The translations under genes were made by a program, and so were the position numbers. From Sulfurospirillum halorespirans DSM 13726 (lineage in GTDB: Bacteria; Campylobacterota; Campylobacteria; Campylobacterales; Sulfurospirillaceae), in contig NZ_CP017111.1 in assembly GCF_001723605.1 (NCBI RefSeq), positions 806,001 through 870,000 on the forward strand: a stretch of 64,000 nucleotides of DNA, in the 5' to 3' direction. The notes beneath the pieces were generated by a model that searched no databases, was not told the DNA's origin, and saw only the letters and a list, made by a program, of their open reading frames with translations. Shown here in pieces: positions 1-64,000 of the stretch; position 1 is the stretch's first letter; every line of letters starts with the position of its first letter.

Positions 1-1269
1 GTAAACCCAAAAGGACACTTTTCGTTTACAACCGATCAAATCGCTAGCGATAAGTCGATTTCGCATCGCTGCGCGATTTTCTCCCTCCTCAGTGACCGAC
101 CTTCCATCATTCAAAATTATCTGCCTGCGGAAGATACGCTCTGCACGCTCAGTATCGTTCAATCACTCGGCGCGCAGGTTGAAAAAGCCATTGATGGCAC
201 ACTCACGATTATGCCACCTCTGAGCATCGTGGAGCCTCCACTCATTTTAGACTGCGGCAATTCGGGTACAGCGATACGTCTTTTGATGGGCTTTCTCTCT
301 ACATGTAAAGGCTTTTTTGTCTTGTATGGCGATCAATACCTTTGCTCTCGCCCGATGCGTCGCGTGGCAGACCCGTTGCGCAGTATTGGCGCGCAGATCG
401 ATGGCAGAAGTAATGGTAATTATGCCCCTCTTGGGATTCGTGGTGAAACGCTGAAAGCGTTTCATTACGAGAGTAAAATCGCCTCCGCACAAGTTAAAAG
501 TGCGCTGATTTTAGCCGCTCTTCAAGCGGATGGTATCTCCACCTTTAGTGAGCCCGAACTCAGTCGTGACCATAGCGAGCGCATGCTACGTGGCATGGGC
601 GCAAATGTCATCTCTAAAGGTTTACATGTAACCATTCATCCCCAATCTTCACCGCTGAAACCGTTGCACATGAAAGTTCCCAATGACCCCTCCAGTGGCT
701 TTTTCTTTGCGGTTGCGGCGGCGATCAATTTTGGAAGTTCTGTTACATTGCACAATATGCTCTTAAATCCTACGCGCATCGAAGCCTACAATGTGCTGAA
801 ACGCATGGGCGCTGAAGTTGTGTTTATCGAAAAAGAGAACGTGTACGAGAGTGTGGGTGATATCATCATTACGGGCAAAGAACTGCATGGCGTTGAAGTG
901 AGTGAAAACATCTCATGGTTGATTGATGAACTGCCAGCACTCTCCATCGCTTTTGCCTGTGCAAAAGGTAAAAGCCTTGTCAAAAATGCTGGGGAACTGC
1001 GTGTCAAAGAGAGCGATCGCATCTCCAGTGTTGTTAAAAATCTCCGTTTATGTGGCATTGATGTCGAAGAGTTTGAGGATGGCTATGAAGTCAGTGGAGG
1101 AGCGCTTAAAAGTGCTACGATTAACAGCTTTGGTGACCATCGCATTGCGATGAGTTTTGCGATTGCAGGAACACGCGTACCGATGAAAATTGAAGATATT
1201 GAGTGCATTAATACCTCTTTTCCCAATTTCATTGAGCTTCTGTCTCAAATAGGAGAGGTGGAGCAATGA
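1..1269 (+). CDS. aroA: 3-phosphoshikimate 1-carboxyvinyltransferase (EPSP synthase), 5' end outside window
   Basis: Transfers the enolpyruvyl group of PEP to shikimate-3-phosphate, the sixth step of the shikimate pathway, in the cytoplasm. The frame is open from base 1: the first codons already read GHFSFTT then SDKSISHR, the N-terminal phosphate-binding motif of the family, so the true start lies a few codons before the window and an ATG at 211 is internal. Further family motifs are [12 protein letters not shown] (about residue 84), SRDHSERML, the DELPALSI aspartate, VKESDRI and DHRIAMSF. The 422 visible residues against a family length near 428 mean almost the whole protein is present. The stop overlaps the ATG of ispH by four bases (ATGA), suggesting coupled translation. 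One copy of the TTTACATGTAAA family lies at 621 and a variant at 298. Confidence 0.96.
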
Positions 1270-2099
1270 AAATTAAACTCGCTGAGAGTTACGGCTTCTG
1301 TTTTGGTGTCAAACGTGCGATCAAAATTGCGGAAAATACCAAAAATGCTTCGACGATTGGACCGCTTATTCACAACAACGAGGAAATTAATCGTTTGCGT
1401 GAGAATTTTAATGTTAAAACCTTGCACCATATCTCTGAAGCTGAGGGTGTTGGTAAAGCAATTATAAGGACGCATGGGATTCCTAAAAAAGATCTTGAAA
1501 CGCTTCTCAAAAGTGATGTTCAAGTGATCAATGCGACGTGCCCTTATGTGACAAAACCCCAAGAAATTTGCGAAAAAATGAGTACGGAAGGGTATGAAAT
1601 CGTCATCTTTGGCGATGCCGATCATCCCGAAGTTAAGGGTGTTGAGAGCTATGCGATTCATGGTGCTCACGTCGTTCAAAGTGTAGAAGAGCTTGAAAAA
1701 GTAAGGTTTAAAGGCAATAAAATTGCCGTCGTTTCACAAACCACACGAAAAATCAGTGAATTTTTAGAAATCACCAATTTTTTAGAGACACGCTACAAAG
1801 AGGTGCGCGTCTTTAACACCATCTGCAACGCAACCTTTGAAAACCAAGATGCGGCGCGTGAGCTTGCCAAAGAAGCGGATGTCGTGATCGTTATCGGAGG
1901 AAAAAACTCGTCCAATACGAAGCAATTGCACAGCATTTGCAAAGAGTATTGTAAGGATAGTTTTCTAGTCGAGAGTGAAAAAGATTTAGATCCGAGTTGG
2001 TTCGTAGGAAAAACGCTTTGTGGCGTGACTGCGGGCGCTTCGACACCGGATTGGATTATCGAAAAAATAGTTGGAAAAATCAGCGAAATTAAAGTATAA
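1266..2099 (+). CDS. ispH: 4-hydroxy-3-methylbut-2-enyl diphosphate reductase
   Basis: Last enzyme of the MEP isoprenoid pathway; an iron-sulfur enzyme reducing HMBPP to IPP and DMAPP. At 277 residues it has the usual bacterial length. The three cluster cysteines are visible: C12 in [10 protein letters not shown], one in NATCPYV near residue 95, and one in [10 protein letters not shown] near residue 193. The characteristic GKNSSNT segment and the C-terminal [10 protein letters not shown] are also present. The start overlaps the aroA stop (ATGA). The order aroA-ispH-rpsA matches what I recall for Campylobacter, which supports the assignment. Confidence 0.96.
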
Positions 2100-2108
2100 T
2101 AGACAACT

Positions 2109-2127
2109 TTTACATGTTTACATGTAG
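2109..2127. repeat. Two overlapping degenerate copies of the TTTACATGTAAA palindrome
   Basis: Between the ispH stop and the rpsA start the sequence reads TTTACATGTTTACATGTAG, that is two ACATGT cores nine bases apart sharing flanking T residues. Both copies differ from the consensus at the right arm. They occupy the short ispH-rpsA spacer (65 bases) and could form a weak hairpin. I see no T-run that would make this a terminator. Confidence 0.6.
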
Positions 2128-2164
2128 CTAAATGTGTCAAAAATCAATCAAAAAAGGGTATAAA

Positions 2165-3841
2165 ATGGTAAATGAGGCGAACAAAGCTGTTCATACTGAC
2201 GCCGTAGACGAACATGAGGAGATGGATTTTGCGGCTATGTTGGAAGAGTCTTTCAAAGATTCTGAGAGAGATGCACTCATCAATGGTGTTGTTGTAGCGA
2301 TCAAAGAAGATGTTATCTTAGTTGATGTGGGTAAGAAGTCTGAAGGACGTCTAAACGCATCTGAGGTTACAGATGAAAATGGTAACATAACATGCAAAGT
2401 GGGAGATGTCATCGCTGTAGTTATTACAGGATTCAGAAACGAAAGACCAGCGGTTTCGCACAAAAAGGCCCTTCGTAAAGGTCATATTAAATCATTTATC
2501 GCTGAATATAAAGAAGAAGACGATGTGGTTCTTGATGTTAAAATCACGGGTAAAAACAAAGGTGGATTTATCGCTGAGAACACTGAAGGTATTGAATTTT
2601 TCCTTCCACGTTCACAAGCAGCGGTCAAAGATATGAACGCACTTTTAGGTAAATCACTTAAAGTTAAAATCATCAAAATTGACACCGACACAGAATCAAT
2701 CATCATTTCTCGCAAAAAATTCCTTGATGACGAGCGCAAAAAACGCAAAGAAATCGTTCAAGAGTTGATCGACCGTGACGAAGTGGTAGAAGGAACGATT
2801 AAAAAAATTACAACCTACGGTATGTTTGTTGATGTGGGTGGTATTGATGGTTTGGTTCACTACAGTGAGATCAGCTACAAAGGCCCTGTAAACCCTGGTA
2901 CGCTCTACAAAGAGGGTGAAGTGATTCCTGTTAAAGCGATCAAATACGACAAAGACAAACGTCATCTTTCTCTCTCCGTCAAAGCGGCGATGCCTGATCC
3001 TTGGGATGAGATCAAAGATGAGTTAGAAACAGGTGATTCGATTCAAGTTACGATTAGCAATATTGAACCATATGGTGCCTTTGTTGATCTTGGTAATGAC
3101 ATCGAAGGTTTCCTTCACATCTCTGAAATTTCATGGGATAAAAACATCAAACACCCACGCGATTACATCGAAGAGGGACAAGTGGTTGATGTTGAAGTCA
3201 TTGAAATTGATGCTAAAGAGAGAAGACTTAGAGTTTCTCTTAAAAACGTACTTCCAAAACCATTTGATGATTTTATGAAAAAATTCAAAGTGGGTGATGT
3301 GGTTAAAGGTGCTATTACGACCATTACAAACTTTGGTGCATTTGTTAAAATCGGTGGAATCGAAGGTCTTTTACACAATGAAGATGCCTCTTGGGATCGT
3401 AATAACAAATGTAAAGAGCTTTTCGCTGTAGCGGATGAAGTTGAAGTGAAGATTGTTAAAATTGACGAAGAGAATGAAAAAGTATCTCTCAGCAAAAAAG
3501 AGCTTGAAGATAGCCCAATCCAAAAATACGCAAAATCACACGAGAACGGCGACATCGTTCATGGTAAAATCAGAGATATTAAAGAGTTTGGTATCTTTGT
3601 TGAGCTTGAAGAGAATGTTGATGCGTTGATTCGTAAAGAAGATTTGGGTCAAGTGAATGAAGCTGATCTTAAAATTGGTGATGAAATCGAAGCTGCCATT
3701 ACCTTTATTGATGACAAGAAAAACCGCATTCGTCTCTCCGTAAGACGTCTTTCAAAACTGAAAGAGAGAGAAGCGCTTAAAGAGATCAATAAAGAAGAGA
3801 AGATGACACTTGGGGACATCCTTAAAGACCAATTGAAATAA
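2165..3841 (+). CDS. rpsA: 30S ribosomal protein S1
   Basis: RNA-binding ribosomal protein that helps mRNA docking on the 30S subunit. Six S1 domains are visible in order, each with the family signature (for example GMFVDVGGIDGLVHYSE, GAFVDLGNDIEGFLHISE, GAFVKIGGIEGLLH, GIFVELEENVDALI), followed by a short charged tail. The reading frame is open from an ATG at 2132, but I chose the ATG at 2165: it is preceded by an AAAAAAGGG ribosome-binding site at suitable spacing and gives 558 residues, close to the Campylobacter protein. The extra 11 residues from 2132 look like untranslated leader. The gene contains no copy of the dispersed palindrome, like other highly expressed genes here. Confidence 0.95.
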   Translation: MVNEANKAVHTDAVDEHEEMDFAAMLEESFKDSERDALINGVVVAIKEDVILVDVGKKSEGRLNASEVTDENGNITCKVGDVIAVVITGFRNERPAVSHKKALRKGHIKSFIAEYKEEDDVVLDVKITGKNKGGFIAENTEGIEFFLPRSQAAVKDMNALLGKSLKVKIIKIDTDTESIIISRKKFLDDERKKRKEIVQELIDRDEVVEGTIKKITTYGMFVDVGGIDGLVHYSEISYKGPVNPGTLYKEGEVIPVKAIKYDKDKRHLSLSVKAAMPDPWDEIKDELETGDSIQVTISNIEPYGAFVDLGNDIEGFLHISEISWDKNIKHPRDYIEEGQVVDVEVIEIDAKERRLRVSLKNVLPKPFDDFMKKFKVGDVVKGAITTITNFGAFVKIGGIEGLLHNEDASWDRNNKCKELFAVADEVEVKIVKIDEENEKVSLSKKELEDSPIQKYAKSHENGDIVHGKIRDIKEFGIFVELEENVDALIRKEDLGQVNEADLKIGDEIEAAITFIDDKKNRIRLSVRRLSKLKEREALKEINKEEKMTLGDILKDQLK

Positions 3842-3844
3842 TCA

Positions 3845-4333
3845 ATGCAAAAAAAAGTACTTGGCGCACTCTTTTTGCTCCTCTTTGTAGGAGTAGGATT
3901 TTTTCTTTCAAAACTTCTGAATCACGAGACAGATGTGAAGGAAGAGGTCGCCAAGTACGAACCTTCCAAAACGCAAGAAATCAAACAAGAAACATCCCAA
4001 AACGTTTGGATCAAAGAGATGGCGCATAAAGACGCTAGGGAGTTTATTTTCCCTGTCAATGAGCTTTTTATGCAAATCGATGCGTATGGGCAAAAAGGCG
4101 GAACTGCAGGCAAATTAAAGTCGTTTCGCTTGGTGATTGATCGAGCAGATCGCTACTCACTTTTTTGCATTGTTCAGACACTCACCGCTTTGCACCTACC
4201 GTATATGGTGATTAAGGAAGATAAAATTCCTATTATCTATATAGAAGAAAAAAGTGAAAAGCAACTTGAAAATGTTGTTCTAGAGCTTGAAAAATACGAT
4301 ATAAAATCAAAAATTGTCGAGGTTTGGTTATGA
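3845..4333 (+). CDS. Membrane-anchored hypothetical protein between rpsA and serA
   Basis: A 162-residue protein with one N-terminal hydrophobic segment (residues about 4-22, LGALFLLLFVGVGFFLSKLL) followed by a charged, probably periplasmic domain. No enzyme motif is recognised. A conserved protein of unknown function occupies the same position between rpsA and serA in Campylobacter, so this is a real, vertically inherited gene. It starts three bases after the rpsA stop and its stop overlaps the serA ATG (ATGA), so the four genes are probably one transcription unit. Function unknown. Confidence 0.8.
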   Translation: MQKKVLGALFLLLFVGVGFFLSKLLNHETDVKEEVAKYEPSKTQEIKQETSQNVWIKEMAHKDAREFIFPVNELFMQIDAYGQKGGTAGKLKSFRLVIDRADRYSLFCIVQTLTALHLPYMVIKEDKIPIIYIEEKSEKQLENVVLELEKYDIKSKIVEVWL

Positions 4334-5916
4334 AACAGAAGAAAATCATTGTATGCGATGCGATTCACGAAAAAGGTTTTGCAATCTTACGTGCTGAAAA
4401 AGATATCGAAGTTATTGACGCTGTGCGTTTGCCTAAAGATGAACTCCTCAAAATTATTGGCGAGAGTGATGTTGCGATTACACGAAGCTCCACCGATGTG
4501 GATGAAAAATTTTTAAACGCAGCCACAAACCTTAAAGCGATTGTAAGAGCGGGTGTAGGCGTTGACAACGTGGATCAAGATGGCTGTAGCAGACGTGGTA
4601 TCATCGCGATGAACGTTCCAACCGCCAATACCATTGCTGCGGTTGAGCTTACGATGGCGCATCTTTTAGGCTGTGCACGAAGCTTTACCAACGCCAACAA
4701 TCACCTCAAAATTGATCGTGTATGGAACCGCGAAAAATGGTACGGTGTTGAGCTGTGTGAGAAACGTCTTGGTGTCATTGGTTTTGGTAATATCGGTAGT
4801 CGCGTTGCGATTCGTGCCAAAGCCTTTGGCATGGAAGTGGTTGCGTATGATCCGTATATCTCTGCTTCCAAAGTAACCGATCTTGGCATGACCTATACCG
4901 AAAATTTCAATGACATTTTAAGCTGTGATTTTATTACAATTCATACGCCTAAAAACAAAGAGACGATTAATATCATTTCTCACGATGAAATCGCAAAGAT
5001 GAAAGATGGCGTACGCCTCATCAACTGTGCGCGTGGTGGTCTTTACAATGAAGAGGCTTTAGTGGAAGGCATTAAAAGTGGCAAAATCGCTTTTGCGGGC
5101 ATTGATGTTTTCTCCAAAGAGCCAGCAACCAACCATCCTTTACTGGATCTTGAGCATATTTGTGTGACCCCACACCTTGGTGCCAATACGCTAGAGTCTC
5201 AAGAAAAAATTGCAATTCAAGCCGCAGAAAATGCGATCAGTGCGGCACGTGGCATTAGTTATCCTAATGCACTGAATCTTCCGATTAAAGCCGAAGACAT
5301 TCCTGCTTTTGTTGAACCTTACTTAGAACTTGTACAAAAAATGGGTTTTTTAGCTGCACAATTGAACCGCTCAGCGATCAAATCCATTAAGCTTGAGCTT
5401 GAAGGAGAGATTGGTGGCTACGCTAAATCCCTCTTAACCTTTGGTATCGTAGGCTCTTTGAAAGAGGCGAATGAAAACAAAATCAACTATGTCAATGCTG
5501 AATTTGTTGCTAAAGAGAAAAACATTGAAAGTAAATTTGAAGTAGCCGCAAGCTCAAGTGGCTATAAAAATAAAGTAACACTTGTTTTAACCACTGAAAA
5601 AGATGTTGTCAGTATCAGCGGAACCGTTTTTGGTGAAGATGAACAACGCATCGTTGGCATCAATGGCTTTAAGTTTGACTTTAAACCAAAAGGTAAGATG
5701 ATTATCTTTAAAAATAATGACGTACCAGGTGTTATTGCCCATATCGCTACGATTTTAGCCAAAGAGGGCATTAACATTGCTGACTTTAGATTGGGTCGTG
5801 GTGCGCACCAATTTGCAATGGCAGTCATCTTGGTCGATACCGATATTGATAAAAAGATCATTACCGAACTGACAAAACTTGAGTCATGCATTTGGGTTGA
5901 GTACGCTGTTTTATAA
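4330..5916 (+). CDS. serA: D-3-phosphoglycerate dehydrogenase
   Basis: Oxidises 3-phosphoglycerate to 3-phosphohydroxypyruvate, the first step of serine synthesis. The Rossmann motif GVIGFGNIGSR lies near residue 145, the substrate-binding CARGGLYNEEAL near 235 and the catalytic histidine in PHLGANT near 280. The second half contains the intervening domain and a C-terminal ACT domain (from about residue 455, KGKMIIFKNNDVPGVIAHIA), the long-form layout of about 528 residues. The frame is open from a TTG at 4324, but the ATG at 4330 overlapping the upstream stop is the better start. The ACT domain suggests serine feedback, by analogy with the family. Confidence 0.96.
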   Translation: MKQKKIIVCDAIHEKGFAILRAEKDIEVIDAVRLPKDELLKIIGESDVAITRSSTDVDEKFLNAATNLKAIVRAGVGVDNVDQDGCSRRGIIAMNVPTANTIAAVELTMAHLLGCARSFTNANNHLKIDRVWNREKWYGVELCEKRLGVIGFGNIGSRVAIRAKAFGMEVVAYDPYISASKVTDLGMTYTENFNDILSCDFITIHTPKNKETINIISHDEIAKMKDGVRLINCARGGLYNEEALVEGIKSGKIAFAGIDVFSKEPATNHPLLDLEHICVTPHLGANTLESQEKIAIQAAENAISAARGISYPNALNLPIKAEDIPAFVEPYLELVQKMGFLAAQLNRSAIKSIKLELEGEIGGYAKSLLTFGIVGSLKEANENKINYVNAEFVAKEKNIESKFEVAASSSGYKNKVTLVLTTEKDVVSISGTVFGEDEQRIVGINGFKFDFKPKGKMIIFKNNDVPGVIAHIATILAKEGINIADFRLGRGAHQFAMAVILVDTDIDKKIITELTKLESCIWVEYAVL

Positions 5917-5935
5917 TTTTTTCAAATCTTCCATG

Positions 5936-5970
5936 GGAGTACCACTTTAGAAGTGGCACTCCTTTTTTTT
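5936..5970 (+). terminator. Rho-independent terminator after serA
   Basis: A 12-base stem (GGAGTACCACTT pairing with AAGTGGCACTCC, one mismatch) with the loop TAG is followed directly by eight T residues at 5963-5970. This is the clearest intrinsic terminator in the window and closes the aroA-serA transcription unit. Confidence 0.93.
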
Positions 5971-6122
5971 ATGTTAAATATAGTTAACTTATCTCTTCTT
6001 TTATTCTCATTATTATGCTTTAATAATGCTTTTAAAAAGTAAAATTTTATTATCTTTTTATAAAATGATCTGCTTAATATTTTTCAATAAATAAATAAAC
6101 ATTATAGTTTTGATAATATGAG

Positions 6123-6128
6123 TAGAAT
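6123..6128 (+). promoter_or_regulatory. Candidate -10 box of the efflux operon
   Basis: TAGAAT lies 26 bases before the ATG of the outer-membrane factor, inside a very AT-rich gap (5971-6153) with T-rich stretches upstream. Campylobacterota sigma-70 promoters usually lack a defined -35 box, so AT richness plus a -10 is what is expected. An AAGGGA ribosome-binding site follows at about 6142. Tentative: several other AT-rich hexamers in the gap could serve. Confidence 0.35.
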
Positions 6129-6153
6129 AAAACAATGAGATAAGGGATTTTGC

Positions 6154-7491
6154 ATGCGAATCATTTTGCTTGTTCTTCTTGCATTGCGTCTCTGCTTTGC
6201 AGAGGAGGGGCTTCATTTAGACGATGCGATCCAAAAAGTCAAAGAGCACAACAGCGAGATTGTGATTGCCAAGTTTGATGAAAGAATTAAACTGCTAGAA
6301 CACCAAGCTGCATTGGGTGCAAACTATGGAAGCTTGGAGCTCTCCCAAGCGGCACTTCGTAGTAATGATGCGCTGAACATTTTTGGTTATAAACTCCAAT
6401 CGCGTGAAGCCACATTTGCGGACTTTGGCTTCAAGCAGTTTAGTGGAAGTAACTACATGTTAACACCCAATGATCTTAATAATCCCTCTGATCGTAACCA
6501 TTTTCAAACTAAAATTGAATACACGCTTCCTATTTACACGGGTGGAAAAATCGAGCAGTATGGCAAAATTACCCAAGCATTGCAAACCATGAGCACGCTG
6601 GATAAAGAGGCACTAATCCTTCAAAAAATTTATGAGCTCAAAAAGAGTTTTTTTGCCATATCGCTTTTAGATGCTCACCTTTACACCCTTCATATTATTG
6701 CTTCCAATACCGCCAAACTCGAAGCAAAAACAGCAATGATGCTGGAAGAGGGCTATGTTAAAAAAGTCGATCTTTTAGAAGTTCAGAGCAAACAAGCCGA
6801 TGTCGATCGACTGATCCATCAAGCCGAAGCCAACAGAACGCTTTTATATGCCTTTGTTTCCTTCTTGGTGGATGAGCCAGTGACGCAAATTTCGGGAAAG
6901 GATGAAGAGGCACCTACGCTTCTAAGCAGTGATGCGCAGATTTTGAGCGACAATCTTGAGATCAAAAAAGCCGAGCAAGGTGTGGAAATCTCTAAGATGG
7001 GCATTGCGCTTCAGCAGAGTGCTTTTCTCCCACAGGTGGGTGCGTTTGCAAACTATGGCAGCAGTGATGATAAACTGATGAATGACTTCTCAAAAAACGA
7101 TGCTTATACGGTTGGGCTTCAAGTGAAATGGAACCTTTTTAACGGCGGAAGTGATAACAATAATTTGGAAAAAGCGCGCGTCGAAAACCTCAAAGCTTCG
7201 CAACAACTGGTGTTAGCAAAAAAGCAAATTGCTTTACATGTAAAGCAAATTCAAACGCAGATTCAAAATGATGAGTATGAGATCAATAGCCTTAAAAAAG
7301 AGGTGGAACTTTCCCATCTCATCTATGAAAACTATGCAGGAAGATACGAGCAAAAACTTGTCTCGATCAATGATGTTTTGATAAAACAATCCGAAGAGCT
7401 CACCAAAGTACTCAGGCTCAAAGAGGTGCAAAATGCACGCAATGAGAAGATCTTTGAGCTTCAAAAATTAGCCAGTAAGGAAGTGCAATGA
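6154..7491 (+). CDS. TolC-type outer-membrane efflux factor
   Basis: A 445-residue protein with an N-terminal signal peptide (IILLVLLALRLCFAEE, cleavage after about residue 17) and two repeats of the outer-membrane efflux protein family, rich in long amphipathic helices and ending in a coiled-coil section. It would form the trimeric outer-membrane channel of a tripartite pump. It has no lipobox cysteine, unlike the CmeC-like protein at 31031-32431. Its stop overlaps the start of the adaptor gene (ATGA at 7488), and the next three genes encode the rest of the pump. The export substrate cannot be told from sequence. A perfect TTTACATGTAAA at 7233 encodes LHVK. Confidence 0.9.
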   Translation: MRIILLVLLALRLCFAEEGLHLDDAIQKVKEHNSEIVIAKFDERIKLLEHQAALGANYGSLELSQAALRSNDALNIFGYKLQSREATFADFGFKQFSGSNYMLTPNDLNNPSDRNHFQTKIEYTLPIYTGGKIEQYGKITQALQTMSTLDKEALILQKIYELKKSFFAISLLDAHLYTLHIIASNTAKLEAKTAMMLEEGYVKKVDLLEVQSKQADVDRLIHQAEANRTLLYAFVSFLVDEPVTQISGKDEEAPTLLSSDAQILSDNLEIKKAEQGVEISKMGIALQQSAFLPQVGAFANYGSSDDKLMNDFSKNDAYTVGLQVKWNLFNGGSDNNNLEKARVENLKASQQLVLAKKQIALHVKQIQTQIQNDEYEINSLKKEVELSHLIYENYAGRYEQKLVSINDVLIKQSEELTKVLRLKEVQNARNEKIFELQKLASKEVQ

Positions 7492-8294
7492 AATCTTTAC
7501 ATGTAAAAGCGCTCATGCTTATTTTCATCACGACAGGAGCGCTTCAAGCCGGAAGTTTGACTCTCAGTGGTAGCGTGATTTCGGAGAACCAAAAAACGAT
7601 TTCAAGCCGTTACATGGGCTTTGTGCAAACGGTCAATGTGAACGAAGGTGATGTCGTTAAAAAGGGCGATTTGCTCTACACCATTGACTCAAAAGAGGTC
7701 GATACGTCGCTTGCGCAAAGTGAGCTTGCCATTTCCCAAGCAGAGATTAGCCTAAAAATGTACGAAAACCAGTACCAAAATGCAAAGCTCAATTTAGAGC
7801 GTTATCAGCGCTTGCTTGAAAAAGATATGGTCTCAAAATACGAAGTCGAAAACTTAGAGCTTTCAACCTCTAATCTTAAAGGAATGGTTGAGATCGTCAA
7901 CAAGCAGGTTTCCCAAGCCAAGCAAAAATATCAAGAGGTTCAAAACCAGTACCAATACCTCAAAGTCAAAGCGCCCAATGAGAGCGTGGTGATCGAAAAG
8001 CACATCAAAGCAGGCGAGATGGCACTCTCGGGAGTTCCCACATTGGTTTTAGCCGACCTTAGCGCACTGAGAGTGAGCACGGAGATTGCGGAAAGTTATT
8101 TAAGCAGTGTCAAAGTAGGCGATAAGGCGCGTGTGGAAGTGCCTTCCATTGGGTGCATTAGCGAAGGAAAAGTGGAAGCGATTATCCCCAGTTCCAACCC
8201 CATGGCGCACACGTTTCGAGTGAAACTCTCCTTTACATGTAACGATGCCAAAGCGTACCCTGGCATGTACGCGGTTGTGACGGTAGGTGAATAG
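7488..8294 (+). CDS. Periplasmic adaptor (membrane fusion protein) of RND efflux system
   Basis: A 268-residue HlyD/AcrA-family adaptor linking the RND pump to the outer-membrane factor. It has a signal peptide (to about residue 21), a lipoyl half-motif around VNVNEGDVVKKGDLLYTID (about 45-63), a coiled-coil hairpin (about 75-150) and a second lipoyl half and beta-barrel (AGEMALSGVPTLVLADLS). It is shorter than typical AcrA (about 390), lacking most of the membrane-proximal domain. It sits between the channel and pump genes with a four-base overlap upstream and two bases downstream. A perfect TTTACATGTAAA at 7496 falls in codons 4-7 (LHVK), in the signal peptide. Confidence 0.9.
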   Translation: MKSLHVKALMLIFITTGALQAGSLTLSGSVISENQKTISSRYMGFVQTVNVNEGDVVKKGDLLYTIDSKEVDTSLAQSELAISQAEISLKMYENQYQNAKLNLERYQRLLEKDMVSKYEVENLELSTSNLKGMVEIVNKQVSQAKQKYQEVQNQYQYLKVKAPNESVVIEKHIKAGEMALSGVPTLVLADLSALRVSTEIAESYLSSVKVGDKARVEVPSIGCISEGKVEAIIPSSNPMAHTFRVKLSFTCNDAKAYPGMYAVVTVGE

Positions 8295-8296
8295 CA

Positions 8297-9880
8297 ATGA
8301 AGTACAAAGAGCGATACCTCGCAGGCTACTTAGCGCGCCTTTTTTTGAAAAATCCGCTGACAATGATTTTAGGGGTCAGTTTGATTGCTTTGGGGGTGAT
8401 CGCACTCTCGTTAATGCCCAGAGAAGAAGACCCGCAAATCTCGATCAGCGGTGGTGTGGTGATTGTCTCAATGCCTGGTGCGAGTGCGGCAGAAATCGAG
8501 CAGATGATTGTCCGCCCACTCGAGAGGCGCATCAAAGAGATTAAAGGTGTGGAGCACATTTACGGGATTGCGAGCGATAATGTGGGCATTGTGAACGTGA
8601 TGTATTTTATCGGTGAAAACCGCGAGGCGTCGAACCTCAAATTCTACGATAAAGTGATGCAAAATATGGACCAACTCCCCCAAGGTGCAGCAACACCACT
8701 GGTGCGTCCTTTTGACATCGACATTGACATTCCCATTCTTTCCATCGCTTTTTACGCCAAAACGCCTCAAGGGGTGGATAACGTAAGCCTTTACAAGCGC
8801 GTGGAAGCCTTTCGCAATTCTTTGGGCAATGTGGACAATGTCGCTAAAACGCAGATCAAAGGTGAGTACAAAGAGCAGTTTAACATCGAGATTGATCTTC
8901 CTAAACTCTCCGCTTATCATCTCTCTTTGGAGCAGATCGTAGGCTCGTTAAAATCACTCACTGCCTCCTCTCCTGAAGTAAAAAATAGAACGCACGAGGG
9001 AAAATTGATCGTTTTTGGTGTGAAAAATGCGTTAGAAAAAGTCGAAGATATTCAAAATCTGATCGTGGCAAATGTGGGCGGTTCGGTGGTGTACCTAAAA
9101 GACATTGCCGCCGTTTCGTTAGGAGAAGAGGTTCAAAACAAACAAAGTGCGCAGATCAGCTACAAACAAGGCGAGACCTTTACCACTTTGCAAGATCAAG
9201 TCACGCTCAGTGTTTCCAAACTCAAAGGCTCCAATGCTGTTGTGATCGCACGTGATGTGATCACCCGTCTTGATGCTTCCAAAAGTGCTCTGGAGCGTGA
9301 AGGCATTGGCTACATCGTAACGCGAAATTACGGTGAGCGCGCCAACGAAGCGGTGAATGAGCTGGTCTTTCACCTGCTGATTTCCATCGTGATTATTGCC
9401 CTTTTGCTGATCTTTATTTTGGGTTGGAGAGAAGGGTTGATCGTCACCCTCACGGTTCCTGCCATCTTGGCGATTACGATTTTTATCGCTTACATGAGTG
9501 GGCAAACGATCAACCGCATTACGCTTTTTGCCTTTTTACTGAGCCTTGGGCTTTTGGTCGATGATGTCATCGTTGTCATCGAAAACATTCATCGCCATCT
9601 GCACGCGAAAGAGGCAAAAGACAAAGCAATGGATGAGTTGCTGATTGAAGCAACCGACGAAATAGGCGCTCCAACAAACTTAGCAACGATTGCGATCATC
9701 TTAACGATGGTGCCGATGGCATTTGTGGGGCAGATGATGGGTGAGTTTATGAAGCCGATTCCACTCAATGTCCCTGTGGCGATGCTCTCTTCTTTATTGA
9801 TTGCGTATATTTTTACACCATTTTTAGCGCGAAAGCTTCTTAAAAAGCCAACAAAAGGAGAGAGTCATGCAAAAATTTGA
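8297..9880 (+). CDS. RND efflux pump, N-terminal half as a separate protein
   Basis: A 527-residue protein equivalent to the first half of an AcrB-type transporter. TM1 is near residues 20-42, followed by MPREEDPQISISGG and a periplasmic porter region (about 45-340), then TM2-TM6 (about 350-515). The proton-relay aspartates of TM4 are present in LLVDDVIVVIENIHRH. The protein stops after TM6 (KGESHAKI) and the second half begins in another frame 14 bases upstream with its own start. A full-length RND protein has about 1030-1050 residues; the two halves total 1078. Both halves are intact and densely conserved, so this looks like a true gene split rather than decay. Confidence 0.88.
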   Translation: MKYKERYLAGYLARLFLKNPLTMILGVSLIALGVIALSLMPREEDPQISISGGVVIVSMPGASAAEIEQMIVRPLERRIKEIKGVEHIYGIASDNVGIVNVMYFIGENREASNLKFYDKVMQNMDQLPQGAATPLVRPFDIDIDIPILSIAFYAKTPQGVDNVSLYKRVEAFRNSLGNVDNVAKTQIKGEYKEQFNIEIDLPKLSAYHLSLEQIVGSLKSLTASSPEVKNRTHEGKLIVFGVKNALEKVEDIQNLIVANVGGSVVYLKDIAAVSLGEEVQNKQSAQISYKQGETFTTLQDQVTLSVSKLKGSNAVVIARDVITRLDASKSALEREGIGYIVTRNYGERANEAVNELVFHLLISIVIIALLLIFILGWREGLIVTLTVPAILAITIFIAYMSGQTINRITLFAFLLSLGLLVDDVIVVIENIHRHLHAKEAKDKAMDELLIEATDEIGAPTNLATIAIILTMVPMAFVGQMMGEFMKPIPLNVPVAMLSSLLIAYIFTPFLARKLLKKPTKGESHAKI

Positions 9881-11522
9881 GTCGTTTGTCTACTCTCTTT
9901 TAATGGAAAAGCGTAAGAAAAAGCTCGTGCTTCTTTTAACATTTTTAGCATTTGTTTTAGCCGTGCTGATGTTTCCTACTAAAATTGTCTTAGCTAAAAT
10001 GTTGCCGGGGAAAAGTACGAACACATTTTCGATCTATATTGATCTTCCGAGTGGAAGTTCGTACCAAGAGACCGACAGGGTCAATGCGTGCGTTGTGGGT
10101 ATTTTGCAAAAAGAAAAAGAGATTCAAAACATCGAAGTCTTTAATGGCATGGGCTCTCCTTTGGATTATGCAGGGTTAGTGAAAGGCTCGGGGCTTAAAA
10201 GCGGCGAGCAAAGCAGTGAAATTGTGGTCAACCTCAGTGGGATTCATGAACGAGATGAGCGTTCCTTTGCGATGGTTCATCGTTTGCGTCCTCTCATCCA
10301 CCAAGCATGTGAAACCTTAATCCCAAAGACCTCCATCAAGATGGTCGAACAACCCGCCGGTCCTCCAACGATGGCAGCCGTGGTGGTCGAGTTGTATGGA
10401 GAAAAAAGTGAGCCTTTAAACGCTTTAGCCGGAAGAATCAAGCAAATTTTAGCGCAAACCAAAGACCTCGTCGATGTGGATATTCTTTCCGATGAGGTGT
10501 ATGAGAAGTACGCGCTTATCCTTGATAAAGAAAAAGTTACCCGCTCTCATCTTAGCATCGCGCAGATCAATGCACTTTTGTACCTTGCCTTTGAGGGCTC
10601 CCATGTAGCCCATAAAAACAGTGAAAATTCCCCTGAACAAATTCCGCTTTATCTGGTACTTAGCTCGCCTTCCAAGTCGCTTCCACATGCTTCCAAAGAG
10701 GAGCTCAGCGCAAAACTGAGTGAGCTTAAACTGCTGAATGCTCAAGGAATGATGGTGCCGCTCTCCGAGATGGTGCGTGTTGAGAGAGTCGCTTCGAGTC
10801 CGACGATAATGTCCAAGAACCTTCAAAAGATGGTCAGCATCGTAGCCGAAGCCGATTTGGTTTCGCAAGTCTATCCGCTTTTAGATGCACGCTCTAAAAT
10901 CAAAGAGTCATTGGGAGAGGAGTTTGAAATAAGCAGAAGTCATCTGTTCGATCTCACGCTCAGAGATAAAAAGAGTGGTGACGTGTATGAACTGGTTTGG
11001 GATGGCGAGATGAAAGTGACGATGGACACGTTTCGTGACCTCGGCGCTGCGTTTATCGCAGCACTTCTTTTGATTTTTTTGTTGATGGTCGTTTACTACA
11101 AAAGCTTTGCGCTCTCTGGCATTGTGCTCTTGGGGAGTTTTCTTTCGATTATTGGCGTGATCATCGGGCATTGGATCATGGATCTTTTTTCCTCGACGAC
11201 CTTTTTTCTCACCGCGACATCACTGATTGGGTTTATTTCACTGATGGGAATTAGCTCTCGAAATGCGCTTTTATTAATTGATTTTGCGCAGACATTGATC
11301 AAACAAGGCACTCCAAAAAAAGAGGCAATAGCAGAGGCGAGTGCGACCAGAGCGAAGCCGATTATGCTGACGGCGGCTGCGATTATTTTAGCCAGCACGC
11401 TTCTTGCGACGGATCCTATTTTTGGGGGATTGGGGGTTGCGTTGATCTTTGGAACGATAGCGGCTGTGATCGTATCGTTGATCGTGGTTCCGGTTCTTAT
11501 GGACAGTACGAAGGCACTTTAG
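9867..11522 (+). CDS. RND efflux pump, C-terminal half as a separate protein
   Basis: A 551-residue protein equivalent to the second half of an AcrB-type transporter: TM7 at about 17-37, a porter region (about 40-380), and TM8-TM12 from about 390 on. The TM10 charged position, lysine in AcrB, is arginine here (GISSRNALLLIDFAQ). An AAAGGAGAGAG ribosome-binding site lies inside the end of the first half gene and precedes the ATG at 9867, so the second half is translated on its own by coupling. It must pair with the upstream protein to form a complete 12-helix protomer. It is the last gene of the operon and is followed by a hairpin made of two palindrome copies. Confidence 0.88.
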   Translation: MQKFESFVYSLLMEKRKKKLVLLLTFLAFVLAVLMFPTKIVLAKMLPGKSTNTFSIYIDLPSGSSYQETDRVNACVVGILQKEKEIQNIEVFNGMGSPLDYAGLVKGSGLKSGEQSSEIVVNLSGIHERDERSFAMVHRLRPLIHQACETLIPKTSIKMVEQPAGPPTMAAVVVELYGEKSEPLNALAGRIKQILAQTKDLVDVDILSDEVYEKYALILDKEKVTRSHLSIAQINALLYLAFEGSHVAHKNSENSPEQIPLYLVLSSPSKSLPHASKEELSAKLSELKLLNAQGMMVPLSEMVRVERVASSPTIMSKNLQKMVSIVAEADLVSQVYPLLDARSKIKESLGEEFEISRSHLFDLTLRDKKSGDVYELVWDGEMKVTMDTFRDLGAAFIAALLLIFLLMVVYYKSFALSGIVLLGSFLSIIGVIIGHWIMDLFSSTTFFLTATSLIGFISLMGISSRNALLLIDFAQTLIKQGTPKKEAIAEASATRAKPIMLTAAAIILASTLLATDPIFGGLGVALIFGTIAAVIVSLIVVPVLMDSTKAL

Positions 11523-11526
11523 AAAT

Positions 11527-11571
11527 TCTTACATGTAAACGATTGGGCAACTTAGCGTTTTACATGTAAGA
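11527..11571. terminator. Inverted pair of TTTACATGTAAA copies, likely bidirectional terminator
   Basis: TCTTACATGTAAACG and CGTTTTACATGTAAGA are complementary apart from one bulged T and are separated by about 14 bases, giving a stem near 15 pairs. It lies directly after the RND operon on the plus strand. Its right arm also encodes the C-terminus of the 55-residue minus-strand gene. There is no long T-run, so termination is inferred from structure and position. Confidence 0.55.
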
Positions 11572-11719
11572 GTTTTCGACGCGTTGAAACCAACAGGCGC
11601 ATCATACGGTAGACAAAAAAACGTTTCGTCATGATGTTTATTTTACGGCAATTCTTATCTTTCAAACACTCAAATACCTCTTCTAACGCCAACTTCTCAC
11701 TCACGGATAGATTTGTCAT
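11552..11719 (-). CDS. Small 55-residue hypothetical protein coupled to HTH gene
   Basis: Reading the minus strand from the ATG at 11719 gives MTNLSVSEKLALEEVFECLK, then a lysine/arginine-rich tail ending LLHVKR and a TAA at 11552. Its ATG overlaps the stop of the HTH gene by four bases (ATGA), the usual sign of coupling. It is basic and has no recognisable domain. The last codons are built from a palindrome copy. It is shorter than most ORF cut-offs and could easily be missed. Support is positional; function unknown. Confidence 0.55.
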   Translation of the reverse strand: MTNLSVSEKLALEEVFECLKDKNCRKINIMTKRFFVYRMMRLLVSTRRKLLHVKR

Positions 11720-11964
11720 ACCGTTCCTTTTTGCCCATCGTTTATTTTGCGCACTAATCTCACAATATCTTCATCTTTTAACATTCCGAGCATATTGAAA
11801 ACCACAGGAATGCCCATAGGCGCGCTACTTCCAAGTCTCCACTCTTGATAGGTACGCATGGAAATACCAAAGGTTTCCGCCATCTTTTTTTGAGAAATTT
11901 TCTTCCCCATATTTTCGGCTTCAATGGCATTATGCAAAAGATTAATAATATCGCTTGTTTTCAT
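11716..11964 (-). CDS. Small helix-turn-helix DNA-binding protein
   Basis: An 82-residue protein whose centre (KISQKKMAETFGISMRTYQEW, about residues 22-42) is an XRE-like helix-turn-helix; the TYQEW recognition helix and the following GSSAPMG are typical of small phage-type or antitoxin-like regulators. It is followed by a coupled 55-residue protein, a layout seen in small regulatory or toxin-antitoxin cassettes, although no toxin fold is visible. An AT-rich region (11965-12150) separates it from efp, transcribed the other way, and probably holds both promoters. Confidence 0.7.
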   Translation of the reverse strand: MKTSDIINLLHNAIEAENMGKKISQKKMAETFGISMRTYQEWRLGSSAPMGIPVVFNMLGMLKDEDIVRLVRKINDGQKGTV

Positions 11965-12151
11965 CGTGTGATGATACTGAAAAATGTATTAAATATAAAT
12001 TAAAAGGTATAAAATATGCTAATTAATTTATATATTAAATAATATAATGAATTATATATCTTTTAAAATGTTAATTATATCATTTATTTTGTTTTAAACA
12101 TACACTATATTGTATAAAAATAGGTCGCTTTGTAGTCGTAACTTTTTTCGC

Positions 12152-12157
12152 TATAAT
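12152..12157 (+). promoter_or_regulatory. -10 box of efp
   Basis: TATAAT at 12152-12157 is preceded by ACTTTTTTCGC, the T-rich upstream element typical of Campylobacterota promoters, and followed about 28 bases later by the efp start. A TAGGAGA ribosome-binding site at about 12174 lies before the ATG at 12185; an out-of-frame ATG at 12181 is not used. Confidence 0.7.
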
Positions 12158-12184
12158 GACGAAAACTAAAATTTAGGAGAATGT

Positions 12185-12748
12185 ATGGCCTCTATAGGAA
12201 TGGGCGACTTAAAAAAAGGGTTAAAGATCGAATTAAACGGTACACCGTATAAAATCGTCGAGTATCAACATGTCAAACCAGGCAAAGGTGCAGCCTTTGT
12301 ACGTTGTAAAATCAAATCATTTATGGATGGCAAAGTCATCGAAAAAACATTCCATGCGGGTGATAAATGTGAAACGCCACATCTTGAAGATAAAATCATG
12401 CAATTTTTATACGATGATGGCGAATTTTTACAGTTTATGGACAGCGTTACGTATGAGCAAATCGCGCTAACACATGATCAAGTCGGTGAAGCATCAGACT
12501 GGATCATCGATGGTATGAATGTCGATATGCTTTACCATAATGGTAAACCAATCAGCGTTGAAGCGCCTCAATTTGTTCAGCTTAAAATTGTCGAAACACC
12601 ACCAAACTTCAAAGGCGACACCCAAGGTGGTAAAAAACCAGCAACGCTTGAGAGTGGTGCGGTTGTTCAAGTGCCTTTCCACGTCGTTGAAGGCGATGTC
12701 ATCAAAGTTGACACCGTTCGTGGCGAATACTTAGAAAAAGTAAAATAG
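12185..12748 (+). CDS. efp: Translation elongation factor P
   Basis: Relieves ribosome stalling at polyproline stretches. It has 187 residues with the three beta-barrel domains of the family: an N-terminal KOW-like domain with the tip loop [14 protein letters not shown] near residue 34, where the lysine would be the modification site, and two OB domains ([10 protein letters not shown] and [21 protein letters not shown]). No modifying enzyme is visible nearby. Its stop overlaps the GTG start of the DJ-1 family gene, suggesting a short operon with the chemoreceptor gene that follows. Confidence 0.96.
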
Positions 12749-13317
12749 TGCCCAAAGTTCTTCTTCCTTTAGCCATTGGCTTTGAAGAGATAGAGGCTAT
12801 TGCCATAGTCGATATTTTAAGACGGGCTAGCGTAGAAGTGGTGATGGGCTCACTTGAGGGCTTACATGTAAAGGGTGCGCATGGCATAGAAGTCATAGCA
12901 GATACTCTTTTGTGTGAGCTTGAACATCAAGACTTCGATATGATAGTCCTCCCCGGAGGACTCCCTGGAGCTACCAATCTAGCCAAAGATTCCAAAGTTC
13001 AAAGTTTACTGCAAGACTTTGATAAAGCAAACAAACACATTGCTGCCATTTGTGCAGCGCCTTTAGCGCTTAAAAGTGCAGGTGTGCTCAAAAATCACTA
13101 CACCTGTTATCCCTCTTTTGAAAATCAGATTAAACATCAAGGTTATAATGCCGATATTAATGTTGTTTGTGATGCCAATATTACGACTTCCAAAGGACCT
13201 AGTACGGCGATGGAGTTTACACTCAAACTCGTTGAAATTCTTTGTGGGGAAGAGATGGCTCAAAAACTCTCAAAAGATTTATTGCTCATTAAAAAAATAG
13301 GAGATAGAACATGTTAA
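12748..13317 (+). CDS. DJ-1/PfpI (ThiJ) family protein
   Basis: A 189-residue member of the DJ-1/PfpI class I glutamine amidotransferase-like family, whose bacterial members act as deglycases, chaperones or glyoxalases. Visible motifs are GFEEIEAI near the N-terminus (with the conserved acidic residue), [10 protein letters not shown], and the nucleophile elbow [10 protein letters not shown] with the reactive cysteine. The start is GTG at 12748, overlapping the efp stop; the frame offers no better start. The stop overlaps the next gene by seven bases. A palindrome copy at 12861 encodes LHVK. The exact activity cannot be told from sequence. Confidence 0.9.
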
Positions 13318-14921
13318 CAACTATTAAAGGTAAGCTCACATTACTGCTTGCTGTAGTGATTTTAGGTTTTGGTATTTTGGGTTATGAGATGATTAAACTT
13401 AGCCATGATGGTAAAATGGCAGCTACAAGGCATTTGACTATTTCCGAAGTTGATTTATCATTGGCGCAATGTATGATGGAACTTAGAGGTTATCAGCTTT
13501 TAGGTAAGCCTGAGAGACTCAAAGGGTTTGAAGATAATTATCAAATAGCGATAAAATCTATCGATTCACTTGTTCCTATTTTACCTTCCAAAGTCAATCA
13601 AGACAAAATTGCCAGTATCAAACAAGGTACTGAAGCGTGGTACAAACTCAATGTCCCTCGCCTTGAAATTTTAAAAAAATATGGTGCAAAAATTAATGAA
13701 AGCTCTTTTGCACAAGAGCATAAAGCTGAGTATGAAACACTTGCAACTTTAACTAAAGAATCAGCTAGTACTTTTGATAAGGTAATGAATGAGACAGATG
13801 CCTTAAAAGAAAGTGTCAAAAAAATCAACTTTGAGAGACTTGATACCAATGAAACGATTGGTGAAATAGTTCTAGGTATCGTGCTTATTGTCATTTTAAT
13901 CATATGTTTCATCATTACTAACTCTATCAAAGCTTCTGTGGCAAAAGCAAAAGAGGGCTGTGAAAAGATTCGTCGTACAAAAGACTTGAGTGCGAAAATA
14001 GAATCAGGAGCAAAAGATGAGATTAGTGAAATCGTAGAGGCTATCAATGCCGTTGTTTCAGATGTCGCATTTGCTTTAAATGAAGCCAAAGGCAATGCGG
14101 TGGAAAATGCTTCGGTAGCAGAAGAACTCTCCAACACCAGTCTTCAAATCGGAAAAAGAGCAGAAGAAGAGTCAAATGTAGTCTCTCAAACAACACACGA
14201 TGTTAGCGTTGTGGCGCAAGAGATGGATGAAGCAAGTAGCCAAGCTAAAAAAGTTAAAGAGGTTACTTTCCAAGCACAAAAAAGTCTTTCTATTGCGCAA
14301 GATTTGCTAGACGAAACTATTACGCAACTAGGTCAAACAGTACAAGCAGAAGCTGCTATCAATGAACGACTCAATCATCTCGCAGGCGAAGCACAACAAG
14401 TTAGATCTGTATTAGATGTTATCGGTGATATAGCAGACCAAACCAATCTTTTAGCCCTTAACGCTGCTATTGAAGCAGCGCGAGCAGGAGAACATGGGCG
14501 TGGATTTGCCGTCGTTGCCGATGAAGTGCGAAAATTGGCGGAGCGAACCCAGAAAAGTTTGGTAGATACCAACGCAACGGTGAATGTCATCGTTCAATCC
14601 ATCGGCGATATCAGCGGCGAGATGAATGGCAATGCGAAATGCATCCATGAGTTAACGGAATTTTCCACCAAAGTCACGACTCAAACGAGTGATGCAGTGG
14701 CGATGTTGGCACAAAGCGTTGAAGCGACGGACGAAGTGGTTAACAAAGTCGATTCCAATGTTAAATTGATTCAAAGTGCAGTTATTGAAAAAATTAGCAC
14801 GATTAATGAACTCTCAAGCTCGAATGCAAGAAGTGTCGAAGAGATCGCCTCTGCGGCTGAACATCTCTCCAAGTTAGCCGGTTCACTCAGCAGTACGCTC
14901 TCCCAGTTTAAAACCGCGTAA
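13311..14921 (+). CDS. Methyl-accepting chemotaxis protein, four-helix-bundle sensor
   Basis: A 536-residue chemoreceptor with TM1 at about 7-27, a periplasmic region (about 28-182) resembling a four-helix bundle, TM2 at about 184-205, a HAMP-like linker, and a signalling domain containing the hairpin tip [20 protein letters not shown] and [21 protein letters not shown]. It would report a periplasmic stimulus to CheA/CheW; the ligand is unknown. It has no C-terminal CheR-docking pentapeptide. It overlaps the upstream DJ-1 gene by seven bases. The terminator at 14924-14954 follows. Confidence 0.93.
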
Positions 14922-14923
14922 AC

Positions 14924-14954
14924 TTTACATGTAAAGAGTAGAAATACTCTTTAC
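14924..14954. terminator. Palindrome copy plus hairpin between converging chemoreceptor and mutS genes
   Basis: A perfect TTTACATGTAAA (14924-14935) runs into a 10-base perfect stem, GTAAAGAGTA and TACTCTTTAC, with a GAAA tetraloop (14931-14954). It sits in the 29-base gap between two converging genes and probably ends both transcripts. The two structures are alternative folds sharing GTAAA. Confidence 0.65.
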
Positions 14955-17899
14955 TTCTCTTCGTAGTGGAGTTTTAAACCGTCACTGCCCATCACAAAAC
15001 CGCTAATGACGATCTTTCCCTCATGCACCAGTTTATGATGTTTTGCACACAATGGGATAAGGTTGTAACGGTGATTTTGGTGAAAGTGGTCGATGTTGCC
15101 GTGCTCATCCGCACACTCTTGCGCTTTGATGTGATGCACTTCATCCACGTATTCATCGCACAGCGCACACTTGGCAAGGTAGAGGTTTTTGTTGTATTTA
15201 CTGCGTTTTTTCTGCTTTAAAAGCTCTACATCACCCAGTTCTCCCGCAAGGCTACGACGAATGTCGTACGCGGTTTTGATGAACGTTGGATCCATATGCA
15301 ATGACTTGGCAAACTCCAAACCATAGAGCGAACTACCACTGCCAAGCTCTAGTTTTCGATTGTAGAGGAGCTTGTCATTCTCTTCATCGTAACTCACGCC
15401 TAGATGCAGGTAAATCACTTTTTTGAGTTCCGCAATCAGAGGCAGGTTGTTCAGTTGATGCAGATGGGTGGCAAAGACGAAAAACGAGCCCAGCGTGTGC
15501 ATCTTCACCACGCTACTCGCGACAATCGCCAACGCCGATTCGGTCTCCGTTCCATGGCTGATCTCATCGCCCAAGACGAGGGAAAACTCCGTAGCACGGT
15601 TGAAAATATTTTTAAGCTCTAACATCTCAACGGTGAAGGTCGAAAGCCCTTTGTAAAGATTGTCGTGACTAATGATACGCGTAAAGATTTTATCAAAGAG
15701 ATGAAATCGCAAACTCGCGCACGGCACAAAAAATCCCGCTTGTGCCATGATGACCGCGATACCAAGACTTTTCATTAACGAAGATTTTCCACTCGAGTTG
15801 ATGCCATAAAGCAAGATGCCTTGCACATCGTTTTCACGGCACGCTTCAAGGGTCACATGATCGTGGGTGATCTCTGGCGCACTGTGTCCTAGGAAAAGAT
15901 CGTTGGGAATATAGATGCCATTCTCTTCGCGTGATTCGATGAGAGGATGGCGCAGTCCAATGGCTTCAATAAAGCGGTTTTTCTCCTGCATCGGCAAAAG
16001 TTCAGGGCGGACGTAGTTGTATAAAATAGCGCATTTGGCATTGCTGAGGGCTACATCAAGCGTTCCCACAAACGAGATGAGGTGCTCTAACGTCAGAGCA
16101 TAATGCGTTTCGATTTTTTCCAACATCTCATCGTAGCGCTGTTTGACCAACGCGATCATTTGAAGGTTGCTCAGCGTAATCTCTTGAGAAATCTCCTCAA
16201 TCAACGAGGCGGAAATCTTCACGCTGTTTTTGAGGTGTTTGTAGCTAAAATCTTTGAAAAAGTAGTGCTGCTCACCAATGGTGATAAAGCTTTGCATGAG
16301 CTTTTCTTCAATGAGTGCAAAACGGTTTTTGCTCATCGCGATGTAATGCCCTTCGCTCTCTAGCCATTCGATGCTCAGCGTCGTACGATTGCTCTCTTCA
16401 AAGAGTGCTTCGATGTGGCTTGCGATGTGTTCAAGGGCACTAAAACGCTCCTGTTTGCTCTGTTCGATCTTGTCGATTTGCGGAAAAACACCTTTTTGAA
16501 AGAGGTTTTCACTGATCTGGTCTTTACGAAACTTCGCGCAACTGTCTAAAATAAAGGTGTTTTTGAGCATTAAAAGCAGCGCTTCACTCTCATCAAAAAG
16601 CTCTTTGGGCGTAGGTACTTTCTTTAGCTCTGCTTCTTTTAAGATGCCCAAAATCGCCTCAAGCGAAGTGCCGAGGTAATCGAGCTCCAACGGGTGCAAT
16701 TTTTTAAGCGCAATGCGTCTTAAAATGCGCTCCAAATCATACACTTGCTTGAGCGCGATCTCAAATTTTTTAGAGTCGCTGATCAGCTGAGCACTGAGAT
16801 CAAAACGCTCATTGAGGGTTTTAAGATCACAAATGGGATTAAGCAGGCGCTCTTTCAACAGTCGTTTTCCAATGGCGGTCGAGGTTTGATCGATCAGGTT
16901 TAAAAGCGTCATCTCCGAAGGGTTTTTGGAGATAATGTCGAGCTGTTCTAGGGCGTTGTTGCCAATGTAGAGGTAGCGACTGTTACCAAGCAGGATAGGG
17001 CGGCTCATCTTCTCGATGATATTGGCATCGTGCTCGATGATAAAATCGCACAAAATTGCTAACGATTCACTCGCGTAAGGGTAGCGCTCGATGTCGAGGT
17101 ATTCGATAGGCGAGAGCAGGGAGCGAATCGCGTAAATGCGCCCAAAGAGTTCATTTTGATAGGTTACTTTGAGGCGCTCTTTGTTGATGCTGTGCGCGAC
17201 ACTGGGGGTGATTTCAAGGTAATTTTGAACCCACTCTTTATCGATACTTTCTGTGTTAAACGTGAGTACAATTTCGCTGGTTTTATAGGTCTGAAGTAGG
17301 TTGAAAATCTCATCCAGCGCGTAGGTTTTATCTTCCCTTGTGCCGTGCACTTCGTTGATGATGGTCTTGCCCGTTGTGACATCAATCGCGCTGTAGCCGA
17401 TGGAATAGATTTGATGGTTGCAGTCTACGAGCAGTGAAACAAGGTAGTTTTCACTGGGCTCAATGAGATAATCAAAGTTGGTACCAGGGCTGATGATATT
17501 GGAGATGTAGCGCTTGACGTGGGGTGGCTCGCCTTTTTGGCGGACTAAAACGATCGTGTATTTTTTCGCTTGTACCAGACGACTCAAATAGCGATCGAGC
17601 GAAACGGAGGGGATGCCTGCAAGCATGGGATTTTGTATGGAATTTTCTAAAATGGATTTGTTTTTGCGCGTGAGTTGGATGTTTAAAAGCTCACTGACTT
17701 CTTTGGCTTTGCCGATTTGATGGGTTTCATTATTGACTTCGTAGGTTTCAAAAAAAGAGCCAATTTCCATAAACACAATCGTATTTTTGCCATATTTTGC
17801 TTCAAAAAAGAGCTGAAGATCGAAGTAAATTTCAGTCAGGAGTCTCTCTTTGGAGCAGAGCATTTGCGCAATATTTTCAAGCATTCGTGTTGTTTCCAC
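14951..17899 (-). CDS. MutS homologue with C-terminal HNH domain (MutS7 / mtMutS type)
   Basis: A 982-residue MutS-family ATPase. The N-terminal mismatch-recognition domain is present with the Phe-x-Glu motif ([10 protein letters not shown]49-x-E51). The connector, lever and clamp regions follow, then the ATPase with Walker [14 protein letters not shown] (about residue 700) and [15 protein letters not shown] as Walker B and signature. The last 85 residues form an HNH nuclease: [17 protein letters not shown], then [16 protein letters not shown], with paired Cys and His zinc and catalytic residues. This layout is known from octocoral mitochondrial MutS, some giant viruses and Campylobacterota. 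It could nick DNA itself, replacing MutL/MutH. The GTG at 17899 lies in a hairpin; the ATG at 17884 is an alternative start. Confidence 0.92.
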
Positions 17900-17922
17900 T
17901 TCGTTAAAGTGGCTAGATTATA
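17896..17922 (-). promoter_or_regulatory. -10 box and start-codon hairpin of the mutS homologue
   Basis: On the minus strand TATAAT (17922-17917) is followed by CCACTT-TAACG-AAGTGG (17912-17896), a six-base perfect stem. The candidate GTG start at 17899 lies inside the second arm. If transcription starts about seven bases after the -10, the mRNA would be nearly leaderless and its first bases would fold over the GTG, favouring the ATG at 17884 or giving weak, regulated initiation. Confidence 0.45.
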
Positions 17923-17967
17923 GCGCAGGAAAGCATAAAGTTTGGTTTGGTAAAAGCCGTTTTAAGG

Positions 17968-17973
17968 TACAAT
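17968..17973 (+). promoter_or_regulatory. -10 box upstream of the DUF2721 gene
   Basis: TACAAT at 17968-17973, preceded by AGCCGTTTTAAGG, lies 27 bases before the ATG at 18001. An AAAAGGATA ribosome-binding site (about 17990-17998) precedes that ATG. This arrangement decides the start against the upstream ATG at 17947, which precedes the -10 box. Confidence 0.55.
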
Positions 17974-18000
17974 AAAAGCACTTATTGTAAAAGGATAACT

Positions 18001-18414
18001 ATGGAGATTGAAATCTCAACCCCCGCCCTTTTGTTCCCTGCCGTTTCACTTTTGCTACTGGCATATACCAACCGTTTTTTAGCGGTTGCGCAACTGATTC
18101 GCATGCTCCACCGTCAATCCAGTGAGCGCGAAAATTGCGAAGAGTACAAACAGATCGGCAACCTTAAACACCGTTTGGAACTCACCAAATGGATGCAATT
18201 TTTTGGCGTACTTTCCATCTTGCTCTGCACGCTTTCGATGTTTGAGCTTTTTTTAGGACTTTTTGGCATCGGCAAACAGATTTTTGGGCTGAGCCTCATT
18301 GCAATGTGCTTCTCTCTTTTCATCTCCCTTTGGGAAGTGATGATCTCCACTAAGGCTCTCAATATGGAGCTCAGCGATATGCACGATCGCTGTAAAATAA
18401 TCGAGGATAAATGA
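18001..18414 (+). CDS. DUF2721 family membrane protein
   Basis: A 137-residue integral membrane protein: TM1 at about 7-27 (TPALLFPAVSLLLLAYTNRF), a basic cytoplasmic loop, and two further segments (FFGVLSILLCTLSMFELFLG and GLSLIAMCFSLFISLWEVM). The pattern and length match DUF2721, whose function is unknown. The frame is open from 17947, but the ribosome-binding site and promoter support 18001. Its stop overlaps the start of the CvfB-like gene (ATGA at 18411), and two more overlapping genes follow. Confidence 0.75.
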   Translation: MEIEISTPALLFPAVSLLLLAYTNRFLAVAQLIRMLHRQSSERENCEEYKQIGNLKHRLELTKWMQFFGVLSILLCTLSMFELFLGLFGIGKQIFGLSLIAMCFSLFISLWEVMISTKALNMELSDMHDRCKIIEDK

Positions 18415-19250
18415 ATCAATATTTACTAGTAGGCGAGAAAAATCGTCTTAAAATCAACCGTTACACCGACAATGGCGTTTACCTGATCTGTGATGATCAA
18501 GACGAAGTTCTCATGCCCAACCAATACGTCACCTACGCGATGAAAGAGGGCGATGAGATCGATGTTTTTGTCTATTTTGACTCGGAAGATCGCATCGTGG
18601 CAAGTACCACCTTTCCCAAAGCAATGCTCGATCAATTTGGCTGTTTTGAAGTGGTTGATGTGACGGCATTTGGTGCCTTTTTAGACTGGGGTTTGCCTAA
18701 AGATTTGTTGGTTCCCAAAGCACTTCAAAAGTTTCCGTTTTATGTGGGAATGAAGGTGATTGTTCAGGTCAGTTTGGACGATGAGACGGGGCGCATCATT
18801 GGCTCTCAAAAGTACAACGACTTTTTGAAAAAAGATTTGAGCGCACTCAAGCTCAAACAAGAGGTCACAGTATTGGTGCGCGAGCGTACCCCGCTTGGCT
18901 TTAAAGTCATCGTCAATAACCTTTACGATGGGCTAATTTTTCACAATGAGATTTTTGAAAACATCGAAGTCGGCGATGAAAAAGTGGGTTACATCAAAAC
19001 CCTTCGCAAAGACGGCAAACTGGACATTGTGTTGCGTCCTATTGGCGATAAAAGCGACGAGGTCGCAGTCGCTAAAATCGTTGAGATTTTAAGCCTTACG
19101 GGAGGTGCGTGCGAGATGAATTACAAGAGTACGCCTGAGCTCATTTCGGAACGTTTTGGGTTGAGTCGTAAGGCGTATAAACGCGCCCTTACGAAACTCA
19201 TTGAGGCGAAAAAACTTGAAGTGAACGATGAAGGTATGAAGCTTTTATGA
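18411..19250 (+). CDS. CvfB-like S1 domain RNA-binding protein
   Basis: A 279-residue protein of the CvfB/YitL family: tandem S1-like domains (about 1-65, 70-140 with FEVVDVTAFGAFLDWGLPKDLLVP, and 145-210) and a C-terminal winged helix (SERFGLSRKAYKRALTKLIEAKKLEV). Family members bind RNA and affect expression of virulence and stress genes in Gram-positive bacteria; the role here is inferred only from the fold. Four-base overlaps on both sides place it in an operon with DUF2721 and the YhiN-like flavoprotein. Confidence 0.85.
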   Translation: MNQYLLVGEKNRLKINRYTDNGVYLICDDQDEVLMPNQYVTYAMKEGDEIDVFVYFDSEDRIVASTTFPKAMLDQFGCFEVVDVTAFGAFLDWGLPKDLLVPKALQKFPFYVGMKVIVQVSLDDETGRIIGSQKYNDFLKKDLSALKLKQEVTVLVRERTPLGFKVIVNNLYDGLIFHNEIFENIEVGDEKVGYIKTLRKDGKLDIVLRPIGDKSDEVAVAKIVEILSLTGGACEMNYKSTPELISERFGLSRKAYKRALTKLIEAKKLEVNDEGMKLL

Positions 19251-20464
19251 GTCGTATTGCCATCATTGGAGCGGGAGCATCTGGGCTTGTCTGCGCCATC
19301 GAAGCTTCCCGCAAAGGACATAGCGTCACGCTGTTTGAAAAAAACAGCAAAGTTGGGCGCAAAATCCTCGCCACCGGCAATGGCAAATGCAATATCTCCA
19401 ATGAAAAAATCAGCATCGAGCGCTATCATGGCGAATCTGCAAGCTTTGCCAAAGAGGCGCTGAGACGTTTTGACACCTTTACATGTAAAACGTTTTTTCG
19501 CACGTTAGGACTGGAAATGCGCGAGGGCGAAGAGGGCCGTCTCTACCCGATGAGCCATCAAGCGTCCAGTGTGGTCGACATGCTGTTGCATGAAGTGAGG
19601 TCTTTACATGTAAACATTGTGCTGGAATCTGAAGTGACCAAAATCGAGAAAAAAGATGCCACATTTGTTTTACATGTAAACGCTCAAACGCACATTTTTG
19701 ATGCCTGCGTGATTGCCACAGGAAGCGTTGCGATGCCAACCCTTGGGAGTTCTGGCAGTGGATATGGTTTTGCAAAAACTTTGGGACACAGCGTCATTGA
19801 GCCGTACCCTTCCTTGGTGCAGTTTGTGTGCGATGAGCCGCATCTCAAAGAGGTGAGCGGTGTGAAGATGGACGCAAATGTCGAGCTTTACATCGACAAC
19901 CAAAAATGCCAAAGCGTGCAGGGCGATCTGCTTTTTACCGCGTACGGGCTCTCAGGTTCGGCGATTTTAGATCTAAGTCGCAAAGCGTCTCATGCGTTGG
20001 TTAACCATGAATCCGTGCATGTCGTGCTCGATCTTTTTCCCACGCTTTCGCGTGAAGCATTGACCTCTCTGCTTCAAAAAAGACTGTGTGTTGCCAAAGA
20101 CAAATCGCTCTCGTTGTGGCTTGAGGGGATGATTCCTAAAAAATTAGCCCATTTTATCATCGAAAACACAAAAATAACGCATATCAAAGAGGCATCTTCT
20201 TTGGGAGCGAAAGAGATCAAAAAGATCGTCTTTGCTTTGAAAGCACTGCGTTTACATGTAAGGGCGACCAAGGGATTTGAAAGTGCGGAAGTGTGCGCAG
20301 GTGGCGTGGATGTACGAGAATTAGACGCTAAAAATCTAATGTCAAAAAAGATAGCCAATCTCTATTTCTGTGGCGAAGTTTTGGACATTGATGGCGATTG
20401 TGGAGGGTTTAACCTTCATTTTGCATGGGCTTCGGGTTATGTGGTCGGACAATCTTTGCATTGA
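19247..20464 (+). CDS. HI0933/YhiN-like FAD-dependent oxidoreductase
   Basis: A 405-residue flavoprotein with the N-terminal FAD dinucleotide fold (IAIIGAGASGLVCAIEASRKG) and ATGNGKCNISN near residue 43, diagnostic of the HI0933/YhiN group. The C-terminal NLYFCGEVLDIDGDCGGFNLHFAWASG (quoted in parts: FCGEVLDIDG and GGFNLHFAWASG) binds FAD. The substrate is unknown. The gene carries four copies of the dispersed palindrome (19478, 19603, 19669, 20251), encoding FTCK, LHVN, LHVN and LHVR, the highest density in the window. Some of these fall in positions where family members are probably variable. It overlaps the CvfB-like gene by four bases. Confidence 0.88.
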   Translation: MSRIAIIGAGASGLVCAIEASRKGHSVTLFEKNSKVGRKILATGNGKCNISNEKISIERYHGESASFAKEALRRFDTFTCKTFFRTLGLEMREGEEGRLYPMSHQASSVVDMLLHEVRSLHVNIVLESEVTKIEKKDATFVLHVNAQTHIFDACVIATGSVAMPTLGSSGSGYGFAKTLGHSVIEPYPSLVQFVCDEPHLKEVSGVKMDANVELYIDNQKCQSVQGDLLFTAYGLSGSAILDLSRKASHALVNHESVHVVLDLFPTLSREALTSLLQKRLCVAKDKSLSLWLEGMIPKKLAHFIIENTKITHIKEASSLGAKEIKKIVFALKALRLHVRATKGFESAEVCAGGVDVRELDAKNLMSKKIANLYFCGEVLDIDGDCGGFNLHFAWASGYVVGQSLH

Positions 20465-20465
20465 T

Positions 20466-21293
20466 ATGAAAACATTTTTCGCTCTTTTGTGTATGGTTCT
20501 GCTGTGTGGTTGCGCAAGCTCTTCGCTTTCGATCGCATCGCTTCAAGCTCCCTTTTTTACCCCTGAAACACTTCCAACATCGCTTCCCCTAAAAGCGCAA
20601 CATCGCCATCTCAATGCCACAGAGCCTCTTTGGATCGTGATCGAAGGTGATGGGTATGCGTGGAAAAGCGCTTCGATTCCTTCTTCTAACCCAACTCCGC
20701 ATGATCCTGTGGGCTGGAGATTGGCTACGTCCATTCATGCGGACAATGTGCTCTATCTTGCGCGTCCATGCCAATATTTGAATGAAATAGAGCTCCAAGC
20801 GTGCAGTGTCAGTGACTGGACGGATGGACGGTTTGCGCAAAAATGGGTTCTGATAATGAACGAAGCGATCTCCACCATCAAAGCACGCTATGGTTACTCC
20901 GAGATTATTTTGGTGGGCTATTCGGGTGGAGGGACGATGGCAGCACTCTTAGCGACAAGGCGCAATGATGTCAGTTTGCTGATAAGTGTGGCTTCGCCTT
21001 TGGACGTAAGTGCGTGGAGTGCGTATCATCGTGTTTCGCCTCTTTTGCAATCGCTTGATCCTAGCGATGAGCGTGCTAAACTCTCGACTATTGCGCAGAT
21101 TCATATCGTGGGACAAAATGACAAGGTTGTGCCACCTTTGTTGGCGCGAGAGTTTATCTCAGGGTATGTGAGTTCGAAAAAAGCGCGTATCATCGAAGTG
21201 GAGGCAGACCATACGATGCGTCTGCCTCTGGATCTTGTGGAAATTAGAAGGTCATTCTTAAACTCAATTGATGCGCAAGATAATCCTCTTTAG
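20466..21293 (+). CDS. Lipoprotein alpha/beta hydrolase
   Basis: A 275-residue protein with a lipoprotein signal (TFFALLCMVLLCGCASSS; lipid-modified cysteine near residue 17). The serine nucleophile elbow is GYSGGGTMA, the aspartate is probably in VGQNDKVVPP and the histidine in EADHTMRLP, a complete catalytic triad. It is probably an envelope-anchored esterase or peptidase-like hydrolase; substrate unknown. The frame is open from 20370, but the ATG at 20466, just after the flavoprotein stop, creates the signal peptide. The last 50 bases overlap the end of the converging autotransporter gene. Confidence 0.8.
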   Translation: MKTFFALLCMVLLCGCASSSLSIASLQAPFFTPETLPTSLPLKAQHRHLNATEPLWIVIEGDGYAWKSASIPSSNPTPHDPVGWRLATSIHADNVLYLARPCQYLNEIELQACSVSDWTDGRFAQKWVLIMNEAISTIKARYGYSEIILVGYSGGGTMAALLATRRNDVSLLISVASPLDVSAWSAYHRVSPLLQSLDPSDERAKLSTIAQIHIVGQNDKVVPPLLAREFISGYVSSKKARIIEVEADHTMRLPLDLVEIRRSFLNSIDAQDNPL

Positions 21294-24054
21294 CTTCTAG
21301 GGTGTAGCCGACGCGAACGGTGTTCTCTTTGTCGCGTATACATTCATACGAGAGGTCTAATTGCACCGCGTCTCTTGGTGCTTCGGCATTGGTGACACTA
21401 AAGGTCGAGCCGCCACTGATAAATCCTGCTGTTGTGGTGGCTTCATCGGCAAATTCATGCAAGTAGCGAAGTCCCACAAGATAGGTTGCATCATTGCCAT
21501 CGCGATACGCATATTCCGCTCCTACAATACTCTTAATTGAAGAGGCGTCATTGGCGTTTACATGTAACGCTCCCGAGCCTCCTTTTTCAGTGTAGCTTTG
21601 CGTCCAGTTGTAGCTGTATTGCGCTCCTATCAAAGGTTTGAAACCACCTTTTAAAGGGATTCCCGCTTCCACTAAGGCACCGAGTGCATAACCGTTGTAT
21701 GAGCTCTCTTCGGTTTCATCAAAGCCCGAAAATGAGACGGCACGTTTGCCATTGTAGTGGTTAAAGGTTCCAATCACTGAACTGTTTAACGTATAGTCTT
21801 GGTCTGTTTTCCCATAATAAGCGCCTACATGTAAAGAGTTAATGGAGGTGTTGTCGCCTTGGCTTTCATCTCTGCCGTAACTTTTGGCACCTGTGTATCC
21901 GCCAGAGAGTCCAAAAATCTCTGTGGAGCTTAGCTCCAACTCATGCCCAAGTGCAACGCCCACGGCGTCTACTCGGTAGCCATCTGAGCCTTTGTAACTC
22001 TTTTGTTTTGCCGTATTGCCCAAGATCTCCATCCAGTAGGTTCCCTCTGCTTCATCCCCTGCAGAAAGACCGCTTTGTGTTGGAGAGCTGACATTATTCA
22101 TTCGGTGTGAAAAGGCTCCAAAGAGTGTATTTTGCGCGACATTAACGGTTTGTGCAACGCTATTGTTGGTCGTTGGACTGAGCTGTTTCATCGCATTTTT
22201 AACCTCTTCGTTTGAGGAAAGCGCATAGAGGCTGTTTAAAAGCGATGAGGAGTCATCGGAACCCAATGCGTTAAAAAGTGCTTGATTGTTGGAACTCATC
22301 GCATTGAGCGTTGTGGTATCGTAGGTAGATGTCACTATAAGATCATTGCCTGTTTGGCTCAGTGAAAAATTGACAAGGGCTGAAGTATCGAGAATGCTGA
22401 GCTGAGAAACATTCGCATTCAGCGTGCCTGCCGTTAGAATGGTGGAATTTAAACCATTTGAGACACTGCCTACAATAACGGGTTTAATGATAGTTCCATC
22501 GGCTAATGTGACCGTCCCTGAAAAACTGAGCGTCTCTGCAGACGTTCCGCTCAAACGTGTCTCAAGAATCGCGCCGCTTTGCGTTGTCAAATTTTCAAAT
22601 CCACTGAGCGATGTACGAGCACTCAAGGTTTGGGCGCTGCCTAAAACAACCGTATCATCACCCAATCCTCCCACAATGGTTCCGCTAATCGTGCCCCCTA
22701 AGAGAGACAGCGTATCATCGCCACTTCCCAGATCAATCGCAAGTCCATTTTGCCCTGTAATCGCTCCATAATTGGTTAAAGTATCGTCTCCCGCTCCCAT
22801 TTGAATCGCCGCACCTGCGGTTGTGGATGAGAGTGCATCGACCAAAACGGCACTGCTTCCGCCGATTATGACACCCGTAGCGTTATTGACAATCACATCA
22901 TCGTAATCCCCAACCAATCCAATCGCCGCTTTGGTTGCTCCTTGAATCGTACCGCTATTTGTAATTATAGCTGCTCCGCCCACTGCAGTCGAGGTTCCTC
23001 TGCCTGAACTCATTACCGTACCATTGGCGCCATCATCGATCAGAATACCCACGGATTGTCCGTAAATCATTGCACCAGCATAATTGGTAATCGTACCGCC
23101 ACCCGCAGCAATTCCTTCAGCACCGTTGGCATAACCTGATGAATCCACTCCACCCGCACCTAAGCCTTGAATCGTTCCATAGTTGGTAATGGTCGCAATA
23201 CCATCAATGTCAACACCGTCACCGTCGCCGTTAAGGGATGTCGGATCATTTCCTGTGTAAACGTTCCATGCTCCTGCATAACTTCCTGTAATGGTTCCAT
23301 AGTTTATGACGGTTGCGGTACTATCACTGCCAACACCTGAGCCATTATTGCCTGTAATAACGCCTGTTGCATAGTTGGTGATCGTAGCGCTACTCCCATC
23401 GCCCAAATCAATACCATGACGAGGACCACTAATCGTACCCCAATTGTTAATAACGGCATTGGTTCTATCATCTTCTACTGCAACACCGTCGTAAGCACTA
23501 ATATCATCATGCGAGCCATCTGCATCTTTCGTGTTTACGATACCTGTAGAAATAATTGTTCCATAGTTATTTAATGTCACATTGCTACCAATGCGGATTG
23601 CATCATTATTGCTTGCAGAAATTAAAGCAGAAGAACCGATGGCAGAGCCATTGTTAATAGTGCCACCTACTGAAAAGTTTTTATCGGCTTTAATAGCACG
23701 ACTACCATCAAGTGCCGTACCACTTTGAATGATGGAACCTTCGTTATTAAGAATAAACGTAGTAGCGGCTCGATCAAAACGGATTGCTTCTGAAGAGCTA
23801 CCTCCTGAAGCTTCTATCACAGCACCTTCGGCGATCGAAATAGTAATATTGGGTGTTCCAGCGCTACTATCAATAGCCCTTCCTGAACTCACCAAAAGTG
23901 TTGCATCTTCTTGAAGCGTAACAGTGCTTGTTCCTGTTAGAATACTGATAGCACTTGTACTCGTTGTGTTGCTTGCAATTGTAAAATCAGTTGCATGTAA
24001 CAGGGTGGCAGATAAAGTCAAAGAGAGCAAAGCATAGCGACTGTAGCGAATCAT
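21244..24054 (-). CDS. Autotransporter (type Va) with beta-helix passenger
   Basis: A 936-residue outer-membrane protein. A signal peptide (YALLSLTLSATLLHA, cleavage near residue 22) is followed by a long passenger of repeating NYGTI..G and GGTITN units (about 25-500) with many Asp/Asn/Gly turns, typical of a right-handed beta-helix. A linker and the autotransporter barrel (about 670-936) follow, ending in alternating hydrophobic residues and a terminal phenylalanine (HQLSLRMTF), the BAM recognition signature. Probably a surface adhesin or similar; target unknown. No protease motif is seen. Two palindrome copies (21557, 21824) encode LHVN and LHVG in the barrel. The gap 24055-24260 upstream is AT-rich and holds no gene. 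Confidence 0.9.
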   Translation of the reverse strand: MIRYSRYALLSLTLSATLLHATDFTIASNTTSTSAISILTGTSTVTLQEDATLLVSSGRAIDSSAGTPNITISIAEGAVIEASGGSSSEAIRFDRAATTFILNNEGSIIQSGTALDGSRAIKADKNFSVGGTINNGSAIGSSALISASNNDAIRIGSNVTLNNYGTIISTGIVNTKDADGSHDDISAYDGVAVEDDRTNAVINNWGTISGPRHGIDLGDGSSATITNYATGVITGNNGSGVGSDSTATVINYGTITGSYAGAWNVYTGNDPTSLNGDGDGVDIDGIATITNYGTIQGLGAGGVDSSGYANGAEGIAAGGGTITNYAGAMIYGQSVGILIDDGANGTVMSSGRGTSTAVGGAAIITNSGTIQGATKAAIGLVGDYDDVIVNNATGVIIGGSSAVLVDALSSTTAGAAIQMGAGDDTLTNYGAITGQNGLAIDLGSGDDTLSLLGGTISGTIVGGLGDDTVVLGSAQTLSARTSLSGFENLTTQSGAILETRLSGTSAETLSFSGTVTLADGTIIKPVIVGSVSNGLNSTILTAGTLNANVSQLSILDTSALVNFSLSQTGNDLIVTSTYDTTTLNAMSSNNQALFNALGSDDSSSLLNSLYALSSNEEVKNAMKQLSPTTNNSVAQTVNVAQNTLFGAFSHRMNNVSSPTQSGLSAGDEAEGTYWMEILGNTAKQKSYKGSDGYRVDAVGVALGHELELSSTEIFGLSGGYTGAKSYGRDESQGDNTSINSLHVGAYYGKTDQDYTLNSSVIGTFNHYNGKRAVSFSGFDETEESSYNGYALGALVEAGIPLKGGFKPLIGAQYSYNWTQSYTEKGGSGALHVNANDASSIKSIVGAEYAYRDGNDATYLVGLRYLHEFADEATTTAGFISGGSTFSVTNAEAPRDAVQLDLSYECIRDKENTVRVGYTLEAKEDYLAHQLSLRMTF

Positions 24055-24260
24055 AAAATCCCCTTTGTGTGATCAAATCCAAATTTGCTAATAATCCTAA
24101 GAAAAGAGTATTACCATTTAATTACATTTTGGAAAATTTATTTATAATATCAACCCAATAGGTTTAACTATAGCTTTGTATTTTCTTTGTGAATTAAGGT
24201 ACAGACAAGTAGAATAACAGCCTTAAACTCATAGTTTAGTGAGAGTAAGTCTTACGTATT

Positions 24261-25898
24261 ATGTTCAAAAGAGGTGCCGTGTTTACGCTGAAATACGATA
24301 GTTTTGATAAAATTAAAAATAGCATTATTGCGAGGGTTATTTTATTTGCATGTGTTATGATTCTTATTGGGGGATTAACACGGTATTACCTCTCCGTCAA
24401 TACCATCCATTCAAATCTTTTTAAAATTATTTCGATTCATCAAGAAGCGCTTGCCAACGAGGCGGCTAAAGAGATCACGCATGATATAGATGTTCGCAAA
24501 ACGTTGCTTTCACACATCGCTTCTCGCATGCCTTTAGGATTGCTTGAAAGTCCAAGTCAACTTCAAAGATGGCTTGGTGAGTTGCATGGGTTTAATCCGC
24601 TCTTCTCCAGTGCTTTGTTTGTGCTCAATGAAGAGGGAAGTTTGATCGCAGGGACGGGTTCTGAACTGTTAGAGGGTGAAAAAGCGTATGCTAGTGATGA
24701 TTTTTTTAAGCGTGCGTTTACCCACGAGTTTGTGATTGGAACCCTGAAGGTCAGTAAGCGTTTAAACGAGCCCGTTCTTTCTATGGCGATGCCGATCAAA
24801 GATGCTTTGGGGCATGTGCGTGCCATTGTGGTAGGGATGACGTATTACGATGCCACGTTTTTCAATCGTGTCCTCAATGGGCGCATTGGCAAGACAGGCG
24901 GTTTCTTGCTGATTGATGCGAAACAGCAAATTTTCATTGCTGCGGCGAACAAAGAGCTGATACTCAAGCCCACACCTCCAAAAGGGAAAAACCTCTTGCA
25001 TGACAAAGCGTTGGAGGGTTTTAGAGGCAGTGATATCACGATCAACACCGATGGTATCGAAGAATTATCGGCGATTGCCTCCATTCCCAACACCGACTGG
25101 TTTGTTGTTTCTCGCATCCAAACTAAAGAGGCTTTTGCGATGGAAGGTAATATTAAAACAACCCTAATTCAAGCTCACATTATTAGTCTCATCATTGCTC
25201 CAACCATACTGTTTCTTTTCTTGTTTTTCTTTTTTAGACCGCTTCGAACGTCGGCTTCTTTGGCAAACAAAATGTCTCTTGGCGAAGTTCCTCTCAAACC
25301 ACTGCCGATCAAGAGAATGGATGAAGTGGGGTATTTGACGGTTGCGTTTAACCGCTTGATGGCGATGCTTTTAGCGAGTCAAAAAGAACTGAAAGAGATC
25401 GCACACTATGACTATCTGACCAAGCTTCCTAACCGTTTTTTGATGGTCGATCGGTTGGAGCAAGCTTTGGCACGGTGTGCACGAAATAATACACACGTGG
25501 CGCTATTTTTTATGGATTTGGATGGATTTAAGGCGATCAATGACTCTTTGGGGCACAGTGCAGGAGATGAAGCACTGGTTGAGGTTGCAAAGCGTTTTTC
25601 AGCATTGATACGCGAGAGTGATACATTAGCGCGTGTGGGCGGTGATGAATTTGTAATGGTGCTGAGTGACCTTGATAGCGATCTCGCTTCTGCAACAAAT
25701 GCCGCACATTTAGTTGCACGAAAGTGTATTGAAGCCTTAAAAGAGCCCTTCTTATTTCAAGGCAATGCCAAAATCTTGGGAGTCTCCATCGGTATGGCAA
25801 TGGGCGACAAAGAGAGCAGGGTTGATACCTTGATAGTTGAGGCGGATACAAAAATGTATAAAGCTAAAAATGCAATACATTCCAATTTTACTGAATAG
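24261..25898 (+). CDS. Diguanylate cyclase with periplasmic Cache sensor
   Basis: A 545-residue membrane protein making cyclic di-GMP. TM1 lies near residues 24-44, a periplasmic dCache-like domain spans about 45-295, TM2 lies near 297-320, a HAMP-like segment follows, and the GGDEF domain covers about 375-540. The active site is RVGGDEFVMVL and the inhibitory I-site RESD lies just upstream (IRESDTLARVGG), so product inhibition is expected. The ATG at 24261 lacks a ribosome-binding site; a GTG at 24279 with AAGAGG five bases before it may be the real start. Convergent with hemJ. Confidence 0.9.
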   Translation: MFKRGAVFTLKYDSFDKIKNSIIARVILFACVMILIGGLTRYYLSVNTIHSNLFKIISIHQEALANEAAKEITHDIDVRKTLLSHIASRMPLGLLESPSQLQRWLGELHGFNPLFSSALFVLNEEGSLIAGTGSELLEGEKAYASDDFFKRAFTHEFVIGTLKVSKRLNEPVLSMAMPIKDALGHVRAIVVGMTYYDATFFNRVLNGRIGKTGGFLLIDAKQQIFIAAANKELILKPTPPKGKNLLHDKALEGFRGSDITINTDGIEELSAIASIPNTDWFVVSRIQTKEAFAMEGNIKTTLIQAHIISLIIAPTILFLFLFFFFRPLRTSASLANKMSLGEVPLKPLPIKRMDEVGYLTVAFNRLMAMLLASQKELKEIAHYDYLTKLPNRFLMVDRLEQALARCARNNTHVALFFMDLDGFKAINDSLGHSAGDEALVEVAKRFSALIRESDTLARVGGDEFVMVLSDLDSDLASATNAAHLVARKCIEALKEPFLFQGNAKILGVSIGMAMGDKESRVDTLIVEADTKMYKAKNAIHSNFTE

Positions 25899-25920
25899 TA
25901 ATGCAATACATTACATTTTG

Positions 25921-25932
25921 TTTACATGTAAC
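25921..25932. repeat. Intergenic palindrome copy between cyclase and hemJ
   Basis: TTTACATGTAAC in the 59-base gap between two converging genes. An ATGCAATACATTACAT repeat-like stretch precedes it. No T-run is present, so any terminator role is uncertain. Confidence 0.5.
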
Positions 25933-25957
25933 GCTATTTAAGTGATAAAAGGGAAAA

Positions 25958-26473
25958 TCATCCTTTATGTTTCGGTTGCTGGAAAATCATGTAAATGACA
26001 AAGGCAAAAAAAGCGATCGTAATGGAAGTAAAAAGCAGTGAAAACGTTTTGACCACAACGTAAGCGACGATCAAAATAGAGAGCAGGGTTGGCACTTCAT
26101 TGTATGCGCGGAAGAATTTGCCACTTTGAGTGCATTCATCGTTTTCCAACTGCACACGGTAGTATTCCAATGAAAAGGAGTAAGCGGTTAAAAGCGCAAC
26201 TACCGTTAATTTAGCGTAAAGCCATTCGCCTGATTCAAATAAAATAGGGTTGATGATCAGCATCGCCGCACCGCTTAAAAGTGTTGCCCAAAAGGCAGGC
26301 AGACCGATGTACTTATAGATTTTGTACTCTTGAATCTTCACCACTTCGACAAATTCGCTTTTATGTGCGTGTTCAACATGGTAGACAAAAAGACGCGGCA
26401 GATAAAAAAGCATCGCCATCCACGACATAAACGACATAACGTGAAAGGTTAAAATCCAACTGTAATACTCCAT
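25958..26473 (-). CDS. hemJ: Protoporphyrinogen IX oxidase HemJ
   Basis: A 171-residue protein with four or five membrane helices. It matches the HemJ (formerly UPF0093) family: the N-terminal HVMSFMSWMAMLFYLPRLFVYH carries the conserved histidine and the LPRLFVYH motif, and the helix AFWATLLSGAAMLI follows with LYAKLTVV. HemJ oxidises protoporphyrinogen IX to protoporphyrin IX in heme synthesis in bacteria lacking HemG or HemY. It stands alone, divergent from nothing and preceded by a short gap to cowN. Confidence 0.85.
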   Translation of the reverse strand: MEYYSWILTFHVMSFMSWMAMLFYLPRLFVYHVEHAHKSEFVEVVKIQEYKIYKYIGLPAFWATLLSGAAMLIINPILFESGEWLYAKLTVVALLTAYSFSLEYYRVQLENDECTQSGKFFRAYNEVPTLLSILIVAYVVVKTFSLLFTSITIAFFAFVIYMIFQQPKHKG

Positions 26474-26535
26474 CGCTCACTCCTGCAAAATAGTAAAGCA
26501 ATTATAGCAAGTGTGAGAGGTTTTTTAAGGGATTT

Positions 26536-26838
26536 TTAACAGCATTCCATTTCAGCTTTTTCCATCAATTCGATTCCTTTTTCAAACGCATACGTTTCAA
26601 AAAGAGCCGAAAGATAAAAAACATGCGAGCAGATGTGGTACAAAATGTCCTTAGAATCATGCTTAGCAAAAATAGCCTTGTAATCTTTAGGTATCAACGT
26701 CTCAAAACGAATCCACAAACCATCTTTCGCTTCAGGGTAAAGCTCAAAAAGCTCATACATCGCATCTAACACTTGGGTCGCATTTTCATAGCAGTCGATG
26801 TTATGAAAACTGACATATCGATCGCGAATTTCGTCCAT
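26536..26838 (-). CDS. cowN: N2-fixation sustaining protein CowN
   Basis: A 100-residue soluble protein that I recognise as CowN, which protects nitrogenase from carbon monoxide. Supporting features are the N-terminal DRYVSFHNIDCYENATQ, a central SHVFYLSALFE resembling the family's histidine-containing helix, and the paired C-terminal cysteines in EMECC. Nitrogenase genes are not in this window, so the organism's diazotrophy is inferred. The frame remains open upstream without a start codon through most of the 146-base gap to hepT; the ATG at 26838 with AAAAGG upstream is the start. Confidence 0.75.
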   Translation of the reverse strand: MDEIRDRYVSFHNIDCYENATQVLDAMYELFELYPEAKDGLWIRFETLIPKDYKAIFAKHDSKDILYHICSHVFYLSALFETYAFEKGIELMEKAEMECC

Positions 26839-26984
26839 CTTATTGTGCCTTTTTAAGCTGTTTATGCACGTTGTGTTCCATAAGCTTACGTGATGTTTGA
26901 AGCTTTGTTTTTTAAAGTTTTTAAAGTTATTAAACGCGGAGGGTTTGCTGAAATGGTCGTCATAAAAATAGAGTAGAGACTTTT
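26839..26984 (-). other. Gap between hepT and cowN with an open but startless frame
   Basis: The minus-strand frame of cowN stays open upstream from the cowN ATG to within the end of hepT, about 50 codons, without ATG, GTG or TTG. Its translation is rich in Phe, Lys, Asn and His (for example HFSKPSAFNNFKNFKKQSF). This may be chance AT-rich sequence or the remnant of a displaced gene. No RNA gene or terminator is seen. Confidence 0.4.
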
Positions 26985-27374
26985 TTAAAGCTTTTTTCCC
27001 AAGTCATTTTGCATCTGCTTAAGCACCATCAACACATCAGCAATATTGTTTTTACAAATACCAAATATCATTTCTGCATCCAAATCAAAATAGTGATGCG
27101 ATATAAAATCTCGAATCCCTTTTATCTTTTTCCACTCAATCTGTGGGTAAGCGGTCAAAAGCTTTTTATCGGTGATTTTGTCGATGTTTTTTAAACTTTC
27201 ACCTATGGCGATGAGCTTCATACAAATGCTGTCTAATTTTTCTTGTCCCTCTTTGGTGTCCATAAAGTCATTTTGACAGGTTGCAAACGCACATCGCTCT
27301 TGTACGATCACGATAGCTTCGATAATCTGTTCTAAAATATCAAGAACGAGCTCTTTATCATACATAGATGCCAT
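26985..27374 (-). CDS. hepT: HEPN toxin HepT (DUF86)
   Basis: A 129-residue HEPN-domain ribonuclease-like toxin. The catalytic R-x4-H-x-Y motif is intact in IRDFISHHYFDLD (about residue 89). HEPN toxins of this group are paired with MNT antitoxins, which silence them by AMPylating the tyrosine of this motif in characterised systems. The gene overlaps the end of mntA by 17 bases if it starts at 27374; a second ATG three codons later (27365) is equally plausible. Stop at 26985. Confidence 0.88.
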   Translation of the reverse strand: MASMYDKELVLDILEQIIEAIVIVQERCAFATCQNDFMDTKEGQEKLDSICMKLIAIGESLKNIDKITDKKLLTAYPQIEWKKIKGIRDFISHHYFDLDAEMIFGICKNNIADVLMVLKQMQNDLGKKL

Positions 27375-27678
27375 CCCTTAAAATCCTCTTTTTTAAAGCA
27401 GGATTCATCTTTTCTCGCAGTCTTACGACATCTACTTTTGTATCAAATGCTTTTTCTAAACGCTCTTTGAAATCATAAAGCAAAAAATAATCACTCAGGC
27501 TCGTGTCTATGGCTATGTCGATGTCGCTGTCATCACGGTTTTCATCTCGTGCAAATGAACCAAAGAGGGCAATGTTTGAAATATGGTATTTTTGAGCAAA
27601 TTCATCTTTGTGATTTTTCAAGTACACCAAAATCGCATCTTTTTTCACTATTTCCCTCCTTATATCATTCATGTTCAT
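27358..27678 (-). CDS. mntA: MNT-domain antitoxin nucleotidyltransferase MntA
   Basis: A 106-residue minimal nucleotidyltransferase. The active-site motif is GSFARDENRDDSDIDIAID, i.e. GSFAR followed by D-x-D, with a third acidic residue later (KVDVVRLRE). It transfers AMP from ATP to HepT and neutralises it in the known type VII systems. Gene order antitoxin-then-toxin with overlap is standard. An ATG three bases upstream of the annotated region is out of frame; ATGAACATGAAT gives two close in-frame starts. Confidence 0.88.
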   Translation of the reverse strand: MNMNDIRREIVKKDAILVYLKNHKDEFAQKYHISNIALFGSFARDENRDDSDIDIAIDTSLSDYFLLYDFKERLEKAFDTKVDVVRLREKMNPALKKRILRDGIYV

Positions 27679-27778
27679 TTTTTCTTAAGGAAGTATAGCA
27701 AAAATGCAATAGCTTATCGGTTCACATTTGCGCGATAGAAACAGGAAAATAGACTACTTTAAATGATTCCCCACTTTC

Positions 27779-27790
27779 TTTACATGTAAA
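27779..27790. repeat. Perfect palindrome copy between mntA and the EAL gene
   Basis: TTTACATGTAAA immediately downstream of the EAL-domain gene stop (27795, minus strand), in the 116-base gap to mntA. Otherwise the gap holds no gene. It may mark the 3' end of the minus-strand operon. Confidence 0.6.
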
Positions 27791-27794
27791 CAGG

Positions 27795-29039
27795 TTACCG
27801 AAGCACTAAACTCGCAAACGGCTTAGGTTCACTGAAATGGTACCCCTGAAAATAGTCAATCCCAAGCTCTTTACATGTAAGGTATATCTCTTCGTTTGCG
27901 ACGAATTCTGCGACAGTTTGCATGCGCATTTTTTGTGCGAAGGTGACCATGGTTTCGACGACGGCTTTGTGGATGGCGTTTTTGTGGATGTTTTTAATTA
28001 AGCTTCCATCGATCTTGATGAAATCGGCTTGGAGTTTGACGAGGTATTCAAAATTCGAGTAGCCTGTTCCAAAATCATCGATGGCGATTTTCACACCTTG
28101 GCTTTTGAGTGAGCTTAAAAACGAGATCACTTCGGGGTGATTTTCGATGCCTTCGCCCTCGGTGACTTCAACGGTCAAGCGATCTGCTACGTTAAATTCG
28201 TACATTTTTTCAAACAAAAAGTCGATGCGGTTTTGATCTAGTATATCACTGAGTGCGAGGTTGATCGAAAATTCGGCGTGTTTGTCAGCAAAAAAAACAA
28301 ACGATTTTTGAATGACGATTTTGGTGATCGCGCCATACAGATTGGCACGTTTGGCATGGTCTAAAAAAAGGTACGGCGAGATAATGCGCCCATCGGGGTG
28401 ATGCAGACGCACCAAGCACTCAAATTTGGGGATTTTACCCCCTTCGATACTTTGCGCAAAGACATCAAAACGCCCTTTTTTCAGCCCCTCACGAATCGTC
28501 CGCTCCCACTCAACATCGGCTCTTGCAGTGGATTGGGGCGTGCACAACGAAGGAATCGCAGCATCGTACACCATCAAATCTTTGCCAATGCGTTTAGCCT
28601 GTTTGATCGCAAATTCGGCGTTGAGAAAAAGGTCGTCGTAGCCGATGGCAACACCGATGCGAAGCGGTGTGTAGATGCGCTCATTCGCCACTTCGATGGG
28701 CGAGTAACCAAAATACCAGAGGCATGATTCGATATTTTGCAAGAAGTGTTCAAGCGCGACCTCTTTTCCTGCAAGAATCGCAAAAAGATCGGCACCCAAG
28801 TGAAAAACGACGGCTCCTGAAAAGCGACGTTTGAGTCTTTGTGAGATGGTTTTTAAGATTTGATCGCCGACTTCGTAGCCAAAGGTGTGATTGAAATTCC
28901 AAAAGCCATTGACGTTGAGGAGGGCGAGTTTATTGGCGGTTGAGTTTGCAAGGGTGTTGACAAAGCGCTGACGATCGGGCAGTTCGGTGAGAGGGTGAAT
29001 TCTGCCGTATTTTAATTCGTACTTGAGCTCTTTTCGCAT
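27795..29039 (-). CDS. Cytoplasmic GGDEF-EAL protein with degenerate GGDEF
   Basis: A 414-residue protein without membrane segments. The GGDEF domain (about 15-150) is degenerate: the signature reads HLGADLFAIL, so cyclase activity is unlikely. The EAL domain (about 175-410) reads KFECLVRLHHP (Ala of EAL replaced by Cys), with DILDQNRI, EVTEGEG, IDDFGTGYSNFEYLVKL and DFIKIDGSLI retained, so phosphodiesterase activity on cyclic di-GMP remains likely, with the GGDEF domain possibly binding GTP. It is the last gene of the minus-strand group behind the efflux operon. A palindrome copy at 27870 encodes LTCK. Confidence 0.85.
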   Translation of the reverse strand: MRKELKYELKYGRIHPLTELPDRQRFVNTLANSTANKLALLNVNGFWNFNHTFGYEVGDQILKTISQRLKRRFSGAVVFHLGADLFAILAGKEVALEHFLQNIESCLWYFGYSPIEVANERIYTPLRIGVAIGYDDLFLNAEFAIKQAKRIGKDLMVYDAAIPSLCTPQSTARADVEWERTIREGLKKGRFDVFAQSIEGGKIPKFECLVRLHHPDGRIISPYLFLDHAKRANLYGAITKIVIQKSFVFFADKHAEFSINLALSDILDQNRIDFLFEKMYEFNVADRLTVEVTEGEGIENHPEVISFLSSLKSQGVKIAIDDFGTGYSNFEYLVKLQADFIKIDGSLIKNIHKNAIHKAVVETMVTFAQKMRMQTVAEFVANEEIYLTCKELGIDYFQGYHFSEPKPFASLVLR

Positions 29040-29069
29040 CCTTGCTTAACCCTTATAGTAATAATTTTG

Positions 29070-29969
29070 TTATTGTACTATCACACTCTTTAAAAAATCA
29101 TCGACCGCTTTGGTGTAGGTGGCGTCATATCCCAATAATTGATTGATCTCTTTGTGGCTCATATTCTCTTTAAGCAACAGCGTCTTGGTTCCAAGGGAAG
29201 CCGCTTTTTGAAGAAATTTCTCGGCTTGGGAGCAAGAGTCATCCCGTTTGGTGGAGCAAACCGCGAGAAGCGGCATACGAGCGGAGCTTAGTTGATGAAA
29301 CGGTGAGAGGCTTTGCCAATACGCAGGATCGCTTCCAAACGCGTGATCGTACAAGCGCATATGCTTGGCACTCATCAGGGCTGGTGTGTCCATCACCGCG
29401 CTGTCGAGTGAAATAGCTGCGATGGGTGGTGTGATAGCGTTAGTAGCGTACAAGGCGTTTGAAGAGGCGATCATCACGATGATATGCGCTCCAGCGGAGT
29501 GTCCCATCACAATAAATTGAGCTCTGTTCCCGCCCCAAGAGGCACTTTTTTCTTGCGCAAACCCGAGCGCTTTCGCTACTTCTTTGACCTGCTCGCTCAC
29601 CGGTGCATCGGGGAGCATTTTGTAGTTGGTGGAGATGACGATGTAGCCTTTTTTGACCCAATAATTGACCTTGTTTTCCACCACGCTTTGAGACGTTTTA
29701 TCGCCAATGCGCCATGCCCCGCCGTGTACCATAAAGATGACGGGTGAGAGGGAGGAGGTGTTTACATGTAAAGGGGTGTAAACGTCCAAACGCTCTTTGG
29801 CATCTGCTCCATAGCTGACATTGGCGATGAGACGAATCTCTTTGGAAAACCGTGCTTCTTTCTCTTCATCCTCTTCGCCTCCAAGACTCAAACGATCGCG
29901 CAAAATGCCTGCGTGCAAACTTTGAAAGAGTACAAGCGTTAAAAGCGCAAAAAAGAGTTTCTGAACCAT
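29070..29969 (-). CDS. Exported alpha/beta hydrolase (carboxylesterase-like)
   Basis: A 299-residue secreted hydrolase: signal peptide LFFALLTLVLFQSLHAG, the oxyanion-hole motif MVHGGAWRIGDK near residue 85, the nucleophile elbow MGHSAGAH near 165, an acidic residue in LLAVCSTKRDDSC and a histidine near NMSHKEINQ. These are features of the hormone-sensitive-lipase/BD-FAE-like esterases. It lies 22 bases after the old-yellow-enzyme gene and may be cotranscribed with the efflux operon. Perfect palindromes lie within the gene at 29761 (LHVN) and as a variant in the spacer at 29979. Confidence 0.85.
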   Translation of the reverse strand: MVQKLFFALLTLVLFQSLHAGILRDRLSLGGEEDEEKEARFSKEIRLIANVSYGADAKERLDVYTPLHVNTSSLSPVIFMVHGGAWRIGDKTSQSVVENKVNYWVKKGYIVISTNYKMLPDAPVSEQVKEVAKALGFAQEKSASWGGNRAQFIVMGHSAGAHIIVMIASSNALYATNAITPPIAAISLDSAVMDTPALMSAKHMRLYDHAFGSDPAYWQSLSPFHQLSSARMPLLAVCSTKRDDSCSQAEKFLQKAASLGTKTLLLKENMSHKEINQLLGYDATYTKAVDDFLKSVIVQ

Positions 29970-29978
29970 TTAAAACTC

Positions 29979-29990
29979 CTTACATGTAAA
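29979..29990. repeat. Palindrome copy in the esterase/OYE spacer
   Basis: CTTACATGTAAA lies in the 22-base space between the OYE stop and the esterase start on the minus strand, overlapping where the ribosome-binding site of the esterase would be (AGGAG just after it). Confidence 0.5.
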
Positions 29991-29991
29991 G

Positions 29992-31026
29992 TTAAAAGGC
30001 TCTCAAATACGAAGGCTCGATCAATGCTTTTTTCCCCTCATCTTTGGCTGTGAAAAAGACAAAATTGGGGTTGCGCAACAGCTCTCTTCCGTAAGCAACC
30101 AAATCGCAAAAACCGCCGTTTAAAAGCTTTTCGCCTTCTTCGGCAGTGGTAATGAGTCCGACGGCAATCGTTGGAATCTCAACACTTTCACGAATCACTT
30201 TGGCGTAAGCGGCTTGGTAAAGGGGAACAAGGGGAGGCATCTTTTGCGCTTCATTGTTACCACCTGCTGAGACGTGAATCATCGCAACACCAATGCTTTG
30301 AAGCTGTTTGGAGAGGTAAATACTCTCTTCAACATTCCAACCCTTTTCCATCCATTCATCGGCACTGATGCGCACAAACAGAGGCACCTCTTTGGTCGCA
30401 TCTAAGATCGCTTGCGCCACTTCGAGGACAAATGCACAACGGTTTTCCAAACTGCCACCGTACTTATCGGTGCGTTGGTTCGAAAGAGGCGATAAAAATT
30501 CGCACAACAGATAACCGTGTGCGGCGTGCAATTCAAGGAACTCATACCCTGCATACGTCGCGCGAAGGGCGGCTTGCACAAAGTGTTTTTTGACAGTTTC
30601 TAACTCTTCAAGGCTGAGCTCATGCGGGAGTTTGTACCCGTTTGTTGCACTAAATGCAATCGCACTAGGTGCGACAGGCGAGGAAGAAGCGCAGATACTT
30701 TTGCGTCCTGCATGCGCGAGTTGTATGCCCATTTTGGCACCGTATTCATGGCACAACTGAACCAACTGTTGATGCCCTGGCACTTGCGCGTCATCCCAAA
30801 GACCCAGATCGGTTTCGCTGATGCGACCACGCGCTTCAACCGCCGTGGCTTCAACGATGATCAACCCCACACCTCCGATTGCACGCGTCGTGTAATGCAC
30901 AAGGTGAAAGGGAGTCACTTCGCCATCACTCTCGGCTTTATACATGCACATCGGTGGCATCACCACGCGGTTTTTAAGGGACAGTCCGTTCTCTTCGTAA
31001 GGGCTTAACAGTAGGCTCATTTTCAC
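29992..31026 (-). CDS. NADPH:flavin oxidoreductase, old yellow enzyme family (YqjM-like)
   Basis: A 344-residue FMN-dependent ene-reductase. Signatures are the N-terminal LKNRVVMPPMCMYKA (with the YqjM-type cysteine), GRISETDLGLWDD, QLAHAGRKS, the HAAHGYLLCEFLSP active site with its histidine pair, and VGLITTAEEGEKLL. Enzymes of this class reduce electrophilic alkenes and may deal with oxidative or electrophile stress. It starts four bases after the stop of the outer-membrane factor gene, so it belongs to the same transcription unit as the efflux pump, suggesting a joint role in detoxification (inference). Confidence 0.93.
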   Translation of the reverse strand: MKMSLLLSPYEENGLSLKNRVVMPPMCMYKAESDGEVTPFHLVHYTTRAIGGVGLIIVEATAVEARGRISETDLGLWDDAQVPGHQQLVQLCHEYGAKMGIQLAHAGRKSICASSSPVAPSAIAFSATNGYKLPHELSLEELETVKKHFVQAALRATYAGYEFLELHAAHGYLLCEFLSPLSNQRTDKYGGSLENRCAFVLEVAQAILDATKEVPLFVRISADEWMEKGWNVEESIYLSKQLQSIGVAMIHVSAGGNNEAQKMPPLVPLYQAAYAKVIRESVEIPTIAVGLITTAEEGEKLLNGGFCDLVAYGRELLRNPNFVFFTAKDEGKKALIEPSYLRAF

Positions 31027-31030
31027 TCCT

Positions 31031-32431
31031 TTAGTTTACATGTAAAAGTTCAGCTTCATTCCAACCGCCACCGAGGGCTTTAAAGAGTTCGGCTTGGTCG
31101 GTCAAAAGGGCTTGCTTGGTGGCGATGACACTCAAAGAACTACTGAGCACCCCTTTTTGTGCGTCTAGGACTTCAAGCTGGTTCGCAACGCCTTGATTGA
31201 AACGTTTGGTCGAGAGGTCTAACACTTTTTGGTAGGCTTTGAGTTCTTCTTGTTGAAAGACAAGGCGGCTTTGGGCTAGATTCTCTTTTGCAAGGGCGTC
31301 ATGCACCTCTTTGTACGCTTTCTTCACGGTTTGCTCATAGCTTACTAAAGACGATTGCAAATCGGTTTCGGAGATGGAAACACGCTGTTTGATGCGCCCA
31401 AAATCAAAAATGGGCACACTGAGGCTGGGTCCCAAACTCCAACGATTCGCACTGGATTTGAGGATATTGCCCAGGTCATCGCTTTGTTGACCGTAACTGC
31501 CTGTCAGACTAATTGTCGGGAAATAAGCGGCTTTTTCAACCCCAATGAGTGCATTTTTGCTTTTGAGATTCTCTAAAGACTCTTTAATATCGGGGCGATT
31601 TTCCATCAAACTGGAAGGCACGCCTTGGGGAATCGCAAGTGCGCTTGGCAGGGTCGCATCTGTTTTTAACTCTTCAAAAAGTGCTTGCGGACTTTTACCG
31701 ACCAAAATGGCTAAGGCACTTTTTTGAAGCGCAAAACTCTCCATCAAGCTGTTTTGAGAGGCTTTGGCATTGTTGTACTGCGCGAGGGCTTGGTTGGCTA
31801 AGAGATCGCTGATCGTGCCTGCTTTTTGCTGTTTGGAGCGAAATTCATAACTCTCTTTATAGGCTTGAGCGGTTTGCTCGAGCACACGCATGCGCGCTTG
31901 CAGGGAGGCTAGGTTAAAGTAAGCGCTGATCACATCGTGAATGAGGGTATTGCGAACCGTTTCACGTGCGGCCTGTGTGGCTAAGTACAGCGACCAGCTG
32001 GATTCACTCTGATTAGAAAGTCGTCCCCAAAAGTCGATCTCATAGGAGAGCGTACCACTCATAGCAAAATCGGAATACTCCGCTCCCTTGTTTTTCGTTG
32101 AGTAGGCTTCATCGCTGGTTTTTTGACGCGTGTTACTGGCGTTAGCATTGAGCGTTGGGAGCTCGTTAGCCGTGTTCAGTCCATACGTTTGGCGTGCTTT
32201 AAGCACTTTGAGCGCTGAAAGCTTGAGATCGTCACTGCCAAGAAGTGCTTCATCCACGAGGGCATTGAGCTTGGCGTCGTTAAACTGCTTCCACCACTCT
32301 TTGTTTACATGTAACGCTTCTTGGGCGCTTTTGGGTTGCTCCATTTGAGGAACATTAAGCTCAGGTTTGAGCGAACATCCACCCAAAAAAAGGATGGTAA
32401 CAAAGGATAAAAGGGTAATGCTACGAGTCAT
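31031..32431 (-). CDS. cmeC: Outer-membrane lipoprotein efflux factor (CmeC/NodT-like)
   Basis: A 466-residue outer-membrane channel of the NodT/CmeC type. The lipobox FLGGC puts the acylated cysteine near residue 19, followed by SLKPELNVP, then two outer-membrane efflux protein repeats with RPDIKESL and the periplasmic helix motifs. It overlaps the end of the pump gene by 11 bases. The last codons (LLHVN-stop) coincide with a perfect palindrome at 31035. The symbol is by analogy with the Campylobacter CmeABC multidrug pump. Confidence 0.88.
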   Translation of the reverse strand: MTRSITLLSFVTILFLGGCSLKPELNVPQMEQPKSAQEALHVNKEWWKQFNDAKLNALVDEALLGSDDLKLSALKVLKARQTYGLNTANELPTLNANASNTRQKTSDEAYSTKNKGAEYSDFAMSGTLSYEIDFWGRLSNQSESSWSLYLATQAARETVRNTLIHDVISAYFNLASLQARMRVLEQTAQAYKESYEFRSKQQKAGTISDLLANQALAQYNNAKASQNSLMESFALQKSALAILVGKSPQALFEELKTDATLPSALAIPQGVPSSLMENRPDIKESLENLKSKNALIGVEKAAYFPTISLTGSYGQQSDDLGNILKSSANRWSLGPSLSVPIFDFGRIKQRVSISETDLQSSLVSYEQTVKKAYKEVHDALAKENLAQSRLVFQQEELKAYQKVLDLSTKRFNQGVANQLEVLDAQKGVLSSSLSVIATKQALLTDQAELFKALGGGWNEAELLHVN

Positions 32432-35400
32432 GAACGACTCCTTTTTTGGTAAACTTTTCTTTCGTTTTCATAATCAGATAGAAAAAGAGCGGTACAAAAA
32501 ACGTACCGATCAAGGTGAGTGTAATCATACCACCCACAACCGTTGTTCCGATGATATGACGGCTATTCGCACCCGCTCCCGTACTTAGAGCCAGTGGCAA
32601 CGTTCCTGCGATAAAGGCAAACGAGGTCATAACGATTGGTCGGAAACGAATGCGCGCCCCCTCAATCGTAGCGTCGATCAAACTGTAACCTTCAGTGAGC
32701 TTTTGCATCGCAAATTCCACCATCAAAATTGCGTTTTTAGACGAAAGCCCCACGAGCGTCACCAGACCCACTTGGAAGTAGATGTCGTTTTGCAAATCTC
32801 TAAAATAGACCGCGAGTGCCGCGCCCAAAAGTGCAAATGGAACGGCTAAAACGATCGCAAACGGAATCGTCCAGCTCTCATACAGTGCCGCCAAGATCAA
32901 GAAAACAAAGATGATGGCATAGATAAAAGCGGTATTGCCACTTTTTTCAAGCAATTTTTCTTGGTACGAAGTACCTGACCAAGCGATGGTGTAGCCGTTT
33001 GGAAGCACACTTTTTGCGACCTCTTCGATGACGCGAAGTGCGTCACCTGAGCTGTAGCCTGGACTTGGCTGACCTGAAATTTGCGCCGCTTGGAACATGT
33101 TGAACTTTTGAACAATCGAAGGGCCTACGATGCGTTTAATGCTCGCAAGGGAGCTGATCGGGATGAGCCTTCCTTCGCTGGATTTGACAAAAACATCGTT
33201 GTAATTTTCCGTCCCTTCTCTAAAGGTGCTGTCACTCTGAACATTGACGTGGTACGTTCGCCCAAAGAGGTTAAAGTCGTTGGTGTAAGTATTGCCAAAA
33301 GTCGCTTGAATGGTGGTAAAGATGTCCGCAGTATCGACACCCAGCGATTTCGCTTTTTCGGTGTCAACGTTGATGAGAAATTGCGGCACATTGGTGTTGA
33401 TGGTCGAACGCATCGCAGAGAGCTCTTTTCGTTCCGCCGCTTTGGCCAAGATCTCTTTCACATAGCCATCGAGCACTTGAATGTTCCCGCCCGTTCGATC
33501 TTGCACAAACATCTCAAAGCCACCCGTGGTACTCATACCCATAATCGGTGGTGGCGTTACGGCGATCAAAAATGCCTCTTTATTTTGAGACAGACCACCC
33601 ATCATTTTACCCGCAATCGCTTGCGAAGTTTGATCCGCGTTGGGTCTTTCATCCCAAGGACGAAGACGAATAAAGCTAATACCCGAATCGGTTTTATACG
33701 CGTTGATAATAAAATCAAGCCCCGACATCGCTCCCACACGAATGACATCTGGGTTGGTAAAGGCAAAGTCACTGACTTGTTGGCTGACCTTTTGCGTTCG
33801 ATCCAGTGAAGCACCGGGCATAAGGTTGTTGATGATAAGGATCATACCTTTGTCTTCGTTTGGAACCAAACCTGTAGGGATACGTGCGGTGATAAGGAAA
33901 ATCGCAGCAATGAGGATACCAAAAATCGCAATGTTCATGACACCAAAGCGAATTGTTTTGCGCACTCCCGTTGAGAAAAGTTGCGTTCCCACTTCAAAAA
34001 AGTCATTAAATTTTTGAATAAACCAAAACGGTGCACTCTCATGTTTACGCAAAAGAAGGGCACACAATGCAGGCGTTAAGGTCAATGCCACGATACCCGA
34101 GATAGTAACGGAGATGATGACGGTCATCGCAAACTGTTTGTACATCGTACCGCTAAAACCACCCATAAACGCAGCCGGTACAAAGACCGCACATAAAACC
34201 ATCACGATGGCGATAACAGGACTGGTGATCTCTTTCATCGCCTTAATCGTCGCATCTTTGACACTGAGCTCTTCTTCTTCTCTTAAAATACGCTCAACGT
34301 TCTCAATGACGACAATCGCATCATCAACAACCAGACCAATGGCTAGGGTCAAACCAAAGAGGGTCAGTAGGTTGATCGAAAAACCTGCGATATAAAAGCC
34401 TGCAAAGGTTCCAATGATGGAGACAGGAATAGCAAGAACGGGAATAAACGTTGCGCGCAAATTGCCCAAAAAGAGGTAGATGATACCTACAACAAGCGCA
34501 ATAGAAAGAATCAACGTAAAGATCACTTCGTGGATCGATTCGCGTACGAAAATGGTCGGATCATACGCCGTGTCAATTTCAAGATCGCTTGGGAAGTTGG
34601 GTGAAATCTCCGCCAATTTTTGCTCCAAAAGGTTGGAAACTTCCAGTGCATTGGCGCCTGAGGCTAAGAAAATACCAATAGGAATCATCGGTTTGTTGTT
34701 AAAAATACCGCTAAAATAGTACGACTCGACGCCCAGTTCGACGTTGGCAACATCTCCTAGTCTTAAGGATGAGCCATCGCTGTTGGATTTGATGATGATT
34801 TTCTCAAATTCACTGGCGTTTTTAAGTCTGCCATCGGTTTTCACCGTGTAGGTATAAGTGGGCTGTTTTGCCATCGGCTCTTGTCCGATTTGACCTGCGG
34901 CGTACTGCTCATTTTGGCTTTTGATCGCATTGATCACTTCCGCGGTGGTGAGATCATAGGTTGATAATTTATCAGGCTTGATCCAGACGCGAATGGCGTA
35001 GTTTTTATTTCCAAAAATGGTCACATCACCGATGCCAGGGATGCGCTTCAGATCATCCACGATGTTGACAAGCGCGTAATTAGAAATGAACGTTGTATCG
35101 TGCGAATTGTCTTTGGAGGTAAGTGTTAAAACTTTGAGGATGTCAGGAGAGCGCTCTCTGGTGGAAACACCTTGCTTGCGCACCGCTTCGGGTAGTTTGT
35201 TGGTGGCGATTTGCACACGGTTATTCACATCGACTTTGGCTTGTGCGACATCCGATCCAATTTGAAAATAGACGTTGATGCTTACATTGCCACTGGGAGA
35301 GGCGGTGGTGGTCATGTAGAGCATATTGGTCACACCATTGATCCTCTTCCAAAGGTGCAGCCACCGTCGTTGCAATGGTTTGCGCATCCGCACCAGGATA

Positions 35401-35547
35401 CGTTGCAGAGACGATGATCTGCGGAGGTGCGATGCTAGGATACTCTTGAATAGGCAGCGATTTGATCGCAATGATACCTGCCAAAATAATCACAATCGAA
35501 ACAACGGTTGCAAAAATAGGGCGGTTGATAAAAAACTTCGAAAACAT
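32421..35547 (-). pseudogene. cmeB: RND multidrug efflux pump (CmeB/AcrB-like) with frameshift
   Basis: A full-length pump gene interrupted by a frameshift. The first 68 residues ([19 protein letters not shown] to VAAPLEE) read in one frame from 35547; [12 protein letters not shown] and all following residues read in another. The break is near 35343, where LEE should be followed by one residue and INGV; the sequence GAAGAGGATCAAT is two bases short (or one too many). The total of 3127 bases is 3x1042+1. All other features are intact: TM4 VVDDAIVVIENVER, TM10 lysine in SSKNAILMVEFA. Either a real recent mutation, phase variation or a sequencing error; there is no homopolymer at the site. Confidence 0.85.
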
Positions 35548-36698
35548 TATTTTGCCTCTTCGTTGATCACTTTATCCACCTTCACAGGTGCTCCTGCTTT
35601 GATTCTAAAGAAGTTGTTGACGATGACCACATCGCCAGCTTTAAGACCACTTTCAATCACATAGTCATTCTCACTCGCTTCGCCCATTTTCACAGGTTTA
35701 ACGACCGCTTTGCCCTCTTCAACGACAAAGACAACGGTGCCAAGAGGGTTTTGAAGTACCGCTTTTTGTGGTACTTTTATGACGTTGTTACGGGTTAAAC
35801 CCACCAAATTGACCTTAACAAATTGGTTGGGAAGTAGCTCTTTGCCTTCGTTTTTAAAGGTCGCACGCGCTTTGAGTGAGCCTGTTTTGGCATTGAGTGA
35901 GCTGTCTAAAAAGTCAACCATACCCATCTCTTTAAATTTCGCATCGCCAATCTGTAAAGAAGCTTTGAGTTTACCCTCTGTTGGGTTTGACCATTTGCCA
36001 TTTTTGATGTTGTATTTTTGCTTCATCACATCAATATCAGGAATCGAAAACTCTACATGTAAAGGAGTGATTTGCGTGATGTCGACTAATGCCGTACCAT
36101 CGGTAACAAGGGCTCCTACATCGACTTGCTTCAGTCCTGTCATACCGCTCATTGTGGCTTTAATCGTGGTACGATCTAAATTAATGCTTGCCGTTTGCAA
36201 AGATGCTTTAGCACTCGCAAGACTCGCTTTGGCCCCTTCATAGGTCCAATACGCACTGTCTTTTTCTTGCTCACTCGAAGCGCCTGATTCAAAAAGGGTA
36301 CGAATACGATCCCAATCTTTGGACGCTTTTTGCAGTTGAACATCCAGAGAATTCACGTTGGCTTTGGCAAGATTGAGCGCTGCTTCATAGCTATCTGGCT
36401 CGATTTTATAAAGCACATCGCCCTCTTTGACAAAATCACCTTCATTGAAGAATTTCTTCATCAAAATACCATTGGCACGTGCTTTAATCGTGACGCTTTG
36501 CGAACTGATTGTTTTACCAGGGTATTGCAGGCTTAAAGCCTCTTCTTTTGCGGCAGCGATTTTGTAGACATCCACAGCAGGGGCTGGGGCGTTGGTGGTT
36601 GCAGGGGAAGGCTGTTTTTTTGCCTCTTCCGCATAACTTTGAGTGCCAAGAGCAAGGCACGTGACCAAAAGAAAGATCTTCTTATTGAGTAAAAACAT
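35547..36698 (-). CDS. cmeA: Periplasmic adaptor of RND pump (CmeA-like)
   Basis: A periplasmic membrane fusion protein of about 383 residues. A signal peptide ([17 protein letters not shown]) is followed by the lipoyl halves ([28 protein letters not shown]), an alpha-hairpin with the [11 protein letters not shown] region, and barrel and membrane-proximal domains ending [12 protein letters not shown] chose the ATG at 36698; an ATG two codons earlier (36704) would lie too close to the TAAGGA ribosome-binding site. Its stop overlaps the cmeB start (TAATG). It is the first gene of the efflux operon. A variant palindrome at 36052 encodes LHVE. Confidence 0.9.
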
Positions 36699-36716
36699 CA
36701 GCATTCCTTAAATATG

Positions 36717-36739
36717 ATTATAATTTAATTAAATTGTAA
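36717..36739 (-). promoter_or_regulatory. Promoter and 22-base inverted repeat (candidate repressor operator) of cmeABC
   Basis: The minus-strand TATAAT (36722-36717) lies just upstream of the ribosome-binding site of cmeA. Overlapping it is an inverted repeat centred at 36728/36729, TTATAATTTAA and TTAAATTGTAA, matching at 10 of 11 positions. Position between -35 and -10 is typical of TetR-type repression (CmeR in Campylobacter), but no TetR gene is encoded in this window. Part of the symmetry could be AT-rich chance. Confidence 0.5.
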
Positions 36740-36850
36740 CATATTGGGATTAATAGTAGGTAAATAACAATGGGTGGAGTAGGCGTTTAATCATCTTTAA
36801 AACAAACACACCTTATACTCAAATCAAAGACGCGTTTAAGGAATAGACAG

Positions 36851-37249
36851 ATGCAAACCGTAGGTGATGAGATTTTGTTAGATGAAACCTCTTTGTTGGT
36901 CTCCGAAACAGATGCAAAGGGAACTATTGTTTATGCGGATGAAACCTTTGTCAAATTTTCTGAGTATAGCTTGGAAGAGCTCATTGGAAAACCCCACAAT
37001 ATGATTCGCCATCCCGATATGCCCAAAGCGACATTTAAAGAGCTTTGGGAGAGCCTTAAAAAAGGCAATGTTTGGCAAGGATTTGTTAAAAACCGTACCA
37101 AAAGCGGTAAATTTTACTGGGTTTACGCCACCATCTTTCCTTTTGGCAAAGACCATTATCTCTCTGTGCGAAAAATGGCAAGCAAAGATGAGGTCGAAAA
37201 ATACACCCAACTGTACGCCACTATGCGTGCAAGTGAGAGGCAAAAATGA
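36851..37249 (+). CDS. PAS domain sensor protein (Aer-like, PAS only)
   Basis: A 132-residue soluble protein consisting of one PAS domain, with the Aer-type signature [21 protein letters not shown] and [17 protein letters not shown]. In Aer such domains bind FAD and sense redox. There is no output domain; the overlapping downstream chemoreceptor (ATGA at 37246) is the likely partner, as in the bipartite PAS/receptor energy-taxis systems (CetA/CetB) of Campylobacter. The downstream receptor, however, has its own periplasmic Cache domain, so the partnership is an inference. Confidence 0.85.
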
Positions 37250-38949
37250 GACAGTTAAGCATTCAATTTAAAGTAACCTTGTTGCTGATGATCTCATTGG
37301 TACTCACCGCGGTGATCTCGACAGTGGTCGTGGTCGTTTTGATGCAAAAAGAGGCGGATGAACGCTTGGATGGGATTCGAGCGATCATGGCACGTGAAAA
37401 AGTAGAAGCGCTCTCTGATAAGGTCAAAATTGCGCATCATGTGGTCAATTCATTTTACGAGGCACTGCAAAAAGAGCCTGAAAAAGAAGCACCTGATGTG
37501 CTCAAAGCGTATCAAGAAAAAGCCAAAATGGCGGTCAAACAGCTTCGCTTTGGCGAAGATGGCTACTTTTGGATTAACGATTTTGCTCCTAAGATGGTCA
37601 TGCACCCGATTAAACCAGCTTTAGATGGTTCGGATTTGAGCCGATCAAAAGATCCTGCGGGTAAATTTTTATTTAACGAAATGGTGGACGTGGCTTCCAA
37701 ACAGGGAAAAGGTGTGGTGAATTACCAGTGGGAAAAACCAGGTTTTAACACGCCTCAAGCAAAAATCTCCTTTGTCGAAGCCTTTAAGCCATGGGGTTGG
37801 ATCATTGGAACGGGTGTGTACGCTGATGATATTGATGCTTTGGTTGAGAAAGAGAAGCAAAAACTGGATGAGGCACTTTTGGAGATGGTGGTGCGCAACA
37901 GCCTGATTCTTTTGGTGGTCGTCATCTTTTTTTCACTTTTTTCACGCTATTTGAGTCAAAAACTCATTGGTCGTCGTATGGCGGATTTGAAGCGGTATGT
38001 GGAGGATTTTGGGCTTTATGTGACCAATAAAAAGAACGTGATCGATTTTCAGTTGGAAGATGCGTCGATGGATGAGATAGGCTCAACCATTCGCGTGATC
38101 GATAAGACGTTTAAAGATTTTGAAAAGCTTCGTTTGGATGATGTGCGTGTCGTGGGCGAGGTACTCATCATCTGCTCTAAAATGTCCAAAGGCTACATGG
38201 AGAACAAAACCTCGTATGTTTCATCAAACTTTTTGACCAATCGCCTCTCATACGAGATCGATGGGATGATTGCAAAAGTCAATGAAGTGATGGATGCAAC
38301 ACTGGTCTCTTTGAAAAATTTCCAAAAAGGGGATTTTAGCCAGCCGATTTCGATTCAAACCCATGGTGAGCTTCAAGAGTTGGTCGAAGGGGTGAATGCG
38401 CTAGGAAGTGCGCTCTCTTCGATGATCAGTGAAAATGCTGAACAGAGTGCAAAAATCCATGAGAATGCTAAGCATCTCGCAGATTCTGTTGCGACCATTA
38501 AAAATGAGCCTTTGAGCGATCTTAATCGCATTGTGAAAAAAACGACCATGTCGATGCAAGAGATGGGCTCGATTCAGCAACATCTTGCCGATACATTAAG
38601 CACGCTAACCCACAACGCGAAAGAGGCGAATGATATTTTAAATATGATTGGCGATATTGCCGATCAGACCAATTTGTTAGCCCTCAATGCTGCCATCGAA
38701 GCGGCGCGCGCAGGTGATCACGGGCGTGGGTTTGCCGTTGTTGCCGATAATATTCGTGAACTTGCCGATAAAACCAGCCACTCTTTGACGCAAATCCAAG
38801 CAACTATTGGGGTTATCGTGGGTGGCATCGTCGATAGCTCGGCTAAAATGAGTCACAACGCCAAAGAGATGAACAGCCTCACCAAAGATGTCGAAGAGAT
38901 CGAAGAGAAGACCGGTGACATCTTAAACATCATGAGTAAATTGGGTTAA
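37246..38949 (+). CDS. Methyl-accepting chemotaxis protein with single Cache domain
   Basis: A 567-residue chemoreceptor. TM1 is at about 9-31 and the periplasmic sCache_2 domain spans about 35-205: [32 protein letters not shown], then [20 protein letters not shown]2 is at about 218-238, a HAMP-like linker follows, and the signalling domain contains [20 protein letters not shown] and [18 protein letters not shown]. sCache_2 domains often bind small organic acids; the ligand is unknown here. It overlaps the PAS gene by four bases and ends at a hairpin made of two palindrome copies. Confidence 0.92.
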
Positions 38950-38953
38950 AAAT

Positions 38954-38989
38954 CCTTACATGTAACGTGAAATTTCTTTACATGTAAGG
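38954..38989. terminator. Inverted pair of palindrome copies after the chemoreceptor
   Basis: CCTTACATGTAA and TTACATGTAAGG form a perfect 12-base stem around a 12-base loop. It lies five bases after the chemoreceptor stop. No T-run follows except TCTTAT, so it is a structural rather than canonical terminator. Confidence 0.6.
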
Positions 38990-39028
38990 TCTCTTATGAA
39001 CTGTTTTCCCTTCATTTTTTTGAAGAAT

Positions 39029-39037
39029 GCCCGATAT
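39029..39037 (+). promoter_or_regulatory. Candidate sigma-28 -10 element upstream of the flxA-like gene
   Basis: GCCCGATAT at 39029-39037 matches the CGATWT -10 core used by sigma-28 (FliA) in Campylobacter. The -35 region is T-rich but does not match TAAAGT closely. It lies 38 bases before the start of a FlxA-like gene; flxA is a FliA-dependent gene in E. coli, which supports the reading. Confidence 0.4.
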
Positions 39038-39074
39038 GGTTAACGGGGGCAAATGAAAACATAAGGAGATGGTC

Positions 39075-39587
39075 ATGAGCACCATTAACACATCGTATTC
39101 ATCCCAAGTTCTGGTCGATCAAAATACCGCCAGTAGTAGTTCAGCACTCTTAACTTCAACGAATGAAGAAGAAGAGGAGAGTACAACCAGTTCGAGCAGT
39201 CTACCTGTAGACACCGTTGAAATTTCCGATGAAGCAAAAGCGTTAGCCGCAACTAGCAGTAGCAGCTCAACGAGCACCAGCGAAGAGAGTTCAACTGAAA
39301 GTTCAACAACGAGTGAAAGTGAAAGTAGTAGCACCCAAAGCGGGGGCGCAAGTGCCACTTCTGGAACCAGTAGTGCGTCAACAAGCAGCAGTGACAGCAT
39401 TGATGCACAAATCGAAGCGTTAGAGAAAAAAATTGCTGCACTCGAAAAAGAGATCGCAGCGGCACAACAAAAATCAAGTGGTGACGAAAAGAGTACTCAA
39501 GATGTCCAGGCGAAACAAGCCATGGTCGCATCGTATCAAGCGCAAATTTCCACCCTTGAAGCGCAGGCCGCTGAAACATCTGCCTAA
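39075..39587 (+). CDS. FlxA-like serine/threonine-rich protein
   Basis: A protein of about 170 residues. The first half is a low-complexity Ser/Thr/Glu tract (about 15-115), the second half a coiled coil (DAQIEALEKKIAALEKEIA then KQAMVASYQAQISTLEAQ) typical of the FlxA-like family. The segment VDTVEISDEAKALA is typical of flagellar anti-sigma or hook-associated proteins. Probably linked to flagella, role unknown. The ATG at 39075 is preferred: AAGGAG (39063) is then six bases upstream, whereas the ATG at 39069 abuts it. Confidence 0.65.
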   Translation: MSTINTSYSSQVLVDQNTASSSSALLTSTNEEEEESTTSSSSLPVDTVEISDEAKALAATSSSSSTSTSEESSTESSTTSESESSSTQSGGASATSGTSSASTSSSDSIDAQIEALEKKIAALEKEIAAAQQKSSGDEKSTQDVQAKQAMVASYQAQISTLEAQAAETSA

Positions 39588-39609
39588 AATCTCCCTGTTT
39601 GGCTTGGGC

Positions 39610-39645
39610 AAAAGCTTTACATGTAAACTTACATGTAAAGCTTTT
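39610..39645. terminator. Near-perfect 36-base inverted repeat built from two palindrome copies
   Basis: AAAAGCTTTACATGTAAA and CTTACATGTAAAGCTTTT are complementary except at the centre, giving an 17-pair stem, 23 bases after the flxA-like stop. A plausible terminator for that gene and an extreme case of palindrome pairing. The downstream sequence AAGGC lacks a T-run, though the stem itself ends in TTTT. Confidence 0.7.
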
Positions 39646-39681
39646 AAGGCAACTCTTACACCCTCTTAAGTCCTCATTTGC

Positions 39682-39687
39682 TACAAT
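39682..39687 (+). promoter_or_regulatory. -10 box of the dnaE leader
   Basis: TACAAT with CTCATTTGC upstream. If used, transcription would start near 39694 and leave a leader of about 164 bases before dnaE, containing four hairpins. Confidence 0.45.
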
Positions 39688-39726
39688 AGATTCTAATAAA
39701 CTTTTACACAATTCGATAGCATTAAA

Positions 39727-39826
39727 GCACCAAGGGTGCGTGGGCATTCCGCCAAGGAAAACCCAGTGTTAACGTAGTTTTCAGAGCTTTGCTTTGAAAG
39801 CGTGTTAAAAGTTCTAAAAGAACTTT
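39727..39826 (+). ncRNA. Structured leader or small RNA upstream of dnaE
   Basis: Four consecutive stem-loops are visible: GCACC-AAG-GGTGC (39727-39739); TGGG..TTCC-GCCAA-GGAA..CCCA with a two-base internal loop (39741-39765); GCTTT-GCTTTG-AAAGC (39786-39801); and AAAGTTC-TAAAA-GAACTTT (39808-39826). The base composition is richer in G and C than the flanks and no reading frame with a start crosses it. It matches no riboswitch or RNA class I know. It could be a regulatory leader of dnaE or a separate small RNA. Confidence 0.5.
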
Positions 39827-39857
39827 AATGAAAAAACTAAATTATTGATGAGAAACG

Positions 39858-42800
39858 ATGAGCGACACACCTTACACCCATTTACATTTACACACCGAAT
39901 ACTCCCTTTTGGATGGCGCCAATAAAATAGGCAAGCTTGCCAAAAAACTCAAATCCCAAGGCGTCACTTCGGTTGCGATAACCGATCATGGAAACATGTT
40001 TGGCGCGATTGATTTTTACAAAACGATGCGCAAAGAGGGCATTAAGCCCATCATTGGCATGGAAGCGTACATTCACAACCAAGATGACATCGGCGATAAA
40101 ACGACCAAACAGCGTTTTCACCTCTGTTTGTATGCTAAAAATGAGGTCGGCTATAAAAATTTAATGTACCTCTCTTCGATGAGTTATATCAAAGGCTTTT
40201 ACTACTATCCGCGCATTAACAAACAGATTTTAAAAGAGCATTCGGAAGGCTTGGTCTGCTCAGGGGCATGTCTGCAAGGTGAAGTCAACTGGCATCTCAA
40301 TCTCAACAACAAACGCAACGTCCAATTTGGCGCGAAAGGGTATGAACGCGCTAAAGAAATAGCCCTTGAGTACAAAGCAATTTTTGGCGAGGACTTTTAC
40401 TTAGAAGTGATGCGTCATGGCATTCCCGATCAACACTTTATCGACGATGACATTTTGCGTATCTCCCAAGAGACGGGCATCAAACTTATCGCCACCAACG
40501 ACACCCACTACTTAGAGCAAGACAATGCCGAAGCGCACGAGGCGTTTATGTGTATCGCGATGAACAAAGAGTTTGATGATCCAAACCGTCTGCGCCACTC
40601 CGTGCATGAGTTTTATGTCAAATCACCCGCACAAATGAGCGACCTGTTTGCCGACATTCCTGAAGCGATTTCCAACACGCAAGAGATTGTCGATAAGTGC
40701 AATTTAGAGATTAAACTGGGCGATCCAACCCCTCCAAAATTTAAATTTACCAAAGAGTATGCCGCTAAAGAGGGGCTTACTTTTGAAAATGACGATGACT
40801 TCTTTGCCTATAAAAGTCGCGAAGGACTCGAAAAACGTCTTTTACATGTAGAGCCTAGCAAACACGAAGAGTACAAAGCAAGGCTTGAGCGCGAGATCAA
40901 AATCATCTGCGATATGAAGTTTCCGGGTTATATGCTCATCGTTTGGGATTTTATCCGTGAAGCCAAAGAGCGTGGTGTTCCTGTAGGCCCTGGGCGAGGT
41001 TCAGCCGCGGGAAGCTTGGTTGCCTTTTCGCTTTTTATCACCGACATCGACCCGATGCCATACAATCTGCTCTTCGAGCGATTTTTGAACCCTGAACGTA
41101 TTAGTATGCCCGATATCGATATTGACTTTTGTCAAAGCAGACGGGGCGAAATCATTGACTATGTGGTCGAAAAATACGGTCGTTTCAACGTAGCGCAAGT
41201 CATCACCTTTGGTAAACTCTTAGCCAAGGGAGTCATTCGTGACGTGGCGCGCGTTTTGGCGATTCCTTACGCAGAAGCCGATGCGATGGCAAAACTGATT
41301 CCCGATGAGCTGGGCATTACACTCAACGGCATTGGCGTGGAGGGCGAAGAGGGCTACAAAGGTGGCGCGTACCAAAAAGAGCCGAAGCTTCGTGAACTCA
41401 TCGAAAGCAGTCCAAAAATGCAACGTGTTTGGAAGTTTGCGTTAGCGCTTGAAGGACTGAACCGAAACTCAGGTATGCACGCCGCGGGTGTGGTCATCAG
41501 CGATGAAGAGTTGTGGCATAAAACACCCCTTTATCAGCCCTCTGGCGAAGATCATCTCGTCACGCAGTATTCGCTCAATTACCTTGAAGATGTGGACTTA
41601 ATCAAGTTCGACTTCTTGGGTCTGAAGACCCTTACGGTGATTGATAATGCGCTTAAATTGATTAAGTTACGTTACCAAAAAGAGATTGATTTTACGACGA
41701 TTGATATGAACGATCCCAAAGTGTATGAGTTGATTCAAAGTGGCGATACGGTGGGACTGTTTCAGATCGAATCCAGTGGTATGCAATCACTCAATGAACG
41801 CCTTAAACCGACCAACTTTGAAGATCTTATTGCGGTGTTGGCATTGTACCGTCCAGGTCCGATGGAATCAGGCATGTTGGATGACTTTATCGACCGTAAA
41901 AATGGTCGTAAAGAGATCAGCTATTTCTTTGATGAGTTTACAGAACCTCTTCGTCCGATCTTGGAGCCAACCTATGGGGTTATCGTTTACCAAGAACAGG
42001 TTATGCAGATCGTTCAATCCATCGGTGGGTTTAGCCTTGGCGAAGCGGATTTGATTCGTCGTGCGATGGGTAAGAAAAAGATCGACTACATGAAACAAAA
42101 AGCCGAAGAGTTCGCGCAAGGTGCTGTCGATCAAGGCTTAGATCGTGCGCACGCCATTGAGCTGTTTGGACTGATCGAAAAGTTTGCAGGATACGGTTTT
42201 AACAAATCGCACTCCGCGGCGTACGCGATGGTTACGTTTGAGACCGCGTATCTGAAATGCTACTATCCGCAAGAGTTTATGGCGGCACTTCTCACCTCAG
42301 AGCAAGACAACACCGATAAAATCGTGAAGTACATTGATGAGGTCAAACGTCTTGGACTCAAACTTTTACCACCCTCCATTCAGCACAGTTTGATTGAGTT
42401 TAGTGCGATTACCGATGGTGATGGGCAAGAGGCGATTCTCTTTGGTATGGGAGCGATCAAAGGGGTTGGCAATGCGGCGATCAGTAAGATTTTAGAAGCC
42501 AGAGAAGGGGCACTCTTTTCCGATATGAGCGATTTTATCTCCCGCATTGACAGCTCTAAAGTCAATAAAAAAGTGTTGGAGTCGTTCATCAAATCGGGCA
42601 GTTTTGATGATTTTGGCTACTCCAGACGCGCTCTTTTAGAGGGGATTGATAGCATCATTGAAGCGAGTGCTGAGTGCAGTCGTGCGAAAAAGATGGCGGA
42701 ATACTCCTTATTTGGCGACGCCGAAGAGATGACAACCGTACATGTAAGCATCGAAAATATCCCCGAATTTGATAACAAACGTATGCTGGAACTGGAAAAA

Positions 42801-43406
42801 GAGACCATTGGTTTTTACATTTCAGGACATCCTCTTGATGCGTTTAGAGCCGAAATTGATGAGATGAGTTATACGCTTTCCAGTGAAAAAGATCAGATCG
42901 AAGATGGCAGTAAAGCGCTGTTTATCGGCAAAGTAGAAGGCATTACGGAGAAGATCAGCAAAAAAGGGAATAAATTTGGCATCATCTCGCTGATGGATTT
43001 TCACGGCTCGATGGAGCTCACGGTGTTTGAAAAGCAACTCGAAGCACTCTCACGAATGGACATTGAAAAACCGCTCTGCTTTAAAGTCGATGTGAGCAAC
43101 GATGGGCAAAACACCAAAATGCGCGTCATGAAAATCATGGAACTCAGTGATGCTAAAAAAGAGAAGATCGAAACCAAAGTCATTGAAGTGCCACTTGATC
43201 CAAAGGTACTTTTGATTGATCTGAGTGATGATTCCAGCAAGCTGGAATTTTTATACCAAATCGTACGCGAGAGTGCAGGGCGCAGACCTTTGCATCTGGT
43301 CATTACCTCCAAGTTGCAAGATGTGCTCATCGAAACAGGTTTTGGCGTGGATGATAGCATCGACGAGAAACTAGCAGGAATGGAGTTTGTGAAGGTGGTT
43401 GCTTAA
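39858..43406 (+). CDS. dnaE: DNA polymerase III alpha subunit
   Basis: The 1182-residue replicative polymerase subunit. The N-terminal PHP domain begins with THLHLHTEYSLLDGANKI. The polymerase core has GPGRGSAAGSLVAF, the catalytic MPDIDIDFCQSRRGE and YQEQVMQI, and the C-terminal part contains the helix-hairpin-helix and OB fold (KALFIGKVEGITEKISKKG). Length and order match Campylobacterota DnaE. Two weak palindrome copies (40841 LHVE, 42739 VHVS) lie in variable parts. The gene follows a structured leader and its stop overlaps the end of the converging small membrane gene. Confidence 0.97.
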   Translation: MSDTPYTHLHLHTEYSLLDGANKIGKLAKKLKSQGVTSVAITDHGNMFGAIDFYKTMRKEGIKPIIGMEAYIHNQDDIGDKTTKQRFHLCLYAKNEVGYKNLMYLSSMSYIKGFYYYPRINKQILKEHSEGLVCSGACLQGEVNWHLNLNNKRNVQFGAKGYERAKEIALEYKAIFGEDFYLEVMRHGIPDQHFIDDDILRISQETGIKLIATNDTHYLEQDNAEAHEAFMCIAMNKEFDDPNRLRHSVHEFYVKSPAQMSDLFADIPEAISNTQEIVDKCNLEIKLGDPTPPKFKFTKEYAAKEGLTFENDDDFFAYKSREGLEKRLLHVEPSKHEEYKARLEREIKIICDMKFPGYMLIVWDFIREAKERGVPVGPGRGSAAGSLVAFSLFITDIDPMPYNLLFERFLNPERISMPDIDIDFCQSRRGEIIDYVVEKYGRFNVAQVITFGKLLAKGVIRDVARVLAIPYAEADAMAKLIPDELGITLNGIGVEGEEGYKGGAYQKEPKLRELIESSPKMQRVWKFALALEGLNRNSGMHAAGVVISDEELWHKTPLYQPSGEDHLVTQYSLNYLEDVDLIKFDFLGLKTLTVIDNALKLIKLRYQKEIDFTTIDMNDPKVYELIQSGDTVGLFQIESSGMQSLNERLKPTNFEDLIAVLALYRPGPMESGMLDDFIDRKNGRKEISYFFDEFTEPLRPILEPTYGVIVYQEQVMQIVQSIGGFSLGEADLIRRAMGKKKIDYMKQKAEEFAQGAVDQGLDRAHAIELFGLIEKFAGYGFNKSHSAAYAMVTFETAYLKCYYPQEFMAALLTSEQDNTDKIVKYIDEVKRLGLKLLPPSIQHSLIEFSAITDGDGQEAILFGMGAIKGVGNAAISKILEAREGALFSDMSDFISRIDSSKVNKKVLESFIKSGSFDDFGYSRRALLEGIDSIIEASAECSRAKKMAEYSLFGDAEEMTTVHVSIENIPEFDNKRMLELEKETIGFYISGHPLDAFRAEIDEMSYTLSSEKDQIEDGSKALFIGKVEGITEKISKKGNKFGIISLMDFHGSMELTVFEKQLEALSRMDIEKPLCFKVDVSNDGQNTKMRVMKIMELSDAKKEKIETKVIEVPLDPKVLLIDLSDDSSKLEFLYQIVRESAGRRPLHLVITSKLQDVLIETGFGVDDSIDEKLAGMEFVKVVA

Positions 43407-43666
43407 ACCACCTTCACGCCAAAATACCATGTAATGATGCAACAATAAATCGGATGACTCCACAAAATACAAAGGGCTCCTAGCGTGATCGCGCAACCAA
43501 TGAAGAGAGCTACGGTGAGAAGTCCAAGCGAAGTAGGCACCAAATTCTCAGGCACGGTTTTGATAAATGCGATCTGAAAAAAGATCACCACGACAATAAT
43601 GGGCATTAAATCTTTGGAAGAGTTTTTAAAATCCGTTGCAAAAAGGAGCAAACTCTCTTTAAACAT
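43403..43666 (-). CDS. Small membrane protein resembling the start of DUF1538, probably truncated
   Basis: An 87-residue hydrophobic protein. The first 60 residues (LMPIIVVVIFFQIAFIK, then LGLLTVALFIG) resemble the first helices of the DUF1538 family, which is much longer (over 200 residues). After that the sequence ends in WSHPIYCCIITWYFGVKVV, with the last codons overlapping the dnaE stop. It starts directly after the flgS stop (TAA then ATG), so it is probably translated from the same mRNA. Either a truncated relic or a genuine small membrane protein. Confidence 0.5.
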   Translation of the reverse strand: MFKESLLLFATDFKNSSKDLMPIIVVVIFFQIAFIKTVPENLVPTSLGLLTVALFIGCAITLGALCILWSHPIYCCIITWYFGVKVV

Positions 43667-44683
43667 TTAGCGTCCTATTTTAATTTCAAAACCTTTAGGA
43701 TCTTCGAGTAAATTGATCTTACCACCATGTGCTTGAATAATCTGCAAAGAAAGAGCCAGTCCAAGCCCATTTCCCTTCGTTTTGGTCGTTTTGAAGGGTT
43801 CGAAAAGAATGTTTTTATTTTCAATAGGCTTGCCATCATCCTTTACATGTAAAAGAATAAACGCATCATCTTCCACATACGCGATGCTGACTAAGCCACT
43901 CTCTTTTTCACACTCTTCAATCGCATCGATGGCATTAAAAATGAAGTTTTGAATGACCAAATTGAGAAGCTCAAAATCGGCTTTGATCTCGACGTGTGGC
44001 AGGTCAAACTGAAAGGTAACCTCTTTGGTGTACGAGTAGTGCGAGATGGCTTGTTCACACTCTTTAATTAAGCGATCAAGGTAAAAATAGCTGGGGTTGA
44101 TCTGAACATTTTTAGTGAAAAGCAGGGTTGCTTTGATAATGCGTTCCACCCGCCAAATCGCTTTTTTGATCTCGGTCACAAGAGGCTTCACACTCGGATC
44201 GACCTTTTTAAGCAGCGTGGAAGCGAGAAGCGAAACCGAACCGATGGGATTGCGGATTTCATGTGAGAGGTGCGCGGCGACTTGTCCCATGGAAACCAAG
44301 CGCTCTTGGCGTTTTCCCTCGGTGATGTCTGTGGCAGTGATGATCTTTTTATCGCTTTTGGTGACACCTTTAATAAGGTAAGAGCGCCCTTCAAAATCGA
44401 TCTCACTCTCCTCTTCAAGCACCAACCCTTCTAAGATCGCGCCCATTTTTTTCGCTTCGCTGTTTTGCAAAAAGATAGCACCATCATTGTCAAAAACCCA
44501 AAGCGCATTGGGCTGTACTTCGATGATCTGGCGAATAAAATCTTGCAAGGTGGTGTAGGATTCGTTAAGCTTTTTATACTCATCTTCAATGACATACGTT
44601 TGGTTGATCAGATCTTCAAGCCCTTGTTTAAAGAGCTCTTTTTCTTTAGCGCTGAGGCTGTTGAGCAAATTTTCATCAATCAT
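43667..44683 (-). CDS. flgS: Sensor histidine kinase FlgS (flagellar regulation)
   Basis: A 338-residue soluble histidine kinase. The N-terminus (NSLSAKEKELFKQGLEDLINQTYVIE) matches Campylobacter FlgS, followed by a PAS-like region (PNALWVFDNDGAIFLQN), the H-box HLSHEIRNPIGSVSLLAS, the N-box NLVIQNFIFNAIDAIEE, and the G-boxes (GKPIENKNILFEPF and GNGLGLALSLQII). In Campylobacter FlgS phosphorylates FlgR to activate sigma-54 flagellar genes in response to export-apparatus assembly. FlgR is not in the window. A perfect palindrome at 43842 encodes LHVK next to the G1 box. Confidence 0.87.
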   Translation of the reverse strand: MIDENLLNSLSAKEKELFKQGLEDLINQTYVIEDEYKKLNESYTTLQDFIRQIIEVQPNALWVFDNDGAIFLQNSEAKKMGAILEGLVLEEESEIDFEGRSYLIKGVTKSDKKIITATDITEGKRQERLVSMGQVAAHLSHEIRNPIGSVSLLASTLLKKVDPSVKPLVTEIKKAIWRVERIIKATLLFTKNVQINPSYFYLDRLIKECEQAISHYSYTKEVTFQFDLPHVEIKADFELLNLVIQNFIFNAIDAIEECEKESGLVSIAYVEDDAFILLHVKDDGKPIENKNILFEPFKTTKTKGNGLGLALSLQIIQAHGGKINLLEDPKGFEIKIGR

Positions 44684-44721
44684 TTTTGATTCCCATCATC
44701 GCATAAGCTGTTTATAAAGGG

Positions 44722-44727
44722 TATAAT
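44722..44727 (+). promoter_or_regulatory. -10 box of the aminotransferase gene
   Basis: TATAAT inside the imperfect palindrome GGGTATAATACCC, only 13 bases before the TTG start at 44740. If used, the transcript would be nearly leaderless; alternatively translation starts at the GTG at 44752. Confidence 0.45.
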
Positions 44728-44739
44728 ACCCAAAAAGTT

Positions 44740-46011
44740 TTGGATAAAGTAGTGCAAGCCATACGCAAAAACATCATTAAAGATAAAAATCTTCTCTATT
44801 TCGACTACACCGCATCCGGTCAGGGCTATAAGCCGATTGAAAAACAGATGCAAACCATTCTTGAAACCTATGCTAATACCCACTCTGAAGTGGCGTCAAG
44901 TGCCATTCAAACGAGTGCATATTACGCTAAAGCACGCTTGGATCTCAAACATGCCTTAGCGGTGGATGAGCGTTTTTATCTTTTTCCGTGTGGCTCAGGT
45001 GCCACAGGAGCGATTAAAAAATTCCAAGAATTGATGGGGATTTACATTCCGCCTCGCACCTTAAAACGCTTTACATGTAAACCCCAAACGCTTCCTATTG
45101 TTTTTGTGGGACCTTACGAGCACCACTCCAATGAGCTCAGTTTTCGAGAAGGGTTGTGTGAAGTGATTCGTGTGCCTTTGGATGACGAAGAAAAGATCGA
45201 TATGGCATTTTTACAGACCCAGCTTGAGCTTCATAAAGAGCGCGAGATCATCGCTTCGTTTTCCGTTGCTTCCAATGTTACGGGCATCGTGAGTGATTAT
45301 AAAAATATTTATACCCTCATCAAGCGCTACAACGGCATCTTGTGCCTTGACGCTGCGGCCGCTTCGCCTTACATAAACATCGATTGTAACTACTACGACG
45401 CACTGTTTCTCTCACCGCATAAGCTCTTAGGTGGTGTGGGATCGTGCGGGCTTTTAGTGATGAAAAAAGCGTTGTGCACCGAAGCCACACCCACCTTCGC
45501 AGGCGGAGGAACGGTGGGGTATGTTTCAAGGGTTTCGCACACGTTTTTAAGTGACATGGAACTGATCGAAGATGCAGGAACGCCTGCTATTTTGCAGTTT
45601 ATCAAAGCTTCTTTGGCGTACAATCTTCGCAACGAAATTGGTTTGGAGAAGATTCAAGCTGTGGAAGATGAGCTGAAATTTTATTTTGGTTCACGCATAC
45701 GCTGTATCGAAGGGGTCAAGCTCTACTGCAAATATTCGCAAGACAAGCTTCCCATTTTCTCTCTTAATTTTGAAGGCATCAATCCGTATGATATTTCGCA
45801 ATACCTTTCGGATCATTTTGGGATTCAAACCAGAGCAGGATGCAGTTGCGCAGGGCCTTACGGACACGATCTTTTAAAATTGGCAGATGGTCAAGATTTT
45901 GATGAAAAGCCAGGTTGGCTGCGTATTTCCATCCATTACACGCATACGAAAAAAGAGATCGACACGCTTTTAAAAGCGATCAAACATGCCGTATCAGCAC
46001 TCAAAAAATAG
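44740..46011 (+). CDS. Class V aminotransferase (cysteine desulfurase-like)
   Basis: A 423-residue PLP-dependent enzyme. The N-terminal LLYFDYTASGQG binds substrate, HHSNELSFRE follows near residue 128, the aspartate is in ILCLDAAAASPY, and the PLP lysine in FLSPHKLLGGVGSCGLL. The segment RAGCSCAGPYGHDLL supplies a cysteine-rich motif typical of this family. A related gene lies next to flgS in Campylobacter. The reaction may be cysteine desulfuration or selenocysteine lyase-like; not decided by sequence. Start TTG 44740 is weakly supported. A palindrome at 45070 encodes FTCK. Confidence 0.82.
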   Translation: MDKVVQAIRKNIIKDKNLLYFDYTASGQGYKPIEKQMQTILETYANTHSEVASSAIQTSAYYAKARLDLKHALAVDERFYLFPCGSGATGAIKKFQELMGIYIPPRTLKRFTCKPQTLPIVFVGPYEHHSNELSFREGLCEVIRVPLDDEEKIDMAFLQTQLELHKEREIIASFSVASNVTGIVSDYKNIYTLIKRYNGILCLDAAAASPYINIDCNYYDALFLSPHKLLGGVGSCGLLVMKKALCTEATPTFAGGGTVGYVSRVSHTFLSDMELIEDAGTPAILQFIKASLAYNLRNEIGLEKIQAVEDELKFYFGSRIRCIEGVKLYCKYSQDKLPIFSLNFEGINPYDISQYLSDHFGIQTRAGCSCAGPYGHDLLKLADGQDFDEKPGWLRISIHYTHTKKEIDTLLKAIKHAVSALKK

Positions 46012-46021
46012 CATAAATCCT

Positions 46022-46033
46022 TTTACATGTAAA
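46022..46033. repeat. Perfect palindrome copy after the aminotransferase gene
   Basis: TTTACATGTAAA in the 35-base gap between the aminotransferase stop and the end of the converging trkH, just before the hairpin at 46039-46060. Confidence 0.65.
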
Positions 46034-46038
46034 GCGAA

Positions 46039-46060
46039 GGAAGAGGTTAAAACTTCTTCC
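46039..46060. terminator. Weak convergent hairpin at the 3' end of trkH
   Basis: GGAAGAGGTT and AACTTCTTCC form a ten-base stem with one G-U pair and an AA loop. It overlaps the last codons of trkH. No strong T-run on either side, so the terminator role is uncertain. Confidence 0.35.
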
Positions 46061-47486
46061 AAAAATTACGACTGAGCATCATAAAAACGGTATAACACTC
46101 TAATCTTCCGATAATCATCGCCGCGGAAAGTACCAGTTTATCGTACCATGTAAAGAAAGCATAGTTTTGCGAAGGACCTGTGAGGTTGAGCCCAGGTCCA
46201 ATGTTGCCGATCATGGAAATAGACGTACTAAAGGCAGTAAGGAAATCAAATCCTCTGGCAAAGAGGTACATCGTTACCATAAAAGCGGTGAGGATAAAGA
46301 GGGCAAAAAAGCCAAAAACCGAGTTGATGATGGAGCTTTTAATCTGCTTTCCATCGACAAAAATCGAGGTGATGACATCGGGCTGAATGGTTCGTTTGAT
46401 CTCGAGCGCGATATTTTTAAAAAAGAGCACGTAGCGAATCATCTTAATACCACCTGCCGTTGAGCCAGCATTGGCACTCATGATCATAGCGATGATGGCG
46501 ATCATCATCGTAAACTGTCCCCATTTTTCATAATCGAGCGAAGCAAAACCCGTGGTCGAAGCCAGCGTTGTGACGGTAAAAAAGGCGTGCATCAGCGAGT
46601 TGTAAAAAGAGTTTTGCGATGTTAATGTGTGTTCAAGCGCCATCATAAACGATAAGAAGACAATAAGCCCAATATACCACTGGTTTTCTTCAGTATTAAA
46701 CGCCCATTTATCGCCATTAAAGAAACGAATATGGGCTAAAAAGTTGATGCCTGAAATCGTCATAAAGAAAGTCGTTGTCCAGATAACGCCATCACTAAAG
46801 CCAGCTAAGGAGCTGTTTTTAGTGGAAAAACCACCTGTGGAGATGGTTGCAAAGGCGTGATTGATCGCATCAAACCAGTTCATACCAAAAAGCATTAAAA
46901 GCGCAAAATTCGCCAGTGTAAAGAGGATATACACCGCCCAGATACGGTTAGCGGTATCTTTAATTTTTGGCGTGATTTTATCCATCGAAATGCCCGTCGA
47001 TTCAGCTTTAAAAAGGCTTAGTGATCCACTAGGATTGATCAGTGGTAAAAGCCCAACGCCTAAAACGATGATACCAATACCCCCAATCCAATGCATCAAG
47101 CTTCGGTGAAACAAAATGGCTTTGGGCAAGATCTCAACATTGGTATAAGCACTTGCTCCCGTTGTTGTAAAACCGCTAATCGCCTCAAAAAAAGCACCTG
47201 CAGGATCGATATTGGTGTAAAGTACGAGTGGAATGGCTCCTCCGACACCTAGGAGAATCCAAATAAAATTAACCGAGACAATACTCTCTTTAATGCCTAA
47301 AATCATCTCATCATTTTTAAGAATCAAAAAAGTGGAGAGATTAATAATAAACAGAGCAAACATCGCTACAGCGTAGATAAAAACATCTTCGTTGTAAAAA
47401 AAACCTACAATGGGGGGAATGAGGAAAAGAAAAAAGACAACCAGTCCAACAGCAGAGACAAATTTTAAAATGCTTTTAATACTCAT
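46047..47486 (-). CDS. trkH: Potassium uptake protein TrkH
   Basis: A 479-residue integral membrane subunit of the Trk/Ktr potassium transporter, with ten or so hydrophobic segments and the four P-loop filter motifs (for example AISGFTTTGAS, ATISTGGFST, TTLASTTGFAS and ISMIGNIGPGL). It mediates K+ uptake controlled by TrkA, whose gene lies just upstream. The ATG at 47486 follows the trkA stop by 14 bases. Confidence 0.93.
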   Translation of the reverse strand: MSIKSILKFVSAVGLVVFFLFLIPPIVGFFYNEDVFIYAVAMFALFIINLSTFLILKNDEMILGIKESIVSVNFIWILLGVGGAIPLVLYTNIDPAGAFFEAISGFTTTGASAYTNVEILPKAILFHRSLMHWIGGIGIIVLGVGLLPLINPSGSLSLFKAESTGISMDKITPKIKDTANRIWAVYILFTLANFALLMLFGMNWFDAINHAFATISTGGFSTKNSSLAGFSDGVIWTTTFFMTISGINFLAHIRFFNGDKWAFNTEENQWYIGLIVFLSFMMALEHTLTSQNSFYNSLMHAFFTVTTLASTTGFASLDYEKWGQFTMMIAIIAMIMSANAGSTAGGIKMIRYVLFFKNIALEIKRTIQPDVITSIFVDGKQIKSSIINSVFGFFALFILTAFMVTMYLFARGFDFLTAFSTSISMIGNIGPGLNLTGPSQNYAFFTWYDKLVLSAAMIIGRLECYTVFMMLSRNFWKKF

Positions 47487-47500
47487 GGCGCTCTTTTATA

Positions 47501-48841
47501 TTAGACATTTTGCTGAAGCCATTTGGCAACAACTTCAAAATCGGACTCTTTGGTAAACGCGACAATGACATCATCGCATTCAAAGGTTGGGATAAGGCGA
47601 TATTCGTAAATATCATTACCACGCAAGATAATAAAATGCCCTTTGTCATCCACTTTGTCAGGCAGGTGCAGTTTCTCGCCAATCAATGAGGAGGTGGCAT
47701 CAATTTTGCGCATAATGACGGAGCCTTCGCCACCGCAAAATTTCTTTTGGGTTAAAATGTTGTTGGAGTGAATGCGCTCCAAAATGGAATAGTAGGCATT
47801 GATCTTCTCACCCCTAACCACTTCGATATTAAGGTTACGCATTAAAGAGGAGTAAGCGATGTCATTGTTGATACCAATGATCTTTTTGATCCCTTTTTGC
47901 TTGGCTTCTATACATTTGGTGATGTTATACTCATCGTTCTTTGTCGCAGCGATAAACATGTCGGTGTCAAAACGGGTTTTATTCACAATATGATCGGCAT
48001 CATAGGTTGTTTTAAGTACGGTCGCTTTGTTCTTAAGTTCAATATTGGCTTTACGGCACAGCTCAATGTTTTTATCCATAATCTGAACATCAATCCCTTT
48101 TTTAAGCAGTACCTTGGCAATCTCAATACCGAGCGAATCTGCTCCAAAAATAACACAATTTTTAATCGGAGTGGAAGGTTCATTGTTTTCGCATGCGAGT
48201 GAACGAAGCAAGAGAATGGCACTGGGGAAGGCAAAGAGATAGACTAGATCGTTGGGAAGCATCGTCTCAACAGGCTTGGGGACAAAAAACTGCTTTTTAC
48301 GCTCCATACCAGCAACGGCAAGTTCGCCATTGAGTTCACCAATAAAGGTCGAGATCATCCGTGGGGTAAAGTCATCTTTAAGCCGAATGGAAACAAGAAG
48401 CGCTTTGGTAAACGCAAGGGCTTTGGCATTGTGCGCGTGTGAAAAATCAACAAGGTATTTAAAGGGTTGCGCTGCTTCAAAGGAGGGAACAATGGTATCG
48501 TTAATGTTGAGCTTTGTTTTGACTTGGTCGCTGGCGAAGAAATTGTTTTTAAGACGAATAATCTTGCGCTTCACTGTTGCGATGTTATCGATAATCAAAG
48601 AGGAGAGAAGATTCACTTCATCCGAATCGGTTACCGCAATAAAAAGATCGATGTGGGGGTTAATACCAAGGTAGGTATGCGGGTTTTCAATATTGCCGCA
48701 AATGCCTAAAACGTCGAGGTTTTCGTGAATGTTTTGGATGGCATATTCATTTTGATCGATGATCGTCACGCTGTTGTTGTGCATCAGGTGTTTGGCAATA
48801 TTGTAGCCAACTTTCCCAGCGCCTGCTATAATCACTTGCAT
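47501..48841 (-). CDS. trkA: Trk system potassium regulatory protein TrkA
   Basis: A 446-residue cytoplasmic regulator with two RCK units: the first NAD-binding fold begins MQVIIAGAGKVGYNIAKHL, the second CVIFGADSLGIEIAKVL near residue 228, each followed by a TrkA-C domain (the last ending DFEVVAKWLQQNV). It binds NAD(H) or ATP and gates TrkH. It is cotranscribed with trkH. A candidate -10 (TACAAT, 48894-48889 minus) lies about 50 bases before its start in the otherwise empty 131-base gap. Confidence 0.94.
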   Translation of the reverse strand: MQVIIAGAGKVGYNIAKHLMHNNSVTIIDQNEYAIQNIHENLDVLGICGNIENPHTYLGINPHIDLFIAVTDSDEVNLLSSLIIDNIATVKRKIIRLKNNFFASDQVKTKLNINDTIVPSFEAAQPFKYLVDFSHAHNAKALAFTKALLVSIRLKDDFTPRMISTFIGELNGELAVAGMERKKQFFVPKPVETMLPNDLVYLFAFPSAILLLRSLACENNEPSTPIKNCVIFGADSLGIEIAKVLLKKGIDVQIMDKNIELCRKANIELKNKATVLKTTYDADHIVNKTRFDTDMFIAATKNDEYNITKCIEAKQKGIKKIIGINNDIAYSSLMRNLNIEVVRGEKINAYYSILERIHSNNILTQKKFCGGEGSVIMRKIDATSSLIGEKLHLPDKVDDKGHFIILRGNDIYEYRLIPTFECDDVIVAFTKESDFEVVAKWLQQNV

Positions 48842-48972
48842 AGGGTTTTATCTCTCATAAAGTATTTTCAATGAATGTATAAAGAGGTATTGTATCACAT
48901 TCTTGTAAAAAACAAGAGGGAGCTAAAAGAGGTATATTAAGCGTCAAACAAGCCCCAGCAAAGCAGCCAAAA

Positions 48973-49452
48973 TTACTTTCGGCTACCTGATTCGCTGTAC
49001 TGTTTCATACTTTCGCTGTAGGTATCGCGAAGCGTATTGACATAAGCGGTCGCTTTTTTAATGTCAGTGATGGTGATGAGGGCTTCATTGCCAAATTTAT
49101 CACTGATTTTGGAAAGATCGTACGCCAGTTTTGATTTTTCATTGATTTTTTGAAGGGCTTTAAAAAAGGCTTCGTCCATCTCTTTGTTTTTAAGTTTATC
49201 GTTTTGGTAAAGGTAGAGTGCAACGCGGTACACTTCATCTTTGTCGGTGCTATAGACTTCAACGTATTCAATGGCACTGTCAAGAAGTTTAATATTGAAA
49301 TAATTTTGATCCTTGGTCACACAGGAAAACTCGGTACATTTAAAGCCATTGGCTTCTAAAAAAGCTTTGTCTTTACCAATAAGATCATCTAAAAAACCAG
49401 CAGAAAGAGAAATATGAGAAACGAGTGCTAGAAAAAGAAGAGCTTTTTTCAT
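48973..49452 (-). CDS. Exported hypothetical protein
   Basis: A 159-residue protein with a signal peptide (ALLFLALVSHISLSAG, cleavage near residue 18) and no recognised domain. Two cysteines (CTEFSC) near residue 40 could form a disulfide. The remainder is charged and largely helical (KNKEMDEAFFKALQKINEK). A standalone gene between trkA and the tRNA. Function unknown. Confidence 0.7.
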   Translation of the reverse strand: MKKALLFLALVSHISLSAGFLDDLIGKDKAFLEANGFKCTEFSCVTKDQNYFNIKLLDSAIEYVEVYSTDKDEVYRVALYLYQNDKLKNKEMDEAFFKALQKINEKSKLAYDLSKISDKFGNEALITITDIKKATAYVNTLRDTYSESMKQYSESGSRK

Positions 49453-49503
49453 AACATTTACCTTTGTGTATCAAATTAAACAAATTCACACTTAAGAAGC
49501 ACG

Positions 49504-49580
49504 TGGTGGGTCCTGAGTGGCTCGAACACTCGACCACCCCGTTATGAGCGGGGTGCTCTAACCAACTGAGCTAAGGACCC
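49504..49580 (-). tRNA. tRNA with CAU anticodon (tRNA-Met, possibly Ile2)
   Basis: A complete cloverleaf on the minus strand, 77 bases including an encoded CCA end. The acceptor stem is GGGTCCT/AGGACCC, the D-loop TAGCTCAGTTGGTTAGAGC, the anticodon stem CCCCG/CGGGG with loop CTCATAA (anticodon CAT), and the T-loop GTTCGAGCC. Elongator Met and lysidine-modified Ile2 tRNAs share this anticodon and loop; the sequence does not decide. It is not an initiator: the first acceptor pair is matched and the anticodon stem lacks three consecutive G-C pairs at the loop of the initiator type. Confidence 0.95.
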
Positions 49581-49672
49581 ATTTTAAAGAGTGAAATTGT
49601 ATCTTTTTAATTGTTAAAAGAATATAAAAAATAGATGAAAAAAGAACGTTAGATAAGGCGTTAAATAGGGCG

Positions 49673-50779
49673 TTAGAGCGAATATTTAATGGAACGATAG
49701 GTCGGGTCAAATCGGAACGCTAAAAGGTTTTCCAAGATGCCAAAAAGAGCGAAAAAAGTGATGAAACTGCTACCGCCATAACTGTAAAAAGGAAGCGGAA
49801 CGCCCACAACGGGAGCAAGTCCTATGGTCATAGCAATGTTGATACTCATGTAAAAGAAAATGAGCAGAGAGATACCACTGGTGATGACTCTGGCAAAGTA
49901 ATCCTCTTTGAGAATAAAATTGAGACTTAAAAGATGCATCACCAAAAAGGCGTAACACAAAATCAGCCCAAGTGCACCCCAAAAACCAAGGCGTTCAACG
50001 GTATACGCAAAGATAAAATCGCTGGTGGCAATCGGTAAAAATTTGTAGTGGGTTTGGGTTGCTTCACTGCGTTCTTTTCCTGTGAGTCCTCCTGAACCAA
50101 TGGCGATGATGGATTGCTTCACGTGGTAACTGGGTTTTTCAGAGACAAAGTCTGCAATACGCTGTTTTTGATAATCGTGCAAGCCATTGTAGAGCAGTGG
50201 ACTGCTGATGCCTATGAGAATCGCCAAAGTGATCCAGATCTTTTTATGCACGCCGATAACAAAAAGTGTGCCATAGCCAAGAAGCAGTAAAATCATCGCC
50301 GTACCCAAATCAGGCTCTTTTGCCACCAGAATAAAGGGTAAAACGATGTAAAAGCTCAGCTTAAAAAAGGATTTCCAGCCATACCCTTTTTCATCGGGAG
50401 GATTGTGTTTAATAAGATAAGCAAGCATGAGAATAAACGCAGGTTTGAAAATCTCAGAGGGTTGAATGGTGAAATGGACAAAAGGGATTTCAAGCCATCT
50501 CCTCGCACCCAATTTGGCAATACCAAAAAAATCAACACTGATTAGTAAAATGATGGTAACCCAGTAGAAAAAAGGGATGACCCATTCGATTTTTTTGATG
50601 GGAATAATAAAAAACATGAAAAATGCAAAGCAACCAACCGCGTAATAAACGATCTGTTTATTGGCAAGCATTCCACTGGCTTCAGCGATAAGATAGTACG
50701 AGAGAGTGATGATAGGAAGGACGAGTATAGGAATTAAAAAATCAAAATGTGTTAAGATGCGCCTATCAATTTGAAACAC
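49673..50779 (-). CDS. rodA: Rod-shape peptidoglycan polymerase RodA (SEDS family)
   Basis: A 368-residue SEDS-family glycosyltransferase with about ten membrane segments. Signatures include QPSEIFKPAFILMLAYLI, AKEPDLGTAMILLLLGYG and the C-terminal GVPLPFYSYGGSSF. It polymerises lipid II during cell elongation. The frame is open to 50908, but the GTG at 50779 gives VFQIDRRILTHFDFL, the typical RodA N-terminus, and has AAAGGGA at five bases upstream. It is divergent from the pseudouridine synthase gene. RodA here matches the place of mrdB in Campylobacter. Confidence 0.92.
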   Translation of the reverse strand: MFQIDRRILTHFDFLIPILVLPIITLSYYLIAEASGMLANKQIVYYAVGCFAFFMFFIIPIKKIEWVIPFFYWVTIILLISVDFFGIAKLGARRWLEIPFVHFTIQPSEIFKPAFILMLAYLIKHNPPDEKGYGWKSFFKLSFYIVLPFILVAKEPDLGTAMILLLLGYGTLFVIGVHKKIWITLAILIGISSPLLYNGLHDYQKQRIADFVSEKPSYHVKQSIIAIGSGGLTGKERSEATQTHYKFLPIATSDFIFAYTVERLGFWGALGLILCYAFLVMHLLSLNFILKEDYFARVITSGISLLIFFYMSINIAMTIGLAPVVGVPLPFYSYGGSSFITFFALFGILENLLAFRFDPTYRSIKYSL

Positions 50780-50837
50780 TAGATCCCTTTGGAAACGTTT
50801 TGGAAAGTATATCAAAAAATAGAGGAAAGTAGGCTGG

Positions 50838-51821
50838 ATGGAGTTTACATGTAAAGAGTCAAAAAGGCTCGATGCCGCCATGAGTGAAGCGCTGGAATTA
50901 CCACGCAATCAGGTCGAAAAACTGATTAAAAATATCGGTGTCACGGTGGATGGAAAGCTGTGTACAAAGTGCAGTTTGAAGCTGGTAGAAGGCAATGTTG
51001 TGTATTACGAATTTGTAGAGGCAACGCAAAGCCCAAGCAGTTATGAGGTTGATTTTGATGTGCCAATTCTCTACGAGGACGATGATCTTTTGGTGGTCAA
51101 TAAACCGCCGTTTTTAACCGTGCATGGTGCACCCAGCGTGAAAGAGGCGACACTGGTCGATTGGCTTCAATTTAAGGGCATCAATCTCTCAACGATCAGC
51201 GGCGAAGAGCGCCATGGCATCGTGCATCGCATCGATAAAGAAACCAGTGGCGCGCTCGTGATTGCAAAAAACAATGAAGCGCATTTAAGCCTCTCGTCTC
51301 AGCTGGAAGATAAAAGCATGGGTAGGTACTATCTTGCGATCATCGATCTGCCCCTTAAAGATGACATCGTGGTAGAACTTCCCATCGGTCGAAGTGTGAA
51401 TAATCGTCTTAAAATGGATGTCGCAAAACGGGATGGACGAATGGCAAAAAGTGCGTTTACCAAACTCTTATTATCGCGTGATGGCAAAAAAGAACTGATC
51501 GCAGCAAAACTGTTTACGGGACGAACCCATCAGATCAGAGTGCACCTCCAAGCGCTTAGCCGCCACATCTTGGGTGATAGTTTATACGGCTTTAAGAGCC
51601 AAAATGGTACAATACCCAGAGTTATGTTACACGCCTATATTTTGTATCTTAAGCATCCAAAAACAGGGCAATTGTTGCAAATACATGCCCCATTATGGGA
51701 TGATTTTGATGCCTATTTAACACACCATTTCAGTAAGGAAGAGGTCAATGAAAAAATTACTTTGGATAGCATCGTTAATGGTTTTAAGCTTAATAATCAC
51801 TGGTTGCGAAAAGACACTTGA
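50838..51821 (+). CDS. RluD-like 23S rRNA pseudouridine synthase
   Basis: A 327-residue RluA-family enzyme: N-terminal S4 domain (about 5-60, RNQVEKLIKNIGVTVDGK), the catalytic motif HRIDKETSGALVIAKN with the active-site aspartate (about residue 138), and GRTHQIRVHLQAL. It isomerises uridines in ribosomal RNA. The palindrome at 50844 lies in codons 3-6 (FTCK), directly after the start. The last 74 bases overlap the next gene in another frame; the C-terminal 25 residues (KITLDSIVNGFKLNNHWLRK) have no family role, suggesting the original stop was lost. Confidence 0.88.
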   Translation: MEFTCKESKRLDAAMSEALELPRNQVEKLIKNIGVTVDGKLCTKCSLKLVEGNVVYYEFVEATQSPSSYEVDFDVPILYEDDDLLVVNKPPFLTVHGAPSVKEATLVDWLQFKGINLSTISGEERHGIVHRIDKETSGALVIAKNNEAHLSLSSQLEDKSMGRYYLAIIDLPLKDDIVVELPIGRSVNNRLKMDVAKRDGRMAKSAFTKLLLSRDGKKELIAAKLFTGRTHQIRVHLQALSRHILGDSLYGFKSQNGTIPRVMLHAYILYLKHPKTGQLLQIHAPLWDDFDAYLTHHFSKEEVNEKITLDSIVNGFKLNNHWLRKDT

Positions 51822-53004
51822 AACACCAAAAGAGCCGATCGTTGATGCTTCATTGCCCCGTATAGAGGGCATTCGAACCCTTCCTGGTTCCACCGACGTT
51901 GGGTTTGAGTGGACGCCTATTTACAGTGCGCAAGTCGAAGGGTACTATTTGTACCGCCAAAGCGGCAATAGCATGAAAAAAATCGCCACGATTAAAGACA
52001 AGTATATCTCGCACTATGTGGATACCGAGCTAAAACCCAATAGCAGTTATGCCTACCAGATGAGCACCTATTCACCCGATAAACATGAATCAGGACTCAG
52101 CATGATGGCAAATGTGACAACATTAGCACCTGTTGTGAAGAGTGCAACACTTGGTTCCGTTGAGCCTGTTTCGTTTATTACCGCGATTTCAGAGCTTCCT
52201 GCGCGTATCAAAATTATTTGGCGACCGCATGCGATGGAGAATGTGGAGTACTACATCATCGAACGCAACGAATACAAATCAACGTCATGGGATGAAGTGG
52301 GTAAAGTCAAAGGCAGGTTAAATGCCGAATACATCGATCAAGACATTAAAGATAACTACGTCTATCGTTACCGCATTAAAGTCAAAACCAATGATGGCGT
52401 TCTCTCCAAGCCAAGTGACACCGTTGAAGCGCATTCAAAAGCACTTCCTAAAGGCATTACGGGAGTTCAAGCAACGTCTAATTTACCGAAGAAAATTATC
52501 TTGACATGGAGTCCATCAACAACGAGTGATTTTGCCTATTATAAAGTCTATCGTTCTCCAACATCAAGCTTGTTTTACAGTTTTTATGGCAAAACAGTCA
52601 ATACCGAGTTTGAAGATTTGATCAATGAAAATGGTAAAACCTATTATTACCGTGTTGTCGCCGTGGATGTCGATGGGCTTGAATCCAAGCAAGAAGGCAC
52701 AGTAACGGGTATGACACTCTCCGCACTCAAGTCTCCTGTTGTTCGCTCCGTAAAGCATGATGGCGGCTCTATTTATATCACATGGGGTGGGGATGATAAT
52801 GCGATTAAATATACCATCACCAAAGAGTTTGAACTCTCTGGCAAAACACAAAAACAGAGTTTTACAGGTATTTTTGAAAGCAATTTTATTGACCAAGATA
52901 CGCTGCCTGGCGTGGAGTACAAATACAAAATTATTGCAATCGACAAATACGGCATTGCGTCTAATCCTTCGGATAGCGTCGTTATCAAGATTCCAAAGGA
53001 ATAA
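51748..53004 (+). CDS. flpA: Fibronectin type III lipoprotein (FlpA-like)
   Basis: A 418-residue lipoprotein. The signal peptide ends in the lipobox IITGC (cysteine near residue 20), followed by three or more fibronectin type III modules, each with the pattern RIKIIWRPHAMENVEYYIIER or KKIILTWSPSTTSDFAYYKVY. Campylobacter FlpA, in the same genomic place, is a surface lipoprotein binding host fibronectin. In a probably free-living organism the ligand is unknown. An AAGGAAG site precedes the ATG inside the pseudouridine synthase gene. Confidence 0.83.
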   Translation: MKKLLWIASLMVLSLIITGCEKTLETPKEPIVDASLPRIEGIRTLPGSTDVGFEWTPIYSAQVEGYYLYRQSGNSMKKIATIKDKYISHYVDTELKPNSSYAYQMSTYSPDKHESGLSMMANVTTLAPVVKSATLGSVEPVSFITAISELPARIKIIWRPHAMENVEYYIIERNEYKSTSWDEVGKVKGRLNAEYIDQDIKDNYVYRYRIKVKTNDGVLSKPSDTVEAHSKALPKGITGVQATSNLPKKIILTWSPSTTSDFAYYKVYRSPTSSLFYSFYGKTVNTEFEDLINENGKTYYYRVVAVDVDGLESKQEGTVTGMTLSALKSPVVRSVKHDGGSIYITWGGDDNAIKYTITKEFELSGKTQKQSFTGIFESNFIDQDTLPGVEYKYKIIAIDKYGIASNPSDSVVIKIPKE

Positions 53005-53013
53005 AAGCTTTTT

Positions 53014-54192
53014 ATGCCAAATTTTCATACCAAGACCCTAAAACCTTTACGTTATCCTTGCACCTATAAAGAGACCACATTTACGTACGAAGCCCACTCC
53101 AAGCGGGGTAATACGCTGGTGATGGCCTCGACGCAAGGGGAGCAAGTACTCATTCGGATTCAGCAAAAAGAGGATGGAGTTTTGTTGGTCAAGGGCGATA
53201 AAGTCACCCGTCCAACCCAAGCCTCTTTTTTACAAAAAGTGTTGATTGATTTTCGAGATGCGAGCGAAGCTGAGGAGATTTTCTCCAACATTGAGCCTAA
53301 AAAATTCTTACATGTAAAGCATTCGCCTTACCTCAAAGAAATTGAATTTTTTGCAAACCACTTTGATGTGGAGCGCGAAATTTGGATTGAAATTGGCTTT
53401 GGAAGCGGACGCCATCTGTTGCACCAAGCGAAGAAAAATCCTCACATCCAATTTATTGGACTGGAGATTCACAAGCCTTCCATCGAGCAAGTGTTAAAGC
53501 AGTGTGAGCTTCAAAACATTGAAAATATTCTCGTGATTGATTACGATGCGAGGCTGTTTATGGAGTTTTTACCTTCCAATGTCGTGGGGCGCATTTTTGT
53601 ACATTTCCCCGTCCCTTGGGATAAAAAACCACACCGCCGTGTCTTCTCCGCCGCATTTATTGAAGAGGCACTGCGTGTTTTACATGTAAACGCAACATTG
53701 GAACTTAGAACCGATAGTCCGCTCTATTTTGAGTTTACCTTTTCGCAGATGATGCAACTGAGCAAAGCGGATGTACATGTAAAGAAAAATGCCGAGTTAG
53801 AGATTACGAGTAAGTACGAAGATCGTTGGCGTAAAATGGAAAAAGATATCTACGATGTGATCTTAACCAATGAAATGGAAGCCGCACCGATCCCAAAATT
53901 GGGCAGGTTGCACTTTGATGACGTGGTTGATTTTGCTAAAATTAGAGATGCTTTTAAAGACGAACTTCTGCGAGGTGAGGGCTTTTTTGTCCACTTTGAA
54001 GAGCTGTTTGAAATTGATGAAAAAAGTGGACTCATTCGCCTCTCTTTTGGTGCCAATGAACGCAACGAGCGCTGTTTTATACAGATCCAAGAAGGACAAG
54101 TAACGTATCTTCCTGAGACGATTTTGGCAACGAAAAGCAATGTGGCAGCCCATACCTTAATTAAAGAGTGGTTTCATGGAATATGTGATTAA
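53014..54192 (+). CDS. trmB: tRNA (guanine46-N7)-methyltransferase
   Basis: A 392-residue TrmB, longer than the usual 220-240 because of an extra N-terminal region (about 130 residues) as in Campylobacter. The SAM-binding motif is EIGFGSGRHLLHQA, with FIGLEIHKPSIEQVL and FVHFPVPWDKKPHRR (the tRNA-binding PDPWPK-like segment). It methylates G46 of tRNAs. Three palindrome copies lie in the gene (53307 LHVK, 53679 LHVN, 53772 VHVK). The end overlaps ftsE by 17 bases. Confidence 0.92.
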   Translation: MPNFHTKTLKPLRYPCTYKETTFTYEAHSKRGNTLVMASTQGEQVLIRIQQKEDGVLLVKGDKVTRPTQASFLQKVLIDFRDASEAEEIFSNIEPKKFLHVKHSPYLKEIEFFANHFDVEREIWIEIGFGSGRHLLHQAKKNPHIQFIGLEIHKPSIEQVLKQCELQNIENILVIDYDARLFMEFLPSNVVGRIFVHFPVPWDKKPHRRVFSAAFIEEALRVLHVNATLELRTDSPLYFEFTFSQMMQLSKADVHVKKNAELEITSKYEDRWRKMEKDIYDVILTNEMEAAPIPKLGRLHFDDVVDFAKIRDAFKDELLRGEGFFVHFEELFEIDEKSGLIRLSFGANERNERCFIQIQEGQVTYLPETILATKSNVAAHTLIKEWFHGICD

Positions 54193-54847
54193 AGCCACTG
54201 GCTTAAATATTAGCTATGGCAGAGATGAGCCCATCATTACCGATGCAAGTATGCAGATTAAAGCGCAAGAGTTTGTCTTTATTACGGGCAAAAGTGGTAG
54301 TGGCAAATCAACGATTATCAAGTCACTGTACGGTGAGCTTTTCCCTAATCACGGCAATCTAAATGTCTGTGGTATCGATTTTAAAAATATTAGCAGTTCC
54401 AAGCTCAACCTTTTAAGACGCTATTTGGGCGTGGTTTTTCAAGACTATAAACTCATTGATGAGTGGACAGTAGAGCAAAACGTGATGTTGCCTCTCATCA
54501 TCGGCGGATTTTCAAAAAATGTCTGCACAAAACAAGCGCACAAGCTTTTAAAACACGTCAAATTGTTGCATAAAATCAATAAATATCCGTATGAACTCAG
54601 TGGTGGCGAGCAACAACGTGTCGCGATGGCACGCGCACTCGCACACAATCCCGTCCTCATTTTAGCCGATGAACCAACAGGCAATCTGGACAGTTATTCC
54701 AGCGAAGTGATCTGGAACCTGCTCAAAGGTGCCAAAGAGCATTTGGGCACAACCGTACTGGTGGTAACGCACAATATTCCCTCAACGCTAGGGATCGATT
54801 ATAAACACTATTTCCTAGAAGGTGGCGTATTGCATGAGGTCAGTTAG
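54176..54847 (+). CDS. ftsE: Cell division ATP-binding protein FtsE
   Basis: A 223-residue ABC ATPase. Walker A is [13 protein letters not shown], the signature [15 protein letters not shown] and Walker [13 protein letters not shown], followed by the H-loop VVTHNI. With FtsX it forms the complex that activates peptidoglycan hydrolases at the septum. Overlaps trmB by 17 bases and ftsX by 14 to 26. Confidence 0.92.
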
Positions 54848-55643
54848 CAGCCATTTTTCCATCATGATCTCTGTTTTTGTCCTGCTCTTTTCGTTTCAAT
54901 TTACGAATCTGATTAAGAGCATTGTCAATGACTACGCGACTAAAATTGTCAATGACTACGCTATTGTCGTTGTCTCCTCAACGGAGCTTAAAGAAGAAGA
55001 GCTTAAAAAACAGATTCCTGAGATTGAGAGTTTATCGGAAATCAGCAGTAAAAAGATCTTGGATCGTCTTAAAAATGATATGTCTTCTAAAAATTTAGCT
55101 CTTTTGCAAGTGGCGTTGCCTAAGTTTTATTCCCTCAAACTTGAATCCATTCCCAATAAAAAAAGAGTCGAAGCCATCAAACAAAAACTCTTGAGCATTA
55201 CCTCCATTTCGCGCATTGAAACCTTTGCAAAGACGCATGAAAAGATGTTTAAAATGTTACAGCTTTTGCAAACGATGGTCTATATTTTTGCATTTTTTGT
55301 CGCGTTTGTGGCGATTTTGCTCATCTTTAAACAGATCCGAATTTGGACCTATGAGCATCATCGACGTATGTCCATAATGACACTTTTTGGAGCCTCCTTT
55401 TTTATGAAAAGTGCGATGTTGTACCGTATGACGCTGGTTGATTCACTCTTCAGCTCCATTGTGGTGTGCGCCCTTTACACCGTTGCCCCTAAGATGAATG
55501 TTGTTCAAACATTTGCCGCTGAGCTTGATATTGTCATTCCTCCCTTTGATCTTTTGGTGGAAGGAGGCACACTGATAGGTGCGTCTATCCTCTTTTCACT
55601 CTTTGCCGTGACGATTGTGGCACGTAAGATTGGTCGTGTATGA
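54834..55643 (+). CDS. ftsX: Cell division protein FtsX
   Basis: An integral membrane protein of 269 residues with four hydrophobic segments (about 7-27, 150-170, 200-220, 240-262) and a periplasmic loop after the first. FtsX transmits ATP hydrolysis by FtsE to the periplasmic activator. The frame is open from a GTG at 54822, but the ATG at 54834 has AAGG 11 bases upstream; both lie within ftsE. The next gene starts at the ATGA overlap at 55640. Confidence 0.86.
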   Translation: MRSVSSHFSIMISVFVLLFSFQFTNLIKSIVNDYATKIVNDYAIVVVSSTELKEEELKKQIPEIESLSEISSKKILDRLKNDMSSKNLALLQVALPKFYSLKLESIPNKKRVEAIKQKLLSITSISRIETFAKTHEKMFKMLQLLQTMVYIFAFFVAFVAILLIFKQIRIWTYEHHRRMSIMTLFGASFFMKSAMLYRMTLVDSLFSSIVVCALYTVAPKMNVVQTFAAELDIVIPPFDLLVEGGTLIGASILFSLFAVTIVARKIGRV

Positions 55644-56866
55644 GAGCATGGCGTTTGGGTGTGGCAGTTTTACTGCCGTTGATGGTGCTCGCAGCTCCCA
55701 ATACGGCGCAAAAAATTGATGAAAAAGCCAAAACACTCCAAGAGAAGCTTCAAACAGAAAAGCAGATTCATGGAAAACTCCAAGACATAGCCAGTGACAT
55801 TGTTGAAGGAGAAAAAGAGATTGAGAAAATCAAAGACAAAATTGAAAATTTAAGCAACACGATTGATGAATCCCAAGAGACTGTGGCTCGCAAATCAGAA
55901 TACCTTGAAAAACTGACCAAAGATACCCAACTGCTCTCTTCACAAAAGAAGGATTTAGAGCAGAAAATCATCAAAATTATTGCAGAAGATTTCTCCTTTT
56001 ATCTGGTTTCAGATAGTGATTATTTGGACAATGAAGATGGTATTTTAGTCGATGAAGTGCTTCAAAAAATGGATACGATTATGCGCAGAGAGTTTGGTAA
56101 ACTCTCTTCTGATTATAAACAAATCAACGATCAAATCTCCTCCCAAAGCCACGAAATTAAGACGATTCATACGGAAATTCAAAGTGCAAAAAGTAAAAAA
56201 GATGAATTAATTTCTTTAGAAAAAAAGCGTGAAAGTTCCATTTTGACGCTCAATGCTAAAAAAGAGAGTTACAAAAAACAGCTCGATGACATTGCCAAAG
56301 AGCGCGATGAAATTCGCACAACGCTGGAGCAACTCAAAATCATTAAAGTGCAAGAAGATACGAAACTTCAAGCTGAAAAAAATGCTGCCAAACGAGACAA
56401 ATCGCCTACAACGGTAGGTGGGAGTGATAATAACATCCGACAAATCGGCTCTTCGTATCAAAACAGTACGGTTAAAAAATATGTGGGAGAGCGCACCATT
56501 GCACCTCTGGATAGTTACAGTGTTAAGCGCAAATTTGGCGACTATGTCGATCCGATTTATAAGATCAAGATTTTCAATGAATCCGTTGTGTTAGCCTCTT
56601 CAACCCCTGATGCAACCGTTAAAAGTGTCCTCAACGGTAAAGTCATTTTTGCCAAAGATACCGCTTCAATGGAAAAGGTGGTTATTATTGAAAATGGCGA
56701 TGAGATTCATACGATTTATGCGCATCTTTCTAAAATTGCTCCTACGATTCAAGTTGGGCAGAAGATTAAAAAAGGGTATGTGATTGGTCGGGTGGATAAC
56801 GATCTCACCTTTGAAGTGACACAGAAGAACTTCCATATTGACCCACTAGAGCTGATTGCAAAGTAA
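55640..56866 (+). CDS. EnvC-like murein hydrolase activator (degenerate M23 domain)
   Basis: A 408-residue periplasmic protein with a signal peptide (to about residue 19), a long coiled coil (about 22-260) and a LytM/M23 domain at the end. The catalytic HLHFE motif of active M23 endopeptidases is here LTFEV, so at least one zinc ligand is missing, as in E. coli EnvC. It would then activate an amidase rather than cut peptidoglycan. This fits its place after FtsEX and the amidase gene at the end of the window. Confidence 0.85.
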   Translation: MRAWRLGVAVLLPLMVLAAPNTAQKIDEKAKTLQEKLQTEKQIHGKLQDIASDIVEGEKEIEKIKDKIENLSNTIDESQETVARKSEYLEKLTKDTQLLSSQKKDLEQKIIKIIAEDFSFYLVSDSDYLDNEDGILVDEVLQKMDTIMRREFGKLSSDYKQINDQISSQSHEIKTIHTEIQSAKSKKDELISLEKKRESSILTLNAKKESYKKQLDDIAKERDEIRTTLEQLKIIKVQEDTKLQAEKNAAKRDKSPTTVGGSDNNIRQIGSSYQNSTVKKYVGERTIAPLDSYSVKRKFGDYVDPIYKIKIFNESVVLASSTPDATVKSVLNGKVIFAKDTASMEKVVIIENGDEIHTIYAHLSKIAPTIQVGQKIKKGYVIGRVDNDLTFEVTQKNFHIDPLELIAK

Positions 56867-56885
56867 CTTTTTAGGTCTTTTAGGG

Positions 56886-56891
56886 TAGAAT
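56886..56891 (+). promoter_or_regulatory. Candidate -10 box of pyrH
   Basis: TAGAAT between the envC-like stop and pyrH; TTTTTAGGTCTTT precedes it. An AGAAAGG ribosome-binding site lies 10 bases before the ATG at 56934. Confidence 0.4.
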
Positions 56892-56912
56892 AAAGAAGTT
56901 TTCTATGCCTAG

Positions 56913-57653
<741 letters not shown>

Positions 57654-57663
57654 GGAAAACAAA

Positions 57664-57879
57664 ATGGAAAGAACAGAAGAAATTACCGCAAGAGCACTAT
57701 CCCTTGTTGGACAAGATCGTTATAGATTGGTGATGATGGTTTCTAAAAGAGCGGATCAGCTTTCAAATGGTGCAGAGCCACTCATTAAAGCAGATAAAAA
57801 CAAACAAAAGTTTACAGACATTGCCCTTCTTGAAATTGCCGAAGGCAAAATTAGATTAGAATCAATTACGGACTTATAG
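57664..57879 (+). CDS. rpoZ: RNA polymerase omega subunit
   Basis: A 71-residue omega subunit beginning MERTEEITARALSLVGQDRY, with RYRLVMMVSKRADQLSNGA corresponding to the conserved region that wraps the beta-prime C-terminus. It helps RNA polymerase assembly and, in other bacteria, ppGpp binding. The neighbour is spoT, a classic pairing. Confidence 0.93.
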   Translation: MERTEEITARALSLVGQDRYRLVMMVSKRADQLSNGAEPLIKADKNKQKFTDIALLEIAEGKIRLESITDL

Positions 57880-57888
57880 TAGCCTATT

Positions 57889-60045
57889 TTGGAAGAGTTA
57901 GTCGAAATTGTTAAAGAGTGTAAACGCTCTGATAAAGCGGTTGAACTCTTATACAAATACATCAAACCAACTGCTAATGTTGAAAAAGCCATTGCTTTTA
58001 CGATAGCCAAACATCAAGGGCAGTATCGTAAAAGCGGTGAAGAGTATGTCATTCACCCTATTCTAGTGTGCGTTTTTGTCGCCTATTTAGGGGGTGATGA
58101 ATCGATGATCGTTGCTGGCTTATTGCATGATGTCGTCGAAGATACCTCCTGTCCAACCGAAGATATCAAAGCGATGTTTGGTGAAGAAGTTGGGCACTTG
58201 GTGGATGGTTTGACAAAGATTGTTGAGATTCGCGATATAGAACTCATTCCTTCGTCCTCCAACGATAAACTGGTCGCTTCAGCCCTGACGTTTCGCAAGA
58301 TGTTGATTGCTTCCATTCGCGATGTACGCGTTTTGGTTGTTAAATTGTGCGATAGATTGCACAATATGCTGACCCTCTCAGCCCTTGATCCTGTCAAACA
58401 GCGTCGTATTGCCGAAGAGACTTTAGTGGTTTATGCCCCTATCGCGCACCGTTTGGGTATCTCTTCGATTAAAAATCTCTTGGAAGATTTTAGCTTTTAC
58501 TATGTCATGCCCAATGAATATAACAAGATCGATGGTTATATCAAAGAGCATGGGCAACAACTTCAACTGCGCCTCAATCACTTTATTTCTAAAATTAAAA
58601 ACCATATGCTTCAAGAGGGATTTATCGAGAGTGATTTTACGATTCAAAAACGTATTAAGCACTACTACTCTATTTATCTTAAAATGCAACGCAAAGGTGT
58701 GACCATTGAAGAGGTTTTGGATCTTTTAGCGATTCGGATTATTGTGCGTACACCGATTGATTGTTACCGTGCGCTTGGTATTGTGCACCAGCATTTTAAA
58801 CCTCTGATTTCACGCTTTAAAGATTATATTGCGATTCCAAAAGAGAATGGGTATCAGACGATTCATACAACCGTCTTTGATGATAAGTCCATTGTTGAGT
58901 CGCAAATACGAACCTATGATATGAATAAAACAGCAGAGTATGGCGTAGCCGCGCACTGGAAGTACAAATCAGGCGGACTCAATCCAAAACTCGATTGGCT
59001 CAATGATCTGAACAACCAAAATGAAGATATTGAAAATATTGAAGATTTTTATGCGATTGCCAAAGATAATCTCTACAGCGAAGATATTGCCGTCTTTTCC
59101 CCTAAAGGTGACATTTTTACATTACCACGAGGCGCCACGGTTTTAGACTTTGCGTACGAAGTGCATACCGAAGTAGGGACTTACGCGGATGAAGCGTATG
59201 TGAATAAACAAAAAGTTCCCCTTTTAAGCGAGCTTAAAAACGGTGACATCGTTCGCATCGTCACCTCCAAAGAGCCAAAATACCGATGCAGTTGGGTCAA
59301 TAGCGTCAAAACAGGAAAAGCAAAAAGTACGATTCAAGCGAATTGTCGTCAAAAGATTAAAGAGATTAACCATAAAGTGGCGATTAAGATTCTTTCTCAT
59401 GCGTTTGGCGTGGCGGAAAATAAAGTAGAAGCGTGGGTAGAACAAGAACATGCAACGAAAAAAATCTTTAAAATCGCAACCGATTCGATCTATTTGCAAG
59501 ATGTCTCCAATACCCTAAAACTGTATGCTATGCAAGACACTTTGCTCTTTCCACTGCTTAAAAAAGATCGTTATCACATTAAAAAGCAGAAGTTTGAAAA
59601 CATTGTAATTTATTCCAATCATCACATTGCCAACGTCTATTTTGACTACTGTTGTCATCCTAAACGAGGCGATGACATCGTTGGATTTAAAAAAGGCAAT
59701 GATGTTTTTGTGCATCACAAACTGTGTGAACGTGCTGCGAGCTTGATGGAAGAGAGTGAACCAATGGTCTTTGTAAAATGGACGAAAGAAGCGCCCGATC
59801 GTTACAAACTCATTGTAAGTTTAGAGAATAAAAAAGGCTCTTTAGCCTCATTTTTAGCTTATTTGGCTAAAATGCAGATCAATTTGGTGACCATAGAGCT
59901 TGGAAAAGCCGAAGATGAGGGACATGCAGACTATTTTGAGATGATTTTAGAACTGCCTGACAAAAATGTGAATGCAGTGCGTGAGAACCTCAAAGGAAAA
60001 TACCGCGTGATCGAATTTGTTTCGGTCAATGATGCTTATAAATAA
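57889..60045 (+). CDS. spoT: Bifunctional (p)ppGpp synthetase/hydrolase (Rsh)
   Basis: A 718-residue RelA/SpoT homologue. The HD hydrolase domain contains GLLHDVVEDTSCPTED; the synthetase domain contains RFKDYIAIPKENGYQT, whose RxKD is the charge signature of bifunctional enzymes; then TGS (AVFSPKGDIFTLPRGATVL) and a C-terminal ACT domain (KLIVSLENKKGSLASFL). The start is a TTG at 57889, ten bases after rpoZ; no ATG or GTG in frame precedes the conserved region. Sole Rsh expected in this lineage. Confidence 0.93.
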   Translation: MEELVEIVKECKRSDKAVELLYKYIKPTANVEKAIAFTIAKHQGQYRKSGEEYVIHPILVCVFVAYLGGDESMIVAGLLHDVVEDTSCPTEDIKAMFGEEVGHLVDGLTKIVEIRDIELIPSSSNDKLVASALTFRKMLIASIRDVRVLVVKLCDRLHNMLTLSALDPVKQRRIAEETLVVYAPIAHRLGISSIKNLLEDFSFYYVMPNEYNKIDGYIKEHGQQLQLRLNHFISKIKNHMLQEGFIESDFTIQKRIKHYYSIYLKMQRKGVTIEEVLDLLAIRIIVRTPIDCYRALGIVHQHFKPLISRFKDYIAIPKENGYQTIHTTVFDDKSIVESQIRTYDMNKTAEYGVAAHWKYKSGGLNPKLDWLNDLNNQNEDIENIEDFYAIAKDNLYSEDIAVFSPKGDIFTLPRGATVLDFAYEVHTEVGTYADEAYVNKQKVPLLSELKNGDIVRIVTSKEPKYRCSWVNSVKTGKAKSTIQANCRQKIKEINHKVAIKILSHAFGVAENKVEAWVEQEHATKKIFKIATDSIYLQDVSNTLKLYAMQDTLLFPLLKKDRYHIKKQKFENIVIYSNHHIANVYFDYCCHPKRGDDIVGFKKGNDVFVHHKLCERAASLMEESEPMVFVKWTKEAPDRYKLIVSLENKKGSLASFLAYLAKMQINLVTIELGKAEDEGHADYFEMILELPDKNVNAVRENLKGKYRVIEFVSVNDAYK

Positions 60046-60066
60046 TCGAAGAAGGAAATAAGAGAT

Positions 60067-61278
60067 ATGGATATGCGGATTCAAAATGCGCTTAAAGAGA
60101 TCAAACGAGGCATTAGTGAGATTATTGATGAAGAGCGTATTGGTACATTACTCAAAAATTATTTTGAAAAAGGGGAGACCTTTTTAGTCAAAGCGGGGTT
60201 TGATCCCACTGCTCCTGATCTTCACTTAGGACATACTGTTTTACTTCAAAAAATGGCGCTGCTTCAAAAATTTGGCGCGGTTGTACAATTTTTGATTGGC
60301 GATTTTACAGGGATGATCGGTGATCCGACGGGCAAAAATGAGACACGTAAAAAACTGACACGTGAAGTGGTTTTAGCCAATGCACAAAGCTATAAAGAGC
60401 AAGTTTTTAAAATTTTAGATCCTGCAAAAACCGTTGTGATGTTTAACTCAGAATGGTTAAATTCTCTGGGTGCAAGTGGCTTAATTGAACTGACAACGAC
60501 CTTTAGTGTCGCTCGTATGCTAGAACGTGAAGATTTTGAGAAGCGCTACAAGTCTCAAATGCCTATTTCGATCAGCGAATTTTTATACCCACTGCTTCAA
60601 GGCTATGACAGTGTTGCGATGAAAAGCGACATCGAAATGGGTGGAACCGATCAGAAGTTTAACCTTTTGATGGGACGTCATATGCAACGCACCTACAACA
60701 TCGGCAAAGAACAAGCGGTTATTATGATGCCTCTGCTTGAAGGGCTCGATGGCGTCAATAAAATGAGTAAATCGCTTGGCAATTACATTGGTGTAACAGA
60801 TATCCCAAGCGAGATGTTTGGGAAGATGCTGAGCATCAGTGATGAATTGATGTGGCGTTACTATGAACTACTCAGTACCAAAAGTTTAGAAGAGATTGCG
60901 CTCCTTAAAAACGAGGTCGAATCTGGCTCTGTGCATCCAAAACATGCCAAAGAGATGATCGCGTTAGAAATCATTGAGCGCTACCATGGCAAAGTAGAAG
61001 CACTCGAAGCCAAAGCGGAGTTTGATCGAGTTCACTCTCAAAATGAGATTCCAACCGATATTGAAACCTTTACATGTAACGAGTCTCCGATTTGGATCGC
61101 TAAAGCTTTGGTGGATTGTGGACTTGAGATTTCAACGTCTCAAGCCAGACGTGACATCAAGCAAGGTGCTGTCAAACTGGATCAAGAAAAAGTAGACGAT
61201 GAACAATTGCAACTGGAATGTGGAGAATACATTCTGCAAGTTGGTAAGCGAAAATTTGCTCGATTAAAGGTGCAATAA
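60067..61278 (+). CDS. tyrS: Tyrosyl-tRNA synthetase
   Basis: A 403-residue class I synthetase: the HIGH-like motif HLGH at residues 53-56, KMSKS within [11 protein letters not shown] near residue 235, and a C-terminal S4 RNA-binding domain ([15 protein letters not shown]). An AAGAAGGA ribosome-binding site precedes the ATG. A palindrome copy at 61069 encodes FTCN just before the S4 domain, a likely linker. Its stop overlaps the next ATG (TAATG). Confidence 0.96.
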
Positions 61279-62375
61279 TGGCATTTAACCCTCTCAAAAT
61301 TGGCAAATACACCCTTGAATATCCTATCATTCAAGGCGGTATGGGACTCGGTATCAGCTGGGATAAACTTGCTGGAACAGTGAGTTTAGAAGGCGGTTTG
61401 GGTGTCATTAGCTCTGTTGGAACAGGCTATTATGAAAATACACATTTTAGTAAGAAAAATATCAATACACGCCCTTTTGAAACAGAGAATTTTTACTCAA
61501 AAGAGGCATTAACCGCGATTGTGAACAATGCGCGCAAAATTTGTGGATCAAAACCACTGGCGATGAATATTCTCTACGCAATTAACGATTATGAGCGTGT
61601 CATTAAAGACTCGTGCGAAGCAGGCGTTGATATTATTATCACAGGAGCTGGACTCCCCACCAATATGCCCGAATTTACCGCAGATTATCCTGATGTGGCT
61701 TTAGTCCCGATTGTCTCTTCGGCTAAAGCGCTTAAAATTATCTGTAAACGCTGGACGCAACGTTATAACCGACTTCCTGATGCTATCGTCGTTGAAGGCC
61801 CTTTGAGTGGCGGACACCAAGGGTTTACCTATGAGCAATGCGCTATGGAAGAGTATCAGCTTGAAAATTTGATTGCTCCTATTAAAGAAGAGATCAAAGC
61901 GTGGGGCGATTTTCCACTCATTGCCGCTGGAGGTATTTGGGATCACAACGACATTTTGAAAGTCATGGCACTCGGTGCGGATGGCGTTCAAATGGGAACC
62001 CGTTTTATTGGAACCCATGAGTGTGATGCGGCTCAAAATTTTAAAGAAGTTTTACTCAAAGCGCATAAAGAAGATATTCAACTCTTTAAATCCCCCGTTG
62101 GCTACCCAGCGCGAGGGGTAAGAACCAATCTTATTCAGATGGTCGAGAAAAGAGAAGGACCTCCTATTCGCTGTATCAGTAACTGTGTCAGCCCCTGTCA
62201 CAGAGGACAAGAAGCTAAAGCCGTAGGTTACTGCATTGCCGATAGTTTGAGTGACGCCTACATGGGAAAATTAGAGACAGGGCTCTTTTTTACAGGAGCC
62301 AATGGCTATAAACTCAATGAAATTATTAGTGTAAAAGAACTTATTGCAAAGCTGGTACATGGGGAAGCAAATTAG
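61278..62375 (+). CDS. Nitronate monooxygenase-like flavoprotein
   Basis: A 365-residue FMN enzyme of the 2-nitropropane dioxygenase family. N-terminal PIIQGGMGLGISW, the phosphate-binding AAGGIWDHNDILK and GADGVQMGTRFIGT, and GPLSGGHQGF, where the histidine corresponds to the catalytic base of nitronate monooxygenases. A C-terminal cysteine cluster (RCISNCVSPCHRGQ) is unusual. Detoxification of nitronates or a related enoyl reductase role is possible. Confidence 0.85.
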   Translation: MAFNPLKIGKYTLEYPIIQGGMGLGISWDKLAGTVSLEGGLGVISSVGTGYYENTHFSKKNINTRPFETENFYSKEALTAIVNNARKICGSKPLAMNILYAINDYERVIKDSCEAGVDIIITGAGLPTNMPEFTADYPDVALVPIVSSAKALKIICKRWTQRYNRLPDAIVVEGPLSGGHQGFTYEQCAMEEYQLENLIAPIKEEIKAWGDFPLIAAGGIWDHNDILKVMALGADGVQMGTRFIGTHECDAAQNFKEVLLKAHKEDIQLFKSPVGYPARGVRTNLIQMVEKREGPPIRCISNCVSPCHRGQEAKAVGYCIADSLSDAYMGKLETGLFFTGANGYKLNEIISVKELIAKLVHGEAN

Positions 62376-64000
62376 AGCATTTTTTGTTTTACTGTTGATG
62401 TGTGGTGCTCTTTTGGGAGCACCCAATTACATGCAACAGCTAGAGCAATACGATGCCCAAATGAAAAATGCAAATAACGATGAGATGTTGCGTGTCTTTC
62501 ATGGACTTAAGGCGATCTATATTCAAGCGATTATTGGAAGCGATGATGCGCTTAAAAAAGAGACCTTAGAACGCCTTATTAAAACAGCAAAACTCCTTAA
62601 ACTGGATGCTTCCAAGTATGAATCTGAACTTGCCACAATGAGTAAAGGCAGTCAAAAAACAGCCCCTTCAAAGCCACTGATTCCCCCACCTGCGGCGGAA
62701 GAGAGTTTTGCAGACTCTAGCAGTAGCCCTAAAAACACAACTGCCCCTGTCGTTTCTGCCTTTCCTCCTGAAAAAGAGAGCCGCGTGAGTGCTCAGCCTG
62801 CAACAACGCAGGTCGCTTCCACGCTACCTAAAAACTATAATGGCAAAAATGTACTGCACCATGTCAAAACCAGTGAAGAGGAGATCGTGCTTGATTTTGG
62901 CTCTGCGGTTACTGAGAATAGTGTCAAGATTTTTGTTCTTAAAAGTGCAGATAGCTATAAAAAAATTATCGATATTCCTGCCATTATTATGAATGCTCCT
63001 TTAACCATTGCAACTCCTAAGAAATTGCAAAATCTACGCATCAGTCAGTACAATACCAATACGATCCGCATTATTTTAGATGCTCCAAGTGCCTTTGAGA
63101 CGTATGTAAGTGTGCTGGATAATCAAGTGATTTTATCGCTCGATAAAAAACCAATTTTGCGTGAGAAGAGAATCATAGCACCAACGGCAGAAGCCCCTAA
63201 AAAAGTTCCTGTTGTGGCAACTGTTCCTGAGCCTTCTTCCAAATCGTATACGGCTGCAACTTCTGCTGTTCCTGTAGAGCCAGTTCTTGTGCCCAGTAAA
63301 GCCTCCAATAAAAAAGGGGTGAAACGAGATAAAACGATCGTGATTGATGCGGGGCATGGTGGTAAAGATGCAGGTGCGATTGGGTATAAGCAACGCATGG
63401 AAAAGCATCTGGTGCTTGATATGGCGCTGCAGCTTGGAAAAGAGCTCAAATCTCGTGGATATAAAGTCTATTATACCCGTCAAAGAGATGAGTTTATCAA
63501 CCTACGGGATCGTACCAAAGTCGCCAATGATAAAAATGCCGACCTGTTTGTTTCCCTGCACGCCAATGCAGCCCCGACGGAAGCAAAAAAACTCTCTATG
63601 AAAGGCTTAGAGACCTTCTTTCTCTCTCCCGATCGTTCAGAGCGTTCTAAAAACGTCGCTGCTTTAGAGAACCAATCGGATATGGAAGAGATGGATTTTT
63701 ACTCCAAAGAGACCTTTCTCAATGTCTTTAATCGTGAAAAGATAGTGCTCTCCAATAAAATCGCGATAGATGTGCAATCGAGTATGCTCAAAAGTGTGCG
63801 CAAAAAGTACAGTGTGGAAGATGGCGGTGTCAGAGAAGCGCCATTTTGGGTCTTAGTAGGCGCTACGATGCCTTCCGTTTTGGTGGAATTAGGCTACATC
63901 AGCAACCCTGAAGAGTCCGATAATATGTTCAATCCTCAGTACCAAAGGCATTTGGTTGATGGTATTAGCGATGGAATTGATCAGTATTACGCTAACAATC
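62359..64000 (+). CDS. N-acetylmuramoyl-L-alanine amidase (AmiC-like), 3' end outside window
   Basis: The frame is open from the ATG at 62359 to the window edge (about 547 codons). Signal peptide (AFFVLLLMCGALLGAP), a helical region, a Pro-rich linker, an AMIN-like domain (LDFGSAVTENSVKIFVL), and the Amidase_3 domain from about residue 330: VIDAGHGGKDAGAIG with zinc histidine and glutamate, then SLHANAAPTE and SVLVELGYISNPEE with the catalytic glutamate. It cleaves peptide side chains from septal peptidoglycan and is the expected client of the EnvC-like protein. The start overlaps the preceding stop by 17 bases. Confidence 0.92.
   Translation, partial: MGKQIRAFFVLLLMCGALLGAPNYMQQLEQYDAQMKNANNDEMLRVFHGLKAIYIQAIIGSDDALKKETLERLIKTAKLLKLDASKYESELATMSKGSQKTAPSKPLIPPPAAEESFADSSSSPKNTTAPVVSAFPPEKESRVSAQPATTQVASTLPKNYNGKNVLHHVKTSEEEIVLDFGSAVTENSVKIFVLKSADSYKKIIDIPAIIMNAPLTIATPKKLQNLRISQYNTNTIRIILDAPSAFETYVSVLDNQVILSLDKKPILREKRIIAPTAEAPKKVPVVATVPEPSSKSYTAATSAVPVEPVLVPSKASNKKGVKRDKTIVIDAGHGGKDAGAIGYKQRMEKHLVLDMALQLGKELKSRGYKVYYTRQRDEFINLRDRTKVANDKNADLFVSLHANAAPTEAKKLSMKGLETFFLSPDRSERSKNVAALENQSDMEEMDFYSKETFLNVFNREKIVLSNKIAIDVQSSMLKSVRKKYSVEDGGVREAPFWVLVGATMPSVLVELGYISNPEESDNMFNPQYQRHLVDGISDGIDQYYANN

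Follow-up and report, generated by a model that had tools for sequence, protein, structure and literature searches.

The stretch in front of dnaE in Sulfurospirillum halorespirans DSM 13726 is one copy of a dispersed repeat with a unit of about 75-130 bp, whose copies are numerous, occupy polymorphic insertion sites, are free with respect to gene orientation and often stand in tandem. On the + strand the repeat keeps a P1 hairpin, a compact H-type pseudoknot, a two-pair mini-hairpin, a GTAG tag and a P3 hairpin. As an explanation of the whole feature we consider it probable that a mobile element of the Campylobacterales, dispersed and non-autonomous, has left a copy in the stretch. No description of this repeat was found in the available text of the literature covered, chiefly open-access and including PMC12306157, PMC8865925, PMC2267715 and PMC6006769, and it apparently represents an undescribed, large repeat family of free-living Campylobacterota. 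Coordinates given without a locus refer to the window, that is, the whole analysed stretch of 64,000 nucleotides.

Structure of the dnaE copy

The copy and the host features around it, all on the + strand, are as follows (A3 is the order-wide alignment described below):

39682-39687, +: TACAAT, very likely the -10 box of dnaE, which recurs in 18 of the 20 same-genus upstream regions
39694-39825, +: inserted element of type I, ~132 bp, between the dnaE promoter and start codon, delimited to within a few bases by the empty sites L296, L298, L302 and L304
39727-39739, +: P1 hairpin GCACC-AAG-GGTGC, with every counted pair changed on both sides in A3
39743-39753, +: predicted pseudoknot stem S1, 39743-39745 (GGC) with 39751-39753 (GCC), with an equivalent R-Y pair in A3
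39747-39759, +: P2 stem, 39747-39750 (TTCC) with 39756-39759 (GGAA), interlocked with S1; in A3 100% of cells are paired and 4 of 4 pairs changed on both sides
39766-39773, +: two-pair mini-hairpin GT[GTTA]AC, with the variant GC[GTTA]GC, from covariation of the Y-R pair
39774-39777, +: GTAG tag at the foot of P3, from the pattern scan
39777-39801, +: P3 hairpin of 11 pairs with a TTT loop, a module common to type II elements, from fold, covariation and pattern scan
39808-39826, +: P4, a 3' hairpin AAAGTTCTAAAAGAACTTT present in only part of the copies, from fold and copy comparison
39858-43406, +: dnaE, DNA polymerase III alpha subunit, the host gene behind the insertion (ORF; Pfam DNA_pol3_alpha, DNA_pol3_finger and PHP)

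The original prediction had described a leader of four stem-loops, among them the GCACC-AAG-GGTGC stem, lying behind a promoter-like TACAAT, lacking an ORF and matching no known RNA class, and this description has held up. The centroid fold of 39692-39860 contains all four hairpins, with a folding energy of -44 kcal/mol as against -28.3 +/- 3.4 for 200 dinucleotide shuffles, none of which folded as well (z -4.6). Since TACAAT is kept in the same-genus dnaE upstream regions (counted by eye), including those free of the element, it is very likely the dnaE promoter and would be a host part outside the element. No + strand ORF of at least 60 aa starts in the stretch; on the - strand a single ORF (164 aa) extends into it and shows no sign of being a gene. 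An Rfam search of the stretch returned no match at gathering thresholds, and at E <= 10 only chance matches on a palindrome upstream and none on the element core.

Size and distribution of the repeat family

A DNA search with the stretch matched 31 of 60 related genomes, including all 24 of the genus (its own counted), mostly at many places in each. Within the genome of S. halorespirans itself (G000; 3.03 Mb, one contig) BLAST recovered at least 42 matches (40 of 73 candidates scored) with ~79-94% identity; at this level recent bursts are not seen, which counts against a mobile element. The covariance model R1 identifies 46 type I copies of at least 67 bits in this genome, the next score being 46 bits, and those matches examined below the gap are mainly a second element type (type II). 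Type II elements have the layout TTCTGCC-hairpin-GGCAAGCTTYAGY, followed by a small variable hairpin and then by the same AGCGTAG-P3-CGT module as in type I, and their own model, R2, finds 25 copies of at least 56 bits. When the genome was scanned with a pattern for the shared GTAG-P3-CGT module, 56 matches were obtained as against none for a reversed control pattern; 34 of these lie within type I elements and 21 within type II elements, the remaining match being the first, cut unit in a tandem array.

By covariance model, type I is found in 93 of 298 genomes and 25 of 81 genera of the order, and type II in 71 of the 298 genomes. In a sample of the phylum 73 of 397 genomes match; among the matches listed all are of the same order or closer, and no listed genome outside the order carries the element. 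A wider pattern scan returned at least 120 stretches, and among the matches listed all bear Campylobacterota-type names except two labeled 'Proteobacteria bacterium CTSoil_042'. As three proteins of one of these stretches (L209) are 94-98% identical to those of the locus L088 of S. halorespirans, the label is probably too broad. A blastn search with the core found no match among 72,556 plasmid and 50,697 phage records, and a pattern scan of 2.9 million IMG/VR contigs found one, a tailed-phage contig with a type I copy between its portal and head-protease genes (L290:5680-5767). Genome G460, from another family (f11), has at least 11 Sulfurospirillum-like copies and the other listed members of that family (g15, g28, g37) have none, a distribution that suggests horizontal transfer.

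Polymorphic insertion sites

Only two of 20 same-genus dnaE upstream regions, those of G000 and G004, contain an intact copy. Sixteen have none, including that of G008, in which the first 180 residues of DnaE are 100% identical to those of S. halorespirans, whereas a decayed copy (33.8 bits) is seen in G020 and a questionable trace (22.7 bits, E 0.012) in G018. The empty site of G023 reads TACAATAGATTC-TTAATGAAAA, and by this comparison the inserted part spans about 39694-39825, a TAAT standing at either end (39694-39697 and 39826-39829). In the window the insertion point would lie just downstream of the dnaE -10 box, at a distance of a few bases, and because the copy sits between promoter and start codon the 5' UTR of the dnaE mRNA is expected to be longer by ~130 structured bases in S. 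halorespirans and in one relative. An effect on dnaE, if there is any, is then best seen as a potential by-product of insertion and not as an old regulatory circuit.

This bears directly on the suggestion of the original prediction that the stretch is a cis-regulator owned by dnaE. A dedicated leader (riboswitch or autoregulator) would agree with the sense placement of the element in the gap between promoter and start codon and with its strong fold, but the constant sense position before related genes expected of such leaders is not what is seen: dozens of unrelated sites carry the same element in either orientation, where it precedes or follows unrelated genes or lies antisense to them, and most relatives lack it before dnaE. 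We regard such a dedicated leader as very improbable, and the empty sites rule out one specific to dnaE. The other suggestion made at the time, an independent small RNA, may apply to the element.

The flanks of 24 copies from S. halorespirans were also looked up in G008 and G004; copies without both flanks (4 of 24 in G008 and 11 of 24 in G004, a tandem array among them) were not counted. Among the 20 sites with both flanks in G008, nine are element-free (dnaE included), two hold a type II element (91.1 and 88.8 bits with R2) and nine have an element-length gap, as judged by length. For G004 the corresponding 13 sites comprise five with no element or a remnant and eight with an element-length gap, among which the one at dnaE was read in sequence. 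Neither R1 nor R2 matched at E <= 1 in 13 empty stretches from relatives. Such clean empty sites in close relatives indicate that the element inserts; some of them could be losses. Core-only copies, which lack the outer hairpins, likewise have clean empty counterparts (L081 versus L334 and L094 versus L339). One site points to a further kind of change: at L093, where G008 has a type II element, the type I copy of S. halorespirans still shows that element's first hairpin at its 5' side, with the break at a shared AAGC. This looks like an exchange inside the element, either by recombination or by insertion with loss.

Many of the longer Sulfurospirillum copies end in the inverted repeats TAGASTTCTTGC / GCAAGAASTCTA and longer copies of G187 end in CCATTAAGTTAA / TTAACTTAATGG; these are two unrelated sequences, and several copies have no terminal inverted repeats at all. 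The targets contain TA. As a target-site duplication TA would be compatible with most clean sites, but TAAT, ATTAG or TTAAT also fit some; the candidate duplication ranges from TA to 5 bp and is not uniform.

Covariation and the pseudoknot

The original prediction had proposed a covariance check on relatives, and many compensatory changes are indeed seen. We used two alignments: A1, comprising 66 cores from S. halorespirans and relatives, nearly all of Sulfurospirillum type (L041, whose P3 has an insertion, and the false match L009:2047-2135 are omitted), and A3, which covers the order with 114 matches (107 of them distinct) from a search of 97 loci. In A1, 16 of 23 pairs have changes on both sides with pairing kept, as against a shuffle mean of 5.3, and 96.2% of cells pair as against 31-56% in slid versions. 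In A3, 95.5% of cells pair and 665 cells are double changes as against 203 after shuffling; because A3 was aligned to R1, its counts for P1, P2 and P3 lean to the structure of that model. The pairs of the pseudoknot and of the mini-hairpin are absent from R1.

When every pair of columns was scanned for mutual information, the known stems came out again, together with an RGC x GCY pair crossing P2. Its R-Y pair is near-invariant within A1, whereas in A3 it is GC in 55, AU in 51 and another combination in one, that is, paired in 106 of 107 distinct sequences. Both states occur within Sulfurimonas (GC 7, AU 8), Sulfurovum (2, 9) and Sulfuricurvum (10, 3), which indicates that the pair switched repeatedly. 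From this covariation S1 and P2 are predicted to form an H-type pseudoknot, with three pairs in S1, a one-base loop, four pairs in P2 and a two-base loop GA; under the full pseudoknotted structure 97.7% of cells in A3 are paired. The hairpin with a symmetric internal loop of the original prediction (at 39741-39765) is correct in sequence, but its internal-loop reading gives way to the pseudoknot, its outer TGGG/CCCA pairs faring worse, with the second counted pair unpaired in 28 of 107 sequences. The mini-hairpin GY[GUUA]RC also covaries (CG 64, UA 28, UG 13 and other 2, of 107). G-U cells far exceed A-C cells, with 158 versus 15 in A3 and 85 versus 15 in A1, and this shows that the constraint acts on the + strand, as RNA or single-stranded DNA, and not on a double-stranded palindrome. 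As judged from these alignments, the compensatory changes are very strong for a repeat and the predicted fold is preserved across a bacterial order.

Genomic context and a possible role for the host

Like MITEs of the ERIC, RUP and Correia kind, the element has no coding capacity and its copies are dispersed between genes. Orientation was counted with a simple ORF picker for the 112 type I copies among the matches listed that have ORFs of at least 60 aa on both sides, with orthologous copies counted separately and other pattern matches left out. These comprise 38 copies in the +E+ arrangement, 39 in -E-, 21 between convergent and 14 between divergent genes. For the 30 best type I copies of S. 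halorespirans the respective numbers are 6, 7, 10 and 7, and for 25 type II copies 11, 6, 7 and 1. Direct tandem copies 85-100 bases apart are common, as in L019, L027, L147 (five copies) and L192 (three copies). In L022 (G018:C8) a copy lies antisense between what we take to be nifH and the next nif gene.

These data bear on the alternative that the element is useful to the host as a processing, stability or pausing signal in mRNA, with selection keeping the fold. It would be in keeping with this that 77 of the 112 copies among the matches listed lie between genes of one strand, that 18 of 25 type II copies follow a gene of their own orientation (p 0.04), and that copies occupy the same site across genera before dnaK (L132 and L207) and between genes that are presumably rpmE and rsmI (L123 and L150). 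Sites kept in this manner may also reflect a useful role and count against a mobile element. However, type I shows no orientation bias (38 versus 39) although only one strand is constrained, which implies that transcription reads the wrong strand in about half of the codirectional copies, and the turnover of sites between close species is high. A host-useful signal is hence an unlikely explanation in our estimate.

Possible modes of mobilization

Under the mobile-element interpretation that we prefer, the fold would be kept because a trans-acting mover enzyme recognizes it as RNA or single-stranded DNA, so that it would serve as a recognition or replication substrate. The candidate movers are a transposase of single-stranded DNA or a reverse transcriptase that works on the element RNA. 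No transposase-like cluster emerged among the proteins flanking the copies when 1176 flanking ORFs were clustered and the groups named by eye; the clusters are housekeeping, chemotaxis and sensor-type groups. The GTAG tag makes a RAYT-type tyrosine transposase the first suspect, and the element could on this basis be a composite REP of which the GTAG-tagged P3 is the recognized part. The tag (39774-39777) stands right at the foot of the 11-pair P3 hairpin, as GTAG stands beside the 20-40 bp hairpin of GTAG REPs, and GTAG repeats have been reported in Epsilonproteobacteria and Sulfurovum, according to the available text of PMC3733652. Yet the hairpin does not behave as an independent unit: of the 56 GTAG-P3 modules, 55 belong to an element of type I or II, and the remaining one is a tandem array's cut end. 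The genome has a single Y1_Tnp, a lone Y1 transposase gene in a TIRYT-like element (L340; G000:C1:391400-395800) just before what is presumably a gyrA-like gene, and its inverted repeats are unrelated (GGGGTCAGGG... / GGGGTCAGGGCTAAAC... / GGGGTCAGGGCTAAACTTTTAAC). Y1 transposases flanked by inverted repeats in this way are TIRYT in the terms of PMC3733652. Moreover, the single-contig genomes G213 and G302 carry 18 and 21 copies and are missing from the set of 143 genomes that have a Y1_Tnp, R1 found no match in 24 stretches (75.7 kb) that lie mostly around Y1 transposases, L340 included, and cover part of the Y1 genes of the order, and the replication-strand bias is not significant (27 versus 19, p 0.30). 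The genome census, the Y1 neighborhoods and the strand bias thus gave no support for a RAYT/IS200 partner, and the composite REP is improbable.

A MITE of the classical kind, in which terminal inverted repeats serve a DDE (IS630-like) transposase for movement into TA targets and the inner fold is a passenger, might be expected from the ends TAGASTTCTTGC / GCAAGAASTCTA of many Sulfurospirillum copies and CCATTAAGTTAA / TTAACTTAATGG of those in G187, and from the TA in the targets. It fits poorly with two inverted repeats that are unrelated and missing from several copies, with the clean empty sites of core-only copies and with an inner fold that is the most constrained part of the element; the clustering of flanking ORFs revealed no autonomous element with the same ends near the copies. 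We hold this to be distinctly unlikely. It is conceivable, though rather doubtful, that the family represents an order-wide class of mobile elements propagated via folded nucleic acid without obligatory inverted repeats. The propagated form would be an RNA with a pseudoknot, which might cleave itself or be reverse-transcribed in trans; it would be a bacterial counterpart of SINEs or retrozymes, and its exchangeable modules would allow conversion of type II to type I in place.

Comparison with known systems

H-type pseudoknot riboswitches and self-cleaving ribozymes resemble the element in their small pseudoknotted fold and invariant linker bases, but the element core finds no Rfam match at E <= 10 and shows no orientation towards genes. 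As far as the available text of PMC3733652 describes them, the RAYT-associated GTAG REPs and REPINs are likewise intergenic and of high copy number, have GTAG at the hairpin foot, tolerate G-T pairs and lie between unidirectional and convergent genes. The element differs from them in its 75-130 bp unit with an invariant linker and pseudoknot, in a GTAG hairpin that is practically never alone, in direct tandem arrays in place of head-to-head pairs and in having no RAYT linkage. ERIC, CIR, Correia/NEMIS and RUP repeats, in the portions of PMC2229807 and PMC10969869 available, are also about 100-200 bp in length, intergenic, folded as transcripts and directed to TA-type targets, and their mobilizer is mostly unknown. 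In those repeats pairing of the ends gives mainly a long stem-loop, or two arms in the case of CIR (PMC2229807, PMC10969869), whereas the fold described here is order-wide, covarying and pseudoknotted, with inverted repeats optional. The pneumococcal BOX, streptococcal in the accessible part of PMC3049150, is comparable in being modular, folded and non-autonomous, with repeated central modules and possible lengthening of 5' UTRs. We saw no sequence relation between BOX and the element, in which modules are exchanged between two element types.

The repeat family would reshape leaders and operon gaps in free-living Campylobacterota, and it carries a warning that a folded leader before a core gene can be a recent insertion. 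Since the bases that a mover must read are predicted by the fold, the family also gives access to a long-standing question, raised for ERIC, BOX and REP, of how small repeats of bacteria move when they lack a transposase.

Other features upstream of dnaE

Upstream of dnaE, positions 39069-39587 encode a 172-aa serine/threonine-rich protein with a weak FlxA match. Between this FlxA-like gene and dnaE lies a near-perfect inverted repeat, AAAAGCTTTACATGTAAACTTACATGTAAAGCTTTT (39610-39645), which is retained in many same-genus dnaE upstream regions whether or not the element is present. The perfect palindrome TTTACATGTAAA occurs at 15 sites in the window (e.g. 39616-39627) as against none in 100 shuffles. 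It also adjoins many other loci and constitutes a second dispersed motif of the genome, perhaps a regulator or uptake site.
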